Shown here piece by piece: positions 1-64,000 of a stretch of DNA of 64,000 nt. The position numbers and the translations under genes are program-made. Each line of letters starts with the position of its first letter. The first letter of the stretch is position 1. The notes beneath the pieces were generated by a model. It saw only the letters and a program-made list of their open reading frames with translations. It was not told the DNA's origin and did not search any database. Origin of the DNA: Candidatus Cloacimonadota bacterium (GTDB lineage Bacteria > Cloacimonadota > Cloacimonadia > JGIOTU-2); the NCBI GenBank assembly GCA_016932035.1, contig JAFGDR010000031.1, forward strand, positions 1 through 64,000. Reading direction: 5' to 3'.

Positions 1-495
1 ATTGGCGATCTCGATTCAGTTTCAGACGATGCTCTGAACATTCTGGCCGAGCAAATAGAGATCCTAGAATTTCCACCAGAAAAAGAAAAGACAGACAGTG
101 AGATAGCCCTTGATTATTGTGTAGAGAAAGGGTTTGACACTGTTACCATGGTAAACGCAGTGAATGGACGGCTGGATCATTCCCTTGCAAATATTTTTTT
201 AGCAGAAAGCTTTTTACAAAAAGGGCTTTCGCTTTATTTTATCAACAGGAAGAACGAGATTTTTGTTCTTCACGACCAGGATGAGATAAATTTTCAAGAA
301 CAGATCGGTGCGGAGATATCCTTGATTCCGCTATCTCAACAGGTTTTTGTCAAATCAACTGCCGGCTTAAAATATCAGTTGAAAGACGAAATTCTTTATC
401 GAGACCGATCGCGCGGAGTTAGTAATGTTGCATCAGATAATAAAATTACCATAAGAATCTCATCCGGGATCTTATTAATTATACGAGGACGATAA
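1..495 (+). CDS. thiN: thiamine diphosphokinase, C-terminal part (5' truncated by window)
   Basis: The frame is open from base 1, so the gene begins upstream of the window; only its last 164 codons are here. Visible motifs fit thiamine pyrophosphokinase, which transfers pyrophosphate from ATP to thiamine to make ThDP: GDLDS at the very start, a TDSEIALDY stretch about 40 residues in, and NGRLDHSLAN, which corresponds to the family GGRxDH motif. The first Gly of that motif is Asn here. The C-terminal half looks like the small beta-sandwich that closes the thiamine site. The stop codon abuts the ATG of xseB with no spacer, so the two are probably co-transcribed. The family assignment is fairly secure; the missing N-terminus cannot be assessed. 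Confidence 0.8.
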   Translation: MGDLDSVSDDALNILAEQIEILEFPPEKEKTDSEIALDYCVEKGFDTVTMVNAVNGRLDHSLANIFLAESFLQKGLSLYFINRKNEIFVLHDQDEINFQEQIGAEISLIPLSQQVFVKSTAGLKYQLKDEILYRDRSRGVSNVASDNKITIRISSGILLIIRGR

Positions 496-708
496 ATGAC
501 AGAAGTTAAGTTTGAAAAAGCGCTTGAGCGGCTTCAGACAATTGTAGAGAAGCTCGAAGAAGGCAATATAGATATCGAAAGGTCCCTTGAGTATTATGAA
601 GAGGGTATCAATCTCATCAAACAATGCTCCTCAAAGCTGAAAAAGATCGAGAATAAGATCGCTATGCTCAACGACGTTGAAGAAGATGAGAACCAGACCG
701 ACCAATAA
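496..708 (+). CDS. xseB: exodeoxyribonuclease VII small subunit
   Basis: A 70-residue acidic, helical protein with the XseB signature: KFEKALERLQTIVEKLEEG near the N-terminus, then SLEYYEEGINLIKQC. XseB subunits coat the XseA catalytic subunit in the exonuclease VII complex, which degrades single-stranded DNA from either end. The length is typical (70-80 aa). The ATG follows the thiN stop directly (TAAATG), suggesting translational coupling. The usual partner xseA is not in the window downstream and may lie upstream. In many bacteria xseB precedes the polyprenyl synthase gene ispA, as it does here, which supports the call. Confidence 0.9.
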   Translation: MTEVKFEKALERLQTIVEKLEEGNIDIERSLEYYEEGINLIKQCSSKLKKIENKIAMLNDVEEDENQTDQ

Positions 709-733
709 AGTGTTGGTCTAAAGGAGCACCCAC

Positions 734-1624
734 ATGACAAAAATGATGCGATTGAAAAAAGACGTGAAAGAAAAGCGAGAGCTTGTTAACATTGTTATCG
801 ATCGGTTTTTACCTCGAAAAGATGAATATCCTAAGATCATACATAAAGCGATGAGATACACCCTTTTTGCAGGCGGAAAGCGTATCAGACCGTATCTGAC
901 AATTACAACATACCAGCTCTTCGGGCACATGGATAAGAAGATTCTGCCTGTTGCAGCAGCGATCGAACTCATTCATACGTATTCTTTGATACACGACGAC
1001 CTGCCGGACATCGACGACGACGATCTTCGAAGAGGGAAGTCCTCAAATCATGTTGAGTTTGGAGAAGACATTGCGCTTCTTGCAGGTGACGCACTTATTG
1101 TGGAGGCATTCCGACTGATGCTCGAACTTGATGTAAAGCCGAAGTTCAAAGCCCAGATCATTTCCGAGTTTGCCGAGATAACAGGCAGCAGAGGGTTGAT
1201 CGCAGGACAGGTTGTGGATATTATAAGCGAAGGCAAAAAAGTAAATACAGAAACACTCGACTATATACATGTGAATAAAACCGCCAAGTTGATCTGCATG
1301 GCAATTCGATTTGGGGCTATCATGGCTGAAGCAAGCGAGGATGATATCATACGCATAACTGAGTTTGGTGAAACACTAGGGCTTCTTTTCCAAATTGTGG
1401 ATGATATTCTCGATGTCGAAGGTACAACTAAAAAACTCGGGAAGAAATCCGGCAAAGACGTAAAGGTTGGCAAAGCTACCTATCCTCAGGTTTATGGTCT
1501 TGCAAAGGCAAAAGAGAAGCGCGATGAGCTCATGCTGAAAGCACAGAACATCATAACCTATTATGGTCCCAAAGCAGAATTCCTCAAAAAGATCTGTGTG
1601 TATATTGCAACCCGGGAATTTTGA
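734..1624 (+). CDS. ispA: polyprenyl (farnesyl/geranylgeranyl) diphosphate synthase
   Basis: A 296-residue trans-isoprenyl diphosphate synthase that condenses IPP with allylic diphosphates. Both aspartate-rich Mg-binding motifs are visible: the first [14 protein letters not shown] at residues 88-101 and the second DDILD at 223-227. GGKRIRP (47-53) is the substrate-binding motif. The four-residue spacing inside the first motif (DDxxxxD) is the bacterial short-chain type, so FPP or GGPP is the likely product; chain length cannot be fixed from sequence alone. An AAGGAG Shine-Dalgarno at 721-726 supports the start. The stop overlaps the dut ATG. With dxs at 52.7 kb it belongs to isoprenoid synthesis. 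Confidence 0.88.
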
Positions 1625-2055
1625 TGATAACGGTAAAATTTCGAAAACTTACCAATACAGCACAAACACCTCAAAAAATGACCGAACATTCTTCCGGTTA
1701 TGATCTGTATGCTGATATTGATGAATACATACTTAAAAAGGGAGAAGTTGGGTTAATTCCAACGGGAATATCTGTCGAGATCCCAACTGGTTATGAGGGG
1801 CAGGTTAGACCTCGCAGCGGTCTTTCAGCCAAACACGGGATCGGCGTACTGAACTCACCAGGCACGATCGATGCAGATTACAGGGGAGAAGTAAAAGTAA
1901 TACTTTTTAATTTTGGAAATGAACCCTTTCGAATCACGAGAGAAATGAGGATCGCACAAATGGTATTTGCAAAGTTTGAACACGCTGAACTCGAAGAGAG
2001 TTCTTCTCTTGAGGAAACAGAACGAAACGATGGTGGGTTTGGTCATACGGGATAG
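1624..2055 (+). CDS. dut: dUTP diphosphatase
   Basis: A 143-residue homotrimeric-type dUTPase that hydrolyses dUTP to dUMP and PPi, keeping uracil out of DNA and supplying dTMP synthesis. The five family motifs appear in order: [32 protein letters not shown] (with the catalytic Asp), RIAQMVF, and a C-terminal NDGGFGHTG that closes over the active site. The ATG at 1624 overlaps the ispA stop (TGATG); an in-frame TTG at 1621 would add one residue but is less likely. The final motif reads RNDGGFG rather than the usual RGxGGFG, a mild deviation. Confidence 0.93.
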
Positions 2056-2061
2056 TCGATC

Positions 2062-2766
2062 ATGCGTGAAACGACCCAGGATGACCTGCAATATAAAAAT
2101 TTACATTTACTGCAAAATAAAAGAGGTTACAGAAGCACAGAAGACTCGTTGATCTTGCTGTACACGATCATCAAACGGCTTGGATTCGATTTTCGTGGAA
2201 ATGCTTTCGAATTCGGTACTGGCTCTGGCATCATATCATTGCTTCTGGCAGCAAAACTAAAAAATATTACGATTACAGCCATCGAGATCCAGGACTCGCT
2301 GTTTCATCTTGCTAAAGAGAATATTATCCATGCCGGACTTGAAAATAGAGTTGTACTTATAAAAGCAGACGGGCGGAAGATCAAAGACTTTTTTAATCCC
2401 GGAAAATTTGATTGTGTCTTTTCAAATCCCCCCTTCTTTCCGAAGGGTTCTGGCAAGCCAAGTCCTGTTAAAGAGAAACACCACGCGCGGTACGAAATTC
2501 TCTGCACAATGGATGATGTATTGAATTCATTTGAATATCTCCTGAAACCTCAAGGATTTGGATTTATTGTGTATCCCATCCAGCGCATAAACGAATGTGT
2601 TGAGAAAACAGAACGGTTATCACATCTCGATATTACAAAAATCAGCTTTTTTCAGGACTTGAAAAATCCTATCGGGACATGGAAATCTTCACAAAGGAAA
2701 ACGGATTTATCTAAATTTGCTCAAAGTAGCTCATTATTTGTTATGGAGATGATAAAACGCACATGA
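2062..2766 (+). CDS. TrmN6-type tRNA1(Val) adenine-N6 methyltransferase
   Basis: A 234-residue class I SAM-dependent methyltransferase. The SAM-binding glycine loop EFGTGSGIIS lies near residue 50 and the N6-adenine catalytic motif SNPPFF near residue 130. The N-terminal YRSTEDSLILLY and the run after NPPF (PKGSGKPSP) match the YfiC/TrmN6 family, which methylates A37 of tRNA-Val in Escherichia coli. The NPPF motif says N-methylation of an amino group; the exact RNA target is inferred from family resemblance. Its stop overlaps the next start by ATGA (2763-2766), so it belongs to the same operon. Confidence 0.75.
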   Translation: MRETTQDDLQYKNLHLLQNKRGYRSTEDSLILLYTIIKRLGFDFRGNAFEFGTGSGIISLLLAAKLKNITITAIEIQDSLFHLAKENIIHAGLENRVVLIKADGRKIKDFFNPGKFDCVFSNPPFFPKGSGKPSPVKEKHHARYEILCTMDDVLNSFEYLLKPQGFGFIVYPIQRINECVEKTERLSHLDITKISFFQDLKNPIGTWKSSQRKTDLSKFAQSSSLFVMEMIKRT

Positions 2767-3638
2767 AAGGTTTCTTTTCGCTGTTCAGAAAACTGTATTC
2801 GGACCTGATAGGACACCTGATCATTATCTGGTTCCTGATCCTGCTCACCGCACTCGTTCTGCTTGCAATGTTTTATGCCGAACAATTTCTTGAAAAAGTG
2901 CTTCACGAGGAGATCGCAAAAACACCGGTTATTGTATATATCAATCCCCAAGCTCAAACCGAAGATGTTATGATGACCATCCTGACCTATCCGGTGATCG
3001 AGAACCATAAACTCATAACAAGCACAGAAACAATAGCGGAATTACAGCAAAGCTACGGATTGACAACTCTTCCGCAGTGGGTCGATCCGGACAAGATACC
3101 CGATTTTGTACAGGCAAATCTCAACCCGCCTGAATTTTCATCAAAAATTTTTACTGTGATGGTAGATTCCCTCACGTCAGATGAACGCATCCAGCAGATC
3201 GATTATAATGAGATCGAGGTTGCACGACTTGGCACGATACATTCACTTTTCACGCGCTTCAAATGGAGTCCCCAAATACTGGTACTGATCCTTTTCAGCT
3301 TTGTTCTTTTCCTTGTAAGACGCCTTATGAGAAGCAGACAGAAAGAGAAGTGGAAACTCTGGAAGAGTCTGAACATCAAACCGATTTTCAAAGTACCACA
3401 TCTAATATTGGAGTGTTTGATCACAATTGTCGTTGTAGCAGGAATGTTTGAAGTGCTTATCCTCCTCTTTGGCGATGACCTGCTCCTGCTCTTTAACACG
3501 AATATATTGGAGTTCAATGATGGCTGGCGCTCTGTTTGTGTCCTTCTTGGTCTATACGTATTGATCTCGATGATCAACCTGTTGTTCAAAGACAAGGAAA
3601 AAACAAAAGTGGTATTCAAGAAAAGTGGAAAAGCTTAA
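2763..3638 (+). CDS. FtsX-like integral membrane protein
   Basis: A 291-residue protein with an N-terminal membrane helix (about residues 18-40), an extracytoplasmic domain of about 130 residues, and three further helices near 170-190, 220-240 and 255-275. This one-plus-three topology and length match FtsX, the membrane half of the FtsEX complex that controls peptidoglycan hydrolases at the septum. The extracytoplasmic start (VIVYINPQAQTEDV) resembles the FtsX periplasmic loop. No ftsE ATPase gene is adjacent, which is unusual, so the call rests on topology. It overlaps trmN6 by 4 nt and pgsA by 14 nt. Another FtsX/MacB-fold permease is possible. Confidence 0.5.
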   Translation: MKGFFSLFRKLYSDLIGHLIIIWFLILLTALVLLAMFYAEQFLEKVLHEEIAKTPVIVYINPQAQTEDVMMTILTYPVIENHKLITSTETIAELQQSYGLTTLPQWVDPDKIPDFVQANLNPPEFSSKIFTVMVDSLTSDERIQQIDYNEIEVARLGTIHSLFTRFKWSPQILVLILFSFVLFLVRRLMRSRQKEKWKLWKSLNIKPIFKVPHLILECLITIVVVAGMFEVLILLFGDDLLLLFNTNILEFNDGWRSVCVLLGLYVLISMINLLFKDKEKTKVVFKKSGKA

Positions 3639-4176
3639 ACGTCAGATACCGAATGCACTTACGGTCATCAGGATCATTCTGATACCGGTGTTCATTTATC
3701 TGTCGTTGAAGGAATTGTATATTGCTTCTCTCGTTGTCTTTGTTGTGGCGGCGCTAACAGATACATTTGACGGTATTATTGCACGCAAGTATGGGTATGT
3801 ATCGAACTTCGGGAAGATCGTCGATCCGCTGGCAGACAAGCTTGTTGTTGCTTCTGCTCTGATCATCTTTTCTCTCTGGGGAGTATTATTCTGGTGGCTC
3901 ACAGCCATTATTCTGTTACGTGAGATCTTCATGACGATCTATCGAGAAGTGCTGAAAAAGAAAGGGATTTTCCTTGCGGCGAACAGCTACGGCAAGGCAA
4001 AGACAACCACCCAGATGACCACGATTATCATAACCCTTGCATATAAAGCAGTACTACCATCATTTGGAATAATTGACACATTCCTTCTTATTATGTATTT
4101 TTTGATTGCTGGTTTATCGTGGGTTTCAGCAATAATTTATATAAATCAGGTTCGGAAGGAGCGGCATGAGACGTAG
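3625..4176 (+). CDS. pgsA: CDP-diacylglycerol--glycerol-3-phosphate 3-phosphatidyltransferase
   Basis: A 183-residue CDP-alcohol phosphatidyltransferase that makes phosphatidylglycerophosphate, the committed step to PG and cardiolipin. The family signature DGxxARxxxxxxxxGxxxDxxxD is intact from D49 (DGIIARKYGYVSNFG) to D71 (KIVDPLADK), giving the metal- and CDP-binding aspartates. Around six hydrophobic helices are visible. IPNALTVIRI near the N-terminus is typical of PgsA. Translation starts at GTG 3625, inside the end of the ftsX-like gene (14-nt overlap); this start gives the family's normal N-terminus. The end overlaps the next gene by 11 nt. Confidence 0.9.
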   Translation: MEKLKRQIPNALTVIRIILIPVFIYLSLKELYIASLVVFVVAALTDTFDGIIARKYGYVSNFGKIVDPLADKLVVASALIIFSLWGVLFWWLTAIILLREIFMTIYREVLKKKGIFLAANSYGKAKTTTQMTTIIITLAYKAVLPSFGIIDTFLLIMYFLIAGLSWVSAIIYINQVRKERHET

Positions 4177-5224
4177 TTTGATACCTGTTGTTGCTTTGAG
4201 TCTTATAGTATTTTTCACCGGTTGTGATAACGGACCATCAGCACGAAAGAGCAGCACAGACCACAAGAAACCGCTATCCTGGGGACAGTCTCACAGAATC
4301 TTTACCTATGCAGACCAAAAAGCATGGGATTATGGACAGCTCGAACTAAAAAAATCCCTCGAACGAACTTTTTTTACAACAACCAATGAAAGGCTTTTTA
4401 CCATTGAAAAACACGATATCAAAAACATTCACACCTACTATAAATTTGCCAACCTGCTCTTTTTCTGCAATGTGAATTCGAATAAACCTGTATCCAAATA
4501 TGTAAAAGAGGTCATCCCAGAACAAGCTGCTATGATAGGAGACTCACTACCTGCAACGGTGATCGCCGCGAAAGACCTTTGGGCACGAGACCAGCGCGTG
4601 ATTTTCCTCCTGGGAAAAGATCTCGAAACACTCCTTCTCTATACCTTCGAGAATTTAAATTTGATATTCGACATATATGAAGAAGCTGAGTTCGAGCGAA
4701 TAGAAGAAGTTGTATATAGGCCCGGATTGAATGAAACGGAAATAGCATACGAGAAGGGGCACTATCTGTGGTTTTTGGAACTTCCCTCTCAGTATAATGT
4801 TTATCGAAGGGACGATGAACATCACTTTGTATCGTACCTTTGTAGAGTAAAGAAGTACCCCGACAGATTCCTTGGGGTGTATTGGGAACCCATGCAGGAA
4901 AACCGCGTTTCTAAAGAATGGCTCTTTGAAAAACGCCTTGAGATCGGGGAAAAATATTATAATGGTGACACAATAACAAAAGAAGATGTCAGGCAGGAGA
5001 ATACGGAATTCCTCGGGCATCCTGCATATAAACTATCCGGCAGATGGCAGAACACGAAAAGCTACACCGGCGGTGCATTTGCATGCTGGGGCTTCTATGA
5101 CGAACAGCAGAAGATGGCATACATGATCGATAATTCAGTATTTTTCCCGGAAGGTGATAAACTTCGGGCATTGATCGGACTGGAAATTATCAGCAATACA
5201 TTTAACATCATAGAAAACAAATAA
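4166..5224 (+). CDS. lipoprotein, DUF4837-like
   Basis: A 352-residue protein with a lipoprotein signal peptide: MRRSLIPVV followed by a hydrophobic core and the lipobox FTGC (Cys20). The mature part resembles DUF4837 lipoproteins of Bacteroidota: a W-x-x-G-x-L segment early on, several short amphipathic repeats, and a C-terminal section with GHPAYKLSGRW, TGGAFACWGFYD and a helix starting PEGDKLRALIG. No enzymatic motif is seen and function is unknown. It overlaps pgsA by 11 nt, so it is the last gene of the 5' operon before the surface-protein genes. The family label comes from recalled similarity and should be treated as provisional. Confidence 0.55.
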   Translation: MRRSLIPVVALSLIVFFTGCDNGPSARKSSTDHKKPLSWGQSHRIFTYADQKAWDYGQLELKKSLERTFFTTTNERLFTIEKHDIKNIHTYYKFANLLFFCNVNSNKPVSKYVKEVIPEQAAMIGDSLPATVIAAKDLWARDQRVIFLLGKDLETLLLYTFENLNLIFDIYEEAEFERIEEVVYRPGLNETEIAYEKGHYLWFLELPSQYNVYRRDDEHHFVSYLCRVKKYPDRFLGVYWEPMQENRVSKEWLFEKRLEIGEKYYNGDTITKEDVRQENTEFLGHPAYKLSGRWQNTKSYTGGAFACWGFYDEQQKMAYMIDNSVFFPEGDKLRALIGLEIISNTFNIIENK

Positions 5225-5241
5225 ACAGCCAGGAGGGCTCC

Positions 5242-7734
5242 ATGAGAAAACGAATTCTTGTAGCATTTGCAAGCATGATAGCACTGTGCATATTCCTACA
5301 AAAAGCTCACGCACAGGGTATTAAAATTAATGAACTTTTCTACGATCCAGCCGGAGGAGATACCGGGCATGAATGGATTGAACTTTATAACACAGGCACC
5401 CAACCTGTTCAATTAGAAGGTTGGCAGATTGAGAAAGCAGGAACAGCGTTCGAGGTGTGTTTTACCTTTCCCGAATACACGATCTATCCCCAACAATATC
5501 TTCTTGTGGGAGAATCACAGGTACCGGAAGCAGATCTTATTGGATCCCTTGCTTTTCAAAATGGAGGAACCGCAACAGACGGCGTTCGTATCCTGACCGC
5601 AGAAGGAGATACCATTGATACGATCTTGTATGATTCTCCAAATTCCAACAATCTTCCCGGAGACGCTCACCAGCCGGGGATCTATTTTACTGTCGATGTC
5701 TCTTCTGGACATTCGCTGATACGCTATCCGAACGGGCATGATACCGATAATTGCGAAGAAGATTTCTTCGAATGCGAATACCCCACACCGGGTGCACCAA
5801 ACGAGATTCCCCAGGATGTCATTATACAGAATGTATCGATTCAACCGGAACACCCTGACAGTACAGACCAGGTGTATCTGCACTTTTCTGCCTATAACAA
5901 CTCAGATATTCAAATACAGGCAGACAGTTGCTCATATAAAGTATTTTTATGTGGGGCACTTGTTACGCAAGGAGTTATTCAAGAAGAAATCCAGAGCCAT
6001 AACACGCACCAGATCGAACTGCTTCTAGGCACATTTGCAAATGGATTATATGATTATTATATTGAACTTATCCTATCGACAGACACAACCCCATCAAACA
6101 ATTCTTACGAATCGTCTTTTCTTGTCGGCAATTCTCCGATTATTATTAACGAGATCATGTACATGCCCGGCACACCGAACGTTGAGTGGATCGAACTGTT
6201 CAATAATTCTGCGGACACTTTCACTGTTATGGACTGGCATATGAAAGATGCCACTTCGAGCTGGTGCACGGTTATTTCACAGAAAAAGCTTCTTCCGTTT
6301 TCATATATCGTCTTAACCGAAGATACAACCGCCGTGAAAGTTTATTATGAATATGACATAACACTTGCGCAGACCAACGATTGGGCATCGCTGAACAACA
6401 CTTCTCCCGATGAAGTTTTCATCTCAGATAAATACTATACCCAGCTTGATTCCATGGGCTACGATCCCACTCAGTTTTCATGTTCCTACAATTATTCCCT
6501 GGAGCGCATCAATCCTTATGAAGAAATCCCAGATAATTGGGGTGTTTCCAAAGATAGTCTTGGTGCAACACCGGGACGGGTTAACAGCATCACGCCAAAG
6601 CAATATGACATTGCCGTAACTGCGCTTATGAAACAGAAAAACGGGGAAGATCTTACCTTAACGGGGAAATGCAAAAACATTGGTTTTAATCCCATGTATG
6701 ATATCGAATACATCTTCTTCGATGATCTGAACCGGAACGACCATTATGAAGAAGGAGAAGGAATGTGGACAGGATTATTTGAACTCCCATCTGGTGACAC
6801 GACGAGTTTTTCCTACACCTTTGAACCGGAAACAGGTTATTATCAATATGGATTTTATATCAAAGATTCGCAGGATATGGACCTTTCAAATAATCTTTTG
6901 CTGACAACCCATAACACGATCGGGTCACACCCACTTTGTATCAACGAGATCCAGGCAGCACCTACTGGAGACCAACCCGAATGGATAGAGCTACTTAACA
7001 TCTTCGATTTTCCACTCAATATTTCAGGATGGACAATTGCTGACGAGAACGATACTCTTATCATCGAATCATCTCAGAAAACGATTTCCCAAAACGAATA
7101 TCTCGTGATTCTCCCGAATTTAAATGACACACTTACCCTGAAGACACACTTTACATATTTAGATACATTGCCTAATTTTGTGTTCGCTTGGAATCTACCC
7201 TCGCTCAATAATGGCGATGATATACTCATGCTCTTTGATGCAAATGGTTGCATGATCGACAGCATACATTATTACAGTGACTGGAAAGAGATCGAAGACA
7301 ATTCACTCGAACGGATCAATCCGCATCTGCCAACTGAAAATACAGATAACTGGGATAGTTCCGTAAGTAGTTTCGGTGGAACGCCGGGCAAAAAGAACAG
7401 CTTATATGTCGAGCACATTATTCCTGATGTCGAACTCACCGTTACCCCTAATCCGTTATCGTACAGGGAAAAGAAATCTGTCCTCATCGAATATAACCTG
7501 CCGGAACCTATCTCACAGATCAATATCCGCATCTTTGATATGAAGGGCAGGATGCTGCGATGGCTTACAGACCAGCAATGGGTCGGCTCGCAGGGAACGG
7601 TTATCTGGGACTGCAAGAACGAGAACGGAGATGTCGTACCGATCGGCATATATATTGTACATATGGAAGGTGGTGGAAAGCAGGGTGGTAGGATGTACGA
7701 AAAGGCAACCACGATGGTCATAGGAGAAAAATGA
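5242..7734 (+). CDS. secreted lamin-tail-domain protein with C-terminal sorting tail
   Basis: An 830-residue secreted protein. The signal peptide ends near AHAQG (about residue 25). Three lamin-tail domains follow at roughly 28-140, 299-420 and 565-690, each opening with IxINExxYxP or INEIQAAP and EWIELxN. Intervening stretches (about 195-290 and 460-550) look like CARDB/Ig-like sheets. The C-terminus (about 733-830) starts VTPNPLSYREK and contains IRIFDMKGRML, a WDCKNENGD turn and GIYIVHMEGG, a FlgD-Ig/Por-type sorting tail. Lamin-tail domains in bacteria are usually surface-displayed. A strong AGGAGG at 5231 sets the start. Its stop overlaps the following lipoprotein ATG by ATGA. Confidence 0.82.
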   Translation: MRKRILVAFASMIALCIFLQKAHAQGIKINELFYDPAGGDTGHEWIELYNTGTQPVQLEGWQIEKAGTAFEVCFTFPEYTIYPQQYLLVGESQVPEADLIGSLAFQNGGTATDGVRILTAEGDTIDTILYDSPNSNNLPGDAHQPGIYFTVDVSSGHSLIRYPNGHDTDNCEEDFFECEYPTPGAPNEIPQDVIIQNVSIQPEHPDSTDQVYLHFSAYNNSDIQIQADSCSYKVFLCGALVTQGVIQEEIQSHNTHQIELLLGTFANGLYDYYIELILSTDTTPSNNSYESSFLVGNSPIIINEIMYMPGTPNVEWIELFNNSADTFTVMDWHMKDATSSWCTVISQKKLLPFSYIVLTEDTTAVKVYYEYDITLAQTNDWASLNNTSPDEVFISDKYYTQLDSMGYDPTQFSCSYNYSLERINPYEEIPDNWGVSKDSLGATPGRVNSITPKQYDIAVTALMKQKNGEDLTLTGKCKNIGFNPMYDIEYIFFDDLNRNDHYEEGEGMWTGLFELPSGDTTSFSYTFEPETGYYQYGFYIKDSQDMDLSNNLLLTTHNTIGSHPLCINEIQAAPTGDQPEWIELLNIFDFPLNISGWTIADENDTLIIESSQKTISQNEYLVILPNLNDTLTLKTHFTYLDTLPNFVFAWNLPSLNNGDDILMLFDANGCMIDSIHYYSDWKEIEDNSLERINPHLPTENTDNWDSSVSSFGGTPGKKNSLYVEHIIPDVELTVTPNPLSYREKKSVLIEYNLPEPISQINIRIFDMKGRMLRWLTDQQWVGSQGTVIWDCKNENGDVVPIGIYIVHMEGGGKQGGRMYEKATTMVIGEK

Positions 7735-8636
7735 AGAAAGTATGTTATTTGCTTCTGATAGTAATCATTTCTGGCTGTGCGACGATTACTCAAGGAACGA
7801 AGGAAGAGGTTATGTTTACCAGTAAACCCGACAGTACAGAAGTATGGGTTTCTGGAAAGAAAATAGGGTATACTCCAACTTCAGCAGAAATCAGTACGTT
7901 TGGAAGAAAGGAAGTCACATTAATATACCCAAACGGAACGAAAGCTAAATACGTACTTAAGAAAACAATCAGTCCTGCGGTATTATTGAACCTTCTTCTT
8001 GTTGCTCCAGAATTATGCCTTATTGGAATTGGAACCGACATTATTTCTGGAGGAGGATGGACGTTTGTTGATAAGAAAGTTAGCAAGAAATTAAAGAGTA
8101 CAATTAACAAAGCAGAAGGCAATGAAGTCACATTAGAAGTACAGACAGAACCATGGAGGATCAAACCAGAGCTATATTTATTACTATCCGGCGGCGGATG
8201 TTATGGGAAAGTTGGCGAAAGTGGAGACAGAAAAAATATTGTTACAGGGGATCTTTACTTTGAAACCATTTTATCCTTAAGAGATATTCTACATTTCGGA
8301 ATCGGGGGAAATTATGGACTCCTACAATATAAAAAAAACGATAATGTAACCTATTATACATTATATTTTCTTTTTAAGGGAGCTCCAAAAGTAGAAAATA
8401 TTAATAGGGGTTATGTTTTATTACATCTTGGGGGTGGAGATATTTTTGCGAATAACGAAGAACCATTTTCTTGCTCAAGACAGTATTTTTATATTGCCTT
8501 TGGAGTTGGGATGGATTTGGGAAAGAAAATATATGCAGAAATATTAATAAAAGGTATTTCACATAAGTGCCCTAAAATGCCTACCGAATCTATTGGTTTG
8601 AAGGTTGGATTCAGGCTTCCAAATATATTGCAATAA
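7731..8636 (+). CDS. PEGA-domain lipoprotein, paralogue 1
   Basis: A 301-residue lipoprotein: MKKVCYLLLIVIISGC with lipobox ISGC, then ATITQGTKEEV. Residues about 25-75 form a PEGA-like module (SKPDSTEVWVSGKKIGYTP), seen in many surface proteins. A hydrophobic patch (about 85-110, LLNLLLVAPELCLIG) follows, and the C-terminal 140 residues are rich in alternating beta strands and aromatic residues, like a small outer-membrane barrel. It overlaps the lamin-tail gene by 4 nt. The next gene is clearly related, with the same lipobox-CATI start, the PEGA segment, the hydrophobic patch and the beta-rich end. Function unknown. Confidence 0.7.
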   Translation: MKKVCYLLLIVIISGCATITQGTKEEVMFTSKPDSTEVWVSGKKIGYTPTSAEISTFGRKEVTLIYPNGTKAKYVLKKTISPAVLLNLLLVAPELCLIGIGTDIISGGGWTFVDKKVSKKLKSTINKAEGNEVTLEVQTEPWRIKPELYLLLSGGGCYGKVGESGDRKNIVTGDLYFETILSLRDILHFGIGGNYGLLQYKKNDNVTYYTLYFLFKGAPKVENINRGYVLLHLGGGDIFANNEEPFSCSRQYFYIAFGVGMDLGKKIYAEILIKGISHKCPKMPTESIGLKVGFRLPNILQ

Positions 8637-8643
8637 AGAGATT

Positions 8644-9552
8644 ATGAAAAATATAGCGTTATGTTTTTTGGTTATTATACTTTCTGCTTGTGCAACCATA
8701 TCACATGGCCCGATCGAGGAAGTTTCGTTTTCAAGTGAAACAGACAGCGTGGATGTTTTAATAAACGAAAAACACATCGGTCAAATGCCGGTTTCTGCCG
8801 ATCTATGGAAAATAAAAACCCAGGATGTCACATTCATAATGCAGGACGAGTACAAGTTTTATTATACGCTTAAAACCAAACCAAGCGTGGAAATGCTCAA
8901 AAACATCGTGTTTTGTTACCCCCTCATACCTGTCGGGCTCGCGATGGTCGGCATTGATGCTATTGGCAGATCGGGATTTGATTTTAAGGAAGTAACAGTT
9001 CAGTTTAAAACATTTGGTGCCGATACGCTATTATCAGTAAAAATATCAACAAAAAGGAAGAAACCAACCGAGTATATTCTCGTTTCCAGCGGGTTAGCTC
9101 AGTGCTCTTTCGATGTGGAGGAAGAGGGGCATGAAAATTACTCGAGGGTCAATATTCCGGAACTCGCAGTGGAGTTCACGCGAACCTTCAGGGAGATCTA
9201 CCATATAGGATACGGGATAAATGTTCAATGGGAACAAGATCTGGGCAACGATGACTCGATAATCATCCTGCCGGCATACTTGTTCGTAAAAGCTGCTCCA
9301 ATACCGCAGATTGCAGGATTTCGCGGATACGGGATATTTCATGCAGGTTTTGTCTATTCAAGAGGTATGGAAGATGGAGCGATACGATTTAACCTGTTCC
9401 CGGACCTATATAGTGCATATGGCTTGGGATTGAGTTATAAAGATAAAATTTATACGGAGGTTCTCTGGAGAAAGGTGCCGGACATACGAACTCTCGAACA
9501 GATGGATCTCAACTCTGTCGTGTTAAGGGTCGGGGTGAGGTTTGAGCTGTAG
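8644..9552 (+). CDS. PEGA-domain lipoprotein, paralogue 2
   Basis: A 302-residue lipoprotein starting at ATG 8644 (signal MKNIALCFLVIILSAC, lipobox LSAC), just after the previous stop at 8636; an AAAGAG lies upstream. An upstream in-frame ATG at 8605 is rejected because it would bury the signal peptide. The layout copies its upstream neighbour: CATISHGPIEEV, a PEGA-like segment (SETDSVDVLINEKHIGQMP), a hydrophobic stretch (FCYPLIPVGLAMVG), then a beta-strand-rich C-terminus. This looks like a tandem duplication that has diverged considerably. It ends 7 nt before the convergent exporter operon. Function unknown. Confidence 0.7.
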   Translation: MKNIALCFLVIILSACATISHGPIEEVSFSSETDSVDVLINEKHIGQMPVSADLWKIKTQDVTFIMQDEYKFYYTLKTKPSVEMLKNIVFCYPLIPVGLAMVGIDAIGRSGFDFKEVTVQFKTFGADTLLSVKISTKRKKPTEYILVSSGLAQCSFDVEEEGHENYSRVNIPELAVEFTRTFREIYHIGYGINVQWEQDLGNDDSIIILPAYLFVKAAPIPQIAGFRGYGIFHAGFVYSRGMEDGAIRFNLFPDLYSAYGLGLSYKDKIYTEVLWRKVPDIRTLEQMDLNSVVLRVGVRFEL

Positions 9553-9559
9553 GGGACAC

Positions 9560-10711
9560 TTATGAACGAGATTCCAAATATCTCCATCTCCACATCATCG
9601 CAATAAAGGAAACAATCGATAAAATCACCAAATGCAATGCATAACCTCTAACAGAAAGCCACCCTCCCCCCATTACGCTGAGTTTAATAAATCCATTAAA
9701 AAATGGTGTAGTAGGGATCGTATGAGAGAGCCATTTAATGGGAAGGGGCATGGTCGAGATTGGCCAGGAGTAGCCACATATTAAAAACAGAGGATAAGAG
9801 GTGAATGCGATAATTTCCATATACCTTTTCTGGCTATGGAAGAAGGATGCAACAAATAGTGTATAGAATAAAACCGAGAACAAAAAGAGCATGCACATCA
9901 CAGCCACAGCAAGCAGGTTGCCCGTTATCGGGATTTCAAAGGCATGAAAAACGACTGCGAAAAAGAACAGAAAATAAGCCACATATAAAAGAAAATAAAA
10001 CCCACTTTTGCCGGAAAGCATCTGCAGCAGGTTGTTCTTGCCAGCGGCAAAGAGCGCAGAAAATTTATTTTTCTCATTCTCTTTTGCAATGCTTTCACCG
10101 AAGCCGATCAGAAGTGTCTGTTGGAGGATGAGAAGGAACAAGCCAGGGAGGAGGAAGTTTCCATAACAATTCGTGGTATTATAGATGGGATGCACTTCTG
10201 CGGAAAGAGGTTCAACCAGTTCAATTGCAGTCTTCTGGGTCATGCCTTTTGCTTCAAAGTAACGCAAACGAACTCCAGCTCCATACATTAGAAGTATCTC
10301 CTGAACAGCATTATTCAGATCGTTCGAGGGCATGAAGCGGGTTGTGTTCAGATAGAGTTTTACATCCGCACCAGCGAGAGATTTTAGGTCATCCTCAAAC
10401 CCTTTTGGAAAATAAATGAATCCATTGATGTCCATCTTATAAAGGTGATCGACCCCCTCCTCGTAACTGCCCAATGTGCCGATCATTTTGATCTTCTGAG
10501 TGGCATCCATGAACCGGTAGAGTTCCCGGGTGGTCAGCGTTCTATCCATATCAACAACGGCAAAACTGATCTGGTCTGCATCTTTATACAGATAGATCGA
10601 ACCGAGGAAGAAAGCATAGAGAATGGGCGCAATAAGTACTGTTAGTATGATACTATGATCCTTGAAAATAATACCGAGTTCGCGTGAAAAGACTTTGAAG
10701 AAAGTTTTCAT
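9560..10711 (-). CDS. ABC-2 type transporter permease
   Basis: A 383-residue ABC-2 permease of the YhhJ/YbhR-like group. An N-terminal helix (about 20-42, HSIILTVLIAPILYAFFLG) is followed by an extracytoplasmic domain of about 140 residues and then five helices from about residue 185 to 375. The domain after helix 1 contains FAVVDMDRTLTTRELYRF, typical of this family. It overlaps the upstream permease gene by 4 nt (ATGA on the minus strand), so the two are translated together and probably form a heterodimer. Last gene of a TolC-MFP-permease-permease operon. The substrate is not evident; drugs, lipids or polymers are possible. Confidence 0.85.
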   Translation of the reverse strand: MKTFFKVFSRELGIIFKDHSIILTVLIAPILYAFFLGSIYLYKDADQISFAVVDMDRTLTTRELYRFMDATQKIKMIGTLGSYEEGVDHLYKMDINGFIYFPKGFEDDLKSLAGADVKLYLNTTRFMPSNDLNNAVQEILLMYGAGVRLRYFEAKGMTQKTAIELVEPLSAEVHPIYNTTNCYGNFLLPGLFLLILQQTLLIGFGESIAKENEKNKFSALFAAGKNNLLQMLSGKSGFYFLLYVAYFLFFFAVVFHAFEIPITGNLLAVAVMCMLFLFSVLFYTLFVASFFHSQKRYMEIIAFTSYPLFLICGYSWPISTMPLPIKWLSHTIPTTPFFNGFIKLSVMGGGWLSVRGYALHLVILSIVSFIAMMWRWRYLESRS

Positions 10712-11889
10712 GATCCCATCCGTTTCGGGAACTTCTTAATGCGAATTCGCAACGCAATAATGCTTCCCATACAACCAACAAGCATAAAGAGAAGCAAGAC
10801 GAGTATTTCTGGTTGTGCATACCGGGCTGGAGTATTCATCTGGAAAAGTTTGAAGAAGCCGTACAGGAAATGAGTATAAGGAATGAGTTGCGCATAAAAT
10901 TTATCGAACCAGGGCATTGCAAATATGGGAAAGGTGAAGCCGCTGAACACAAATGCGGGTGAATTATAGAAAAATGCAATATCCAGCGCGAGGATTTCGT
11001 CTTTTACAATTGCAGAAAGCATTAAGCCAAGAAAGATCACCGCACAGAGAAAGATCGAGGAAAATCCAAGGATGAAGATAAGACTACCGCTTATGGGTAT
11101 TCCAAAGAGCGGATACACAATACCAAGGATGAACAGCAGGATGAGCAATCCCATGATGAGATAAGCGAATGCCTTGCCGAAAAGGATGTTCGTGATTTTT
11201 CCTTTTGCCACAGAAACGAGCTGGGTAAAGGTGTTCTCATTGAACTCCGAATTGATTGCGCGTGTTGACACAAAAAAGATGATCATCTGCAGAAGTACGG
11301 TCATAAGCCCGGGCACGAGATAGTAGAGATAATTATAATTCGGATTAAAAAGCGGCTTGACATCCACACGTATGGGCAGCGCAAGATTCATTGCCTGCTC
11401 TTTAGTCATGCCCTTTTTTACAAATGCTTCGATCAGGATGCCAGCATTGATCGTGTTCACCACATCTTCCGCTTCCTTATATATTGTATTTCCAAAAATA
11501 ATATTAGAGGAGTTTGTGTACACCCCGATCTTGGTACTTTTGCCGGACAGAATGTCGTTCGAGAGACCTTTTGGGATTTCGTATATTGCTTCGATATTGT
11601 GATTTTCAAGAAAGATTTGTTTTATGTTGTCTGTTGAGTTGAGATAACGGACGATCTTTGTTTCGGGAGAAGCTTCGATAAAGCGTACGATTGTTCGAGA
11701 AAGTTCTGTGTTGTCCTTATCATAAACCGCAACCGGGATGTCGTGCAAAATTCCTTTTACATAGATGAAAGAGAGCAAAAAGAACACACAAACCGGAACA
11801 AAGAGAAGCAGATTCCTTGTTGATTTTCTGTGAATTATCCTATCGATCTCCCGCAGGGTGACACGGAAAAAAATCGGCTGAAAGTTCAT
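10708..11889 (-). CDS. ABC-2 type transporter permease
   Basis: A 393-residue ABC-2 permease homologous in layout to its downstream neighbour: a basic N-terminus (RIIHRKSTR), helix 1 at about 27-47, an extracytoplasmic domain containing IPVAVYDKDNTELSRTIVRF, and five helices from about 190 to the end. It begins 3 nt after the membrane fusion protein stop and overlaps the second permease by 4 nt. In known YhiI/RbbA/YhhJ-type systems such permeases work with an ATPase carrying two nucleotide-binding domains; none is encoded in this operon. It would act in the inner membrane together with the fusion protein and TolC. Confidence 0.85.
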   Translation of the reverse strand: MNFQPIFFRVTLREIDRIIHRKSTRNLLLFVPVCVFFLLSFIYVKGILHDIPVAVYDKDNTELSRTIVRFIEASPETKIVRYLNSTDNIKQIFLENHNIEAIYEIPKGLSNDILSGKSTKIGVYTNSSNIIFGNTIYKEAEDVVNTINAGILIEAFVKKGMTKEQAMNLALPIRVDVKPLFNPNYNYLYYLVPGLMTVLLQMIIFFVSTRAINSEFNENTFTQLVSVAKGKITNILFGKAFAYLIMGLLILLFILGIVYPLFGIPISGSLIFILGFSSIFLCAVIFLGLMLSAIVKDEILALDIAFFYNSPAFVFSGFTFPIFAMPWFDKFYAQLIPYTHFLYGFFKLFQMNTPARYAQPEILVLLLFMLVGCMGSIIALRIRIKKFPKRMGS

Positions 11890-11892
11890 ATA

Positions 11893-12870
11893 TTACTTTG
11901 GATATACCTGTGCGGTCATGCCGGGATGCAATCCATCGATATTCGAAACCGGCTTGAGATGGACCTCGAAGGTTTTCAGGTCAAATTGCCCTGTTGCCTT
12001 TGTAGGAACCCACGTAGCAAAATCCGCCATGACAGAAATAAAATGAACCTTGAATTCGAATTCTTTGTTTTTAAGAGCCGGTATTTTGACCTTGCAGAGA
12101 TGTCCTTTTTGGAAGAAGGAGAGCTTGTCCTCACGCACATTCAGAAGGAGGTAGATTTCTTCGGGGATTTGAATGGAAAGCAAAGGATATCCGGCACCCA
12201 TTACTTCGCCGGGATGTGCAATTTTGCTGCAAACTTCGCCGGAAACAGGAGCGATGACCTCAAGCTCATTATGATACGCAAGGGCTTCTTTATACACATT
12301 ATGTGCCTCGAGATATTCTCCCTTTGCAGCATCGATATCCTCGACACGTGCACCTTGTAGCGCCATATCATATATTGCTTTTGCAGCATTCATCTGGTCT
12401 TCTGCAGCATGGTATTTGAACTCGATCTCGTCCATTTCCTGCTCGGAAATAATGCTGTCCGCATACAGAACCTTGAAGCGGACATAGGTTCTCTCTGCGA
12501 AATCAAACTGACTTTTTGCCATCTCATACTGATTTTTAGCTGCAGTTTTTTCCTGTTCCCGCGTGCCGCTCTCTGCTTTTTCAACCAATGCCTGTGCTGC
12601 CTGGAGTACTCCCTGTGCCTGACCAAGCTTTGCATTCATAATATTGGGCTGGATCGTAGCAAGGAGCTGTCCTTTTTGTACGACATCTCCCCGATCCACA
12701 TAGATCGTATCGATCCTGCCGGGTATTTCAGATGCAACATCAATGACAGTTGTCTCAAAAGTACCGGTAAAAACCTCTTTTGATGGAGAACAGGAGTGAA
12801 GCAAGAGAAAAACGATTGCAATGAGGATCAGGATCAAAGGTATGAGCAGAAGTAGATTTTTTTTATTCAT
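11893..12870 (-). CDS. HlyD-family membrane fusion protein of an ABC exporter
   Basis: A 325-residue periplasmic adaptor. The N-terminal anchor (MNKKNLLLLIPLILILIAIV) ends in LLHSCSPS, which might be a lipobox although His at -2 is unusual. Order: lipoyl half (DVASEIPGRIDTIYVDRGD), a long coiled-coil hairpin (about residues 75-205), the second lipoyl half (VIAPVSGEVCSKIAHPGEV) and a beta barrel. The start at 12870 is chosen because GGAG lies 6-9 nt upstream and it gives a proper membrane anchor; a longer frame from 12930 would overlap the tolC end. It links the inner-membrane permeases to the TolC protein encoded just upstream. Confidence 0.87.
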   Translation of the reverse strand: MNKKNLLLLIPLILILIAIVFLLLHSCSPSKEVFTGTFETTVIDVASEIPGRIDTIYVDRGDVVQKGQLLATIQPNIMNAKLGQAQGVLQAAQALVEKAESGTREQEKTAAKNQYEMAKSQFDFAERTYVRFKVLYADSIISEQEMDEIEFKYHAAEDQMNAAKAIYDMALQGARVEDIDAAKGEYLEAHNVYKEALAYHNELEVIAPVSGEVCSKIAHPGEVMGAGYPLLSIQIPEEIYLLLNVREDKLSFFQKGHLCKVKIPALKNKEFEFKVHFISVMADFATWVPTKATGQFDLKTFEVHLKPVSNIDGLHPGMTAQVYPK

Positions 12871-12883
12871 ATATATCTCCAAT

Positions 12884-14317
12884 TTATTCTTCAAACAATG
12901 AAATGATTTTTTGGGGCTCTCCAATAACAAGGAAAAGCTGTGTCAGAGATGAGTAATAGTCGTACAAAGAGAGCAGGCGTTCGATAGAGGCTGCCTGATA
13001 CAGAAGTTGAGCATCGATGACATCGATCGATTTCCCGAGCCCTTCGCGAAATCGGGTTTCGTTGATTTCCAGGTTTTTCTTTGCAAGTTCGACTGTCGGT
13101 TTCAGCTTGAGAAAACGTGTTTTATTATTTTCAGTTTTATAGAAAAGATCTTCTGCAAGAAGCATGATCTCGTCCTCAGCATACTTCTTGGCAACCTGCA
13201 CTTCGCGGATAAGATGTTTTGCAGATTTTAATTCGTTTACTTTCTTCATGCCGTGAAAGAGATTGAGTTCAAGCTGAACCCCAAGCGAGTAACGGGGAAG
13301 GATGATGGGATAATCTTCCCGGATTAAATTGTACTCTCCCATCGCTACGATCTGCGGCAGGAATTTTGCTCGTTTTACCGCAAATGCCTGATCTGCCATC
13401 TTCTGCTTGTGGTCGATTTCTCTGAGGATAGAGTTCTGGGCAAGTGCAAGTTCTTTTGTTTCAGTAAGATCCAGCTGCATATCATGGAAGTAAAGAGAGT
13501 CGGTCAGGTGTAGAGCAGTATAAGCAGGTAAACTTAGCGTGGCACGAAAAGCAGATTTAGCAAGGGCAAGTTCGTTCTGAGCATCCTGGAGATTTCTTTC
13601 CGCATTTGCAACGGCAACCTGAGCCCTGATAATTTCAGGTGGAGCTATGATGCCCGTTTCGATCGCCCGTTCTGCTTGGTCTTCGTGTTTTTTTATGCCG
13701 GATAAAGCATTTTTTCTCAATGCGACCACTCGTTGTAGGAGTATTACAGAGAGATATTGTTGGGTTGTGTTTTGTATGATTTCATTCCTGGTCTTATAGA
13801 GTGTTTCATTTGCAAAATCGAGTTGGGCTTGTGCGAATTTCTTTCCAGCCCAGATTTCTCCCCCAAGAAAAATTGGCTGGGTGAGAACAAGGTTAGCGTT
13901 TTTGTATTGTTGTTGGTCGATTTCAAGCTTGTATGCAGGGAGTGTACCCAGCCCAGAAACGATAATATCATGTATTTCTTGTTGTGTTCCGGGCGAGAGT
14001 CCGAGCTGACGTGCCATCACAGCTCCGTAATCACCAAACATGTCATCGATCGATTCTTTGATCTTTTCTGTATCAAATAGCGGATTATCACTCAGGTAGG
14101 TGTATCCAGCAAAGAGATCTAATGACGGGAGAAAATTACCAATTGCTGCTCTGTTCAGATACTCTTTCTGACGAACGACTTCTTCCTGTTGCTTTATTTT
14201 CTGGTTATTGACAAGTGCACTGTCAACAGCAGCTTCTAAACTCAGTTCGATCTGTAGGGCATAAAGAGAGGTCATGAAAAACGTTAAACAAAGGGAAATG
14301 AATAAAAATTTTTTCAT
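12884..14317 (-). CDS. TolC-family outer membrane efflux protein
   Basis: A 477-residue outer membrane channel with a signal peptide (MKKFLFISLCLTFFMTSLYA). Two OEP repeats are visible: the first about residues 25-240, the second about 255-470, each with an amphipathic helical pair and short beta segments (for example NLVLTQPIFLGGEIWAGKKF and YSLGVQLELNLFHGMKK). The C-terminal helix RFREGLGKSIDVIDAQLLYQ is typical of TolC. It is the first gene of the four-gene export operon, with 13 nt to the fusion protein gene. A TTGACT/ATAAAA promoter candidate lies just upstream. Confidence 0.88.
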   Translation of the reverse strand: MKKFLFISLCLTFFMTSLYALQIELSLEAAVDSALVNNQKIKQQEEVVRQKEYLNRAAIGNFLPSLDLFAGYTYLSDNPLFDTEKIKESIDDMFGDYGAVMARQLGLSPGTQQEIHDIIVSGLGTLPAYKLEIDQQQYKNANLVLTQPIFLGGEIWAGKKFAQAQLDFANETLYKTRNEIIQNTTQQYLSVILLQRVVALRKNALSGIKKHEDQAERAIETGIIAPPEIIRAQVAVANAERNLQDAQNELALAKSAFRATLSLPAYTALHLTDSLYFHDMQLDLTETKELALAQNSILREIDHKQKMADQAFAVKRAKFLPQIVAMGEYNLIREDYPIILPRYSLGVQLELNLFHGMKKVNELKSAKHLIREVQVAKKYAEDEIMLLAEDLFYKTENNKTRFLKLKPTVELAKKNLEINETRFREGLGKSIDVIDAQLLYQAASIERLLSLYDYYSSLTQLFLVIGEPQKIISLFEE

Positions 14318-14361
14318 ATTATATCCTATTATTTTGCTAAAACCGGATTTCGTTTTCGTTC

Positions 14362-14390
14362 TTTTATGAATAGGTTTGATAAAAAGTCAA
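14362..14390 (-). promoter_or_regulatory. candidate promoter of the tolC-type export operon
   Basis: On the minus strand, TTGACT (14385-14390) and ATAAAA (14362-14367) are 17 nt apart, about 45 nt upstream of the TolC-like start codon. The spacing is ideal for a housekeeping sigma factor; the -10 hexamer matches the consensus poorly. Prediction only. Confidence 0.4.
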
Positions 14391-14486
14391 ATACCTCAAT
14401 TATTTTAGGAATTATTTAGACCACAGAAGTTTGAGCTTAGATGATAGGATTCATATATTGTTCATTATAGATATGTGTTCATTTTC

Positions 14487-14515
14487 TTGACAGCAGAGAA
14501 GGCACTTAAAAATGT
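14487..14515 (+). promoter_or_regulatory. candidate promoter of the tRNA cluster
   Basis: TTGACA (14487-14492) lies 41 nt before the initiator tRNA. At 17-nt spacing the -10 position reads AAATGT (14510-14515), which would start transcription a few bases before the tRNA at 14528. The -35 is perfect and the -10 weak; a very similar arrangement precedes the tRNA-Arg gene at 29279. Confidence 0.4.
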
Positions 14516-14527
14516 TGTAATTCTCGA

Positions 14528-14604
<77 letters not shown>

Positions 14605-14620
14605 TTTTTTAAGAATTCTC

Positions 14621-14697
14621 GGCGATGTAGCTCAGCTGGTTAGAGCATCGGAATCATAATCCGAGTGTCCGGGGTTCAAGTCCCTGCATCGCTACCA
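14621..14697 (+). tRNA. tRNA-Met (CAU), elongator
   Basis: A 77-nt cloverleaf: acceptor GGCGATG/CATCGCT with a G1-U72 wobble, D arm with GTAGCTCAGCTGGTTAGAGC, anticodon stem TCGGA/TCCGA with loop ATCATAA, T arm CGGGG/CCCTG and encoded CCA. The CAU anticodon could also belong to the lysidine-modified tRNA-Ile2; overall resemblance to elongator Met tRNA makes Met the better call, but tilS recognition elements were not tested. It lies 16 nt after the initiator tRNA and is probably co-transcribed with it. Confidence 0.85.
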
Positions 14698-14705
14698 TTT
14701 TTTTG

Positions 14706-14727
14706 CTGCCGCACAGGCAGTTTTTTT
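14706..14727 (+). terminator. intrinsic terminator between tRNA genes
   Basis: CTGCC (14706-14710) pairs with GGCAG (14716-14720) around the loop GCACA and is followed by seven T. A short but canonical Rho-independent terminator. It follows the tRNA-Met gene and precedes tRNA-Arg, so the Arg tRNA may depend on read-through or its own promoter. Confidence 0.65.
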
Positions 14728-14733
14728 CTTTGC

Positions 14734-14810
14734 GCGCCAGTAGCTCAGCAGGATAGAGCAACAGCCTTCTAAGCTGTGGGTCAGAGGTTCGAATCCTCTC
14801 TGGCGTGCCA
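14734..14810 (+). tRNA. tRNA-Arg (UCU)
   Basis: Folds with acceptor GCGCCAG/CTGGCGT (G1-U72 wobble), D arm AGTAGCTCAGCAGGATAGAGC, anticodon stem ACAGC/GCTGT with loop CTTCTAA, T arm CAGAG/CTCTC and encoded GCCA. Anticodon UCU reads AGA and AGG. It sits 36 nt after tRNA-Met, beyond a terminator-like hairpin. Confidence 0.95.
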
Positions 14811-14880
14811 TTTTTTATCACATATAAAATTCACCGTTTTATATCTTGACCAATCAAACTTTTATTCTCCTATTTGTCCT

Positions 14881-16431
14881 ATGTTCACAAAATTAATTTC
14901 TTTTTCAATTTTAGGCATCGACGCCATTCCGATTGAGGTTGAAGTTGATACCAAGCATGTTTCTATGCCCTATTTCACGATGGTTGGCTTGCCGACTAAC
15001 TCTGTGAAAGAGAGCAAGGACAGGGTGACTGCAGCCATAAAAAATAATGGTTATAAGAAACCTGCACGTGCTTATACTGTGAATCTAGCTCCTGCTGATG
15101 TAAAAAAAGAGGGTGTAGGTTTTGATCTGCCGATTGCTGTGGGGATGGTCACTTCGCTTCAACAGGCATATCCAAGCCCGCAAAAACTGGAAACAATCGG
15201 CATGGTTGGAGAGCTATCTCTCAACGGAGAGGTTCGTCCGGTTAAGGGAATTTTACCCACAACGATTGCAGCGAAAGAAAAAAAGCTCGAAGGGCTGATC
15301 GTTCCTGAAGAAAATGCAAAAGAAGCTGCAGTCGTTGACGGCATATCGATCTATCCGGTAAAAACCCTTGGAGAATGTCTTTCATTTCTGGAAGATAGAG
15401 AACAAATAGAACCGCTTCATATTGATATTTCTTCTCTGTTTGAAAAGGAATCAAGGGAAACGATCGACATGTTCGATGTGAAGGGTCAATACAATGTAAA
15501 ACGAGCTCTCGAAGTAGCAGCAGCCGGTGGTCATAATATCCTGATGATCGGTCCACCGGGTTCAGGCAAAACCATGCTTGCAAGAAGGGTACCAACGATA
15601 CTACCCCAGCTTACTCTGGAGGAAGCGCTGACAACAACAAAAATACACTCTGTTGCCGGCAAAACAGCACAGGAACATTCTCTTATTGCAACACGACCGT
15701 TTAGGGCTCCGCATCATACAATTAGTGATGTTGCCCTTATAGGTGGCGGAAGTTATCCAAAACCGGGAGAAGTTTCGCTTGCACACAACGGCGTGCTCTT
15801 TTTGGACGAACTTCCGGAGTTCAAGAAAACAGTATTAGAGGTGCTCAGACAGCCATTGGAAGACGGTATCGTTACGATCTCAAGAGCAGTACAATCCCTT
15901 ACATTTCCTGCAAACTTCATGCTCGTAGCATCAATGAATCCCTGCCCATGCGGGTATTATGGAAGTAATGTTGAAGGGCATACATGTACCTGCTCACCTA
16001 CGATAATTCAGAAATATGTCTCACGAATATCAGGACCGCTTCTCGACAGAATCGATATACACGTAGAAGTGCCTGCCGTCAAATATGATGAGTTATCTCG
16101 AGATCCGAAGGGCGAGAAATCTGTTGAAATTCAGAAACGGGTAAACGCAGCAAGAAAAGTTCAACATAAACGCTTCGAATTTGCAAAGAAGATATTTTCC
16201 AATGCAGACATGGAATCGAAGCAGATCCGTGAATTCTGCAGGATCGACGATGAAGGAAAGAAGTTGATGAAGATCGCAATTGAAAAATTGGGACTCTCGG
16301 CACGGGCTTACGACCGTATTCTCAAGGTTTCGAGAACGATTGCAGACCTTGAAAACAGCAACCAGATAACACCAGCTCATATCAGTGAAGCAATTCAATA
16401 TAGGAGTCTCGACAGGAAATACTGGATATAA
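14881..16431 (+). CDS. comM: YifB/ComM-family Mg-chelatase-like AAA+ ATPase
   Basis: A 516-residue AAA+ protein of the ComM family, hexameric helicases that promote branch migration when transformed DNA is integrated. Order: an N-terminal Lon-protease-like/ChlI fold (about 1-170, with [12 protein letters not shown]), Walker A GPPGSGKT at about 224-231, Walker [10 protein letters not shown], a Cys-rich [10 protein letters not shown] segment with CTC, and a C-terminal helical AAA lid ([16 protein letters not shown]). The start at ATG 14881 gives the family's normal N-terminus ([14 protein letters not shown]); a longer reading would run into the tRNA-Arg gene. It abuts rodA with no gap. Confidence 0.9.
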
Positions 16432-17655
16432 ATGGGTTCCACAGATATCATTCAAAAATTTGACTGGAAGCTTATGCTTGTGCTTATCCTTCTTTTGATT
16501 TTTGGCACGTTAGCTCTTTACAGTGCGTCTGTACAGAAAATCGGAGAAAAGGTTGTTGTAAGCGATTATTATGTAAAGCAGCTTATTTGGATCGCCATTG
16601 GAGTTGGTGTCTTTCTTACTATTCTCTATATCCCTGATGTGATTTTGGATCTGGTGGTCGTTCCTTATAACATTATTGTTTTATTAATGTTGATAGTAGT
16701 TCTGATCCTGCCTGCGATCAAGGGCGTGCACCGTTGGATAAGCCTGGGAAATATTTCTCTTCAACCGTCTGAGTTTGCAAAACTTGGTGTCATACTCCTT
16801 CTTGCAAAGGTATTTTCAACAAAGTATATTCCCACAACCAAAATTGTATTATACGGTTTTCTCATAGCTATTATACCAGCGCTTCTTGTATTAAGGCAAC
16901 CTGATCTGGGCAGTGCGCTGGTATTTTTTGCGATTCTGTTCCCGATGCTCTATTTTGCTGGCGTCTCCTTCTTCACGTTGTTTATTATTATTACACCGAT
17001 TGTGAGCATCCTTGTTGGATTCAATGTGTTGTATTGGATCGTTTTTGATGTGATACTCCTTCTTCTGCTTATACTAAAAAGAGTTTCTCTTTTTCCCGCG
17101 GGTGCCATCCTTATTGGAAATGCCTTTATTTCTTTGATAACACCGTACATATGGTGGAGCTTGCACGAGTATCAAAGGAACAGGATTCTTGCGTTTATAA
17201 ATCCGAAATTTGATGTACTTGGAAGCGGATATCAGATCATACAGTCCAAAATTGCAGTAGGATCAGGCGGGATTTTTGGAAAGGGTTTCTTGCAGGGAAC
17301 TCAAAAGAACTTGAACTTTTTACCAGAACAGCATTCGGATTTTATCTTCTCCGTCATCGGTGAAGAGCTTGGTTTCGTTGGGTGTTTCATATTGCTTATC
17401 CTGTTTGTTGTTCTCTTGTGGCGGATCGTGATAATCCTGAGAAAGATCAGAATCAATAAGCGGAGACTTATTATTGCAGGTATTTTATCCTATTTCATTT
17501 TTCAGATTATCGTGAATATCGGCATGAATATCGGCATTATTCCTGTCGTTGGAATTCCACTTCCATTTATCAGCTATGGCGGAAGCAGTCTGCTTGTAAG
17601 TATGGCTTCGATGGGGCTTATTTTTAAGTATGCACGAGAGCGGAGTTTTGTGTGA
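16432..17655 (+). CDS. rodA: rod shape-determining protein RodA (SEDS glycosyltransferase)
   Basis: A 407-residue SEDS-family protein with about ten membrane helices, a peptidoglycan glycosyltransferase of the elongation complex that polymerises lipid II with a PBP2 partner. Family motifs present: GVHRWISLG, QPSEFAKLGVILLLA, RQPDLGSALVF, the long extracellular loop with GGIFGKGFLQGTQ and LPEQHSDFIFSVIGEELGFVG, and PFISYGGSSLL near the end. ATG follows the comM stop directly (TAAATG). RodA is preferred over FtsW from GKGFLQGTQ and the opening segment. The mre/pbp2 cluster usually nearby is not in the window. Confidence 0.88.
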   Translation: MGSTDIIQKFDWKLMLVLILLLIFGTLALYSASVQKIGEKVVVSDYYVKQLIWIAIGVGVFLTILYIPDVILDLVVVPYNIIVLLMLIVVLILPAIKGVHRWISLGNISLQPSEFAKLGVILLLAKVFSTKYIPTTKIVLYGFLIAIIPALLVLRQPDLGSALVFFAILFPMLYFAGVSFFTLFIIITPIVSILVGFNVLYWIVFDVILLLLLILKRVSLFPAGAILIGNAFISLITPYIWWSLHEYQRNRILAFINPKFDVLGSGYQIIQSKIAVGSGGIFGKGFLQGTQKNLNFLPEQHSDFIFSVIGEELGFVGCFILLILFVVLLWRIVIILRKIRINKRRLIIAGILSYFIFQIIVNIGMNIGIIPVVGIPLPFISYGGSSLLVSMASMGLIFKYARERSFV

Positions 17656-17716
17656 TGAAAATTGGCCAAAATTTTTCTTGCGTGATTTTTTACAGACTTT
17701 GAAAAATGTATAACTT

Positions 17717-18292
17717 ATGAAGATAAAAACATTGTTTGATGATGCCCTTCGAGAGCACAAGAAAGTAATTGACGGACTGGGTGTGTTTTATCCAAAAATC
17801 AGCGAGATTGCAACCCTACTTTCCAAAGCCTTGAAAAGAGATAATAAGATACTGCTTTGTGGAAATGGCGGAAGCGCTGCAGATTCCCAGCATATTGCAA
17901 CAGAGTTTATTGTCAGGTTTCGTGGTGATTTCAACAGGCGCTCACTTCCGGCTATCGCACTTACAACAGACACATCCCTTCTTACTGCATGCGCTAATGA
18001 TTACGGCTTCGACGAAATATTCAAAAGACAGGTCGAAGGATTGGGAAATGAAGGCGACATCCTGATAGGCATCAGCACGAGCGGGAATTCCCCCAATGTT
18101 TTTCATGCAATAGAATATGCAAATGATCATAATATAACAACAATTTTATTAGCTGGCAAAGATGGCGGAACGATCTCAAAGATAGCGCAGCATGCGATCG
18201 TGATCCCTCATCATGATACTGCCCGGATTCAGGAAGCACATATTACCATAGGACACATTCTGTGTAGACTTACCGAAGAACTCGTTTTTTAA
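17717..18292 (+). CDS. gmhA: sedoheptulose 7-phosphate isomerase
   Basis: A 191-residue SIS-domain enzyme that converts sedoheptulose-7-phosphate to D-glycero-D-manno-heptose-7-phosphate, the first step to ADP-heptose for lipopolysaccharide core. LLCGNGGSAADSQHIATEF (near residue 50) is the phosphate-binding loop; ANDYGFDEIF, ISTSGNSPNV and the C-terminal HITIGHILCRLTE with its active-site His are all characteristic of GmhA. Supports a lipopolysaccharide-bearing outer membrane. There is a 61-nt gap after rodA and 25 nt before the next small gene. Confidence 0.93.
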   Translation: MKIKTLFDDALREHKKVIDGLGVFYPKISEIATLLSKALKRDNKILLCGNGGSAADSQHIATEFIVRFRGDFNRRSLPAIALTTDTSLLTACANDYGFDEIFKRQVEGLGNEGDILIGISTSGNSPNVFHAIEYANDHNITTILLAGKDGGTISKIAQHAIVIPHHDTARIQEAHITIGHILCRLTEELVF

Positions 18293-18317
18293 TAAATCCA
18301 ATAGATAAGGAGATGAA

Positions 18318-18599
18318 ATGGCCAAGAAAAAGGAAACTAGTGAAAAATATGCCTATGATGCAAAGAAATTCTGCGTACCTGTTACAAAGATCGGCAGCCT
18401 GGAGAGCATCCAGTTCGTGATCGATGATTTCATTGAGAAGAAGGTAACATTCTGCGTTGACGGAAGCGACGATCGCTGGGAAGTCTGGCGCATCGAAGAA
18501 GAAGGAGATTCAGATAAGATCAAGAAAAAAGACTACCCGAGAAAGCCAAAATTCCTCTATATTGATGGCGATAAAGTCGAGTATGTCATTAAAAAGTAA
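18318..18599 (+). CDS. small protein of unknown function
   Basis: A 93-residue protein not recognised from any family. It has a highly charged N-terminus ([11 protein letters not shown]), a central segment [23 protein letters not shown], a tryptophan pair in [12 protein letters not shown], and a Lys-rich end with [17 protein letters not shown]. It appears soluble, with no signal peptide or membrane helix. The AAGGAG at 18308-18313 is a good ribosome binding site. It lies between gmhA and eno on the same strand with short gaps, probably one transcript. The good ribosome site and codon usage like its neighbours argue that it is real. Confidence 0.7.
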
Positions 18600-18610
18600 A
18601 AGGAGAATAT

Positions 18611-19891
18611 ATGTCTCTAATTGATGGAATTTTTGCCCGTGAGATTTTAGATTCCCGCGGGAATCCAACCGTCGAAGTTGATGTTATGCTCGAATCTGGA
18701 TTCTGGGGCCGGGCAGCTGTTCCTTCCGGAGCATCAACCGGCGAATATGAAGCAGTCGAACTGCGCGATGAAGATAACGACAGATACAACGGACGAGGTG
18801 TACTTGTAGCCGTTAAAAATATAAATGAGATTCTTGCACCAGAAATACTTGGAATGGAAAGCGATCAACAGGTTCAGATAGACGAAGTTATGTGCGACAT
18901 GGATAGAACCCCGAATAAGAGCAAGCTTGGAGCAAATGCTGTACTCGGTGTTTCCATGGCTGTTGCACGAGCGACAGCACTGGAATTGGAAATTCCTCTT
19001 TATCGCTACCTCGGCGGAGTCAATGCTAAGACACTCCCCGTACCCATGCTGAACGTGCTCAATGGCGGCAAACATGCAGATAATAATGTTGATATTCAGG
19101 AATTCATGATCGTTCCATTTGGTGCCGAAAATTTCTCACAAGCATTGCAAATGGCAACAGAAACCTTTCATGCGCTTAAGACGATCTTGAAAAATGGCGG
19201 ATATAACACCGCTGTTGGTGATGAAGGCGGGTTTGCACCAAATCTTGGTTCAAACGAAGATGCTCTTAAATTCATTCTTCGGGCAATCGAAACCGCCGGA
19301 TATAGACCCGGTGAAGATATTGCTATTGCCCTCGACTCTGCGGCATCATCATTTTACCAGTCTGGTAAATATGTGTTCAATACAGGGAAAACAGAAAAAC
19401 TAACCAGCACCGAGCTTATTGATATATATAAAGAATGGGCACAAAAGTATCCCATTATCTCACTCGAAGACGGACTTGATGAGAATGACTGGAAGGGCTG
19501 GAAGTTACTTACCGATGAGCTTGGTTCTAAAATCCAAATCGTTGGCGACGATCTGTTCGTTACAAATATCGAACGGCTCAACCAGGGTATAACATCTGGC
19601 GTTGCCAACTCTATTCTGATCAAACTCAACCAGATCGGTACGGTCACAGAAACCCTCGACACGATTGAAAAAGCGCATAAAGCAGGTTATACTACCGTCA
19701 TTTCACACCGCTCTGGTGAAACGTGCGATACCTTCATAGCCGATCTTGCAGTAGCAGTGAACAGCGGACAGATCAAGACCGGTTCTACATGCAGATCGGA
19801 ACGAATTGCAAAATACAATCAACTTCTTCGTATTGAAGGTGAGCTTGGCAAGGCTGCGCGATTTCCCGGTAAAAGCATCTTTCAAAGATAA
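18611..19891 (+). CDS. eno: enolase
   Basis: A 426-residue phosphopyruvate hydratase, converting 2-phosphoglycerate to phosphoenolpyruvate in glycolysis. Recognised by [17 protein letters not shown] at the start, [14 protein letters not shown], the Mg-binding aspartate and glutamate motifs ([29 protein letters not shown]), the catalytic Lys in [14 protein letters not shown] and the C-terminal [18 protein letters not shown]. In that last motif the common GETED is GETCD: a Cys replaces a usually conserved Glu, not one of the catalytic residues. An AGGAG precedes the start. The gene is followed closely by an ftsB-like gene, a common arrangement. Confidence 0.96.
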
Positions 19892-19901
19892 ATAATTAAC
19901 C

Positions 19902-20237
19902 ATGGAAGCTCGAAGAAGGAAGAAGTCCAATGGGTGGCGTACCAACGTGACGATCTTTCTGATTCTTATCCTTCTCGGGCTGGTGTGGTTTCTGTTTTTT
20001 TATAAATACAGCGTTATCAAGATATTCAGAACAAAATTCTTCATCGATCAGAACGTTGAGCAGATTGATGAACTTGCTCAAGAGAGAGACCAGCTGGAAG
20101 AAGAGAGAGAAAAGCTCGCAGAACAGGATCCTAAAACAATTGAGAAGAAAGCCAGAGAATTAGGCTTGGCAAAAGAGGGTGAAACCATCATTCGAATTAA
20201 AAAAGTGAGTGAAGACGAAGATGAGAAGGATAATTAA
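19902..20237 (+). CDS. FtsB/DivIC-like septum formation initiator
   Basis: A 111-residue bitopic protein: a basic N-terminus (MEARRRKKSNGWR), one membrane helix (about residues 16-34), then a periplasmic coiled coil (about 48-80, with DELAQERDQLEEEREKLAEQ) and a terminal motif KKARELGLAKEGETIIRI. The final motif (ARExLGxxxPGExxx) is typical of DivIC/FtsB, which join FtsL and FtsQ in the divisome. Position directly after eno (10 nt) matches the order seen widely. It overlaps the following deaminase gene by 17 nt. Confidence 0.82.
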   Translation: MEARRRKKSNGWRTNVTIFLILILLGLVWFLFFYKYSVIKIFRTKFFIDQNVEQIDELAQERDQLEEEREKLAEQDPKTIEKKARELGLAKEGETIIRIKKVSEDEDEKDN

Positions 20238-21513
20238 AGGGAAAATCCTATCACCAATCTCACCGGAGAGAGTGTTGTATCTCGATCCAGGTTATCTTGT
20301 CCTTACCGAAGACGGTATGATCGAACAAGTCGCTAACGATATTCCACACAAGCAACATAAGAGAGATTATCTCATCGACCTTTCAGAAAAACTCATCATT
20401 CCCGGATTTGTTGATATCCATAATCATCTCCCTCAATTTACGCTTAGTGGTCTTTACAGAGGAACATTACTCGAGTGGCTGGATAATATAATATTTCCAT
20501 CAGAAGAACGATTCTCATCACAAGAAATTGCAGAGAGCTATGCAGAAAAATTTTTCCAGGAACTTTTACGCATGGGAACTACGACAACAAGTTCCTATGT
20601 GACGGTCCATAAAAAAGCAACAGACATAGCATTTCAAAAAGCTGAGAAGTCAGGTATTCGTGCCTTTCTTGGGAATGTACTTATGGATCGTGATGTGCCG
20701 GAATATCTCAGGAAAGATACAAATTATTTGTTGAAAGATTCAAAAGATCTTATTGAAAAATGGAATGGGGCTGATGCAGGACGATTGCATTATGTGCTCA
20801 CACCCCGCTATGTGCCTTCCTGCACGCTGGATCTATTGAACGGGATAGGAAAAATTGCCGAAGAATATAACGTTCATATCCAATCACATCTTGCAGAAAG
20901 CACCTCTGAAATAGCCACTGTCATGAGAATGTATCCGGACTTTGAGAACTATACGGATATATATCTGAAAACAGGTCTTCTCACAGAAAAAACGATCATG
21001 GCACACTGTATTTATCTGGAAGAAGATGAGGTGAAGGTTTTAGAAAGGACAGGCACAAAGATCGCGCATTGCCCCTCATCGAATATATTCCTGCAAAGTG
21101 GCATTATGCCCTATCGCAGATTGGAAGAAAACGATATTCACATCGGACTTGGCACGGATGTGGGTGCCGGATACAGCCTTTCTATGTATTCGGAAATGCG
21201 AGTAGCGATCGAGTCATCCAAGTCAATATCCTTCCTGTATCCAGACCAGGAATATAAACCGCTTTCATCAATCGAAGCGTTTTATCTTGCAACACTCGGT
21301 GGTGCAAAAGCTCTTTGCCTGGAAAATGAGATCGGCAGTTTCGAGGCAGGAAAGAGTGCTGATTTTACTGTCTTGGATGTTAATAGGCTGAACATCTGTG
21401 ATGAAAGTTTTTTCCAGAATCCAGAAGACCTTTTATCAAAACTCATATACGGCAATGGGGAGGATTATGTTGAGGAAGTTTATATAAGAGGGAAACGGGT
21501 ATTTAGAAAATAA
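20221..21513 (+). CDS. guaD: guanine deaminase (amidohydrolase)
   Basis: A 430-residue TIM-barrel amidohydrolase converting guanine to xanthine and ammonia. Diagnostic pieces: PGFVDIHNHLPQF with the metal HxH at residues 67-69, LEWLDNIIFPSEERF, GTTTTSSYVTVH, LMDRDVPEYL, LTPRYVPSC, IQSHLAEST, MAHCIYLEEDEV, HCPSSNIFLQSG and GLGTDVGAG carrying the metal Asp. This set is specific to guanine deaminase among amidohydrolases. ATG 20221 is chosen; a GTG at 20209 would add four residues. It overlaps the ftsB-like gene by 17 nt. Purine-salvage neighbours are absent. Confidence 0.87.
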   Translation: MRRIIKGKILSPISPERVLYLDPGYLVLTEDGMIEQVANDIPHKQHKRDYLIDLSEKLIIPGFVDIHNHLPQFTLSGLYRGTLLEWLDNIIFPSEERFSSQEIAESYAEKFFQELLRMGTTTTSSYVTVHKKATDIAFQKAEKSGIRAFLGNVLMDRDVPEYLRKDTNYLLKDSKDLIEKWNGADAGRLHYVLTPRYVPSCTLDLLNGIGKIAEEYNVHIQSHLAESTSEIATVMRMYPDFENYTDIYLKTGLLTEKTIMAHCIYLEEDEVKVLERTGTKIAHCPSSNIFLQSGIMPYRRLEENDIHIGLGTDVGAGYSLSMYSEMRVAIESSKSISFLYPDQEYKPLSSIEAFYLATLGGAKALCLENEIGSFEAGKSADFTVLDVNRLNICDESFFQNPEDLLSKLIYGNGEDYVEEVYIRGKRVFRK

Positions 21514-21629
21514 TTTTCTCAGAGGATTATACATGCTAGTAATTCTTGACACCAGCGGAGCATATGAAACTTTTCTGAACTTATGATAAAGGATATAGAA
21601 AAAATAATCGGTATTATAATTATTAATTC

Positions 21630-21694
21630 ACCGCCCTGCCGGTTCTGACATGATTATGTCGAGCCGCGACGGGGCAACCTGTGGCGGTTTTTTT
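21630..21694 (+). promoter_or_regulatory. structured leader / attenuator-like RNA upstream of ileS
   Basis: ACCGCC (21630-21635) can pair with GGCGGT (21683-21688), and the pairing runs into seven T (21688-21694), as in an intrinsic terminator. Inside, GGTT-c-TGACAT (21641-21651) pairs with ATGTCG-AGCC (21656-21665) around GATT. The 3' arm GCGG can alternatively pair with CCGC at 21664-21667. The element ends about 30 nt before the ileS start. It may be a plain terminator for guaD or a regulatory leader; the T-box consensus was not found. Confidence 0.5.
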
Positions 21695-21723
21695 ATATCC
21701 AAAATAAATACATGGGGTACACT

Positions 21724-24700
21724 ATGTTCAAAAAGATCGATGTCAAAGCAAAGCCTGCTGAGTTTGAAAAGCCACTACGAGAGTATTGGAACAAACATAA
21801 TATTCCTCGAAAAAGCGAGGATTTCCGCGAAGGTGCACCAAAGTTTGTTTTTTATGAAGGACCTCCAACCGCGAATGGCATGCCCGGCATTCATCATGCG
21901 ATAAGCAGAACCCTCAAAGATGTTGTTTGCCGATATAAAACCATGAAGGGATTCCAGGTTCGCAGAAAAGCCGGTTGGGATACTCACGGACTGCCAGTTG
22001 AGATCGAGGTGCAGAAACAACTTGGTTTTTCGGTCAAGAAAGAGATCGAGGAATACGGTATCGAGAAATTCAATAAGAAATGCCGAGAGTCTGTCTTTAC
22101 GTATGAGAAAGAATGGCGTGAGATGACGAATCTACTCGGTTACTGGCTCGATCTTGATGATCCTTATATCACACTGAAAAATGATTACATCGAAACCGTG
22201 TGGTGGATTCTCAATCAATACTGGAAAAAGGATATGATTTATGTCGATAAAAAGATCGTTCCTTTCTGTCCAAGCTGTGGCACCCCGCTTTCCGATCATG
22301 AAGTAGCTCAAGGCTATAGGGAAGTTGAAGATCCCTCTGTGTACGTTCGGTTCAAAGCAAAAGATGAGGAAAACACCTCTTTCCTTGCATGGACAACGAC
22401 CCCCTGGACACTTATTTCTAACGTTGCCCTTGTCGTTCATCCTGATTATGACTATGTGAAAGTGAAAACTGGTGATGAATATCTTATACTTGCAAAAGCC
22501 AGATTAGATGTACTCCGCGAGGAATATGAAATTGTAGAAACCTATAAAGGCAAAGACCTTGAATATAAAGAATATGAACAGCTCTTTCCATTTATAAAAC
22601 CCGAGGAAAAAGCATTTTATGTAGCACTCGGAGATTATGTTACGCTAGAGGACGGAACGGGAATTGTTCATACCGCACCTGCATTTGGTGAAGAGGACTT
22701 TTCAATCGGTAAGGAATATGACCTTCCATTCATGCGACCAGTAGATGAAGAAGGAAAATTCACAGAAGAGATCACGAATTGGGCTGGCATTTTCATCAAA
22801 GATGCAGATAAAGATATTATAAAATACATGAACATGAACGGAATGCTTTATTTCCGTGCACAAATGAAACATACCTATCCATTCTGCTGGCGCTGCGACA
22901 GCCCTCTTATCTATTTTGCTCGTAAATCATGGTATATCAGAACAACTGCTTATAATGATAAGATGATCGAGAACAATAAAAAGATCAACTGGTATCCTCC
23001 ATATGTTGGAGAGGGACGATTCGGAGACTGGCTTATAAATAACATCGATTGGGCTATCAGCCGCGACCGCTACTGGGGTACACCTCTTAACATCTGGCTG
23101 TGTCAGAACTGCGGACATCAAGATTCTCCGGATTCAATAAAAGAGTTGTGTGAAAAAGGAAACCTGGCTGATGGAAGTCCAGTTCCAGAGGATATCGAAT
23201 TGCATAGACCCTATGTGGATGATGTCGTCTTTACGTGCCCAAAGTGCGGCGGCGTTATGAAAAGGACTCCAGAGGTCATCGATTGCTGGTTCGACTCCGG
23301 CTCAATGCCTTTCGGACAGTGGCACTATCCATTTGAAAAGGAAGACATCTTCGATACCGAACTTTTCCCCGCAGATTTCATCGCAGAAGGGATCGACCAG
23401 ACTAGAGGATGGTTCTATACCATGTTGGCAATCGCGACCTTTATAAAAGGAGAATCATCCTATAAAAGTTGTCTTGTGAACGAACTGGTTCTTGATAAAC
23501 ATGGAAAGAAGATGAGCAAGTCCAAAGGAAATGCTGTGGATGTCTTTAAGATACTGGAAAAATACGGCGCAGACGCTACACGTTGGTACATGCTCTCGGT
23601 TAGTCCCCCGTGGATTCCTACGCGCTTCGATGAAGAAGGAGTTCTTGAAGTAAATAATAAATTTATCGGCACATTGAAAAACGTAGCATCGTTCTTTGCG
23701 ACCTATGGAAATATCGATAAGTTTGATTATCATGAATATTCTATTGCACCTGCAGATCGTCCCGAACTCGATCGATGGATCATATCTCGACTGAACTCGG
23801 TTATCAAAAAGGTTAATGATTTCAATGAAAAGTATGATCTTACCAGAGCAGTTCGACTTCTTCAGGCATTTGTTATCAATGATGTGAGTAACTGGTATGT
23901 AAGACGAATTCGAAAGCGTGTATGGGCATCAGGAATGGAAGATGACAAGGTTTCTGCATATATGACATTGTATGAAGTTCTGCTAGCCATATCCAAGCTG
24001 TGCGCGCCTTATGCCCCGTATATTTCAGAAGAGATATATCGATCCTTAACAGGAAAAGAGAGCGTACATCTCGAAGATTATCCAGTTGCAGAAGAAGAGA
24101 TGATACTTCCTGAACTCGAGAAGGAAATGCAGAACGTAATTGATATTGTATCACTTGCGAGAGCCGCACGAAACGAGGTGCAGATCAAGATACGACAGCC
24201 ACTTAGAACACTTTATGTTCCAGCATCATTACAGGATGTTGTTCAACGCATGGAAGCGCTTATCATCGAAGAGATAAATGTCCATGATATTGAATGCGTG
24301 GAAGACACATCTTGCTTTATGGACTATAGTGTTAAACCAGATTATAAAGTCCTTGGACCACTTTATGGTAAACATATGTCGCACATTGCTCAGGCACTTA
24401 AGAACATGGATGCCAACCACCTGATTGCCGTTTTGAACAAGGAAGGCGTCTATCATCTTGATATCGACACAAATGAAATCAAGCTTACGAAAGAGAGCCT
24501 GCAGATAGAAACTCAAAACAAAGAAGGTTACGTGTACGGTGAAGAAGGTGATGTGTTTGTGGCTTTGAACACACGCATTGATCAAGAGCTTCTTCTCGAA
24601 GGAAATGCACGAGAGCTGGTGAATAAAATTCAGTTTATGCGAAAAAAAGAGGATTTCGACATCATGGACAGGATTAAGATATCGTTCTACACGGAATCCG

Positions 24701-24852
24701 GGGATGTAAAAGAAACCTTTGAGAAATTTGCGTCTTATATTAAGAAAGAAACCTTAGCCAAAGAGATCATTGAAATCGAAAGTCCAGAAGGCATGAAAAA
24801 CTGGAATGTTAATGATAACGAGGTTTTTCTTAGTGTGAAAACAGTTTCATAA
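21724..24852 (+). CDS. ileS: isoleucyl-tRNA synthetase
   Basis: A 1042-residue class I synthetase charging tRNA-Ile. The HIGH motif appears as NGMPGIHHAISRTLKD, the GIHH form found in eukaryotic-like IleS, and the KMSKS loop is GKKMSKSKGN. The editing domain shows LAWTTTPWTL and GTGIVHTAPAFGEED. CPSC, CQNC and CPKC pairs may bind zinc. The anticodon-binding domain (ELDRWIISRLN, VSNWYVRRIRKR) and a C-terminal extension of about 200 residues complete the normal long form. ATG 21724 gives the usual MFKK start; ATG 21712 is possible. No clear ribosome binding site. A terminator follows at 24878. Confidence 0.95.
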   Translation: MFKKIDVKAKPAEFEKPLREYWNKHNIPRKSEDFREGAPKFVFYEGPPTANGMPGIHHAISRTLKDVVCRYKTMKGFQVRRKAGWDTHGLPVEIEVQKQLGFSVKKEIEEYGIEKFNKKCRESVFTYEKEWREMTNLLGYWLDLDDPYITLKNDYIETVWWILNQYWKKDMIYVDKKIVPFCPSCGTPLSDHEVAQGYREVEDPSVYVRFKAKDEENTSFLAWTTTPWTLISNVALVVHPDYDYVKVKTGDEYLILAKARLDVLREEYEIVETYKGKDLEYKEYEQLFPFIKPEEKAFYVALGDYVTLEDGTGIVHTAPAFGEEDFSIGKEYDLPFMRPVDEEGKFTEEITNWAGIFIKDADKDIIKYMNMNGMLYFRAQMKHTYPFCWRCDSPLIYFARKSWYIRTTAYNDKMIENNKKINWYPPYVGEGRFGDWLINNIDWAISRDRYWGTPLNIWLCQNCGHQDSPDSIKELCEKGNLADGSPVPEDIELHRPYVDDVVFTCPKCGGVMKRTPEVIDCWFDSGSMPFGQWHYPFEKEDIFDTELFPADFIAEGIDQTRGWFYTMLAIATFIKGESSYKSCLVNELVLDKHGKKMSKSKGNAVDVFKILEKYGADATRWYMLSVSPPWIPTRFDEEGVLEVNNKFIGTLKNVASFFATYGNIDKFDYHEYSIAPADRPELDRWIISRLNSVIKKVNDFNEKYDLTRAVRLLQAFVINDVSNWYVRRIRKRVWASGMEDDKVSAYMTLYEVLLAISKLCAPYAPYISEEIYRSLTGKESVHLEDYPVAEEEMILPELEKEMQNVIDIVSLARAARNEVQIKIRQPLRTLYVPASLQDVVQRMEALIIEEINVHDIECVEDTSCFMDYSVKPDYKVLGPLYGKHMSHIAQALKNMDANHLIAVLNKEGVYHLDIDTNEIKLTKESLQIETQNKEGYVYGEEGDVFVALNTRIDQELLLEGNARELVNKIQFMRKKEDFDIMDRIKISFYTESGDVKETFEKFASYIKKETLAKEIIEIESPEGMKNWNVNDNEVFLSVKTVS

Positions 24853-24877
24853 ATAAATATTCGAAATTATTGAGGAC

Positions 24878-24904
24878 AGGAGCGCTTTCGGGTGCTCCTT
24901 TTTT
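24878..24904 (+). terminator. intrinsic terminator after ileS
   Basis: AGGAGCGC (24878-24885) pairs with GTGCTCCT region (24892-24899; one G-T pair) around TTTCGG, followed by six T. It lies 25 nt after the ileS stop. The downstream gene is convergent, so this terminates the ileS transcript. Confidence 0.8.
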
Positions 24905-24982
24905 AACTCGCGGATTGACGATGACTATATCAGAAAATATATTATTCACCTCTTTACTAAGCCCCAGCTTAGTAAAGGAAGA

Positions 24983-25744
24983 TTATAAATCAACCTCAAT
25001 CCCCACCGGGCAATGATCCGATCCCATAACATCGGAAAGAATAAAAGCATCCTTAAGATGTGGACGTAGCATTTGTGAGATCAGGAAGTAATCGATCCTC
25101 CATCCCACATTATTTGCACGGGCATTGAACATATAGCTCCACCACGAATAATTACCCCCATCTTCATTGAATTCACGAAACGTATCGATGAATCCTGCAT
25201 CGACGATCTTATCAAAATCTTCTCTCTCTTCATCAGTGAAACCAGCATTATGACGATTGTCTTTTGGACGGGCCAGATCGATCTCCTTATGTGCAACATT
25301 AAGATCACCGCAGAAGATCACGGGCTTGTTCCCTTCAAGATTTTTCATATAAGCAAGGAAATCCTTATCCCACACCTGCCGGTATTCGAGTCGTGTCAGC
25401 CCTCTCTGTGAATTGGGAGTATACACGTTCACAAAATAGAAATTCTCATATTCCAAGGTAATAATCCTGCCTTCATTATCATGCATGACAATTCCCATAT
25501 CATTATAAACTCCGACGGGCTTATATTTGGTGAGAATTGCTGTTCCCGCATATCCTTTCTTCACCGCATAATTCCAATAGTCATTGTATTCGGGAAGGTC
25601 GAGGTCCACCTGTCCCTCCTGCAACTTTGTTTCCTGGATGCACAAAAAATCAGGATCGGAGTCCCTTAAAAAATCCAGAAAACCTTTCTTTAATAAAGCC
25701 CGAAGCCCGTTTACATTCCAGGATATCATTTTATAGTTTGGCAT
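24983..25744 (-). CDS. xth: exodeoxyribonuclease III / AP endonuclease
   Basis: A 253-residue ExoIII-family nuclease of base excision repair that cleaves at abasic sites and trims 3' ends. Family motifs: ISWNVNGLRALLKKG, CIQETKLQEGQ (metal Glu), NVYTPNSQRGLTRLEYR, FCGDLNVAHKEIDL (catalytic Asp and Asn), AGFIDTFREF, YSWWSYMFNARANNVGWRIDYF and SDHCPVGIEVDL with the catalytic His. The start at 25744 (MPNYKMISWNVNG) overlaps the end of the upstream STAS/kinase gene by 14 nt; Met6 (25729) is an alternative start without overlap. Confidence 0.94.
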   Translation of the reverse strand: MPNYKMISWNVNGLRALLKKGFLDFLRDSDPDFLCIQETKLQEGQVDLDLPEYNDYWNYAVKKGYAGTAILTKYKPVGVYNDMGIVMHDNEGRIITLEYENFYFVNVYTPNSQRGLTRLEYRQVWDKDFLAYMKNLEGNKPVIFCGDLNVAHKEIDLARPKDNRHNAGFTDEEREDFDKIVDAGFIDTFREFNEDGGNYSWWSYMFNARANNVGWRIDYFLISQMLRPHLKDAFILSDVMGSDHCPVGIEVDL

Positions 25745-28094
25745 TGTTCTTATCTTCCAATTCTACTATTTTTTCGCAGATCAGAGCTGCACTGAGTATA
25801 GCATATCGTTTCTTATTTTTGTTTAGCTGGATATAGCAAACGATGGGATATGTCCACTCCAGCAGAGCGATCAGGTATGGTATGATGTCTGTTTCAAAGA
25901 GTGTCACGGTATTTGAGTACTCTCTAAGCTTGCAGATCATTTCATATGCTTTTTTCACCATTGGATCATTTCCATTATACGTAAATAGAGGCAGTTCATT
26001 CAGACGATTTGCTACAAGAAGCCCTTGCTCAAATTGTAGCATTTCTTTTAGTGCCACTTCGTTTTCAATGGAGCACATTTCTATCTTGAAGATTGGCTCA
26101 AGGCGTGCAAAATCTTCAACGATGTTCCGCGATTTTGTTTCTGAGAAATCAATGATATAAATATTCTCTTTCTCATCAAGAAGGATGTTCTGCATGTTCA
26201 GATCACCGTGAGAGATTGATTTATACCACAATTGTGACCTACTTTTTCTTTTTGGATATTCGTATTTAAGAAAATAGTATGGATTGATGATATCTCTTTC
26301 CAATTCCTCGCTGTGAAGAGTCCGATCATCGGGCGATATGTCCAATTCTTGCTCAAGCGTTTCAAATAGATTTGAGAATAGATTTAGAGGAGAATGTTCT
26401 GCATATGGATAGACAGGCTCCCATTGGGGTTGTCCATACCACGGTTTAAGGATTTCGGTAAAAATGCGGTCAAAGATGGGGATGAGTTTTTCTGCTGGAT
26501 GGTTTTTATAGTAGTCCGCAAGCCATACAAGATTGCTGTCTGGGCCGTTGATGCCAAGAAAATTATAGCGAAGCCCACCCCAATTTTTATAGGTGGTTGT
26601 TCCCATAATCGTTGTGCTGTTATTCAGAATAAACTTTTTCACGTATTTATGATAGGCATTTACTTCGCGGTCATTATTCTCGACAGAACCGATTTTTAAT
26701 ACTGTCGGCAGCAGGCGGCGACCATCTTTGTCATAGCTGGTAACTCGGAATGTAATCGACGTGAAACCGCCATGCAATTGGTCGAGAATTACCCTGCCGC
26801 AGTCAGCATATATTCTGCGAACGAGCGTATCCCATTCCGTTTCGTATCGTGTTCCTTCCGTTATTTCGATGACAAGGCGTTTTTCTTCTGCAGATCTGAT
26901 ATATGAAGGGAGAAAGATCCAGGATTTTGCATTTGAAATGATTGTGTCGGACTCTATTCGAACAACATCCATTACATGTTCAGATTGAGAAATCTGATGA
27001 ATGATCTTATTAAATGCATCACCTTCAACACTGAAGATTTCATCAAGAATGAATGCATGTGCATAATAGGAGGAAGAAGCCGGAAATATCTGTAGATTAT
27101 TTATAAGATGACGAAGAGTATCGTCTTTTGAGAGTTTGTAATGATTGTAGTAAACTCCAAAAATTAGAGCTATTTTACCTTGGTTTTCAATACAGGGAGT
27201 TGATATTGAGTTGCACAGCTCTTCTTTGGTTTTCGTCTTTGAAGCAGAGATAGAGGTTACTTCTGCAAGTATAGCAAAACCCCAGGCGGCTGGCATGCTT
27301 GTCATCTGTGGGGCCAAAAAGGAATGGTATGCATTAAGAAGTTTCTCCAACGAAAGAGTTCCAGCAGAATCTTTATTGATAGTCAATGACGGGTTGCCGG
27401 AAAAACTCAATCCTTGCGCAACATACATAGGAACATCGACAGGTTCGTTTGTGAACAGAAAATCAGGTCTGCAAAATCCGTCTGCTGGAGAAACACCCGC
27501 GGCATGTGCAAGCGATAGAAATAGCCCTAAGCCCTCTTCGGCTTGGGCAGAAGTATTACCGAATCCGCCAATACCAAGAGAGAACCCAAGTTCTTTCAAG
27601 TTTGTATGAATATATGAGTCTTTACCAAATCGCGGAGATGATGAGGATTTTGAGTTATTCCAGATATCGATGGCTGAATGACAATCGAAGGTTCCGATGC
27701 ACGTAAACGAACATTCTTCTTTTTCAAATGCTATTTTCTGTTCATTTGTTTTTATATGAGATCGGGCATGCGCAAGAGCTTCTTCCAGATCGCCAGCAAG
27801 AATGAATTGTTTAGCAAGTCCTGTAAGCGCAAGTACTTTTTCAACTTCAGGATCTAGACCAAACAGGATAAGCATCCCACCTTTTTTCCTGAGTTCTTTT
27901 TCCTTTTTCAGGAGAGCTCTCATTCCAGCGCTGGACATGTAGTCAACATTCTCGAAATCAACGATCCAGTGAGCTGAATCATTATTGAGAGAGCCGGTTT
28001 CTTTTTCAAAAATTTCAGCACCAAGACCATCAAGACGTCCTTTTAATCTGAGACATGGATAGTCCTGAATTGAATGTACTTTGACTTCAAACAT
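25731..28094 (-). CDS. STAS - unknown middle - kinase-fold phosphotransferase fusion
   Basis: A 787-residue cytoplasmic protein. Residues 1-112 are a STAS domain like anti-sigma-factor antagonists: VDFENVDYMSSAGMRALLK contains the switch-serine motif (Ser54/Ser55). Residues about 120-420 form an unrecognised region with two halves, the first containing GFSLGIGGFGNTS and DGFCRPDFLFT. Residues about 430-787 are an aminoglycoside-phosphotransferase/kinase-like fold: LHGGFTSITFRV as glycine loop, VLKIG with Lys467, SHGDLNMQNILL (629-640) as catalytic loop and IDFSET (648-653) as DFG counterpart. The closest recalled family for the last part is the TCAD9-type phosphotransferase of signalling/conflict systems, a tentative link. 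Function unknown. Confidence 0.72.
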   Translation of the reverse strand: MFEVKVHSIQDYPCLRLKGRLDGLGAEIFEKETGSLNNDSAHWIVDFENVDYMSSAGMRALLKKEKELRKKGGMLILFGLDPEVEKVLALTGLAKQFILAGDLEEALAHARSHIKTNEQKIAFEKEECSFTCIGTFDCHSAIDIWNNSKSSSSPRFGKDSYIHTNLKELGFSLGIGGFGNTSAQAEEGLGLFLSLAHAAGVSPADGFCRPDFLFTNEPVDVPMYVAQGLSFSGNPSLTINKDSAGTLSLEKLLNAYHSFLAPQMTSMPAAWGFAILAEVTSISASKTKTKEELCNSISTPCIENQGKIALIFGVYYNHYKLSKDDTLRHLINNLQIFPASSSYYAHAFILDEIFSVEGDAFNKIIHQISQSEHVMDVVRIESDTIISNAKSWIFLPSYIRSAEEKRLVIEITEGTRYETEWDTLVRRIYADCGRVILDQLHGGFTSITFRVTSYDKDGRRLLPTVLKIGSVENNDREVNAYHKYVKKFILNNSTTIMGTTTYKNWGGLRYNFLGINGPDSNLVWLADYYKNHPAEKLIPIFDRIFTEILKPWYGQPQWEPVYPYAEHSPLNLFSNLFETLEQELDISPDDRTLHSEELERDIINPYYFLKYEYPKRKSRSQLWYKSISHGDLNMQNILLDEKENIYIIDFSETKSRNIVEDFARLEPIFKIEMCSIENEVALKEMLQFEQGLLVANRLNELPLFTYNGNDPMVKKAYEMICKLREYSNTVTLFETDIIPYLIALLEWTYPIVCYIQLNKNKKRYAILSAALICEKIVELEDKNNAKL

Positions 28095-28120
28095 AAGAGT
28101 CCTCTAATCAGAAGCGAAGG

Positions 28121-29149
28121 TTATTTCTTTTGTATAAGTTTTTCAATTAATGTGCGTTCTTTAGGTGTCGTCATTATTATGAGGGATGTTCCCTTGCCAA
28201 TCATATATGTTTCGGCAGGACTATAAATCCATCCAATTTTTGTGTGCAATGCAAGAACAAGTGTATTTTTAAATTGTTTGAGATTAAGATCTTTGAGTTG
28301 CGAACCTTCGAAGGAATCGAGAGGAGGTGTTTCTTCGATACGAAGATTTTTATTCGTGTCGCGGAGCATGGTGTCGAGGAAAGAAACCACGGTTGGGCGT
28401 ATCATTTCAGAAGCCATTCTCAGTCCCCCGATGAGTGTTGGAGAAACCACAGCACTGGCACCGGCTTTTTTCATCTTCTCGGCATTCATATTATTATGAC
28501 AGCTTGCCACAACTTTAATGTTGGGATTAATCTGACGTGCCGATAGGCTGATGATAAGATTCTTATTGTCATCATCCATCGCAGCGAAAAGCCCTGCCGC
28601 CCTATCGATGCCCGCTTTTTTCAATATTGAATCTTCTATCGGATCCCCTTCAACATACAGTTGTTCAGGGAAACGTTCTTCAAGTCGTTGAATTCGTTCC
28701 TCGGTCAAGGCAACAACAACACTATTTCTTCCTGTTGTATAGAGCTCATTTATGATGTGGAGTCCAACCTGTCCCACGCCGCACACAATATAATGATTTT
28801 TTAAACGTTCGATCTTTTTTTCCATCTTTCTTCTCCTGAAGGTCGCTTTTAATTCTCCTTCGACAGTGAAAGCAGTAATCGTTGAAAGTACATATGTCAG
28901 GATACCCACACCTGTAAATGCGATGATCATTGTAAAAACTCTACCAAAGGAGTGGTTTGACAGGTCGATTATTTCTGAATAGCCGATCGTAGAAATCGTC
29001 ACAACGGTCATATACAAGCAGTCAAGCATGGAATATGAATCTCCAGCGATGAACCAATACACGGCAGTTGACCCGAATATGATAATCAGCAGAGCCGTGC
29101 CTGCAATGAGGAATTTCTTAAGAAGCTTTGAGGTTATATATCCTTTCAT
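28121..29149 (-). CDS. two-helix potassium channel with RCK (TrkA-N/TrkA-C) domains
   Basis: A 342-residue channel of the MthK/Kch class. Helices lie at about 12-32 and 70-92, with the pore loop between them ending TVVTISTIGYSE; the filter is T-I-G-Y-S (54-58) instead of TVGYG. Cytoplasmic RCK-N follows from 118 with the nucleotide-binding loop YIVCGVGQVG and a later acidic LYVEGDPIED. The C-terminal TrkA-C part (about 255-340) has SQLKDLNLKQ and MIGKGTSLIIMTTP. It probably gates cation flux in response to nucleotide or ion binding. It is followed by the STAS/kinase gene, 26 nt downstream. Confidence 0.85.
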   Translation of the reverse strand: MKGYITSKLLKKFLIAGTALLIIIFGSTAVYWFIAGDSYSMLDCLYMTVVTISTIGYSEIIDLSNHSFGRVFTMIIAFTGVGILTYVLSTITAFTVEGELKATFRRRKMEKKIERLKNHYIVCGVGQVGLHIINELYTTGRNSVVVALTEERIQRLEERFPEQLYVEGDPIEDSILKKAGIDRAAGLFAAMDDDNKNLIISLSARQINPNIKVVASCHNNMNAEKMKKAGASAVVSPTLIGGLRMASEMIRPTVVSFLDTMLRDTNKNLRIEETPPLDSFEGSQLKDLNLKQFKNTLVLALHTKIGWIYSPAETYMIGKGTSLIIMTTPKERTLIEKLIQKK

Positions 29150-29239
29150 GTGTAACTCACTTATAGTTATAAGCTTTTAGGGGATGATTAAATGTCAATA
29201 ATTAAATGGATTCATCAATGTTTTTGTAAAATAGAATAA

Positions 29240-29268
29240 TTGACAGAAAAACATCAACGCAAGAAATG
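29240..29268 (+). promoter_or_regulatory. candidate promoter of tRNA-Arg(UCG)
   Basis: TTGACA (29240-29245) is followed after 17-18 nt by GAAATGG (29263-29269), 10 nt before the tRNA. The layout copies that of the initiator tRNA promoter candidate at 14487. Good -35, poor -10 match; prediction only. Confidence 0.4.
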
Positions 29269-29278
29269 GTGAGACGCT

Positions 29279-29355
29279 GCGCCCGTAGTTCAACTGGATA
29301 GAGCAACGGACTTCGGATCCGTGAGTTGGGGGTTCGACTCCCTCCGGGCGTGCCA
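29279..29355 (+). tRNA. tRNA-Arg (UCG)
   Basis: Cloverleaf: acceptor GCGCCCG/CGGGCGT with a G1-U72 wobble, D arm AGTTCAACTGGATAGAGC, anticodon stem ACGGA/TCCGT with loop CTTCGGA, T arm TGGGG/CTCCC region and encoded GCCA. Anticodon UCG (written TCG in DNA) reads CGA and, by wobble, other CGN codons. It lies 11 nt before tmk on the same strand, so the two may share a transcript. Confidence 0.95.
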
Positions 29356-29366
29356 AATTTTTTATT

Positions 29367-30026
29367 ATGATGAATAGAAAAGGTCTCTTTATTACATTCG
29401 AAGGCATCGAAGGGTGTGGAAAAAGCACACAGGCAAGATTTCTAACAGAATCTCTTCGAACTCTCGGGTATGAAGTTCTCCTCACCAGAGAACCTGGCGG
29501 ACCACGTATTTCCGAAAAAATAAGAAAGCTGCTTCTCAATAAAGAATATACTGAAATGCACCGCCTCACAGAGGTATTTCTGTATATGGCGAGCAGGGCT
29601 CAGCATACTGTTGAGTGGATAAAACCAGCCCTTGAAATAGGGCAGATCGTTATTTGTGACAGATATTATGATTCTACCTATGCTTACCAGGGGGCAGCTC
29701 GAGAGATACCGGAAAAAGAGATAGAAAAAATTAACAATATCGCTACAACTGGACTCAAGCCAGATGTGACGTATATTATTGATGTCCCTGTCGAGATCGG
29801 TCTTGAGCGGCTTCATAACGGAACAAAAGCCGAGGACATTGACCGGCTCGAAAGCGAAGATGTTGCTTTTCATCGACGGGTTCGAGAAGGATACCTCAAG
29901 CTTGTGGAAAAGGAACCTGAACGCGTGGTGATAATCGACGGGACAAAGAATGTCGAAGATATTCATAAGGATATAATGTTTAATTTTACCGAAAGATACA
30001 AAGATTTATCAGGGGAGCAACAATGA
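29367..30026 (+). CDS. tmk: thymidylate kinase
   Basis: A 219-residue dTMP kinase. The P-loop FEGIEGCGKSTQ sits at about residues 10-21, the dTMP-binding DRYYDSTYAYQGAAR near 97-111 with the characteristic DR(Y/H) motif, and TREPGGPRISEKIR near 41-54. It makes dTDP for DNA synthesis. It starts 11 nt after tRNA-Arg and no Shine-Dalgarno is visible; ATG 29367 or 29370 are equivalent. The stop overlaps the protease gene by ATGA. Confidence 0.94.
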   Translation: MMNRKGLFITFEGIEGCGKSTQARFLTESLRTLGYEVLLTREPGGPRISEKIRKLLLNKEYTEMHRLTEVFLYMASRAQHTVEWIKPALEIGQIVICDRYYDSTYAYQGAAREIPEKEIEKINNIATTGLKPDVTYIIDVPVEIGLERLHNGTKAEDIDRLESEDVAFHRRVREGYLKLVEKEPERVVIIDGTKNVEDIHKDIMFNFTERYKDLSGEQQ

Positions 30027-31597
30027 AAAAGAAACAAGTATTGATAGTATTGGTTGTCATAACCATAATTTTTGGATTTATAATAGGCAGAGTCGGATTT
30101 GCAAAAGCAGAAAGCACTCAAGGAAGTCTGTATGATTACATGAAGCTGTTCACAGACATCATAACAAAACTCAACCAGGCGCACGTTGAAGAGATTGATT
30201 CGCAGGAACTATTTGAAAGTGCGATCAACGGCATGCTTGATACCCTCGATCCTTATACTTCTTTGCTTACACCGGAGGAGTTTGCCGATCTTCAAACAAG
30301 CACTAAAGGCGAGTTCGGCGGATTGGGTATAACGATCTCCCACACCGATACAGATTATATAATGGTCATTTCGGTCATCGAAGCAACACCAGCATACAGG
30401 GCAAACCTGATGGCTGGCGATGAAATCGTGGCAGTGGACGGTGAGTCTACAGAAGGATGGACATCTTCAAAAGCAGTCGATCATCTCAGGGGTCCTAAAG
30501 GCTCTAAAGTGACGATAACTATTAAGAGAGAAGGTGTTGATGAGAATTTTGATGTTGTTATTGAGCGGGATAAAGTCAAGATGGACAGTGTTCCTTATGC
30601 TTATAAAATCGGGGACATCGGTTATATTCGAATAACGAACTTCAATGCAAGTACTGGAGAAGACCTTCATAACGCAATGGTCGAACTCACCAAAGAGGGG
30701 ATAAAAGGGCTTCTTATTGACGTGCGCTCAAACCCGGGCGGTTTGCTCAGTACTGCCATCGAAACAGTTGACCAGTTCCTTCCAAAAAATAAACTCGTTG
30801 TTGAAACAAAAGGAAGGATAGCAACATTCAACAGGAAATTTTATACAAAGGACGACTATGCCTTTGAAGGCATACCTATAATTGTTATGGTAAACCAGAC
30901 AAGTGCCAGCGCTGCGGAGATTTTCTCGGGCTCTCTTCAGGATTGGGATAAAGCGCTTATTGTTGGACAGAATAGTTTCGGCAAAGGTTCGGTACAGCAA
31001 CTTTTTCCGCTGCCAATGAATTATGGTTTGAAGATTACTACCTCAAAATACTATATTGAAAGCGGCCGTTGTATTCATAATGATGCAAATGAAGATGCGA
31101 TCAGAGAGAATGATATTACCAAACTGAATAAGAAGATCGATTCAAATGAGGAAAAGGAAGTCTATTTTACCGTTGGTGGACGAGAAGTATATGGTGGCGG
31201 CGGGATCACGCCCGATATTATCATTGTACAGGATACCCTCAACGCCTTTGAACTCGAGGTCCGTAGAAACAACCTGTTCTTTCCATTTGCAGTGGACTAC
31301 CTATCAGAAAATGATATTGGTCTTGATTTTACGGTAGACGATGAAATTTTTGAAGATTTTGTACAACGTATTCGCGATAAAGAAATCGAGTTCACAGATG
31401 AAGAACTTGCTCAATCCGAACCGTGGCTCAGAAATGCATTGGAATCGCAGATCATCAGTAATAAATTTGGTTTGGAGGAGGGTAATAAGAGAGCTATCAA
31501 TCAGGATCCCCAGCTTCAGGAAGCTCTCAAACTTTTTGATCAGTACGGCTCTCTCAAAGAGATGTTTGTCCACGCAGATGAAATAGCTGAAGAATAA
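30023..31597 (+). CDS. C-terminal processing peptidase (S41 family)
   Basis: A 524-residue periplasmic serine protease of the Ctp/Prc family. An N-terminal signal anchor (KKKQVLIVLVVITIIFGFIIG) is followed by an S41 N-terminal region with DPYTSLLTPEEF, a PDZ domain (about 90-175, FGGLGITISHTDTDY and GDEIVAVDGE), and the catalytic domain with DVRSNPGGLL, the nucleophile Ser in NQTSASAAEIFSG and the Lys in NSFGKGSVQ. A C-terminal extension of about 120 acidic residues follows. It processes or degrades periplasmic proteins. Overlaps tmk by 4 nt. Confidence 0.92.
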   Translation: MKKKQVLIVLVVITIIFGFIIGRVGFAKAESTQGSLYDYMKLFTDIITKLNQAHVEEIDSQELFESAINGMLDTLDPYTSLLTPEEFADLQTSTKGEFGGLGITISHTDTDYIMVISVIEATPAYRANLMAGDEIVAVDGESTEGWTSSKAVDHLRGPKGSKVTITIKREGVDENFDVVIERDKVKMDSVPYAYKIGDIGYIRITNFNASTGEDLHNAMVELTKEGIKGLLIDVRSNPGGLLSTAIETVDQFLPKNKLVVETKGRIATFNRKFYTKDDYAFEGIPIIVMVNQTSASAAEIFSGSLQDWDKALIVGQNSFGKGSVQQLFPLPMNYGLKITTSKYYIESGRCIHNDANEDAIRENDITKLNKKIDSNEEKEVYFTVGGREVYGGGGITPDIIIVQDTLNAFELEVRRNNLFFPFAVDYLSENDIGLDFTVDDEIFEDFVQRIRDKEIEFTDEELAQSEPWLRNALESQIISNKFGLEEGNKRAINQDPQLQEALKLFDQYGSLKEMFVHADEIAEE

Positions 31598-31622
31598 CCG
31601 CAGCACATATATTATATAATAA

Positions 31623-31655
31623 AAGGACTTATCATTACGATGAGTCCTTGATTTT
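31623..31655. terminator. terminator hairpin between convergent ctp and cinA
   Basis: AAGGACTTATC (31623-31633) pairs with GATGAGTCCTT (31639-31649) around ATTAC, an 11-bp stem with one G-T pair, followed by GATTTTAG on the plus strand. The rest of 31598-31830 is AT-rich with no convincing gene; the T-run after 31700 may help terminate the plus transcript. Confidence 0.6.
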
Positions 31656-31830
31656 AGTAAATATAAGTAGTATTCAATCCATACCACAATATATAGATTT
31701 CTTTTTTTTATCGGTATTATTCTCTATATCAAAAAAGTGCGCGAAAAATAGCAATGTGCTGAATTGAGTTGTGAATACAAAAGATCATGTTTTTTTGTTT
31801 CAAAAAGTTCATTAGGATTAGAAAATGAAT

Positions 31831-33045
31831 CTAAATTTCCACTTCAAGTTGACGAAGTGCATAAAGCGCGGTTTTATTCTTTACTTCAATTCTCGTTCCA
31901 GAAAAGTTATTTTTTGTTATCACCAATCCGGTCTTTCCCCATGTTCCGATATATACAAACCCAACTGGTTTTTCCTTGGTTCCACCATCAGGTCCTGCAA
32001 TACCGGATACAGCTATCGCATAGTCTGTTCCGATAAGTTCTTTTATCCCGAGAACCATTTCCTTACCTGTTTCCAGGCTTACAGCTCCGTATCTGCTAAG
32101 TGTAGCTTTTCGCACTCCTAAAATTTCCATTTTTGCTTCATTACTATATGACACAACACCCCCCTTAAAATATTCCGAACTTCCTGCATTGTCTGTGATC
32201 AAGCTCTGTATGAGACCTCCTGTACAAGATTCCGCCACAGAAAGGGTTTTGCCCGACACCATCATTTTTTTATGAAAGACCGTTTCTATCGAATCAGCAT
32301 CAAATCCATAAATATTTTGTTGAGGAACATGTTGGACGAACAATTTAACGATTTTACTCACTTCATCTTCAGGGGTTCCGTACACTCGAATATCAACCAT
32401 ACCTGGCTTGGGAAGGAAAGCAATTTTTGTTTTTTGTGTTTCCTTGATTTGTTGGGTTGATGTAGAAAGAATAGATTCCGGAATACCGATCGTTCTAATG
32501 GTTCTCTGGAATAGTGGTTGAGGATGATAATTTTCGAGTAATAGAGGTAAGATACTGTCTTCAAAGATGAACCTCATTTCAGAAGGAACGCCTGGTACAG
32601 CAAAGAAGTGTTTGCTGTTTTTACAAAAGTACAATCCCGGAGCTGTTCCAATTGGATTGTTTAAAGGTGTGAAATCCTGCGGAACATCTGCTTGGGTTTT
32701 CGCAATCTCGGGCAGATCAAAACTTTTATTTGCATACATCTTTTGGATTTTTTCCCAGATGTCATTATGGAATATGAGTTTTTTCCCAAAAAAAGCACAC
32801 ATGGCATGTTTTGTTACATCGTCATGAGTTGGACCGAGACCTCCCGACATGATGATCACATCATACTGCTCCCAATAATGCTTGAGTGTATTTGCGATCA
32901 TTGCAACATCATCTTTAACTGTTATGGTCAGATCGAGTGGTATACCAGCTGCTACCAGGTGTTCGCCAATAAAGCTTTCGTTGGTATTTACTGTTTTACC
33001 CATCAAAATTTCATTGCCTATTGCGACATATAAAATTTTTGCCAT
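31831..33045 (-). CDS. cinA: CinA-family protein (competence/damage-inducible, NMN amidohydrolase)
   Basis: A 404-residue CinA with both halves. The N-terminal molybdopterin-binding-like domain (about 1-170) has AIGNEILMGKTVNTN and MSGGLGPTHDDVT. The C-terminal amidohydrolase domain (about 245-404) has LSVAESCTGGLIQSLIT, GGVVSYSNEAK and GIAGPDGGTKEKPVG; this domain deamidates nicotinamide mononucleotide in characterised members, and the first domain is linked to ADP-ribose pyrophosphatase activity. ATG 33045 is chosen from the normal MAKILYVAIG start and a GGAG upstream; a longer frame from 33129 is unlikely. Confidence 0.92.
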   Translation of the reverse strand: MAKILYVAIGNEILMGKTVNTNESFIGEHLVAAGIPLDLTITVKDDVAMIANTLKHYWEQYDVIIMSGGLGPTHDDVTKHAMCAFFGKKLIFHNDIWEKIQKMYANKSFDLPEIAKTQADVPQDFTPLNNPIGTAPGLYFCKNSKHFFAVPGVPSEMRFIFEDSILPLLLENYHPQPLFQRTIRTIGIPESILSTSTQQIKETQKTKIAFLPKPGMVDIRVYGTPEDEVSKIVKLFVQHVPQQNIYGFDADSIETVFHKKMMVSGKTLSVAESCTGGLIQSLITDNAGSSEYFKGGVVSYSNEAKMEILGVRKATLSRYGAVSLETGKEMVLGIKELIGTDYAIAVSGIAGPDGGTKEKPVGFVYIGTWGKTGLVITKNNFSGTRIEVKNKTALYALRQLEVEI

Positions 33046-33199
33046 TTTTTCTCCAGAAAAACTTTTATCCGTACCAGTTACAAGCCAAACTACATCGTTC
33101 AAATTACTTGACACCGAGAGATTCGTCAATGATTTCTTTCATCAATAGTGATTTTCTTAAAAAAAATGATATTAAATGCTTTCTTCGAAAGGAGCACTT

Positions 33200-35368
33200 A
33201 TGATAGCAAAAAGAAAATATTTTGTACTCTTTTTCATTTTTACTTTTGTAACAATGACTGTTTTACAAGCCCAGGAAGATATGGCGCATGCTGAAATTAT
33301 GAATCTTCAGGGAGAGGTAATTCTCAATCATGATCACCAGCTTGCTCCTGCAACCAAAGGGGATAAGCTTTTTGACGGAGATATGCTCCTGACTAAGGAC
33401 AACTCCTTTGCAATTGTAAAATTCTCAGATAATGGAGCTATATCTAAGGTGTTTTCAAATAGCACCCTGACCATAAATATGAGCCAGAGAGAGCAAAGTT
33501 TCATGAAAACCCTTACGCTCGATGTTGGAAAGATCTGGTCTGAAGTGACAACCGGGGAAGGGGATTATTATATCCAAACGCCAACGTCAGTAGCAGCCGT
33601 TAAAGGAACTGGTTTTATGACCGATGTTGATGCCCAGACAGGATTTACAACGCTACAGGTTTTCGAAGGGACTGTCGATTTTAGTAATGAGTTTGGAAGA
33701 ATCAGTATTCCAGCTGGGAATCAAGGATTTTCAAACGGCATTGATCCTCCTTCTTTCCAGATGATGGAAAATGTCCAGCCCCCAGAATCTCTTATGGAAG
33801 TCACAATTCCTGAAGAGACAAAACCGGAAACACCAAAGCAACCAGATCAACCTCAAGAACAGCCACAACAGAAACCGGATATTGAAGTGCAGCCAGTTGA
33901 AGAACCCAAAGAGGAAGCAAAAGCAGACCAGCCTAAAGCACCCAGAAAATCAATACTTCCCGGAACACTGGGGATCGGAACAGTTACCATCGATGGTGTT
34001 ACCTATACACGCATCCGTCTCATGCCGGAAATTCCAATTTGGAAATTTAAGTTAGGGCTTGATTTTGATATCCTCATTGATGGTGACGGCAACATCAGGA
34101 AGAAAGATTGGGATAACTTCAATGCATATTTGAATAAGATCATGTATCTTGAGTTTGCAAACAGACGCGACCCGTTCTATTTCAGGCTCGGTGCATTCCC
34201 CAGTGTAAAATTTGGTCACGGTCTCATCATGAGAGACTATACAAACATGCTTGACTATCCTGCAACAAAACAGCTTGGAGCAGAAATTGCTGTTAATACA
34301 AAACCATTCGGACTTGGCGTAGATGTATTCTGTCCGAATGTCGATGAGCATAACATATTTGCTGCACGAGTTAAGTTGAATCCTTTTGTTACCACAGGTA
34401 TTCCTTTCCTCAACAATCTGGAATTTGGATTTACGGGAGTAACAGACCTGAACGAACTCGGCGGCTTAAAGGACAATGATGAAGACGGATATCCAAATAT
34501 ATTCGATGACTATCCCGATAATCCCCATTATTGGGCAGACACCGATAGTGATGGTTGGCCGGATCCTGCTAATATCGATTCTGTGGGAAGTGTTACGATT
34601 GATATCGACGCTGATAATAATAATGAACTTGATGTAAATCAGGTTATACCCGGATGGGACAATCTGGCAGATTATCTGAAGAGTGTGTATAAATTAGGAA
34701 AGAAGGAAAGCGTTACCATTATTGGCGCTGATTATACATTACCTCTTATCAATTCCAAGCTTTTCAGTTTGTATCATTATTCCGAACTAGCTCATATTCT
34801 TGATTATGGAACTGGTGTGATATTCCCTGGCTTTGGTGCAAAATTTCTTATCTTTGACGCAACCCTCGATTACAGAATGTTCGGAGATGATTTTGAACCC
34901 AACTTCTTTGATTACCTTTATGATAACGAACGCGCAATGGTCGTTGGAGATTCTGTTGTAACCAAGAGGAGTACGCTGAAGGGAATCAATAAATCTCAGG
35001 GATGGCGCGGACAGCTCGTTTCGCACATTTTCAACATTCTCGATTTTACAGTCGCCTATGAAGATATTCATGGTAAAGATTATAACATGGGCAAATCAAT
35101 CCTCGGAGAAGCGCGTTTGAAGAAAACATTCATCCCCGGTCTTGACTATGCCTATGCGCGATATTCTCAAACACAGGTTGAGAAATTCACCACATGGAAG
35201 AGTCCCAATGCAGTGATAGAAGCCCAGATCGGCTACGAAGTATCACCGGTAACGCTTCTCGTTTGGGATTATAAAGTCTACTACATCGACCTCAATGGTG
35301 ACGGGAAGATATCGGGAGACGATGAGACCAAAAAGACATATAGTTTTGGAGTGCAGATAAAAATATAG
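33200..35368 (+). CDS. FecR-domain outer-surface protein with porin-like barrel
   Basis: A 722-residue secreted protein; AAAGGAG upstream fixes ATG 33200. Signal peptide to about VLQAQ. Residues 55-150 are a FecR-type domain (FDGDMLLTKDNSFAIVKF, IWSEVTTGEGDYYIQTPTS, VAAVKGTGFMTDV). A Pro/Gln/Glu-rich linker (203-250) follows. Residues about 275-722 look like a beta barrel with aromatic, alternating strands and a short end PKxYSFGVQIKI-like. A thrombospondin-type-3-like calcium insert (DNDEDGYPN, DTDSDGWPD, 424-455) is embedded. FecR normally senses or binds outside the cell; joining it to a barrel is unusual. Role unknown, perhaps a surface-exposed scaffold or porin. Confidence 0.65.
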   Translation: MIAKRKYFVLFFIFTFVTMTVLQAQEDMAHAEIMNLQGEVILNHDHQLAPATKGDKLFDGDMLLTKDNSFAIVKFSDNGAISKVFSNSTLTINMSQREQSFMKTLTLDVGKIWSEVTTGEGDYYIQTPTSVAAVKGTGFMTDVDAQTGFTTLQVFEGTVDFSNEFGRISIPAGNQGFSNGIDPPSFQMMENVQPPESLMEVTIPEETKPETPKQPDQPQEQPQQKPDIEVQPVEEPKEEAKADQPKAPRKSILPGTLGIGTVTIDGVTYTRIRLMPEIPIWKFKLGLDFDILIDGDGNIRKKDWDNFNAYLNKIMYLEFANRRDPFYFRLGAFPSVKFGHGLIMRDYTNMLDYPATKQLGAEIAVNTKPFGLGVDVFCPNVDEHNIFAARVKLNPFVTTGIPFLNNLEFGFTGVTDLNELGGLKDNDEDGYPNIFDDYPDNPHYWADTDSDGWPDPANIDSVGSVTIDIDADNNNELDVNQVIPGWDNLADYLKSVYKLGKKESVTIIGADYTLPLINSKLFSLYHYSELAHILDYGTGVIFPGFGAKFLIFDATLDYRMFGDDFEPNFFDYLYDNERAMVVGDSVVTKRSTLKGINKSQGWRGQLVSHIFNILDFTVAYEDIHGKDYNMGKSILGEARLKKTFIPGLDYAYARYSQTQVEKFTTWKSPNAVIEAQIGYEVSPVTLLVWDYKVYYIDLNGDGKISGDDETKKTYSFGVQIKI

Positions 35369-35372
35369 TCAC

Positions 35373-36632
35373 ATGAAGGTTTTAATTGTTGGAAGCGGTG
35401 GTAGAGAGCATGCCATTGCATGGAAGTGTGCGCAAAGTAAGAAGATAGACAGTATTTTTGTTGCTCCAGGGAATCCCGGCATGGAGAACGTTGCACGGCA
35501 TATACCTTTGCACACGACTGAAGAACTCGTACACTTTGCAAAATCCGAGGCAATAGACCTTACAATTATCGGACCCGAAAAGCCGCTTACCGAAGGAATC
35601 GTTGATACTTTCGTGAAAGAGGGACTTGCTGTAATTGGACCATCAAAAAAAGCTGCCGAATTAGAAGGCAGCAAGGTCTTCGCCAAAACTTTCATGAAGA
35701 GATATCATATTCCAACTGCAGACTTCGAGGTCTTCGACCAAATTGTGCCTGCATTGAATTATTTGCTTCAGATACCATTCCCCGTTGTTCTAAAAGTCGA
35801 TGGTCTGGCAGCGGGAAAAGGTGTTTTTATTTGTGATAATTATACTGAAGCTGAAACAGTACTCAATCATATCATAAATTACAAACTTTTCGGTGATGCG
35901 GGTTCAAAAGTTGTAATTGAAGAATACCTGAAAGGAGAAGAGGCATCCCTTTTTGCATTTTGTGATGGAGAACATTTTAGTTCGACTATTTTATCTCAGG
36001 ATCATAAACAGATCTGGGATGGAGATAACGGCCCAAACACCGGAGGAATGGGAGCTTATGCGCCTGCAATATATTCAAAAGATATAAAGAAAGAAATAAA
36101 CGAAAAAATAATTGCTCCTACTCTTAAAGGAATGAAGAAGGAAGGAAGACCCTTCAAAGGAATTCTCTATGCGGGGGTGATGTTAACAAAAGACGGCGTG
36201 AAAGTCCTCGAATATAACTGTCGTTTTGGCGATCCTGAAACGCAAGTAATTCTTCCACTTCTTGACAATGATATTGTTGATGTGTTTGAAGCTATCCTAA
36301 AAGAACGCATCGATGAGGTTGAATTGAATTGGAAAAATAGGAGTGCGGTCAATGTGGTGATTGCATCAGGTGGATATCCCGGAGAATACAAAAGTGATTT
36401 TCCGATCAAGGGTCTCGATAAGGTTTCAGATGAAGTGCTTATATTCTATGCCGGAGTGAAGAAAGAGAAAGAGGCATTACTTTCAGACGGAGGAAGAGTC
36501 CTATCGATTACAGCTTTCGGGGATAACCTTCGCGATGCGCAAGATAAGGTGTATAAGGAAGTTGCCAAAGTGTCCTTTACGGGTAGCTATCATAGAAAGG
36601 ACATCGCCCAAAAAGGAATTCGTAAATTATGA
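35373..36632 (+). CDS. purD: phosphoribosylamine--glycine ligase
   Basis: A 419-residue ATP-grasp enzyme catalysing the second step of de novo purine synthesis. Markers: MKVLIVGSGGREHAIAWK at the N-terminus, the LTEGIVDTF region, the ATP-grasp loop VLKVDGLAAGKGVF, EGEEASLFAFCDG-like (EEYLKGEEASLFAF), NTGGMGAYAP and EYNCRFGDPETQVILPLL. The C-terminal domain ends with VSFTGSYHRKDIAQKGI. It starts 4 nt after the FecR gene stop, so probably shares that transcript. No other pur genes are in the window. Confidence 0.95.
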   Translation: MKVLIVGSGGREHAIAWKCAQSKKIDSIFVAPGNPGMENVARHIPLHTTEELVHFAKSEAIDLTIIGPEKPLTEGIVDTFVKEGLAVIGPSKKAAELEGSKVFAKTFMKRYHIPTADFEVFDQIVPALNYLLQIPFPVVLKVDGLAAGKGVFICDNYTEAETVLNHIINYKLFGDAGSKVVIEEYLKGEEASLFAFCDGEHFSSTILSQDHKQIWDGDNGPNTGGMGAYAPAIYSKDIKKEINEKIIAPTLKGMKKEGRPFKGILYAGVMLTKDGVKVLEYNCRFGDPETQVILPLLDNDIVDVFEAILKERIDEVELNWKNRSAVNVVIASGGYPGEYKSDFPIKGLDKVSDEVLIFYAGVKKEKEALLSDGGRVLSITAFGDNLRDAQDKVYKEVAKVSFTGSYHRKDIAQKGIRKL

Positions 36633-36645
36633 GGGACATGTGTTG

Positions 36646-39600
36646 ATGAAGAAAGTTTTTACCGTTGCTTTATTAATCCTTGTAGCTTCTTCGTTATGGG
36701 GAATGAATAGTTTTACGATAGAAGAAGTAACAGAAGATTTCATTCAGGTGCACCTGAGGATCGATGAATATACAATTCCTCAATCAAATGCAAAAACGAA
36801 CGAAACACTCTCCCTGCCGGACCTTGAAACATACTTTATTACAACTGAAGGATTGCCAGCCCTTCCATTCCTGTCTGGAAATATTGGTCTTCCACCAGAA
36901 GGAAAAGCTGGTGTAAGTGTTTTATCGCAGGAATATGTGACTCTCACAAATGTTTCAATTCCGATCAATCATCCGTATAAAGACGAAGGAATCCTTGTTC
37001 CGGATCCCTCGAAACAGTTTATAAATTTTAAAACAAACAACTATTATCCAGAAAAAGCTGCTGAAGTGCAGGCGATGGGATATATCGGCAACAGATATCT
37101 TGGATCATTTCGTATCTTTCCTATTCAATATAATCATACAAAAAAAACAGCTAAGCTCTACACTGACCTTGTGATTCAATTTCATATCGACGGAGATAAA
37201 AGCAAAGCACGCGGGGGTGAAGTAAATTATATTGATGGCATTGCAGACAAAATGATCATCAATAATGAGGTGTCTCAATATTGGAGAAAAGAAAAAGAGA
37301 AGGAATCCTATCTTCATAAGAGACAGAACGAAACAGAGATATCACAGTTCAAGTTCGTCATCGAAGAAAAGGGTATTTATAAAATTGATTATGAATACCT
37401 TAAAGATACGCTACAAACATGGATCGATTCGCTGGGAACAGAATATGATATCCGTATCCAGATTGATGAGATAAATCCGAAATATTTGCAGCTGCATAAT
37501 CAGGGTGAGTTGATCCCGATCTATTTCTATGGTCAGGACGACGACTCTTTCGATGAAGGAGATTACTTCGAATTTTATGCAGATATATACCATGGGGAGA
37601 ACTGCTACTATAATCCATTTTCGTGGGAGAATGTGTTTTTCCTGAGTTACGACGAAGAAGTGCTCGGAACGCGGCTTGCGATCGAAGATGGTGGATTGTA
37701 TGAGACGAATCCTTATAATTACAGAAAAGTCTATAATTTTGATACCACTGTTCATTTTGAGAATCAAAGCATTTATTCTAAATTAAGCCAGGTTTCTCCT
37801 GCGAGAGAGGATCTCTGGTTCTGGCAGCAGTTCAGCGCACCGAATATGACCAATTTTACTATTCAGCTTTATAACCCCCTTCAAAGTAATGCAAGAAGTG
37901 CGGATGTTACGATTTGTTACTTTGGTGAAACCTATGCAAGTGAGAATAATACAGGAGAGCATCATGCGCTTTCATATATTAACTCATCTCAAGTAGGGTC
38001 TGAATACTGGTATGGTCAGAACGAGAAGATCATGACCGGTACAATGAGTAACGACAAACTCAATAATGGCAGTAACCAGATATATTTATCGCTTCCAGGA
38101 GATACAGATGCATCGTATGATAGGGTGTTATTGGATTACATTGACGTCAGGTACTGGCGGGAATGCATAGCCCACGAAGATCTGCTTGAATTCAATAAAC
38201 CGACTTCTTTTTCTCCCGGATTGATGCAATTTGAGATCAACGAATTTACCATTCCGGATATCGATGTGTATAAAATCGGGGTGAGTAAATTTGAGAATCT
38301 GAGTATAGAATCCGGATTGCCAGAAGGCGGAGCTCCTTATGTGCTTTCTTTCCAGGATCACGTTTTTGACAATAACACAAAGTACATTGCCGTGAGCGAT
38401 TCACAAAAACTGATCCCCAAAGCAGTCCTTCCAGACTTTCCAAGTAATATCAGAACACCGAATGAACAAGCAGATTATATTGTGATCTCAAAACGGGAAT
38501 TTCTCGAAGAAGATATTTTTTATGATTTTGCAGCTCATTGGTATGAGCAAAAAGGCTTGATCGTTAAAACAGTTTCGACAGAAGCAATATATGATGAATT
38601 CAATTATGGGCTTAAGACGGATAAAGCCATTAAGGATTTTATATCTTATGCATATAATAACTGGCAGGAACCTGCACCTCAATACATTCTGTTATTAGGT
38701 GATGCCTGTTATGATGAACGTCCGACATCTCCAAACAAGGAATACAGCATAGTGCCTTCTCACATGAGCTGGTCATATAAAGTTGGTGCAACGGTTGATG
38801 ATAACTGGTTTGTATCGATCGTTGGCGATGACGAACTTCCAGACCTGGCAGTCGGTAGAATCCCTGTTTGGGAAGCAGGTCAGATACTCCCGGCATTTGC
38901 CAAGACCATTCAATATAATTCCCAGCCAAATTTCAATGATAACTGGCGAAATCATGTTATGCTCATTGCTGGTGGGTCGGGCACTTTCGAGGATCAAAGT
39001 CAGCGACTCAACAGGAAATATATACCTAAAACTTTTCGTGTATCACGAATTTATGCACAGGCAGATCACGATGATCCTTATTGGGGAAGTACGACGAACA
39101 TTAAAGATTATATTGATGATGGAACAGCGTTTATGCAGTTCATGGGACATGGCGGTGGACAGATCTGGTCAGATCTGAATTTGATGAACTTGGGAGATAT
39201 TTCTACGCTTTTCAATGATAATTATCCAATTATCAGCAGCTTGACATGTTATACATCGAACTTTGAATATCCAGGTACAAGCTGTCTGGGTGAAGCATTT
39301 GTTCTCGAAGCAGGTAAAGGATCGATCGGCTTCTTCGGTGGAGCAGGAAAAGGATTTCTCGATCAAGATGAATACCTTGGAGCTTATTTCCTTCAGAGTA
39401 TGTTTACGTTTGGTGAGAGGAATATGGCAACGGTCTGTAATATTGCGAAAACCGAGTATGCACTCAAATATCCCTGGGATAGTGCTCACCTAGTCTTTTT
39501 ACGCCATTTTAATTATATGGGCGATCCGGCGATCGATATTGTGTTTCCTATACAAGAACTGAATACGACATTGGACAGCTATCAATTTGTGAAAGGTGAT

Positions 39601-41574
39601 ACTGTTTCGATATTCATTGAAAACGATGCATCCACATTGAATAGAATATCATATTACGTCACCGATGAAGATGATCTTATCAGGAACCCTTACAATCAAA
39701 GCGAGATGATCCAGGTTGAGTTGAATAATATTGAAAGAACATCTTACAACCCAGCTGGATATGAATACATAATCGATACACTCGATACATCATCAGAATT
39801 TTCTCGTATTGTAAGAACCTATGGATATGATTCATACTCTGATTATATAGGATATACTGAGTTCACGGTAGGCAAAGCCGCAATCTTTCATATGCATCCC
39901 ATACCAGAAATTCCAGCCATTGGAGATTCCATCTACATCTCTGCAAAAGCATATGATAATGCCGGAATTGATTCCGTAAAATGTGTGTGGTGGAAATATA
40001 GCAGCCCACAAACCCAATACAAAGTCTTAATGGAGAAGGAGGTCGGGGATACCCTTGGCTACAAAACAATCCAGCCAATAGATGTTTTTGATGTTGAAAC
40101 GACTATAGAATACTATATTGAGGTGTATGCTACTGATGGAAGTGTCACACAGTCTGAAGAGGTAAATTTCGAGGTGTCCGGTCCAGATATAGCAATTGAA
40201 AGCTTCGAGTTAAAATATCGAACGACCGGGATTTCATTTGATGTTGAATTATTTAATATTGGAAAACTCCAGACACCTCAGACAAAGGTAGTACTTACTG
40301 ACGGCCCTACAATCCTCGACTCAATTACAACTCCCCAACTTGGATCACTTGAAAAGAGAATTATAACGTTCAGCTGTGATCTAACTCCTGCAGAATATAC
40401 TTTAACAGTGCATGCCAATCCGGACACATCATATCTTGAACTAAGTTATTATAATAATACATCAACAAAAATATACGACATCAATGCTTTTACGGTTCCG
40501 AATAATGTAGCACTAACACATACCAGTCTTGATTCCAATTTTGTTGCAGCATTTCCTTCTGGAGTTGTTGGCCAGGATGAATTATTCTATATTTATCCTT
40601 CAACACTGGACACGATAACACTCCTTCCCGATGTTGAACCAATTCCTCTCCTTTCTGAAGAGTATATGTGTTATGAGATATCTCCCTTCGACTCTACCTG
40701 TCTAACGCATGATAAGAAATTCCGTAAAGATATTACTCTCGCATTTAATTATTCTCGAACCGACACAACGATCCAGCATCTTGCTCAGAATGGCAATTTT
40801 AGGATATATCGCTGGAATGAGGAGCTCCGCTGCTGGTTCATGATCGGTGGTGATACGAATCTTCAGGAGAAAAGCGTTTCCTATGCATACATTTCAAAAC
40901 CCGGGCTGTATACACTCTTCAACAACGACGATACAACCGTTCCCTCGATCGATGTAAATGTTGAGGGACAGGAGTTCACCAATGGCGGTTATGTTGATAA
41001 TAATGCGCAGTTTTCATTTATTATTCAGGATGCAAATGGCGTTGATGTTGAGAAGATCAAGATCTTTTTAAACGGTGAAGCTGTCAGCAATTATTCGCTA
41101 TCTACTAATAATATGACGTCAATTCCTGTTAAATATCAGATTGATGTGGAAGCTGGCTCATACACGATCATCATCTCCGTGGCTGATGTGAACGGAAACT
41201 TCCATGAGAGAGTGATCAATTTCTCTGTTCAGAAAGAGTTCAACCTTATACATATTGGCAACTACCCGAATCCGGTTTCTTTGGAAACGACCGACCCAAA
41301 CAACGAAGGACGCACACGATTTACGTACACGCTCACCGACGATGCAGACGAGGTCAGGATCGAGATCTATACTGTATCAGGACGACTTGTAAATGTAATA
41401 AGGGATATGCGCACAACCGTTGGATATCATGAATATCCACATACCCTGAAAGGATGGGAGTGCGTTGATCGAGATGGAAGAAAGCTCGCAAATGGTGTGT
41501 ATTTTTACAAGATCGTTGCCACTAAAGGTAATGAATCAATCGAGAAGATAATGAAGATGGCTATCCTGCGATGA
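36646..41574 (+). CDS. gingipain-type C25 peptidase, PorU-like, with C-terminal sorting tail
   Basis: A 1642-residue secreted protein. Signal peptide near MKKVFTVALLILVASSLWG. An N-terminal propeptide-like region spans about 20-250 and a linker with beta folds runs to about 600. The C25 catalytic domain spans about 608-960: the catalytic pair is His835 (MGHGGG) and Cys868 (LTCYTS), 33 residues apart as in RgpB. Ig-like repeats follow (about 1000-1500), then a FlgD/Por-type tail (about 1535-1642, YPNPVSL, IEIYTVSGRLV, NGVYFYKIVAT). PorU in Porphyromonas is the sortase that removes tails and attaches cargo; the PorV-like gene immediately after supports this. ATG 36646 is used; a longer frame would overlap purD. 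Confidence 0.85.
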   Translation: MKKVFTVALLILVASSLWGMNSFTIEEVTEDFIQVHLRIDEYTIPQSNAKTNETLSLPDLETYFITTEGLPALPFLSGNIGLPPEGKAGVSVLSQEYVTLTNVSIPINHPYKDEGILVPDPSKQFINFKTNNYYPEKAAEVQAMGYIGNRYLGSFRIFPIQYNHTKKTAKLYTDLVIQFHIDGDKSKARGGEVNYIDGIADKMIINNEVSQYWRKEKEKESYLHKRQNETEISQFKFVIEEKGIYKIDYEYLKDTLQTWIDSLGTEYDIRIQIDEINPKYLQLHNQGELIPIYFYGQDDDSFDEGDYFEFYADIYHGENCYYNPFSWENVFFLSYDEEVLGTRLAIEDGGLYETNPYNYRKVYNFDTTVHFENQSIYSKLSQVSPAREDLWFWQQFSAPNMTNFTIQLYNPLQSNARSADVTICYFGETYASENNTGEHHALSYINSSQVGSEYWYGQNEKIMTGTMSNDKLNNGSNQIYLSLPGDTDASYDRVLLDYIDVRYWRECIAHEDLLEFNKPTSFSPGLMQFEINEFTIPDIDVYKIGVSKFENLSIESGLPEGGAPYVLSFQDHVFDNNTKYIAVSDSQKLIPKAVLPDFPSNIRTPNEQADYIVISKREFLEEDIFYDFAAHWYEQKGLIVKTVSTEAIYDEFNYGLKTDKAIKDFISYAYNNWQEPAPQYILLLGDACYDERPTSPNKEYSIVPSHMSWSYKVGATVDDNWFVSIVGDDELPDLAVGRIPVWEAGQILPAFAKTIQYNSQPNFNDNWRNHVMLIAGGSGTFEDQSQRLNRKYIPKTFRVSRIYAQADHDDPYWGSTTNIKDYIDDGTAFMQFMGHGGGQIWSDLNLMNLGDISTLFNDNYPIISSLTCYTSNFEYPGTSCLGEAFVLEAGKGSIGFFGGAGKGFLDQDEYLGAYFLQSMFTFGERNMATVCNIAKTEYALKYPWDSAHLVFLRHFNYMGDPAIDIVFPIQELNTTLDSYQFVKGDTVSIFIENDASTLNRISYYVTDEDDLIRNPYNQSEMIQVELNNIERTSYNPAGYEYIIDTLDTSSEFSRIVRTYGYDSYSDYIGYTEFTVGKAAIFHMHPIPEIPAIGDSIYISAKAYDNAGIDSVKCVWWKYSSPQTQYKVLMEKEVGDTLGYKTIQPIDVFDVETTIEYYIEVYATDGSVTQSEEVNFEVSGPDIAIESFELKYRTTGISFDVELFNIGKLQTPQTKVVLTDGPTILDSITTPQLGSLEKRIITFSCDLTPAEYTLTVHANPDTSYLELSYYNNTSTKIYDINAFTVPNNVALTHTSLDSNFVAAFPSGVVGQDELFYIYPSTLDTITLLPDVEPIPLLSEEYMCYEISPFDSTCLTHDKKFRKDITLAFNYSRTDTTIQHLAQNGNFRIYRWNEELRCWFMIGGDTNLQEKSVSYAYISKPGLYTLFNNDDTTVPSIDVNVEGQEFTNGGYVDNNAQFSFIIQDANGVDVEKIKIFLNGEAVSNYSLSTNNMTSIPVKYQIDVEAGSYTIIISVADVNGNFHERVINFSVQKEFNLIHIGNYPNPVSLETTDPNNEGRTRFTYTLTDDADEVRIEIYTVSGRLVNVIRDMRTTVGYHEYPHTLKGWECVDRDGRKLANGVYFYKIVATKGNESIEKIMKMAILR

Positions 41575-42584
41575 TGAAAAAGATTGTAATAATAATTTTG
41601 CTTGTAATAATGCCCTTGTTTGCATATGCTGGACGCTATGCAGGAGATTTCATTCTTCTCGGAAGCGGTGTTCGACCGCTTGGTATGGGAGGTGCATTTT
41701 CTGCAGTTGCAGATAACGGGAGTGCTATCTATTGGAATGCATCTGGTATTGCTCAAATCACTGATATCGAAGCAGAATTTATGCATGCATTTCTCTTTGA
41801 TAACCTTGCTGCTTATGATTTCTTCTCATTCTGTATCCCGCTACCGGCAAGTACTACGATCGGTGTCAGCTTCACGCAGCTCTCGGTTGATAATATCCCT
41901 ATGTTTGATGAAAAATGGTTGAAAAACTCAAATGTTTTCATACGATCTTCAAATGTCGATTTACAGTTGACCGGAACTCCGGATGGATATTTTACGAGCT
42001 CTGATCAGCTTTTTGAATTTGCATTTGCAAAGAATTTTTCTCGGATCGCCGACCTTGGATGGGAGCTTTTCGATCTTCCGATAGACTATTATATCGGCGG
42101 CGTTTTTAAATATATTAAGCGTGATATTTATGAGAACATAGGCACAGGAATGGGGCTTGATGCATCATTTATGATACGCACCGATTTTGGACTTCTTACT
42201 GAAGTGCCCTGGCTTGGAAAGATCAAATTTGCATTCAATCTTCAAGATATAAGCGGAACAAAAATTACATGGGACACGCGCTCAAAACATGTCGATGAGA
42301 TCGTAACGACTCCCAGATTTGGCTTAGCGCTCGATCAACCGGTTCCATTCATAGACTCAAATGTGATCCTTGCATATGACTGGAGTGATGTTTACGAATA
42401 TTTGAACCACCTTGGACTTGAGTTTACCTATAAAAAAGTTCTGTCAGTTCGCTCCGGTCTTTATAATAATCATTTCACTGCAGGTCTCGGATTCAGCTAC
42501 AGGCAGTTCACAATAAACTATGCACTTATAACTCACGCAGATCTTGGGAATTCACATAGGATTGGGGTTGTTGCGAAATTTTAA
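41571..42584 (+). CDS. PorV/PorQ-family outer membrane protein
   Basis: A 337-residue outer-membrane barrel of the PorV/PorQ (UPF0164) family, part of the type IX machinery in Bacteroidota, where PorV shuttles cargo to the PorU sortase. Signal peptide KKIVIIILLVIMPLFAYAG; then the family start FILLGSGVRPLGMGGAFSAVADNGSAIYWNASGIAQ, followed by alternating beta strands with IGVSFTQLSVDNIPMF and a C-terminal FRQ-type barrel strand (FSYRQFTINYALITHA). The start overlaps the peptidase stop (ATGATGA), so the two are translationally coupled. Confidence 0.88.
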   Translation: MMKKIVIIILLVIMPLFAYAGRYAGDFILLGSGVRPLGMGGAFSAVADNGSAIYWNASGIAQITDIEAEFMHAFLFDNLAAYDFFSFCIPLPASTTIGVSFTQLSVDNIPMFDEKWLKNSNVFIRSSNVDLQLTGTPDGYFTSSDQLFEFAFAKNFSRIADLGWELFDLPIDYYIGGVFKYIKRDIYENIGTGMGLDASFMIRTDFGLLTEVPWLGKIKFAFNLQDISGTKITWDTRSKHVDEIVTTPRFGLALDQPVPFIDSNVILAYDWSDVYEYLNHLGLEFTYKKVLSVRSGLYNNHFTAGLGFSYRQFTINYALITHADLGNSHRIGVVAKF

Positions 42585-42600
42585 TGTAAGTTGTAGGGAA

Positions 42601-43038
42601 TTATAGATACGCTTTTATTTCTTCTGGTTTATCAATTGAAATAATACCTTTTACATCATGAGTCTTATATCCAAGCACTGTTTTGCCAAAATCGAGACAA
42701 TAAGCGATTTCAGATAACGTACCATATGATCCGTTTATAGCAATAGCAAGGTCGCAGGTTCGTGCTATAATGGAATTCCGAGCAGTACTAATTCCAGTGA
42801 CAATAGATATAGAAATATAAGGATTAGCATCCTTTTTCTCGAATCCCGGAAGTATTCCAATGGTAAATCCACCATTTTCAGAAGCACCTTTTGACGCTGC
42901 TTCCATAACGCCACCGAGTCCACCACAGATTAATATATGACCATTGTCAGCTATCAATTTTCCAACCTGATATGCAAAGTCATAATAGTCCTGATTAGCT
43001 GATTTTCCCCCGATTACTGCTATGATCTTTTTCTTCAT
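42601..43038 (-). CDS. SLOG/TIGR00725-family protein
   Basis: A 145-residue Rossmann-like protein of the TIGR00725/DprA-LOG (SLOG) group. It has AVIGGKSANQDYYDFAYQVG, LICGGLGGVMEAASKGASENGG (nucleotide-binding GGxxGxM), and DLAIAINGSYGTLSEIAYCLD. Members bind nucleotides or their derivatives; a specific enzymatic activity is not known to me. The catalytic PGGxGTxxE of LOG phosphoribohydrolases is replaced by GSYGTLSE, so cytokinin-type cleavage is doubtful. Last gene of a four-gene minus-strand run, 1 nt after the permease stop. Confidence 0.8.
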   Translation of the reverse strand: MKKKIIAVIGGKSANQDYYDFAYQVGKLIADNGHILICGGLGGVMEAASKGASENGGFTIGILPGFEKKDANPYISISIVTGISTARNSIIARTCDLAIAINGSYGTLSEIAYCLDFGKTVLGYKTHDVKGIISIDKPEEIKAYL

Positions 43039-43039
43039 A

Positions 43040-44236
43040 TTATGTTACAATGAGTGCTATTATATAGGCAGTTGCAAGAGAAATGAAAAAAGGCCAGAAT
43101 AATTTTTTATAGAAACCTTTCAGATCTGAACCGAAAAACTCAAGGGAAACTGATACACAGGGATGTATTGGAGAAATAATATAGCCCATGTAGGTCGAGA
43201 AGAACATAATCGCAAAGAGCAGGTATGACATGGCATCAATGCCGTATCTGGCATAAAAGATCGGGAGAACAATTGCAAAAGGCATCTGAACACGACCGGT
43301 CACGAAACCGAGGAACGCAGCAATTATGACGATAGTGAAGCTCTTTGATATTGCCGCTTGAGCAATGATGTCGGACATATTCGACGCCCGGAAAACATTT
43401 AAGAAGAAGAACATACCAATAATGAGCAGAAAATATTTTAGCGGTTTCATCTTTTTGAAGACCAGCACAATATTTTTTATGGGCATGTTACCTAAGATCA
43501 TAGCAAGGATAAGACTGCATGAAACGCCAATAATAAGAGGAATTTCGGTAATAACGTCCGGAAAGATAATCATCAGAAGTAAGTGTATTAGTGGAGCCGC
43601 GAGAATAATACCAATAGGAGTTAGAAGCGCTTTCATATCAAGATGTTTTTGGGTGGGAAGGTTCCCATCGATATCTCTCAGAAGAAATACCCAGCCAAGG
43701 AGTATCATGATAATAAATCCGGGGATCAGGTATAAAAGAGCTCTGTAAAGATAAAGGTCAGCCATTTTGCTTGTTGAAAGGAGCGCTCCAAGAGGGTAGA
43801 TGAGTATCAACGCATGTCGAAACCATACATTGATCGCAGTGTATTGTTTATCAGAAATATCATCTCCTGCTCTCAACACGAGGGGTGCAGAGAGAAGAGC
43901 ACCACCGGGCATGGGGAGCATTCCCAGAAAAGCAGGTCCAAACATAAGAAAGAGTTTTCGTTTTAAACGTAAATTTTTAAATAATCCTTCCATCAAACCT
44001 GATTCCTCAAGAACTCCGCCGATGAGGGCGATGAATCCTACAGAAATACCAAGAAGCAAGATGGATACATCGAAAATCGTGCCTTTAAATTGTTGTATGA
44101 TTGTTATCGGCTTGAGATTGATAATCCCAAGGATCAGAGCTCCAACAAAAAAACCCATCCACAAACTTTTTCTCGCAACAAGGATCATTACAACCAGCGA
44201 GAAAAAGAAGCCAATCCAAAGGAGGAGAGCCGTCAT
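43040..44236 (-). CDS. DUF401-type membrane permease
   Basis: A 398-residue protein with about ten to eleven hydrophobic helices covering the whole length. The segment GPAFLGMLPMPGGALLSAPLV and the following NVWFRHALILIYPL are diagnostic of the DUF401 family, an ion-transporter-like superfamily group with hairpin motifs repeated in the second half (FLGFVTGRVQMPFAIVLPIF, ISPIHPCVSVSLEFFG). Transport substrate unknown; the topology resembles two inverted repeats of an anion or organic-acid transporter. It overlaps the radical SAM gene by 4 nt. Confidence 0.65.
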   Translation of the reverse strand: MTALLLWIGFFFSLVVMILVARKSLWMGFFVGALILGIINLKPITIIQQFKGTIFDVSILLLGISVGFIALIGGVLEESGLMEGLFKNLRLKRKLFLMFGPAFLGMLPMPGGALLSAPLVLRAGDDISDKQYTAINVWFRHALILIYPLGALLSTSKMADLYLYRALLYLIPGFIIMILLGWVFLLRDIDGNLPTQKHLDMKALLTPIGIILAAPLIHLLLMIIFPDVITEIPLIIGVSCSLILAMILGNMPIKNIVLVFKKMKPLKYFLLIIGMFFFLNVFRASNMSDIIAQAAISKSFTIVIIAAFLGFVTGRVQMPFAIVLPIFYARYGIDAMSYLLFAIMFFSTYMGYIISPIHPCVSVSLEFFGSDLKGFYKKLFWPFFISLATAYIIALIVT

Positions 44237-45174
44237 ACTACCTTAGCCCTAAAGAATATACCCCGAGGTTTTTTTAATGCTTCGATCTTTCCCTTCTCAT
44301 GAAGTGTATCTATATATTTATTCAATTCAGCAATATGAATATCGAGAATTTCAGAAAGGTCCTCCGCAGTGCATGGACGACGGGAGATCGTTGATAGTAT
44401 TGCATCTTCAATTGAAAGATCGTAGGATTTTACCTTCTCGCGTTTTTGATAATTGCTGATCATCACTACGGGAAGGTCAGCAAAAGTTTCCTTAAGTTTT
44501 TGAAGCACATCAGCACTTGCAGGCATAACCCAGTTTTCTGTGCCCGGTCTGTCAAGAGCATTTAACTGTACAAGATCAGGTTTAATTTTTCTCAATATTT
44601 GATGGAACTTCTCAATCTCTTCATCAGAGTCATTTATGTTTGGAATTATGAATATTTCAAGCCAAATTTTACCGTTAAATTCTTTGCGGAACGCTATCAA
44701 GCCAGCTATGATATCATCGATGTTGATTCCGAGAGCCGGTCTATTAATTTTCTGAAAAACATCTTCAGAAACTGCATCAAGCGACGGCATGATAACATCT
44801 GCCTGTAACAACTCATTTCTAACGTTCGGATCTGACAGAAGAGATGAGTTCGTCAGCATTGCAACGCTATACTGAGGGTAATTGTCTTTTAAAAAGGAGA
44901 TTATTTTGCCAACGCCTCTATTGAGGGTCGGTTCACCCGAGCCGGAAAATGTTATATAATCGAGGGTTGGATTAGTTGAAAGGAACGATTCGAGTTCTGA
45001 TAGTATCTCATCAACAGGGATATATTCTTTTCGTTTTTTTGTAAGATCGGTCGTTGTCCCGCATTCGCAATAAACGCAATCAAAAGTGCAGGTTTTATAT
45101 GGAATGGGATCGATTCCGAGTGAAAGTCCAAGGCGCCGAGAGGGAACCGGTCCGAAGAGATGCTTGTATTTCAT
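44233..45174 (-). CDS. radical SAM protein with C-terminal helical domain
   Basis: A 313-residue radical SAM protein. It opens MKYKHLFGPVPSRRLGLSLG; the cluster motif is CTFDCVYCECG (CxxxCxxC), then TFSGSGEPTL, AMLTNSSLL and a barrel. This start is like COG0731 proteins, related to the wyosine-type oxidoreductases, though no functional claim is made. The last 80 residues look like a winged-helix (SIEDAILSTISRRPCTAEDLSEIL). Translation is taken from ATG 45174; a longer frame from 45255 would overlap the DUF6132-like gene. Overlaps the permease gene by 4 nt. Confidence 0.78.
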   Translation of the reverse strand: MKYKHLFGPVPSRRLGLSLGIDPIPYKTCTFDCVYCECGTTTDLTKKRKEYIPVDEILSELESFLSTNPTLDYITFSGSGEPTLNRGVGKIISFLKDNYPQYSVAMLTNSSLLSDPNVRNELLQADVIMPSLDAVSEDVFQKINRPALGINIDDIIAGLIAFRKEFNGKIWLEIFIIPNINDSDEEIEKFHQILRKIKPDLVQLNALDRPGTENWVMPASADVLQKLKETFADLPVVMISNYQKREKVKSYDLSIEDAILSTISRRPCTAEDLSEILDIHIAELNKYIDTLHEKGKIEALKKPRGIFFRAKVV

Positions 45175-45175
45175 G

Positions 45176-45382
45176 TTAGAAAAGGGAGATGAGCAAACCC
45201 GCAATACCACCGAATCCCAGAGAATAGAGGTAATTAGAAGCGATGGGGCAGGCACCGGATCGGCATCCTACGAATTTATGCCAGAGGAAACCAACCAGCA
45301 TTCCAAGAAGAATCCCGAGGATTATTCTTACTGGTTTGGGAACATGTGTTTTCTTGTGTTCGATCTTTTTATCTTTTTCCAT
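45176..45382 (-). CDS. small membrane protein, DUF6132-like
   Basis: A 68-residue protein (ATG 45382). Charged N-terminus MEKDKKIEHKKTH, then helix 1 (VRIILGILLGMLVGFLW), a loop with the conserved GCRSGACPIASN motif and helix 2 (YLYSLGFGGIAGLLISLF). The C-x-S-G-x-C-P-I loop with N-x-x-x-S is what I recall for DUF6132 proteins. Two cysteines 5 apart might bind metal or form a disulfide. There is 1 nt between its stop and the radical SAM start codon; the 5' end lies about 12 nt beyond the SRP RNA 3' end. An upstream GTG at 45403 would run into the RNA and is not favoured. Confidence 0.7.
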   Translation of the reverse strand: MEKDKKIEHKKTHVPKPVRIILGILLGMLVGFLWHKFVGCRSGACPIASNYLYSLGFGGIAGLLISLF

Positions 45383-45393
45383 TGAGATGAAGG

Positions 45394-45661
45394 GGGTGTG
45401 CACCGCACGTTGAAATCATATTCTGAAAGGCATTATGTCGTTAGCTCAAACCAAGTTTCCTAACGGCACATCAGGCGGACTGCTTATTGCTGCTACCTTC
45501 CGGTCCTGACAAGGTTCACAGAGCCCGATTGCGTTAGACTTGACTCTCAACACCACTTGCATACCACACAGACAGACATCAAATCTCGCAGATTGGAATT
45601 CAGCCCTGCTATAGCGGATTGCAGGTTACAGGACACCGCTGGCTTCCCGCCTAGCACACCC
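45394..45661 (-). ncRNA. ffs: signal recognition particle RNA (large bacterial type with Alu domain)
   Basis: Read on the minus strand, the S-domain core is GTCAGGACCGGAAGGTAGCAG (45498-45518 region) with the GGAA tetraloop between CC and GG. The 5' half carries the Alu-domain sequence TGCTAGGCGGGAAGCCAGCG, CCTGTAACCTGCAATCCGCT and TAGCAGGGCTGAATTCC as in Bacillus scRNA. GGGTGTGC at the 5' end can pair with GCACACCC at the 3' end, closing helix 5, which sets the borders at 45661 and 45394 approximately. About 268 nt, so the large type. It begins 9 nt after the yidC stop. Confidence 0.93.
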
Positions 45662-45670
45662 TATGTATGT

Positions 45671-47302
45671 TTATTTCTTTTTATCAACAACAATTTCATG
45701 TGAAAGAGCTTGCGTTTTTTTTCTGATAGAAAGCTGCTCGATCACAGAAAGGATATTATAAGTAAACCAATACAGAACCAAACCCGCCGGAAGAGATCTG
45801 AAAATGAACACAAAGAATATCGGCATACCATACATCATGAATTTTTGAGTTTTTGCTTGGGCAAGCTGCTTATCGTCCATATTGGGAGTTGGTTTCTGAG
45901 CCATTAATTTTTGCTGGAAGAACATTGTAATGCCCATAAGAATCGGTAAGATGTAATATGGATCAGGAATTGAAAGATCTTTCAGCCAGAATATAAATCC
46001 CGCATGCCTGAGCTCGATGGTGGATTGCAGAACAGGATAGAGAGCAAACAGGAAAGGGAACTGAATAAGAAGTGGCAAGCATCCACCTAACGGACTGACA
46101 CCATGCTCTTTATACAGCTTCATGGTTTCTTGGTTAAGTTTCTGTGGATTGCCCTTATATTTAGCCTGGAGCTCTTTCAGCATCGGCTGGACCTGCTGCA
46201 TTTTTTGAGCAGAGGTAAAACTTTTATGCGTGAGAGGATAGAAAATAAATTTGATGATAACTGAAAGAAGAATGATCGCTATACCATAGTTTGGAATAAG
46301 AGAATAGATGAACTTCAATAACTTCAGGATGAGTTTACTGATCGGTCTGAGTAGTTTCCATCCAAAATTCATTGCATCTTCAAGCCCGATATTAAAAGCA
46401 CGCAACTGATCATAATCTACAGGTCCGCAATAGAATTGATACGAATGATCGATGGAGTTTCTTCCGACCTCGACCTTTGCATTTTCCATGATATTACTAT
46501 TATCTGCATAGACAAAGATTTCTCGAAGCTTAACAGTACGTTCCGGAATTGCGGCAACCATGAAATATTTTGATTTTAAAACCGTCCACGAAATATTTCC
46601 ATATTGAGAGATTCCTGCAGTTGCTTTTTTTATCGTAATCTTATCAAGTGTATTGTCGATGAATGCAACCGCATTTATGTAGGTGTCAAATCTCTTGTCT
46701 CCCTGCTGATCATAATAGACGCCTGCATTAAGCTGTATGTCGTAAGAATCAATAAAAGCAAGGTCATCAGCCTTGATCTTCACATCAAGTGTATAGTCAC
46801 TAATAATCGAGTATTCTTTCTCAAAGACTCGCTTGCCATCCTTTTCTATGAAAAAAACAACGCTGAATTCATCATAAGTGAAATCAAGATTTTGCTTCTT
46901 GAAGTTGATCGTGTCTGTGTCTGTATAAAAGACAGTATTGAACATACCGCTATCTTTTACAAAGAGCTCGATCGGTCCTTCATGAGCTTCATTTTCAATG
47001 CTCTTTAGGATAACCTGTTTGATGTTACCGCCACGATTGGTGAAAATGACCTTGATTTGATTATTTTCGAGTATTATATCGTCTTTGAGAGCAATGTCTG
47101 ATTTTAAATCAATTACAGAGGTGGTTTTTGAAAGTTGTTTTTCTGTAGTTTCAGGCTTGGTATCTTTTTGTGTAACCTGCGAGTTTTGCTCTATTGGAGA
47201 TTGCTGTGTAACAGGCTGGGCTGGTTGTTTCCAGAGAAATTTACTGCTAACATAAAATACAACAAAAATCAGAATCAATGCAACAATAGTTTTTTTATCC
47301 AT
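45671..47302 (-). CDS. yidC: membrane protein insertase YidC
   Basis: A 543-residue YidC/Oxa1 insertase. N-terminal signal anchor (IVALILIFVVFYVSS), a Thr/Gln-rich linker, a large periplasmic beta-sandwich domain (about 60-330), then the conserved five-helix core from about 340 with YGIAIILLSVIIKFIFYPLTHKS carrying the positively charged groove residue, MQQVQPMLKELQAKYKG, EHGVSPLGGCLPLLIQFP and LPAGLVLYWFTYNILSVIEQ. The long periplasmic domain is the Gram-negative form. 14 nt separate it from yidD upstream, and the SRP RNA follows within 10 nt. Confidence 0.95.
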   Translation of the reverse strand: MDKKTIVALILIFVVFYVSSKFLWKQPAQPVTQQSPIEQNSQVTQKDTKPETTEKQLSKTTSVIDLKSDIALKDDIILENNQIKVIFTNRGGNIKQVILKSIENEAHEGPIELFVKDSGMFNTVFYTDTDTINFKKQNLDFTYDEFSVVFFIEKDGKRVFEKEYSIISDYTLDVKIKADDLAFIDSYDIQLNAGVYYDQQGDKRFDTYINAVAFIDNTLDKITIKKATAGISQYGNISWTVLKSKYFMVAAIPERTVKLREIFVYADNSNIMENAKVEVGRNSIDHSYQFYCGPVDYDQLRAFNIGLEDAMNFGWKLLRPISKLILKLLKFIYSLIPNYGIAIILLSVIIKFIFYPLTHKSFTSAQKMQQVQPMLKELQAKYKGNPQKLNQETMKLYKEHGVSPLGGCLPLLIQFPFLFALYPVLQSTIELRHAGFIFWLKDLSIPDPYYILPILMGITMFFQQKLMAQKPTPNMDDKQLAQAKTQKFMMYGMPIFFVFIFRSLPAGLVLYWFTYNILSVIEQLSIRKKTQALSHEIVVDKKK

Positions 47303-47316
47303 ACTGTATCATTCCT

Positions 47317-47547
47317 TTAGGGTAACGGATCGTATCCACCTTTTGACCAGGGATTGCATCTGAGAATGCGCCAGGAAGACAGATAGACCGCTTTTAAAAA
47401 TCCATATTTTAAAAAAGCACTTTTTGCATACGACGAGCAGGAGGGATAGAAACGGCAGGTGTCCGGAAATATAGGTGATATTAACCTTTGATAAAGGTTT
47501 ATTAAAAGAATAAAAAAGTTGTTTATAATTTTATTCAATGCTATCAA
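47317..47547 (-). CDS. yidD: membrane protein insertion efficiency factor YidD
   Basis: A 76-residue YidD protein. An amphipathic N-terminal helix ([15 protein letters not shown]) is followed by the family core [22 protein letters not shown], with three conserved cysteines (two in this segment, one in [17 protein letters not shown]). It assists YidC-dependent insertion. It overlaps rnpA by 17 nt and precedes yidC, the standard rpmH-rnpA-yidD-yidC order. Confidence 0.95.
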
Positions 47548-47851
47548 GTACCTTTATCAGATCTTTATAAATATTGTCTCGCCCATACTCAAAAATCCCA
47601 TTCTTGCTGATAACAAGATAGTTTATTTTATTACTAAATAAAGCGTTGTTAGCATGAGCGAAGTTCCGTATCCAGCGTTTTATCTTATTTCTTTTCACGG
47701 CATTTGCTACTTTTTTGGAAATAATGATTGCAAGTCCGAAATCATCTTCCAGTGAACAAGGACAAAAGACCAGGTCAAAGGACCGGGTATGCTTCCGTAT
47801 GCCATGCTTTCGTAATTCATCAAATTGTGCCTGAGAAGTGATTCTCTTCAC
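47531..47851 (-). CDS. rnpA: ribonuclease P protein component
   Basis: A 106-residue basic protein, the protein subunit of RNase P that binds the tRNA precursor leader. The family motif [20 protein letters not shown] (RNR region) is at about residues 48-67 and [21 protein letters not shown] precedes it. Start is GTG at 47851, 6 nt after the rpmH stop; it overlaps yidD by 17 nt at its 3' end. The N-terminal segment [19 protein letters not shown] is slightly unusual but the fold regions are intact. Confidence 0.92.
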
Positions 47852-47857
47852 GAGCCA

Positions 47858-47992
47858 TTAGATTGAGAGTCTTTTACGGCGTTTTGCACGGCGACGTTTA
47901 AAGATCGCTCTTCCGTCTTTGGTTTTCATTCTTTTGCGAAAACCGTGAGAACTTTTTTTCGGTTTATTATGAGGCTGATATGTTCTTTTCAC
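47858..47992 (-). CDS. rpmH: 50S ribosomal protein L34
   Basis: A 44-residue highly basic protein: [17 protein letters not shown], then [18 protein letters not shown] and KRRKRLSI. L34 starts MKRTYQP and contains HGFRxRM and GRxVLxxRRxKGR; here the [13 protein letters not shown] segment diverges from the usual GR(K/R)VLxxRRxKGR only slightly. The start is GTG at 47992, since no ATG fits; a GGAGG lies 7 nt upstream. First gene of the rpmH-rnpA-yidD-yidC cluster. Too short to catch in usual gene length cutoffs. Confidence 0.96.
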
Positions 47993-48046
47993 AGCGAAAC
48001 CTCCAGATGTACTTTAGAATGTGCAATTCTGAGAGTCCTGATATGG

Positions 48047-48052
48047 TGTCAA
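48047..48052 (-). promoter_or_regulatory. candidate -35 element upstream of rpmH
   Basis: Minus-strand TTGACA at 48047-48052. At 17-nt spacing the -10 position reads GAATTG, which is far from TATAAT. It lies about 55 nt upstream of the rpmH GTG. Low certainty. Confidence 0.3.
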
Positions 48053-48100
48053 GTTTTTGAACCCTTTAATGCACGTATTTAGTAATGTAAGAAATATTTG

Positions 48101-48883
48101 TTATTCGTAAAATTCTTTTCGCCGGTCGTTCAGAATATGATTTTTGTCAGTGACCATTTTATTCCGAGCCAGTGTAGGATCAATATCAACAACCTTGAGA
48201 ATCTCTTCGGTTTCGTTTGCTGATGCAATTAGATTTCCTGACGGATCAGTAATCTGGCTCATGCCAGTGAAAGTTAATTTTGATTCTTTGTTTTTTTCTG
48301 AGCCGGTTCGATTACTCGTGATGGTATAAACTCTGTTTTCAATGGATCGTGTGATCATAGCTTTCTGGCAAAAAGGAAGGACGAGATTTGCTGAATGACA
48401 GAGTATATCTGCACCCATAACTGCCAGCGTGCGAGCAGATTCGGGAAAAATCCAATCAAAGCAAACCATGAGACCAAATCGAGCACCTTTATAATTTACG
48501 ATTTTAAATCCGGTATCTCCGGGCTCAAAGTGATCTTTCTCATTCAAAAACAAATGTGTCTTTCGATATATGGTCTGGTTAACCTGCGGATCGACAAAGA
48601 GTTGAGAATTATAAAATCGACGACCATCTCTTTCTAGGAATCCGGCTACAATGGCAGTCTGTTCTCTGGATGCAATCGTTTTAAAGAATTCTGGTATTCT
48701 ACCATCTTTTTCTGAAGCGAAGGGCATTATCTCTTCATGAGACATGAAAGAATATCCGCTTGTAAAAAGCTCAGGAAGCACGACAACATCGGTATGGCAG
48801 TTTTCAAGCAGAAGGGATATTTTTTCGAGATTCTGTTTCTCGTGAAACAAGACGGGAGAAAATTGAAGAAATCCTACACGCAT
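48101..48883 (-). CDS. carbon-nitrogen hydrolase (nitrilase superfamily amidase)
   Basis: A 260-residue nitrilase-superfamily enzyme. The catalytic triad is visible: Glu in VVLPELFTSGY, Lys in YRKTHLF, and Cys in LMVCFDWIFPESAR. It resembles omega-amidase/YafV-type enzymes that hydrolyse amides of short acids, but the fold supports many substrates; deaminated glutamine or glutarate derivatives are a guess. Start at 48883 opens with MRVGFLQFSP, as expected. It is 3 nt downstream of tldE on the same strand. Confidence 0.85.
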   Translation of the reverse strand: MRVGFLQFSPVLFHEKQNLEKISLLLENCHTDVVVLPELFTSGYSFMSHEEIMPFASEKDGRIPEFFKTIASREQTAIVAGFLERDGRRFYNSQLFVDPQVNQTIYRKTHLFLNEKDHFEPGDTGFKIVNYKGARFGLMVCFDWIFPESARTLAVMGADILCHSANLVLPFCQKAMITRSIENRVYTITSNRTGSEKNKESKLTFTGMSQITDPSGNLIASANETEEILKVVDIDPTLARNKMVTDKNHILNDRRKEFYE

Positions 48884-48886
48884 ACG

Positions 48887-50221
48887 TTAACCACTTATTG
48901 AAAGTTCATCCACAAGGATCGAGGGGGCACCAATCGCCGATAGTTTAAAAGAAAGATCCTCTGCAATACCAATGATCTGTTTCATAAGATTGAAAAAATT
49001 GCCCGAAACGGTAAAATTATGAATCGGATATTTTCGCTCGCTATTTTCGCAATAAAATCCCTGAGCGCTCATTGAAAAGTCTCCTGAAATTGTATTGCAT
49101 CCGCTATGCATCCCAGCCAGTTGAACAATTTCAATGTAATTTTTCACGCTGGATGAGATCTCTTTTTTGGTGCTTATTCCTGGTTTTATGTACAAATTCG
49201 AAGGAGAGATGCCGATAGTGGTCTTATATGATCTGCTTGCATTACCGGTTGAAGGAATTCCATCTTTCAATGCAGTTATTGAGTTATGAAGGTACGTGTT
49301 CAGCGTACCGGCAGTTATTAATTCTGTTGTCTGTGACGGATAACCTTCATCATCCAAAGGACGTGTATTATATCCACCATCAAGAAGCGCATCATCTATG
49401 ATAGTAAGATGCGGACTGGCTATTTCTTTATGAAGTTGTCCCTTTAAAAGTGATTGTCCTTCATGAACAGCTTTTGCTGAGAAGATGCCCCAGAATGTGC
49501 TTAAAAGCGTGGCAGCCATTTCATTGTTAAAGAGAACTGGATAATTCCCGGATGAAATATCTCGTGCACCAAGTAATTCGATTGCTTTTTTTGCCGCCCC
49601 GGAACTTATTTCCGAAGCATGGATGTCATTAAAATTCCTTGATAGGTGTTCGAAATAACCGGACTTTGTTTCATCGTCTTTTTTCGCAAGACAGAAGGAC
49701 AGCCCGTAACAAGCATTTGTGATATATTCTTTTGTCATCCAGCAAGAGTTTGCTATTTTTACATACGATTCATTATTACCAATGATCGATTGGGGAACAT
49801 TAACGATGCGTTTGTCAGAGTCATATGAAGCCTTCTCGATCTCTTTTGCTTTTTTAATTTTATCTTCAACAGAAATTTTGGATAGAGCTTCAGAATATAT
49901 ATCCAATTTTTTGGTAATTGGAGGATAATTGCCTAATTTGACCTCTTCTTTGTAATCAACAATCCTCGCATTATCACGTGCATTGCAAAGTGTGGCTTCC
50001 AAAGATTCTCGATCGAGCTTCTCTGTATAGGCATAACCAGTTCTCTCTCCTATTATTATCCGAAGACCTAACCCAAGAGCGTCTGAATAATTGAATGAGT
50101 CTATATCCCCATGGAATATCCTGATAGATAGAGAATGAGAAGTTGAAAGATATGCATCATAGTGTGAGATGTTATGTTTTTTTGCAATGGATTTAATTTC
50201 TTCAAATTCTTTTTCAAACAT
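48887..50221 (-). CDS. tldE: TldE/PmbA metalloprotease subunit
   Basis: A 444-residue TldE/PmbA protein, partner of TldD in a heterodimeric protease that matures small peptides such as microcins. Motifs: SHYDAYLSTSHSLSIRIFHGDID near the N-terminus, DALGLGLRIIIGERTGYAYTEKL, and the C-terminal GMHSGCNTISGDFSMSAQGFYCE with IHNFTVSGNFFNLMKQIIGI. TldE lacks the HExxH of its partner. ATG 50221 overlaps the tldD stop (TAATG). The 3' neighbour is the nitrilase gene, 3 nt away. Confidence 0.9.
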   Translation of the reverse strand: MFEKEFEEIKSIAKKHNISHYDAYLSTSHSLSIRIFHGDIDSFNYSDALGLGLRIIIGERTGYAYTEKLDRESLEATLCNARDNARIVDYKEEVKLGNYPPITKKLDIYSEALSKISVEDKIKKAKEIEKASYDSDKRIVNVPQSIIGNNESYVKIANSCWMTKEYITNACYGLSFCLAKKDDETKSGYFEHLSRNFNDIHASEISSGAAKKAIELLGARDISSGNYPVLFNNEMAATLLSTFWGIFSAKAVHEGQSLLKGQLHKEIASPHLTIIDDALLDGGYNTRPLDDEGYPSQTTELITAGTLNTYLHNSITALKDGIPSTGNASRSYKTTIGISPSNLYIKPGISTKKEISSSVKNYIEIVQLAGMHSGCNTISGDFSMSAQGFYCENSERKYPIHNFTVSGNFFNLMKQIIGIAEDLSFKLSAIGAPSILVDELSISG

Positions 50222-51609
50222 TATTTCACCTTCCTTCCACCTACCACAATTTCGTCTACCTTAATCGTTGGCTGTCCCACGCAGGTCGGAATACTGCCAC
50301 TTTGTGACCCACACATACCTTCAGCAAATTCCAGATCATCGCTTATCATACTGATTTTTTTCAAGATATCCTTCCCATTACCTATTAATGTAGCACCGCG
50401 GACGGGTTTAGTGATTTTTCCATTCTCTATAAGGTATCCCTCACCTACAGTAAAATTGAAATCACCTGTACCTGGTTGAACTGAACCTCCGCCCATCTTT
50501 TTTGCATAGAGGCCAAAGTCAATTGAGGAAATCATGTCTTCGAATGAATCGTTACCTTTATCGATGTAAGTATTTCTCATTCGGGATGTGGGAGCAAATT
50601 TGTAGGATTGTCGTCGACCACTGCCTGTTGTTGGCATTCCAATCTTGAGGCCACCAAGTTTGTCGACCATGTAGGATTTCAATATTCCATTTTCTATAAG
50701 GATAGTTTTTTGGGTAGGATTCCCTTCATCATCGATCGTTGATGATCCCCAGTAGTTAGGCATTGTGCCGTCGTCTATCGCTGTGACGCAAGTATTTGCT
50801 ATTTTTTGGTTGAGTTTATTTGCAAAGACCGAGGCTCCTTTTGCAACAGCAGTCGTTTCAAGAGGATGACCACAAGCCTCATGGAATATGACACCCCCAA
50901 AACCATTACCGATTATAACAGGAAATTTACCACTCGGCGCATAGTCAGCAAGAAGCATTTTTACTGCTCTTTCTGATGCCATAATACCAATTTCTTCTGC
51001 CTTTAGCTCTTTGAAAAATTCATATCCTTTTAGAGCTCCGGGACTTTCGTTACCAGTCTGCATTTGCCCGTCTTTATATGCAATTGAACTGACATAGACA
51101 CGAGCATAAGATCGCTGGTCTTTTGTGTGCATTCCCTCACTATTGGCAATTACGATATTTTGTACTTTTTCAAGATATGTGATATTAACCTGAGAAATGT
51201 ACGGTGAATATTTTCGTGAAGACGAATCAATTCGATGAAGGAGTTCTACTTTTTCTTCTGCTTGAACGGCACTAAAAGGAATTAAGAATATATTGTTCGA
51301 TTTATTCTGAGAATCTGAAAGATCCAAAATTTTAGTTTCAGAATCTCCTTGTTCAACACCACTAACTGCTTTTGCTGCTTTCAGCAGACCTTGTTCTGAA
51401 ACATCGTTTGTAAATGCATAGATTGCCTTATTGCCATAAAAAACTCGAATCCCAGCTCCATGATCTTTGCCGTTGACTGATTGTATTATCTTGCTGTCAA
51501 GCATCTGGATCGTTGCATTTTGAGTATCTTCAAAGAAGAGTTCAGAAAAATCAGCACCATTTGAAAGCGATTTCTGAAGGACTTTCTCAATTATTGATTT
51601 CTTTAACAT
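50221..51609 (-). CDS. tldD: TldD metalloprotease subunit
   Basis: A 462-residue TldD with the zinc motif HEACGHPLE (HExxxH as in the family) in FGGVIFHEACGHPLETTAVA. Other landmarks: FEDTQNATIQMLDSKI, GSGRRQSYKFAPTSRMRNTYI, QPGTGDFNFTVGEGYLIENG and ISDDLEFAEGMCGSQSGSIP. ATG 51609 is chosen from the GGAGGT 4-9 nt upstream; an extended frame from 51636 is unlikely. It is the first gene of the tldD-tldE-nitrilase operon and is divergent from queD, with TTGACA on both strands between them. Confidence 0.92.
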   Translation of the reverse strand: MLKKSIIEKVLQKSLSNGADFSELFFEDTQNATIQMLDSKIIQSVNGKDHGAGIRVFYGNKAIYAFTNDVSEQGLLKAAKAVSGVEQGDSETKILDLSDSQNKSNNIFLIPFSAVQAEEKVELLHRIDSSSRKYSPYISQVNITYLEKVQNIVIANSEGMHTKDQRSYARVYVSSIAYKDGQMQTGNESPGALKGYEFFKELKAEEIGIMASERAVKMLLADYAPSGKFPVIIGNGFGGVIFHEACGHPLETTAVAKGASVFANKLNQKIANTCVTAIDDGTMPNYWGSSTIDDEGNPTQKTILIENGILKSYMVDKLGGLKIGMPTTGSGRRQSYKFAPTSRMRNTYIDKGNDSFEDMISSIDFGLYAKKMGGGSVQPGTGDFNFTVGEGYLIENGKITKPVRGATLIGNGKDILKKISMISDDLEFAEGMCGSQSGSIPTCVGQPTIKVDEIVVGGRKVK

Positions 51610-51629
51610 GTGACCTCCGATAAAGAACT

Positions 51630-51658
51630 TATGCATGAAAGACTGGACGTGATGTCAA
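51630..51658 (-). promoter_or_regulatory. candidate tldD promoter
   Basis: Minus-strand TTGACA (51653-51658) and TGCATA (51630-51635) are 17 nt apart, about 14 nt from the ribosome binding site of tldD. The plus-strand TTGACA of the queD promoter candidate lies at 51675-51680, so the two are back-to-back about 16 nt apart. Confidence 0.4.
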
Positions 51659-51674
51659 GAAAGTGTAGAATATT

Positions 51675-51704
51675 TTGACAACAAATTACATAAAAAAATA
51701 AGCT
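51675..51704 (+). promoter_or_regulatory. candidate queD operon promoter
   Basis: TTGACA (51675-51680) with TAAGCT (51699-51704) at 18 nt; an alternative -10 is TTATAC at 51704-51709 at a long spacing. GAGGT (51713-51717) precedes the queD ATG at 51723. The run of A between may help. Confidence 0.35.
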
Positions 51705-51722
51705 TATACGTTGAGGTGTATA

Positions 51723-52103
51723 ATGTATATTGTTAATATAAAAAGTAATTTTAGTGCCGCACATAACTTAGTAGGATACAAGGGTGATTGCTCAAAAGTG
51801 CATGGTCATAACTGGAATGTGCGACTCGTTCTGCGTTGCAGCAGCATCGATGAAATTGGTATGACCAAAGATTTCAAAATACTAAAGAATAAGTTCAATG
51901 AGATATTGGAAGAATTTGATCATGAAAATCTTAACAAATTACAATTTTTCAGCGAAATAAATCCAACATCTGAGTCTATTGCGAAGGTTCTTTATAAAAA
52001 AGCAGAATCTGTGTTTAATGATGACAAAACTGCTGTCTATGAGATTGAAGTAAGTGAATCTGAGAAATACTCAGTAATATATAGACCTTATGAGAATCCT
52101 TAA
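51723..52103 (+). CDS. queD: 6-carboxytetrahydropterin synthase / PTPS-family protein
   Basis: A 126-residue PTPS/QueD-fold protein, which converts dihydroneopterin triphosphate to 6-carboxytetrahydropterin in queuosine synthesis. The zinc histidines are in FSAAHNLVGYKGDCSKVHGHNW, with the conserved Cys in the same segment acting as nucleophile; FDHENLNK and YEIEVSESEKYSVIY carry the other active-site residues. Start ATG 51723 has GAGGT upstream. The gene overlaps engB by 14 nt. Other queuosine genes are not nearby, so folate or another pterin role is possible. Confidence 0.85.
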   Translation: MYIVNIKSNFSAAHNLVGYKGDCSKVHGHNWNVRLVLRCSSIDEIGMTKDFKILKNKFNEILEEFDHENLNKLQFFSEINPTSESIAKVLYKKAESVFNDDKTAVYEIEVSESEKYSVIYRPYENP

Positions 52104-52722
52104 TTCCAGATTTGTCGAAAGTGCTTATAAATATTCTGATCTTTCCGTAGGTAATGCGCCAGAAATTGCTTTTATCGGAAGGTCGAATGTTGGAAAATCA
52201 TCACTCATAAATAGTCTGCTGCAAAGAAAAAATCTAGCACAGACAAGTAAAAAACCCGGTAAAACACGAACAATCAATATATTTGAAGTCGTATGCACTA
52301 GAAACGGCAGAGATTTTCATATCAATTTTGCTGATTTGCCAGGATATGGTTATGCAAAGATTTCAGAGAAAGTCCAGCAAGCCTGGAAAAAACTGTCTGA
52401 TGATTATATCATGAAGAGGAAAAACTTATGTGGCATTGTGTTGATCGTTGATATACGGCATGAAGCGGACATAAAGGATATTGAAGCAAAAAACTGGATT
52501 ACATCACATAATAAAAATTTACTCATTGTACCAACAAAAGCAGATAAGATAAGTAAATCACTGGCTTCAATTAAGACAAGGATACTCAAAGATCAATTTT
52601 TACTCTTACCCAACCAAGATATTTTGATGTTCTCCGCAAAGGATAAAAAGGGTAGAGAGCCGATATTAGAATGGATCGACCACATTACTGGAACAGACAC
52701 AAATGGAGATGAAACATGTTAG
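52090..52722 (+). CDS. engB: ribosome biogenesis GTPase EngB/YsxC
   Basis: A 210-residue TrmE-Era-type GTPase. G1 GRSNVGKSSL (about residues 31-40), G2 TRTIN with KPGKT just before it, G3 DLPGYGYAK, G4 TKADK and a G5 FSAKD follow in order. It helps assemble the large ribosomal subunit. The start overlaps queD by 14 nt; the stop overlaps dxs by 7 nt. Confidence 0.93.
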   Translation: MRILNSRFVESAYKYSDLSVGNAPEIAFIGRSNVGKSSLINSLLQRKNLAQTSKKPGKTRTINIFEVVCTRNGRDFHINFADLPGYGYAKISEKVQQAWKKLSDDYIMKRKNLCGIVLIVDIRHEADIKDIEAKNWITSHNKNLLIVPTKADKISKSLASIKTRILKDQFLLLPNQDILMFSAKDKKGREPILEWIDHITGTDTNGDETC

Positions 52723-54584
52723 AACAGATAAACAAACCTGAAGACCTTAAAAAACTTAGCCTTGAACAACTAAAAGAGCTATGCAAGGATATTCGAGAAA
52801 GAATTATAGACGTGACCTCCAAAACAGGCGGGCATCTTGCACCTAGCTTGGGAGTTGTTGAACTCACTGTTGCACTTTTAAATGTTTTTGATCCACTAAA
52901 GAATAGAATGATATGGGATGTTGGGCATCAGTCATATGCCTACAAGATTCTTACGGAAAGAAACGATAATTTTGAATCGCTTCGCCAGTTTGGCGGGATA
53001 AGCGGTTTTAACTCTATTTTTGAGAGTAAATATGATGCTTTTGGCGTTGGTCACAGCAGCACTTCATTATCTGCGGCACTTGGAATTTCTGTTGGCAAAG
53101 AGTATAAGAATAATCCAGATAAGACGATCGTTGTCATTGGCGATGGTGCACTTACTGCAGGAGAAGCCTACGAGGGGTTAAATAATATCGGTGGTTCTAA
53201 AAAGGATATTATCGTCATTTTAAATGAGAATTCAATGTCTATTTCTAAGAATGTTGGAGGTATGCATTATTATCTTGCAAATGTTCTTTCTGGGAGGCAT
53301 TATAATAGGCTAAAAAATGATGTATGGGATATGGTACAGACACTCCCAAAAATCGTACGAAATAAGATTATTTCAGGTGCAAGGCGTTTTGAGGACAGTA
53401 TTCTTAAGATGTTCGTACCCAGCAGTCTTTTCGAGGATCTGGGCTTTAGATATATTGGGCCGATCAATGGCCATGATCTTCCGACAGTAATAAAAATTCT
53501 CACTCAGGTCAGAAATAACATAAGCGAGCCAGCTCTTGTACATCTAATCACCAAGAAAGGCAAGGGGTGTGAATTTGCTGAACAGGATGCAACAAAATTT
53601 CATGGAGTTTCTTCTTTTGACAACATGACAGGGGAGATAAAGAAATCAAAAGCAAAGCTAGCAAAACCATCTTATTCTACACTTTTTGGTGACACTCTCA
53701 TTGAAATAGCTGAGAAAGATAAAGATGTCGTTGCGATAACTGCTGCAATGTGTGATGGAACAGGACTTCGAAGATTTAAAGAGAAATTTCCCGATCGTTT
53801 TTTTGATGTAGGAATTGCAGAGCAGCATGCCGTCACCTTTTCGGCCGGACTAGCATTGGAAGGGTTAAAACCCTTTGTGGCCATTTATTCGACTTTTTTA
53901 CAGAGGGCATTTGATCAGATAATTCATGACGTAGCATTGCAGAAATTACCCGTGAAATTTGCGATTGATAGAGGTGGACTCGTTGGTGAAGACGGACCGA
54001 CACATCATGGTGCATTCGACCTTTCATATCTTAGATGTATCCCCAATATGGTTATCATGGCACCTAAAGATGGTGAAGAGTTTAAAAAGATGCTCAAATT
54101 CATGCAAAATTATAATAAAGGTCCCATCTCTGTTCGATATCCAAGGGGAGTAGTTGATTCATATAAAAGTACGAGCGAGATAATACAATTGGGTAAATTT
54201 GAACTTATATATGAGGGAGAAAGAGATGCAATCATTTGTGCAGGAACCAGTTTTAAAATTGGATATGATGCATATCATGAAATGGAGAAAAATGGCAAGC
54301 ATCCTTTTTTAATAAATGCCAGATTTATCAAGCCAATCGATAGTAAGATGCTTGAAGAATTACATAAAAAAAAGTTAAAGAATATCATCACAATAGAAGA
54401 AAATGCTCTTTATGGAGGTTTTGGAGCAGCTATTCTTGAAACTTGTAATGAGCTGAACATACATTTTACAATCAAACGATTCGGATTGCCAGATGATTTT
54501 GTAACATATGGAAATACTGAGATATTAAGAGATAAAATTGGACTTACGACAAGAAATATCATATCATATATTTCATCATTATGA
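52716..54584 (+). CDS. dxs: 1-deoxy-D-xylulose-5-phosphate synthase
   Basis: A 622-residue thiamine-diphosphate enzyme that joins pyruvate and glyceraldehyde-3-phosphate, the entry step of the MEP isoprenoid pathway. VGHQSYAYKILTER, GFNSIFESKYDAFGVGHSSTSLSAALG, GDGALTAGEAYEGLNN (ThDP motif GDGxx..N), RDNMSIS-like NENSMSISKNVGG, then the C-terminal half with FDVGIAEQHAVTFSAGLA, GPTHHGAFDLSYLR and a PIDSKMLEELHKK. Overlaps engB by 7 nt and mnmE by 4 nt. It pairs with the polyprenyl synthase at 0.7 kb. Confidence 0.95.
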   Translation: MLEQINKPEDLKKLSLEQLKELCKDIRERIIDVTSKTGGHLAPSLGVVELTVALLNVFDPLKNRMIWDVGHQSYAYKILTERNDNFESLRQFGGISGFNSIFESKYDAFGVGHSSTSLSAALGISVGKEYKNNPDKTIVVIGDGALTAGEAYEGLNNIGGSKKDIIVILNENSMSISKNVGGMHYYLANVLSGRHYNRLKNDVWDMVQTLPKIVRNKIISGARRFEDSILKMFVPSSLFEDLGFRYIGPINGHDLPTVIKILTQVRNNISEPALVHLITKKGKGCEFAEQDATKFHGVSSFDNMTGEIKKSKAKLAKPSYSTLFGDTLIEIAEKDKDVVAITAAMCDGTGLRRFKEKFPDRFFDVGIAEQHAVTFSAGLALEGLKPFVAIYSTFLQRAFDQIIHDVALQKLPVKFAIDRGGLVGEDGPTHHGAFDLSYLRCIPNMVIMAPKDGEEFKKMLKFMQNYNKGPISVRYPRGVVDSYKSTSEIIQLGKFELIYEGERDAIICAGTSFKIGYDAYHEMEKNGKHPFLINARFIKPIDSKMLEELHKKKLKNIITIEENALYGGFGAAILETCNELNIHFTIKRFGLPDDFVTYGNTEILRDKIGLTTRNIISYISSL

Positions 54585-55921
54585 CAAACCATCTGGATAC
54601 CATTGCAGCAGTCTCAACCCCACCGGGGACTGGCGGGATTGCGGTAATAAGATTAAGCGGGACGAATAGCCTGGAAATAATCAATAAAGTATTCCGATCG
54701 AAAATAGCAGCAGAAGAGATGGAATCTCATCACATATATTTTGGACGGATTTTTGATAGCAACGAGTTAATTGATGAAGTTCTCGTATCATATTTCAAAA
54801 ACCCGAATAGTTTTACTGGCGAAGATGTCATCGAGATAAGTTGCCATGGTGGAGCGTTTGTTACACAGCGAGTATTAGAGACTATTCTGAAAAGGGGAGC
54901 AAGATCTGCAGAGAAGGGAGAATTTACAAAACGAGCTTTCCTCAATGGTAAAATTGACCTGACAGAAGCAGAAGCAATTATTGACCTGATACATTCCTCT
55001 ACAAAGCATTCATTAGAGTCTGCAATTTATCAACTTGAAGGGAAACTTCATGACTCAATTTCAATAATATTAGATGAGATAACTGCTATCAGAACAGAGA
55101 TAGAGCTCGATATTGATTTCTCAGATCAGGGATTGGGATCTAAAAAATTTAATGATTATGGAAGTGCACTTAATAGAATACAAAAATCACTTAAAAAACT
55201 CATAAAAACAGCACATGAAGGAAGAATACTGCACGAAGGCTATCGAGTAGTAATTGCAGGTCCACCAAATGCAGGCAAATCAAGTGTCTTTAATAAACTC
55301 ATCGAAAATGAACGATCTATTGTTACCGATATACCCGGAACGACCAGAGATTATATTGAAGAGGATATCGCTTTGGAGGGTTATCTGGTTAAACTATTTG
55401 ATACGGCGGGACTGAGAGATGATCCAGAACATATAGAGCGATACGGAATAGAAAAATCATTAAAAATAATTGGAGATGCACATCTTGTCATATGGATCAA
55501 GGATTGCACTGTTTCACGTGAAACATCACTGCCTAATCTTGATGGGATAAATATTATCCAGGTATTGAATAAGGTAGATTTATTAGGTGTTCAACCAAAA
55601 AAAGAGAAGGATTTGTTATATGTATCAGCAATAGATGGAACCGGAATCGAGGAACTCAAAAAAAGAATGATTAACAATATTGATATCAGCAATTATGATA
55701 TATCAGGTGGATTTATTACAAATGCAAGACAGCTTGCAGCTGCAGAAAAGAGCCTGAAAGCGCTATGTCAGGCAATAGATTCTGCTGATTCTCAGAGAGG
55801 ATTGGAGTTCATTGCATTTGATCTAAAAGAATCCAGTGAATATTTGGAGGAGATTATAGGAAAGATAAGTAGTGAGGAAATTATCAATTCTATATTTGAT
55901 CGTTTTTGCGTTGGGAAATAG
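54581..55921 (+). CDS. mnmE: tRNA modification GTPase MnmE
   Basis: A 446-residue MnmE (TrmE) that works with MnmG to install carboxymethylaminomethyl groups on U34. N-terminal folate-like domain with AVSTPPGTGGIAVIRLSG, the FTGEDVIEISCHGG region, G-domain P-loop GPPNAGKSSVFN, DIPGTTRDYIEE, and the C-terminal CVGK that ends the protein (FDRFCVGK). Overlaps dxs by ATGA. It converges with the hybrid kinase gene 3 nt away. Confidence 0.94.
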   Translation: MTNHLDTIAAVSTPPGTGGIAVIRLSGTNSLEIINKVFRSKIAAEEMESHHIYFGRIFDSNELIDEVLVSYFKNPNSFTGEDVIEISCHGGAFVTQRVLETILKRGARSAEKGEFTKRAFLNGKIDLTEAEAIIDLIHSSTKHSLESAIYQLEGKLHDSISIILDEITAIRTEIELDIDFSDQGLGSKKFNDYGSALNRIQKSLKKLIKTAHEGRILHEGYRVVIAGPPNAGKSSVFNKLIENERSIVTDIPGTTRDYIEEDIALEGYLVKLFDTAGLRDDPEHIERYGIEKSLKIIGDAHLVIWIKDCTVSRETSLPNLDGINIIQVLNKVDLLGVQPKKEKDLLYVSAIDGTGIEELKKRMINNIDISNYDISGGFITNARQLAAAEKSLKALCQAIDSADSQRGLEFIAFDLKESSEYLEEIIGKISSEEIINSIFDRFCVGK

Positions 55922-55924
55922 GTT

Positions 55925-57499
55925 TTAAGACCTTAGAACTTCAATTACTTTTTCAACTAATGAGTCTGGGGTGAATGGTTTTTGTATGAAATTTGTTCCG
56001 GGCTCAAGAACACCTCGATTACGGATTTCTTCCCCCGTATAGCCGGACATGAATAGAATTTTCAAATCAGGCTTTTTTTCATGCATCTTTGCTGCTAATT
56101 CCCTTCCATTCATCTCTGGCATAATTACGTCTGTAAGCATCAGGTCAATAGAACCATCGAAATTCTTGGCTACTTCAAGCGCATTGATGCCATTGTCGGC
56201 AGTAATAATTTTAAAACCTTCATCCTCAAGAATTTCTGTAACGAGATCTTGCACCATTTCTTGATCTTCTACCAGTAAAATAGTATGCTGTTTTTGTTCA
56301 ATAGAATATTCTGGCTCGATTTTTGTCGTTGTTTCAGAAACGGGAGCTTCGATTTCTTCTTGCTCAACCAGCGGAAGATAAATCCTAAATGTTGTACCTT
56401 CTCCAAGCGAGCTGTCGACTTCAACACCACCATCACTTTGTTTAACAATACCATATACTGTTGCAAGTCCAAGACCTGTTCCTTTGCCGACTTTTTTTGT
56501 TGTAAAGAAAGGTTCGAATATTCGAACGATCGTCTCCTTGCTCATCCCGGTGCCGGTATCGGAGACCTCTATAACGACATATTCTCCGGGATTAAGAGCT
56601 TCGGTTTGAGTTGATTCAAGTTTTGTTGTTAAAGTTTTTGAAAAAGCCTTTATCGTGAGTTTTCCACCATTCTGCATTGCATCTCTTGCGTTTACAGCAA
56701 GATTCATAAGAATTTGATCTATTTGATTGCTGTCAGCTTTTATATAGAGATTTTCTTGAAGATCGGTTTGAAATATGATATCCTCACCAATCAAACGTTG
56801 AAGCATGTCGTGAACATCATTGATAACAGTTGATACATTCAACACTTTGGGCTCAATGATTTGCTGTCTGCTGAATGTAAGAAGCTGGCTTGTAAGTGAA
56901 GCAGCTCTTCCACCAGCTTTTCGTATTTCCTTAAGGTCATTATATATTGGATCGGATTCATTCAGCTTACGCATAAGCAGGTCACAGCGACCATTGATAG
57001 CAGTGAGAAGATTGTTAAAGTCATGAGCAACTCCACCAGCAAGCACACCGATTGTTTCCATCTTTTGTTTTTGGCGAAGCTTTTCCTCACTTTCTTTTAA
57101 TTCTTGTTGAAGTTGTTTTGACTCAGTTATATCCTCACATAACGTAACAACCGCTATAGGGAAATCTTCAGCATTACGAACTACATCTGAGATAAGACGA
57201 ACTGGAAAAGGTTCACCATCTTTCTTAATGTTCGTGCTTTCTCTGGTCATTCCTCGCCATTCTATGACCTGGTCGATCTTCCAGGGCTGCAATTTCTTTC
57301 TTGTAGCATAGATACGAACATCTTTTCCAATCAATTCATCAGGATCCCAGCCATGCATATGTGCATCTGCAGGATTTGTATAGATGATCTCGCCTTTTAT
57401 ATTTGTGATTGTAACCCCGAGCTTCATTGTTTCAATTGCTTTTTTCAGTTGAAGATATTCTTCTTCTTTTGTAATGTCTGTTTTATCAATTTGAATCAT
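55925..57499 (-). CDS. hybrid sensor histidine kinase (PAS-HisKA-HATPase-REC)
   Basis: A 524-residue cytoplasmic hybrid kinase. PAS domain about 20-130 (GVTITNIKGEIIYTN), HisKA with phosphorylatable His159 in GGVAHDFNNLL, HATPase with QILMNLAVNARDAM, DTGTGM and GKGTGLGLATVYGIV, and a C-terminal REC domain (about 407-522) with acceptor Asp457 in LMLTDVIMPEMNG and Lys in FIQKPF. No membrane helix, so it senses an internal signal. The HDFNN type of His box is typical of HPK4. No partner phosphotransfer protein or separate regulator lies nearby. Confidence 0.92.
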   Translation of the reverse strand: MIQIDKTDITKEEEYLQLKKAIETMKLGVTITNIKGEIIYTNPADAHMHGWDPDELIGKDVRIYATRKKLQPWKIDQVIEWRGMTRESTNIKKDGEPFPVRLISDVVRNAEDFPIAVVTLCEDITESKQLQQELKESEEKLRQKQKMETIGVLAGGVAHDFNNLLTAINGRCDLLMRKLNESDPIYNDLKEIRKAGGRAASLTSQLLTFSRQQIIEPKVLNVSTVINDVHDMLQRLIGEDIIFQTDLQENLYIKADSNQIDQILMNLAVNARDAMQNGGKLTIKAFSKTLTTKLESTQTEALNPGEYVVIEVSDTGTGMSKETIVRIFEPFFTTKKVGKGTGLGLATVYGIVKQSDGGVEVDSSLGEGTTFRIYLPLVEQEEIEAPVSETTTKIEPEYSIEQKQHTILLVEDQEMVQDLVTEILEDEGFKIITADNGINALEVAKNFDGSIDLMLTDVIMPEMNGRELAAKMHEKKPDLKILFMSGYTGEEIRNRGVLEPGTNFIQKPFTPDSLVEKVIEVLRS

Positions 57500-57531
57500 T
57501 AGGACATTCTCTCTAAAAAAAAGGTTGAAAT

Positions 57532-58254
57532 CTATTCTTTGATAAGAACAATTTTACCGTATGATGTATAATTTTTATTTAAATAAATGTAAAGGTAAAC
57601 TCCCGAAGGTATTTGAAAACCATTTACATCTAAGCAAGACCATGTAATAGCGCCTTTTTTATCAATATCATCTGGATAAAAAAATCTAATAAAGCGTCCC
57701 TTGATATCTAAAATAGTAAGAACAAAATCATTTATATGCTCAACTGGGACTGAGAAATGAACATTTTCTGTGAACGGATTTGGATATGTGCAAATATCGA
57801 AATCATTAAAACCATTGTGAGAAACACTGATTGGATAAGTGTGAAGTTGATAGGGATTTGTAGGTTCTCCTATTGTTATATTATCCTGGAATAAAAGACT
57901 TTCAGTACAGTCATATACCGAATCAGTGGGATCATTATAAATCTTAAAATAAATACAATCACAATTATCATTGCCAACAATGGTAAAATACCAGTATCCA
58001 TCCCAGTAGGGAGGTGAAGCTACCTGCCATGCCGCAATAGAGCGACAGTCAGATTCACCACCAGGACCAAATGCTCCAGCCATATTGTTGCTTACACCAC
58101 CTTCAAATATGTCACCATTAAATGTGATTTGAGCAATCAGGATCATTGAATACTGAGTTCCGGAGATGACATGCCAGTTTGGTGGATTCGATAGCAAGAT
58201 TGTATTAAATAAGAGCAATATTATAAAAACAAAAATAATAATTCTTTTTAACAT
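57532..58254 (-). CDS. secreted protein with GPGGESDCRSIA domain and sorting tail
   Basis: A 240-residue secreted protein. Signal peptide to about residue 22 (LLSNPP). Residues 26-137 are a domain shared with the two neighbouring proteins: NWHVISGTQYSM, GAFGPGGESDCRSIAAW, YWYFTIVGN, IYFKIYNDPTDSVYDC and LLFQDNITIG. Residues 152-240 are a sorting tail (CTYPNPFTEN, LTILDIKGRF, IPSGVYLYIYLN). Cys pairs (DCR and YDC) are positioned to form a disulfide. Domain not recognised; carbohydrate binding or a structural role is possible. Confidence 0.68.
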   Translation of the reverse strand: MLKRIIIFVFIILLLFNTILLSNPPNWHVISGTQYSMILIAQITFNGDIFEGGVSNNMAGAFGPGGESDCRSIAAWQVASPPYWDGYWYFTIVGNDNCDCIYFKIYNDPTDSVYDCTESLLFQDNITIGEPTNPYQLHTYPISVSHNGFNDFDICTYPNPFTENVHFSVPVEHINDFVLTILDIKGRFIRFFYPDDIDKKGAITWSCLDVNGFQIPSGVYLYIYLNKNYTSYGKIVLIKE

Positions 58255-58298
58255 TAATCTCCTTTGATGCCAAGTAATGTGAATTAGGACAATTATTT

Positions 58299-58955
58299 CT
58301 ATTCACATCGTAATGGATCATTAGATGAAGTAATAACGTAAAATTTTTTACTTAGTAATTTTGAAAAATCTGACCAAGAATTACTATCAACTTGAGCTAT
58401 ATGTGTTCCAGGAGTAGTTACTATATTTAGGGAGTTACCTGAATAGATATAATAAGATGAAACTCCATTGATTGGTGTCCATGAGATTGTTGGAATACCT
58501 GTTATTTCGTTTACGGTTATTAAAATGGAACTAGGTGTAGAAAGATTAGTTAAAAATATAATAGGATCTGCAGCTGTACCAATAGTAATACCATCCTGGA
58601 AAATAATATTTTCGAGACAGTTAAAGACACTGTCAGTATTAGAATCATATATTTTAAATGTTATAGTCTCATAATTTATGTTTCCAATAATATTAAAATA
58701 CCAGTATCCATAGGCAGGGAAAGATTCTAACCATAAGGCAATCGAACGACAGTCAGATTCACCACCAGGTCCAAATGCTGCAGCTATATTGCAGGTATCT
58801 GAGCCAGTAAAAGGATTATGATCTAAAAAGATATCAGCAAAAACAACCATTGAATATTCGTTGCCAGAAATAGGTGCCCACTCAGGCGGCTCAGATATGA
58901 GAATAGATTTGTATGACAATAGAAAAGCGAGAAGAAGTAAGATAATTCTTTTCAT
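58299..58955 (-). CDS. secreted protein with GPGGESDCRSIA domain, no sorting tail
   Basis: A 218-residue protein with signal peptide MKRIILLLLAFLLSYK. Residues 25-133 repeat the domain of the neighbour (EWAPISGNEYSM, AAFGPGGESDCRSIALW, YWYFNIIGN, ITFKIYDSNTDSVFNC, IIFQDGITIG). The C-terminal 80 residues look like a fibronectin type III fold (ISWTPINGVSSYYIYSG) and end RCE without any PNP tail. ATG 58955 is chosen; a longer frame to 59000 has no better support. No ribosome binding site is clear. Lies 6 nt beyond the large protein's stop. Confidence 0.65.
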   Translation of the reverse strand: MKRIILLLLAFLLSYKSILISEPPEWAPISGNEYSMVVFADIFLDHNPFTGSDTCNIAAAFGPGGESDCRSIALWLESFPAYGYWYFNIIGNINYETITFKIYDSNTDSVFNCLENIIFQDGITIGTAADPIIFLTNLSTPSSILITVNEITGIPTISWTPINGVSSYYIYSGNSLNIVTTPGTHIAQVDSNSWSDFSKLLSKKFYVITSSNDPLRCE

Positions 58956-59006
58956 TATTACAAGAAAAAAGAGGAAGAAAGCATGAACTTTCTTCCTCAC
59001 AATATG

Positions 59007-62000
59007 TTATTTGATCATTAACATTTTTCTTACGACGGAGGAGGAATTCGATGTTAATTTGTAGAAGTAAATACCGTTAGAACATCGATGTCCATTATCA
59101 TCACAACCATCCCAACTTGTAACATATTCTCCGGCATCCTTCGAGCCTGAAATCAATGTTTTTACCTTTTGACCGAGTATATTATAAATCGAAAGTTCGA
59201 CAGACGTTGTTTGTGGAATGTAGTATTGGATACGAGTTGATTGATAGAAGGGATTTGGATGATTTCTATATAACATTAATGAGCTGTTTTCATGTTCGAT
59301 TTTATCCAGGGTTATTTTGATAGGATTAGAGAATTTTCCAAGAATAATGTCATTCTGGAAATCTATGGTTTGATTGCTTATCAGGAACTCATCTGATTGA
59401 CCATTAAAAGCCTGTAAGTGCAAAGATTCTGATTTTTTTCCAACAACAGTAAAGTACCAAACATTTTCAAGATATGTCCCTATGGAGTGACATGCACCAT
59501 TCTCATCAAAGATACCAACTGATAGAGAAGATGGATCATAATCATTTTCTAAGTCTATTAGAGCTATCATGTTTTTGTCACAACCAGAAAGAACCTGCCA
59601 GTTCAAGGCATTATTAGATGAAGGTGATGATAAAACTTCTTTTGTTTGCTCAGCAATAGGATAGGTGAGTGTGTCAGCATTATCCATATTGATCTTATAA
59701 GTTGCGCCGGGAACCATTGTTACCAGGTCACCTGCCCAGGAACCGTTAACGTTTATTGCTGATTTAGACTGAGTTTTAACCGCCAACGCACTTGTTCCAA
59801 GACTTGTAAGGGCATCATCTAGAGTTAACTCAACGTTAGGATAGTATCCAACCCAATTCCAGTTGTATGCTAGAGCAGAATCATATTCTAAAGGAAGATA
59901 ATTTGTTTCTGGATTAATGAGATGACCGGTAACGGTGAAGGGATCAACAGGATTGAGCATATTAAGAAGATAACCATCGCCATCTGTGATGTTTAAGAGT
60001 GTGCCAACCCATATCCCTGGCGGATCCGTATATGTTGCAGATTGTGTTTGGTTCTTAATCTGGAATCCATTGCCACCTAGAGGAGAAAGTACAGCATCAA
60101 GAGATGTGTCATCAGGATGGACATTGAATGAAATCCAATTCCACTCTGCTGTAAGAGAGAAATTCTGATCTACATCTTTTTGGGCTACAACATTGAGTTG
60201 AGAATGTGTGCAATCCATGAAAATTAAAGTTTCATAACAATCATAGATAACATCCGTTTCGGTATCATATACTTTAAAACTTATAGTGTCTGTACCGGAA
60301 TTATTATTACTTACCATTGTCAAGTACCAGTAACCCTCAAGATCGTAAAAACCTTCCCAGAGAGGATGGTTGCCTTCTTGCCATGTGGCAATTCCACGAC
60401 AGTCAGGAGTACCGCCAGAACCAAAAGCACCAAACTGATTACTGGCATCATTAATCAAATAGTCACCGTCTAATGAAGTAGTTACATAAGCAACCATTGT
60501 ATATTGTGTCCCGGGTATTACCTCCCAATTTAAAAGCGTAATGTCCACAGTTGTTGTATCATTTGCAATAACTTCTACATCACTGATCGAAACAGTTGTA
60601 TAATCATCAAGTGAAGCCGTAACATCATATGTTCCGTTTTCGAGAAGTATTTCGTAGTAACCTGTTGCATCAGGATTTACAGTAAGCGTATCAGAAGAAA
60701 CCTCTACATTTGTAACAAGCCCAGCACCATCCTTAAGCGTTATGGTGCCTGTAATCCAGCCATCATATTTAATAAGAAGAAGAAAGAAATCATTACCTGT
60801 GTTTTGATGCCCGGAAACAACGACAACATCTGTAATTGTGGAATCTTGATAACCTGCTTTTGTGGCAAGTACATCATATGTGCCTTGTGGTAATTCAATA
60901 AAATATTCATAATATAAAATTGAGCCAGAGTAAGGATCATAAACTGGATAAGGATGCGTGCTTTGATCTCCAGCTGAAACAAGAACCTCAGTTACATCTC
61001 CGAGACCTTCAAGATCAACACGCCCAAGGATTTCACCGGGAAGTATTTCATTTAATGTGATATCGATACCTGTCGTAACCTGACCGAGTAATACATTAAC
61101 TCCAGTTACGGGATTTGTAGAATAACCGTCTAATATAGCAGTAACTGTATAAGTTCCAGGAGCAAGATTGATAAGATATTCTCCAGAAGCATCAGGATAT
61201 ACAGTCTCGCCACCTGCAGTAACTGCTACATTCTGTAGATTTCCTGTTCCGCCCTGCAGTGTGATAGTTCCACCAATACCGGATTGAAGGAACGGGAGTG
61301 CTCCCATATCTGCTCTTGTTTCATCAGGATCAGGTGGGGAAGCAGGATCACCTGTATTAATACATGGAGATTTTGTTGAATCATGAACAGGAAAGTTAGC
61401 CCAGGTTATTTGAAAATCGTTGTTCATAGCATCCTGGAAAAGAGGATTTACGGCAATACAACCGGTTCCAAAATATGATTGACCAGTTCCATTCATAATG
61501 TCCGAATACGTAGCATCAATACTGCTTCCAGCTTCTACATATATGCCATTATTTGCATTGTTCCATAAAATACAATTAACAAGAGTAGCATCAGAATTAT
61601 ACAGCACAGCAAGAGCCGATCCGTTTTGATAAGCGAGATTATTGCTTATTGTTGTATTTTGTATTTCAGGGAGGGAGTTATTATAGCAGGATATGCCAGC
61701 CCCATTCCACTGGGTTGTGTTTCCGTATATTTGTGACCATTTTATTGAAGGACTTGAATTAAAGCAGTTTATACCAGCACCGTCATAGGTAGAAGTATTA
61801 TCAAAAATCAACACTTCTGTAAGAACTGGATCAGAATTATAAAGATATAACCCACCTCCCGCACCGCTTGCTATGTTATCAGAAATGATAACATCGTCTA
61901 TCACAATATCCGATTCGTACAGGTAGAGTGCCCCGCCGTTACTTATGGCTGTATTTTGAGTGATCGTTGAATGTTGGATGAGTATATCTGATGAATTATA

Positions 62001-62417
62001 ACAGTATAGTGCACCACCACGATAATCAGGAGAAATACCTGTTGCTTTTCCGTTTTCTATATCACAATACACGATCTTTGAGCTGTCCTGCCCGTTTGTG
62101 TTTGTGTCTATGAATCTCAAGCCATGCCATCCTGTAGCAGGTGTTTGTGCAGAAAAAGTGATCGTATTTCCAAGAATACCTTCTGCTAATAATCGTCCAT
62201 AGATGATAAACTTATAATGTCCTGAAAATTCTACTGAAACACCAGGATCGATCGTAAGCTCATTGCCTAAAGGTATTTGAATTTCACCATCAACAATATA
62301 GGGACTACCTGCAAGACTCCAAGTTCCACTTACATTACCAGCAGGAATATGAGTTTGAGCTACAACAGAAATAGAAAAAAGAAGTAAGAAACAAAGCAAA
62401 AGACCAATTTTTTTCAT
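59007..62417 (-). CDS. large secreted protein: beta-helix, carboxypeptidase-regulatory-like repeats, novel domains, sorting tail
   Basis: A 1136-residue protein; GGAGG sits 5 nt before ATG 62417. Signal peptide ends near VVAQ. Residues about 45-310 are a right-handed beta helix with repeats near GGALYCYNSSD and GGGLYLYNSDP, about 30 residues each. Residues 385-630 hold three CarboxypepD_reg/PEGA-like repeats (GGTITLQGGTG, GTYTVTAILDGYS). Copy 1 of the shared domain is 630-740; two WNW-type repeats at 758-920; a diverged second copy at 939-1035; then a tail 1049-1136 (HPNPFYQSTRIQYYIP, NGIYFYKLTS). Presumed cell-surface or secreted. Confidence 0.75.
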   Translation of the reverse strand: MKKIGLLLCFLLLFSISVVAQTHIPAGNVSGTWSLAGSPYIVDGEIQIPLGNELTIDPGVSVEFSGHYKFIIYGRLLAEGILGNTITFSAQTPATGWHGLRFIDTNTNGQDSSKIVYCDIENGKATGISPDYRGGALYCYNSSDILIQHSTITQNTAISNGGALYLYESDIVIDDVIISDNIASGAGGGLYLYNSDPVLTEVLIFDNTSTYDGAGINCFNSSPSIKWSQIYGNTTQWNGAGISCYNNSLPEIQNTTISNNLAYQNGSALAVLYNSDATLVNCILWNNANNGIYVEAGSSIDATYSDIMNGTGQSYFGTGCIAVNPLFQDAMNNDFQITWANFPVHDSTKSPCINTGDPASPPDPDETRADMGALPFLQSGIGGTITLQGGTGNLQNVAVTAGGETVYPDASGEYLINLAPGTYTVTAILDGYSTNPVTGVNVLLGQVTTGIDITLNEILPGEILGRVDLEGLGDVTEVLVSAGDQSTHPYPVYDPYSGSILYYEYFIELPQGTYDVLATKAGYQDSTITDVVVVSGHQNTGNDFFLLLIKYDGWITGTITLKDGAGLVTNVEVSSDTLTVNPDATGYYEILLENGTYDVTASLDDYTTVSISDVEVIANDTTTVDITLLNWEVIPGTQYTMVAYVTTSLDGDYLINDASNQFGAFGSGGTPDCRGIATWQEGNHPLWEGFYDLEGYWYLTMVSNNNSGTDTISFKVYDTETDVIYDCYETLIFMDCTHSQLNVVAQKDVDQNFSLTAEWNWISFNVHPDDTSLDAVLSPLGGNGFQIKNQTQSATYTDPPGIWVGTLLNITDGDGYLLNMLNPVDPFTVTGHLINPETNYLPLEYDSALAYNWNWVGYYPNVELTLDDALTSLGTSALAVKTQSKSAINVNGSWAGDLVTMVPGATYKINMDNADTLTYPIAEQTKEVLSSPSSNNALNWQVLSGCDKNMIALIDLENDYDPSSLSVGIFDENGACHSIGTYLENVWYFTVVGKKSESLHLQAFNGQSDEFLISNQTIDFQNDIILGKFSNPIKITLDKIEHENSSLMLYRNHPNPFYQSTRIQYYIPQTTSVELSIYNILGQKVKTLISGSKDAGEYVTSWDGCDDNGHRCSNGIYFYKLTSNSSSVVRKMLMIK

Positions 62418-62733
62418 TGTATCCTCCATAATAGTTTTTTTCTTTTCATTGATAACCTTCTTTTTTAGGTTTTAATAAAAATTTTTATAAATTTATATAG
62501 CAATTTTTGTGCTGATAATTAGAATATAAATGAATTATCTGAATAAAAATATTTGCAGAATTGCGTAACGTAACTGTGAGATGTGACTTAAAAGATTGAA
62601 TGCAATATTAATTCAATGCATTAGACAAAAATATTCATTTGAGAAATTTTGACAAAATGCTGAATTTATTCCGCAGTTTGTGTAGTTTATTCTACACTTT
62701 GAAGAAATTTTATCCACCTCTCATTTTAGCTCC
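62418..62733. other. AT-rich intergenic region, no gene seen
   Basis: 316 bases, heavily AT. It contains ATTGAAT/ATTCAAT as an inverted repeat (62595-62617) and GTGTAG/CTACAC (62680-62697) as a hairpin. A TTGACA is on the plus strand at 62649-62654 but no plus-strand gene follows. It presumably holds the minus-strand promoter of the large protein gene, which I cannot place, and the end of the LVIVD-repeat gene. Confidence 0.5.
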
Positions 62734-64000
62734 TTATGGGCTAACCTGTACAATCTTCACTCCCTCGCTATCAATGAGTAAGGTATAACTTCCAGAGTAA
62801 GTGAGTGAAGACGCTTCGGTTGTCATGTAATAATATCCAAGTATATATGGCGTCGTAATTGATGAAACATCGATAGCCATCAATCCAATTTCTGAATCTG
62901 AAATATAAGCATAGCCATCATAAGTATAAACTCCCGTAACGAATCCGCCAGTATTGACTTCAGAAACATAAGTGGGAGTTGCCGGTGTTAAAACATCAAT
63001 AATAATAAGACCACTTTCACCATCAGCTATATAGGCATAGTTATTTTGAACAAAAACATCTTTGGCTATGGTTGTCGGATAGGTAGAGAGAAGAGATGGG
63101 TTATAGGGATCAGAGATATCAAAAATAGCTATTCCATCCAAGCCTTGAGCAACATAGGCATATGTTCCATTAACAAAAATACCTTGAGCAGAGCCACCAG
63201 TAGGAACATTTGTCACGAAATCAGGGGTGGAATTTGAAATGAAGAAAACGGTCAATCCATTATTGCCGTCAGCAATATATCCAAAATCTCCAACAACTGA
63301 AATATCATATGGAATTCCCGATGTCTGACTGCTTCCTGTAACGATAGGATTTGTTGGAGTGCTAATATCGACTCGGGATATCAAGCCTGGAGCAGTTGTT
63401 CCGCTGTGACTTGTTACATATAAAAAATCATTTTCGATATCAGCGGAGATAACCCGATCCTCGAAATCTGTCATTGTGTGTTCGACATAAGGACTTTCAG
63501 GATTCCCATAATATATGATCTGAAGACCAGAATAGTTATCCGGTACATAGGCATACCAGGCAAGCGTAGCAATGTCTTGAGCAACACCTGGAGTATTTAA
63601 ATCACCAACAAGATTCAAAAGAATATTCATTGACTCTTCATTACTGTTCGACGACGTAAATGTCCCTGAATAGGCTTTAACACGATATGAGAATGTGCCG
63701 CATGGTTCTGTTATATTATCGATAAAAAATGTTGTATTACTATCAACAGTACTATAGTTAAGAGTCCAGTCTTTACCGCCGATCTTTTTATCGATATGGA
63801 AACCAACTTCACCCTCACTATTATCCTGCCAGGTAAGCTTTATCTTGTTATCATCGAGTTTTTGAAGTACAAGATTGGAAGGTGCAAGAAATGTTGGTGT
63901 ATAAGAATTTTCTGTGTAATCTGATGTTGATGTGCCAATAAATGCCTTTGCACGATAATAGACTTCTTCAAAAAGAATTACATCGTCAGTAAAAGAAGTA
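62734..64000 (-). CDS. LVIVD-repeat / fibronectin III protein (5' truncated by window)
   Basis: The frame is open to base 63999, so the gene continues beyond the window; 422 codons are here. The part beyond the internal ATG at 63630 includes a fibronectin type III domain (APSNLVLQKLDDNKIKLTW, GTFSYRVKAYSG). Residues after this form about six LVIVD repeats of roughly 42 residues: YAYIADGESGLIIIDV, YAYVAQGLDGIAIFDI, FGYIADGNNGLTVFFI and so on, a beta-propeller-like surface module. No sorting tail at the C-terminus, which ends VKIVQVSP. Function unknown; likely surface or secreted, adhesion-like. Confidence 0.8.
   Translation of the reverse strand, partial: TSFTDDVILFEEVYYRAKAFIGTSTSDYTENSYTPTFLAPSNLVLQKLDDNKIKLTWQDNSEGEVGFHIDKKIGGKDWTLNYSTVDSNTTFFIDNITEPCGTFSYRVKAYSGTFTSSNSNEESMNILLNLVGDLNTPGVAQDIATLAWYAYVPDNYSGLQIIYYGNPESPYVEHTMTDFEDRVISADIENDFLYVTSHSGTTAPGLISRVDISTPTNPIVTGSSQTSGIPYDISVVGDFGYIADGNNGLTVFFISNSTPDFVTNVPTGGSAQGIFVNGTYAYVAQGLDGIAIFDISDPYNPSLLSTYPTTIAKDVFVQNNYAYIADGESGLIIIDVLTPATPTYVSEVNTGGFVTGVYTYDGYAYISDSEIGLMAIDVSSITTPYILGYYYMTTEASSLTYSGSYTLLIDSEGVKIVQVSP

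Follow-up and report, generated by a model that had tools for sequence, protein, structure and literature searches.

What is the unnamed domain that occurs four times in three adjoining genes of a Cloacimonadota genome, and what might the proteins that carry it do? All four copies of this domain, here called D, lie on the minus strand of the window, by which we mean the whole stretch of DNA analysed (64,000 nucleotides). Their positions are as follows.

57838..58179, minus strand: D copy 1, residues 26-139 of P0001 (AlphaFold2 model with pLDDT 96.9)
58548..58883, minus strand: D copy 2, residues 40-151 of the P0002 open reading frame as listed
60180..60530, minus strand: D copy 3, residues 634-750 of P0003, the first D of gene A
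59310..59603, minus strand: D copy 4 (D'), residues 943-1040 of P0003, the second D of gene A

The repeat, its predicted fold and its spread

Copies 2, 3 and 4 are 53%, 45% and 31% identical to copy 1, respectively. Searched against all open reading frames of the window, leave-one-out profiles recovered copies 1, 2 and 3 at 121, 106 and 79 bits, and the omitted copy 4 at 20.6 bits (E = 7e-6) inside its long reading frame and at 29.9 bits by itself, where 2000 shuffles used as a control reached a maximum of 10.3 bits. Since each copy is found by a profile of the other three, with copy 4 far above the shuffles, the repeat is real and the four D copies are homologues, as the preliminary description of this DNA had proposed from four copies in three neighbouring genes. 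That description had also reported the first cysteine signature as missing from copy 4; in fact the first conserved cysteine (A-C-H-S) is retained in copy 4, and what it lacks is the second cysteine together with the GPGG loop. Copy 4 is a diverged yet conserved positional subfamily.

No Pfam or NCBIfam model fits the four copies or 60 of their relatives, and no Pfam model fits a wider set of 40: scans of the 60 and the 40 against Pfam, and of the 60 against NCBIfam, gave isolated chance matches and nothing significant. PDB sequences searched with profiles of D and of a second module, WW (described below), gave no match. These results agree with the earlier view that D belongs to no named family, and a significant Pfam match shared by all copies, which was to count against that view, was looked for and not found. 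With the 60 relatives as input, AlphaFold2 predicts D as a confident beta-sandwich (pLDDT 96.9, pTM 0.88). In a model of P0003 residues 634-1045 (pLDDT 93.5) the order of strands is equal in copies 3 and 4, so that the D fold is predicted for copy 4 too; the other counter-case named at the outset was that structure prediction would show the copies to be unrelated. Foldseek matches with E < 0.001 obtained with this long model have TM scores of 0.14-0.15 and were set aside as not meaningful. The sole same-fold match of D in the two structure libraries searched is BFVD entry A0A0F7L4H0, a 136-aa protein titled 'uncultured marine virus' with a predicted D fold (TM 0.68, 13% identity), and no viral relatives of D were found by tblastn in phages or in viral contigs.

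Both cysteines are present in 43 of 60 close D relatives, and in the wider D superfamily the first is found in 23/30 members and the second in 0/30. A disulfide is therefore at most a feature of a subset, and we reject it as the family feature that two conserved cysteines had seemed to suggest.

Of 125 Cloacimonadota genomes, 57 have relatives according to the four-copy profile and 83 according to a wider D profile, in keeping with the anticipated family across the phylum. A 60-copy profile finds D in 46/199 Neomarinimicrobiota genomes, mostly in a diverged form with a core of approximately AAF-x-G-(D/E)-E-C-R-G-V-A...YFLT-(I/V)-Y-x-N-x-x-G-E-x-I-x-F. These two phyla are the ones covered by the deep D searches, and one genome-wide pattern scan reaches close relatives only. 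Three loci titled Armatimonadota or Armatimonadetes (L039, L044 and L068) carry the same gene block; they coincide with contigs among the Cloacimonadota genomes (for example, L044 = G071), and their titles are therefore probably misassigned.

In a tree of 84 D copies, first-D-of-A and second-D-of-A form two groups of 21 rows, each with 100% support, and copies 3 and 4 group with the same-position copies of 20 other loci and not by genome. This clustering by position across species implies that the duplication inside gene A is ancient. Nearest to P0001 in the tree is domain 2 of a gene with two D domains in the relative L034, and nearest to P0002 is the domain-1 group of that gene; the support of 93-94 is not conclusive, and by this placement the two may be the halves of such a gene. 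The preliminary description had taken D for a lineage-specific module that had expanded locally. The four copies in three adjoining genes, the only ones the four-copy profile finds in the window's own genome, would favour such an expansion as a recent event, but the fully supported grouping by gene position contradicts it for copies 3 and 4, and with D present in two phyla this reading is very improbable.

Architecture and export of the D proteins

The genes that carry D, with their modules and neighbouring elements, are listed below.

59007..62429, minus strand: gene A (P0003, 1140 aa), with signal-peptide-like start, beta-helix, CarboxypepD repeats, D-WW-D' and type IX sorting tail
61647..62099, minus strand: beta-helix region of A, residues 111-261 (PF13229, E 5e-13)
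59658..60164, minus strand: WW, a tandem tryptophan-rich pair, P0003 residues 756-924, the second unnamed module, between copies 3 and 4
59019..59258, minus strand: type IX sorting domain of A, residues 1058-1137 (TIGR04183, 41.9 bits, cut-off 23)
58971..58998, minus strand: intrinsic-terminator hairpin directly after gene A (12-bp stem then T6, -18.5 kcal/mol)
58299..58955, minus strand: P0002 gene with corrected start, 218 aa, with signal-peptide-like start, D and fn3-like remainder, no sorting tail
57532..58254, minus strand: P0001 gene, 240 aa, with signal-peptide-like start, D domain and type IX sorting tail
57547..57786, minus strand: type IX sorting domain of P0001, residues 157-236 (TIGR04183, 23.7 bits, cut-off 23)
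55925..57499, minus strand: hybrid histidine kinase-like gene, directly downstream, its position kept only in close relatives

Like D, the WW pair matches nothing in Pfam, and the two modules recur jointly: in A they stand between the CarboxypepD repeats and the sorting tail, and gene B, which follows A and comprises one or more D proteins, is typically of the form D-D-WW-D-tail (~740 aa) or D-tail (~240 aa). The B genes of some relatives (L114:8993-11377 and L053:2633-4924) have, between D and the sorting tail, cohesin domains (PF00963, matched in L114) and repeats that look dockerin-like to the eye. Separately, open reading frames of ~2140 aa in L070 and L071 begin with a D domain; in L070 this D is followed by short repeats in a long array, with a WW pair after them.

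The proteins look exported, which supports the earlier suggestion of a surface module of a possibly type IX-like system. A type IX sorting domain is present in 40 of 43 A/B tails, the window's genome has 103 matches to the type IX sorting tail, and SprA, part of the type IX machinery, is found there at 570.6 bits (cut-off 200). All three proteins have signal-peptide-like N-terminal stretches, judged by eye, but copies 3 and 4, which had also been said to follow signal peptides, lie hundreds of residues inside P0003. A and P0001 resemble type A cargo of type IX secretion (TIGR04183 / PF18962 tails) in their signal-peptide-like start, their multi-domain, beta-rich body and a sorting domain above the NCBIfam cut-off, with SprA in the genome. 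They differ from such cargo in that none of the libraries searched contains the body domains D and WW, and in that the genes stand behind a type IV pilus cluster. P0002 departs further, having no sorting-tail match in Pfam or NCBIfam.

The terminator after A bears on both the annotation and the transcription of what follows. As the GTG start listed for P0002 (59000) falls within the hairpin, the likely start is the ATG at 58955. A hairpin with a stem of at least 9 pairs is found at 13/20 other A-B junctions (L034-L058), compared with 15/400 random windows, and with the terminator so conserved, B is probably transcribed apart from the pilus transcript.

A gene order behind a type IV pilus cluster

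Upstream of A lies a gene that we call LV.

62734..64000, minus strand: LV gene, a 628-aa open frame cut by the window end, lipoprotein-like, with fn3-like modules and an LVIVD beta-propeller, adjoining A upstream

Beyond the window end, and so out of sight of the preliminary description, the contig has a type IV pilus cluster at positions 64000-80119, on the same strand as A, in the order 151-aa pilin-like ORF, pilC, pilB, a number of minor-pilin-like ORFs whose N-terminus has a membrane segment, sensor-like ORF, response regulator, pilT, pilMN-TPR fusion, pilO-like gene, pilQ and the remainder of LV, after which come A and B. The secretin (pilQ) matches at E 5e-27, the PilB-type T2SSE at E 4e-99 and T2SSF at E 7e-25; PilT reaches 317 bits against an NCBIfam cut-off of 319 (2.4 bits under), PilM has an Amuc_1101 match and the GspM/PilO match is weak. 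PilB, PilC, PilT and PilQ are thus all within one cluster, and a prepilin peptidase (PF01478, 65.7 bits, cut-off 26.5) is present in the genome. The 151-aa ORF that comes first has an N-terminal hydrophobic segment and is conserved (52%), and no pilin family matches it. In L106:5115-7982, PilM-like, PilN-like and tol-pal/TPR parts are apparently fused in one 956-aa pilus-cluster protein. Putatively conductive pili have been reported from transcriptomes of Cloacimonadota (PMC7382037).

Pfam and NCBIfam scans of LV found LVIVD, fn3 and choice-of-anchor B and nothing else. A cysteine occupies the lipobox position in all LV orthologues listed, and the simple motif fits most of them. A beta-propeller protein in a pilus gene neighbourhood, beside a variable adhesin-like part, recalls PilY1 (PilC of Neisseria), a type IVa pilus adhesin that combines a beta-propeller with a variable N-terminal part (PMC13190605). 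Membership of LV in that family was considered and rejected, since the scans gave no PilY1 match and no PilY1-type C-terminal propeller domain; PilY1 is therefore the nearest analogue in the literature and not a family to which LV belongs. LV differs from it in having LVIVD repeats and fn3 modules and in looking lipoprotein-like, and here the adhesin-like part is encoded apart, by a gene whose product ends in a type IX tail.

How firmly are these genes held together? LV is directly upstream of A in 19/19 loci with enough sequence. All 29 Cloacimonadota genomes with A have this pilQ, and in 25 of the 29 it shares contig and strand with A and lies ~2 kb upstream, a distance equal to the length of LV. 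The other four are G113, G068, G114 and G070, and a contig-end break accounts for the first three: in G113 and G068 the pilQ-LV or LV-A sequence runs into a contig end with the break inside LV, and in G114 the contig begins inside LV. These linkage counts were read by eye, the 29 being counted by hand, in genomes that are mostly fragmented metagenome bins. Among Neomarinimicrobiota, G155 has pilMN-pilO-pilQ-LV-A-B on one contig, and G126 has pilin-pilC-pilB-RR-pilT-pilMN-pilO-pilQ-LV up to a contig end and LV-A on another contig, the breaks being inside LV and A. We found no paper describing the LV-A-B gene block.

pilQ is found in 95 Cloacimonadota genomes and A in 29, so that most pilQ clusters have no A; in ten genomes with pilQ and no A, pilQ is followed by other genes or a kinase, and one of them has an LV-like gene and then a different large protein. 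In another family of the phylum (L125:5199-9935), pilQ is followed by an LV-like gene and then by a different protein of at least 949 aa replacing A. Hence the pilus as such can do without A, and the block LV-A-B that stands behind the pilus genes is accessory.

What the D proteins may do

The conserved order at the end of the pilus cluster suggests, rather than proves, that the A and B surface proteins work with the pilus. Our tentative preference, for which the function is read from linkage, is that they are type IX-exported surface adhesin or scaffold proteins acting at the type IV pilus; the classification of D as an Ig-like beta-sandwich module of type IX-exported surface proteins is part of the same proposal and is held just as tentatively. 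Under this proposal A and B would leave the cell via the type IX system and remain on the surface, LV would sit in the outer membrane near the secretin, and the three would assemble where the pilus exits into a complex with an adhesive or scaffolding role, D and WW being its beta-rich binding or spacer heads. Pilus and surface adhesins would then act jointly in attachment to cells or substrate. The proposal draws computed support from the homology of the copies, their predicted fold, the sorting tails and a gene order that is kept in two phyla. Against joint action with the pilus stand the majority of pilQ clusters without A, the occurrence of D and WW unlinked to pili elsewhere, the terminator that parts B from the pilus transcript, the 304-base gap between LV and A in the window, and the position of LV outside the PilY1 family.

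Next in probability, and a serious possibility, is that D and WW serve type IX cargo as generic structural spacers and that A and B are ordinary surface proteins, whose position behind the pilus genes comes from shared regulation or vertical inheritance. Both modules are also found in many large cargo proteins of the type IX system that have no link to pili, as well as in G108 and G116, genomes without this pilQ, so D is not a pilus marker. Their recurrence in very large type IX-type proteins, in arrays ~310 residues apart, speaks for this reading, and the many pilus clusters without A and the terminator after A fit the same reading. It accounts less well for the order pilQ-LV-A, which is found in every testable genome across families (A being 42-55% identical) and in a second phylum; an order so widely kept is not required by shared regulation alone.

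We consider it improbable that D is a carbohydrate-binding module (starch-binding, CBM20-like) with which A and B bind surface polysaccharide for polymer breakdown, independently of pili. Starch-binding domains are among the best PDB fold matches of D, together with Ig-like sandwiches, and some B genes have cohesin domains. The likeness of fold is weak (E 0.15, query TM 0.43-0.49), Foldseek of D alone against the PDB giving no match with E < 0.001, no CBM profile fits D, and neither A nor B has a catalytic domain. What D has in common with starch-binding (CBM20/CBM41-like) and Ig-like domains is the general beta-sandwich shape, and it differs from them in having no significant fold or profile match to them.

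D and the WW pair have hundreds of occurrences in uncultured bacteria and are unnamed in the family libraries searched, so that with names for them many surface proteins now called 'hypothetical' would gain an annotation. With pilQ, propeller lipoprotein and type IX cargo in a fixed order in two phyla, type IV pili and type IX secretion are linked in a concrete and testable way in organisms that are difficult to cultivate. A more specific and doubtful extension is that the pilus of Cloacimonadota and Neomarinimicrobiota has type IX-delivered extracellular parts, LV at the secretin and the D-WW proteins making up a collar or adhesive head at the exit. If this were true, two export machines, the type IV pilus and the type IX system, would build one appendage.
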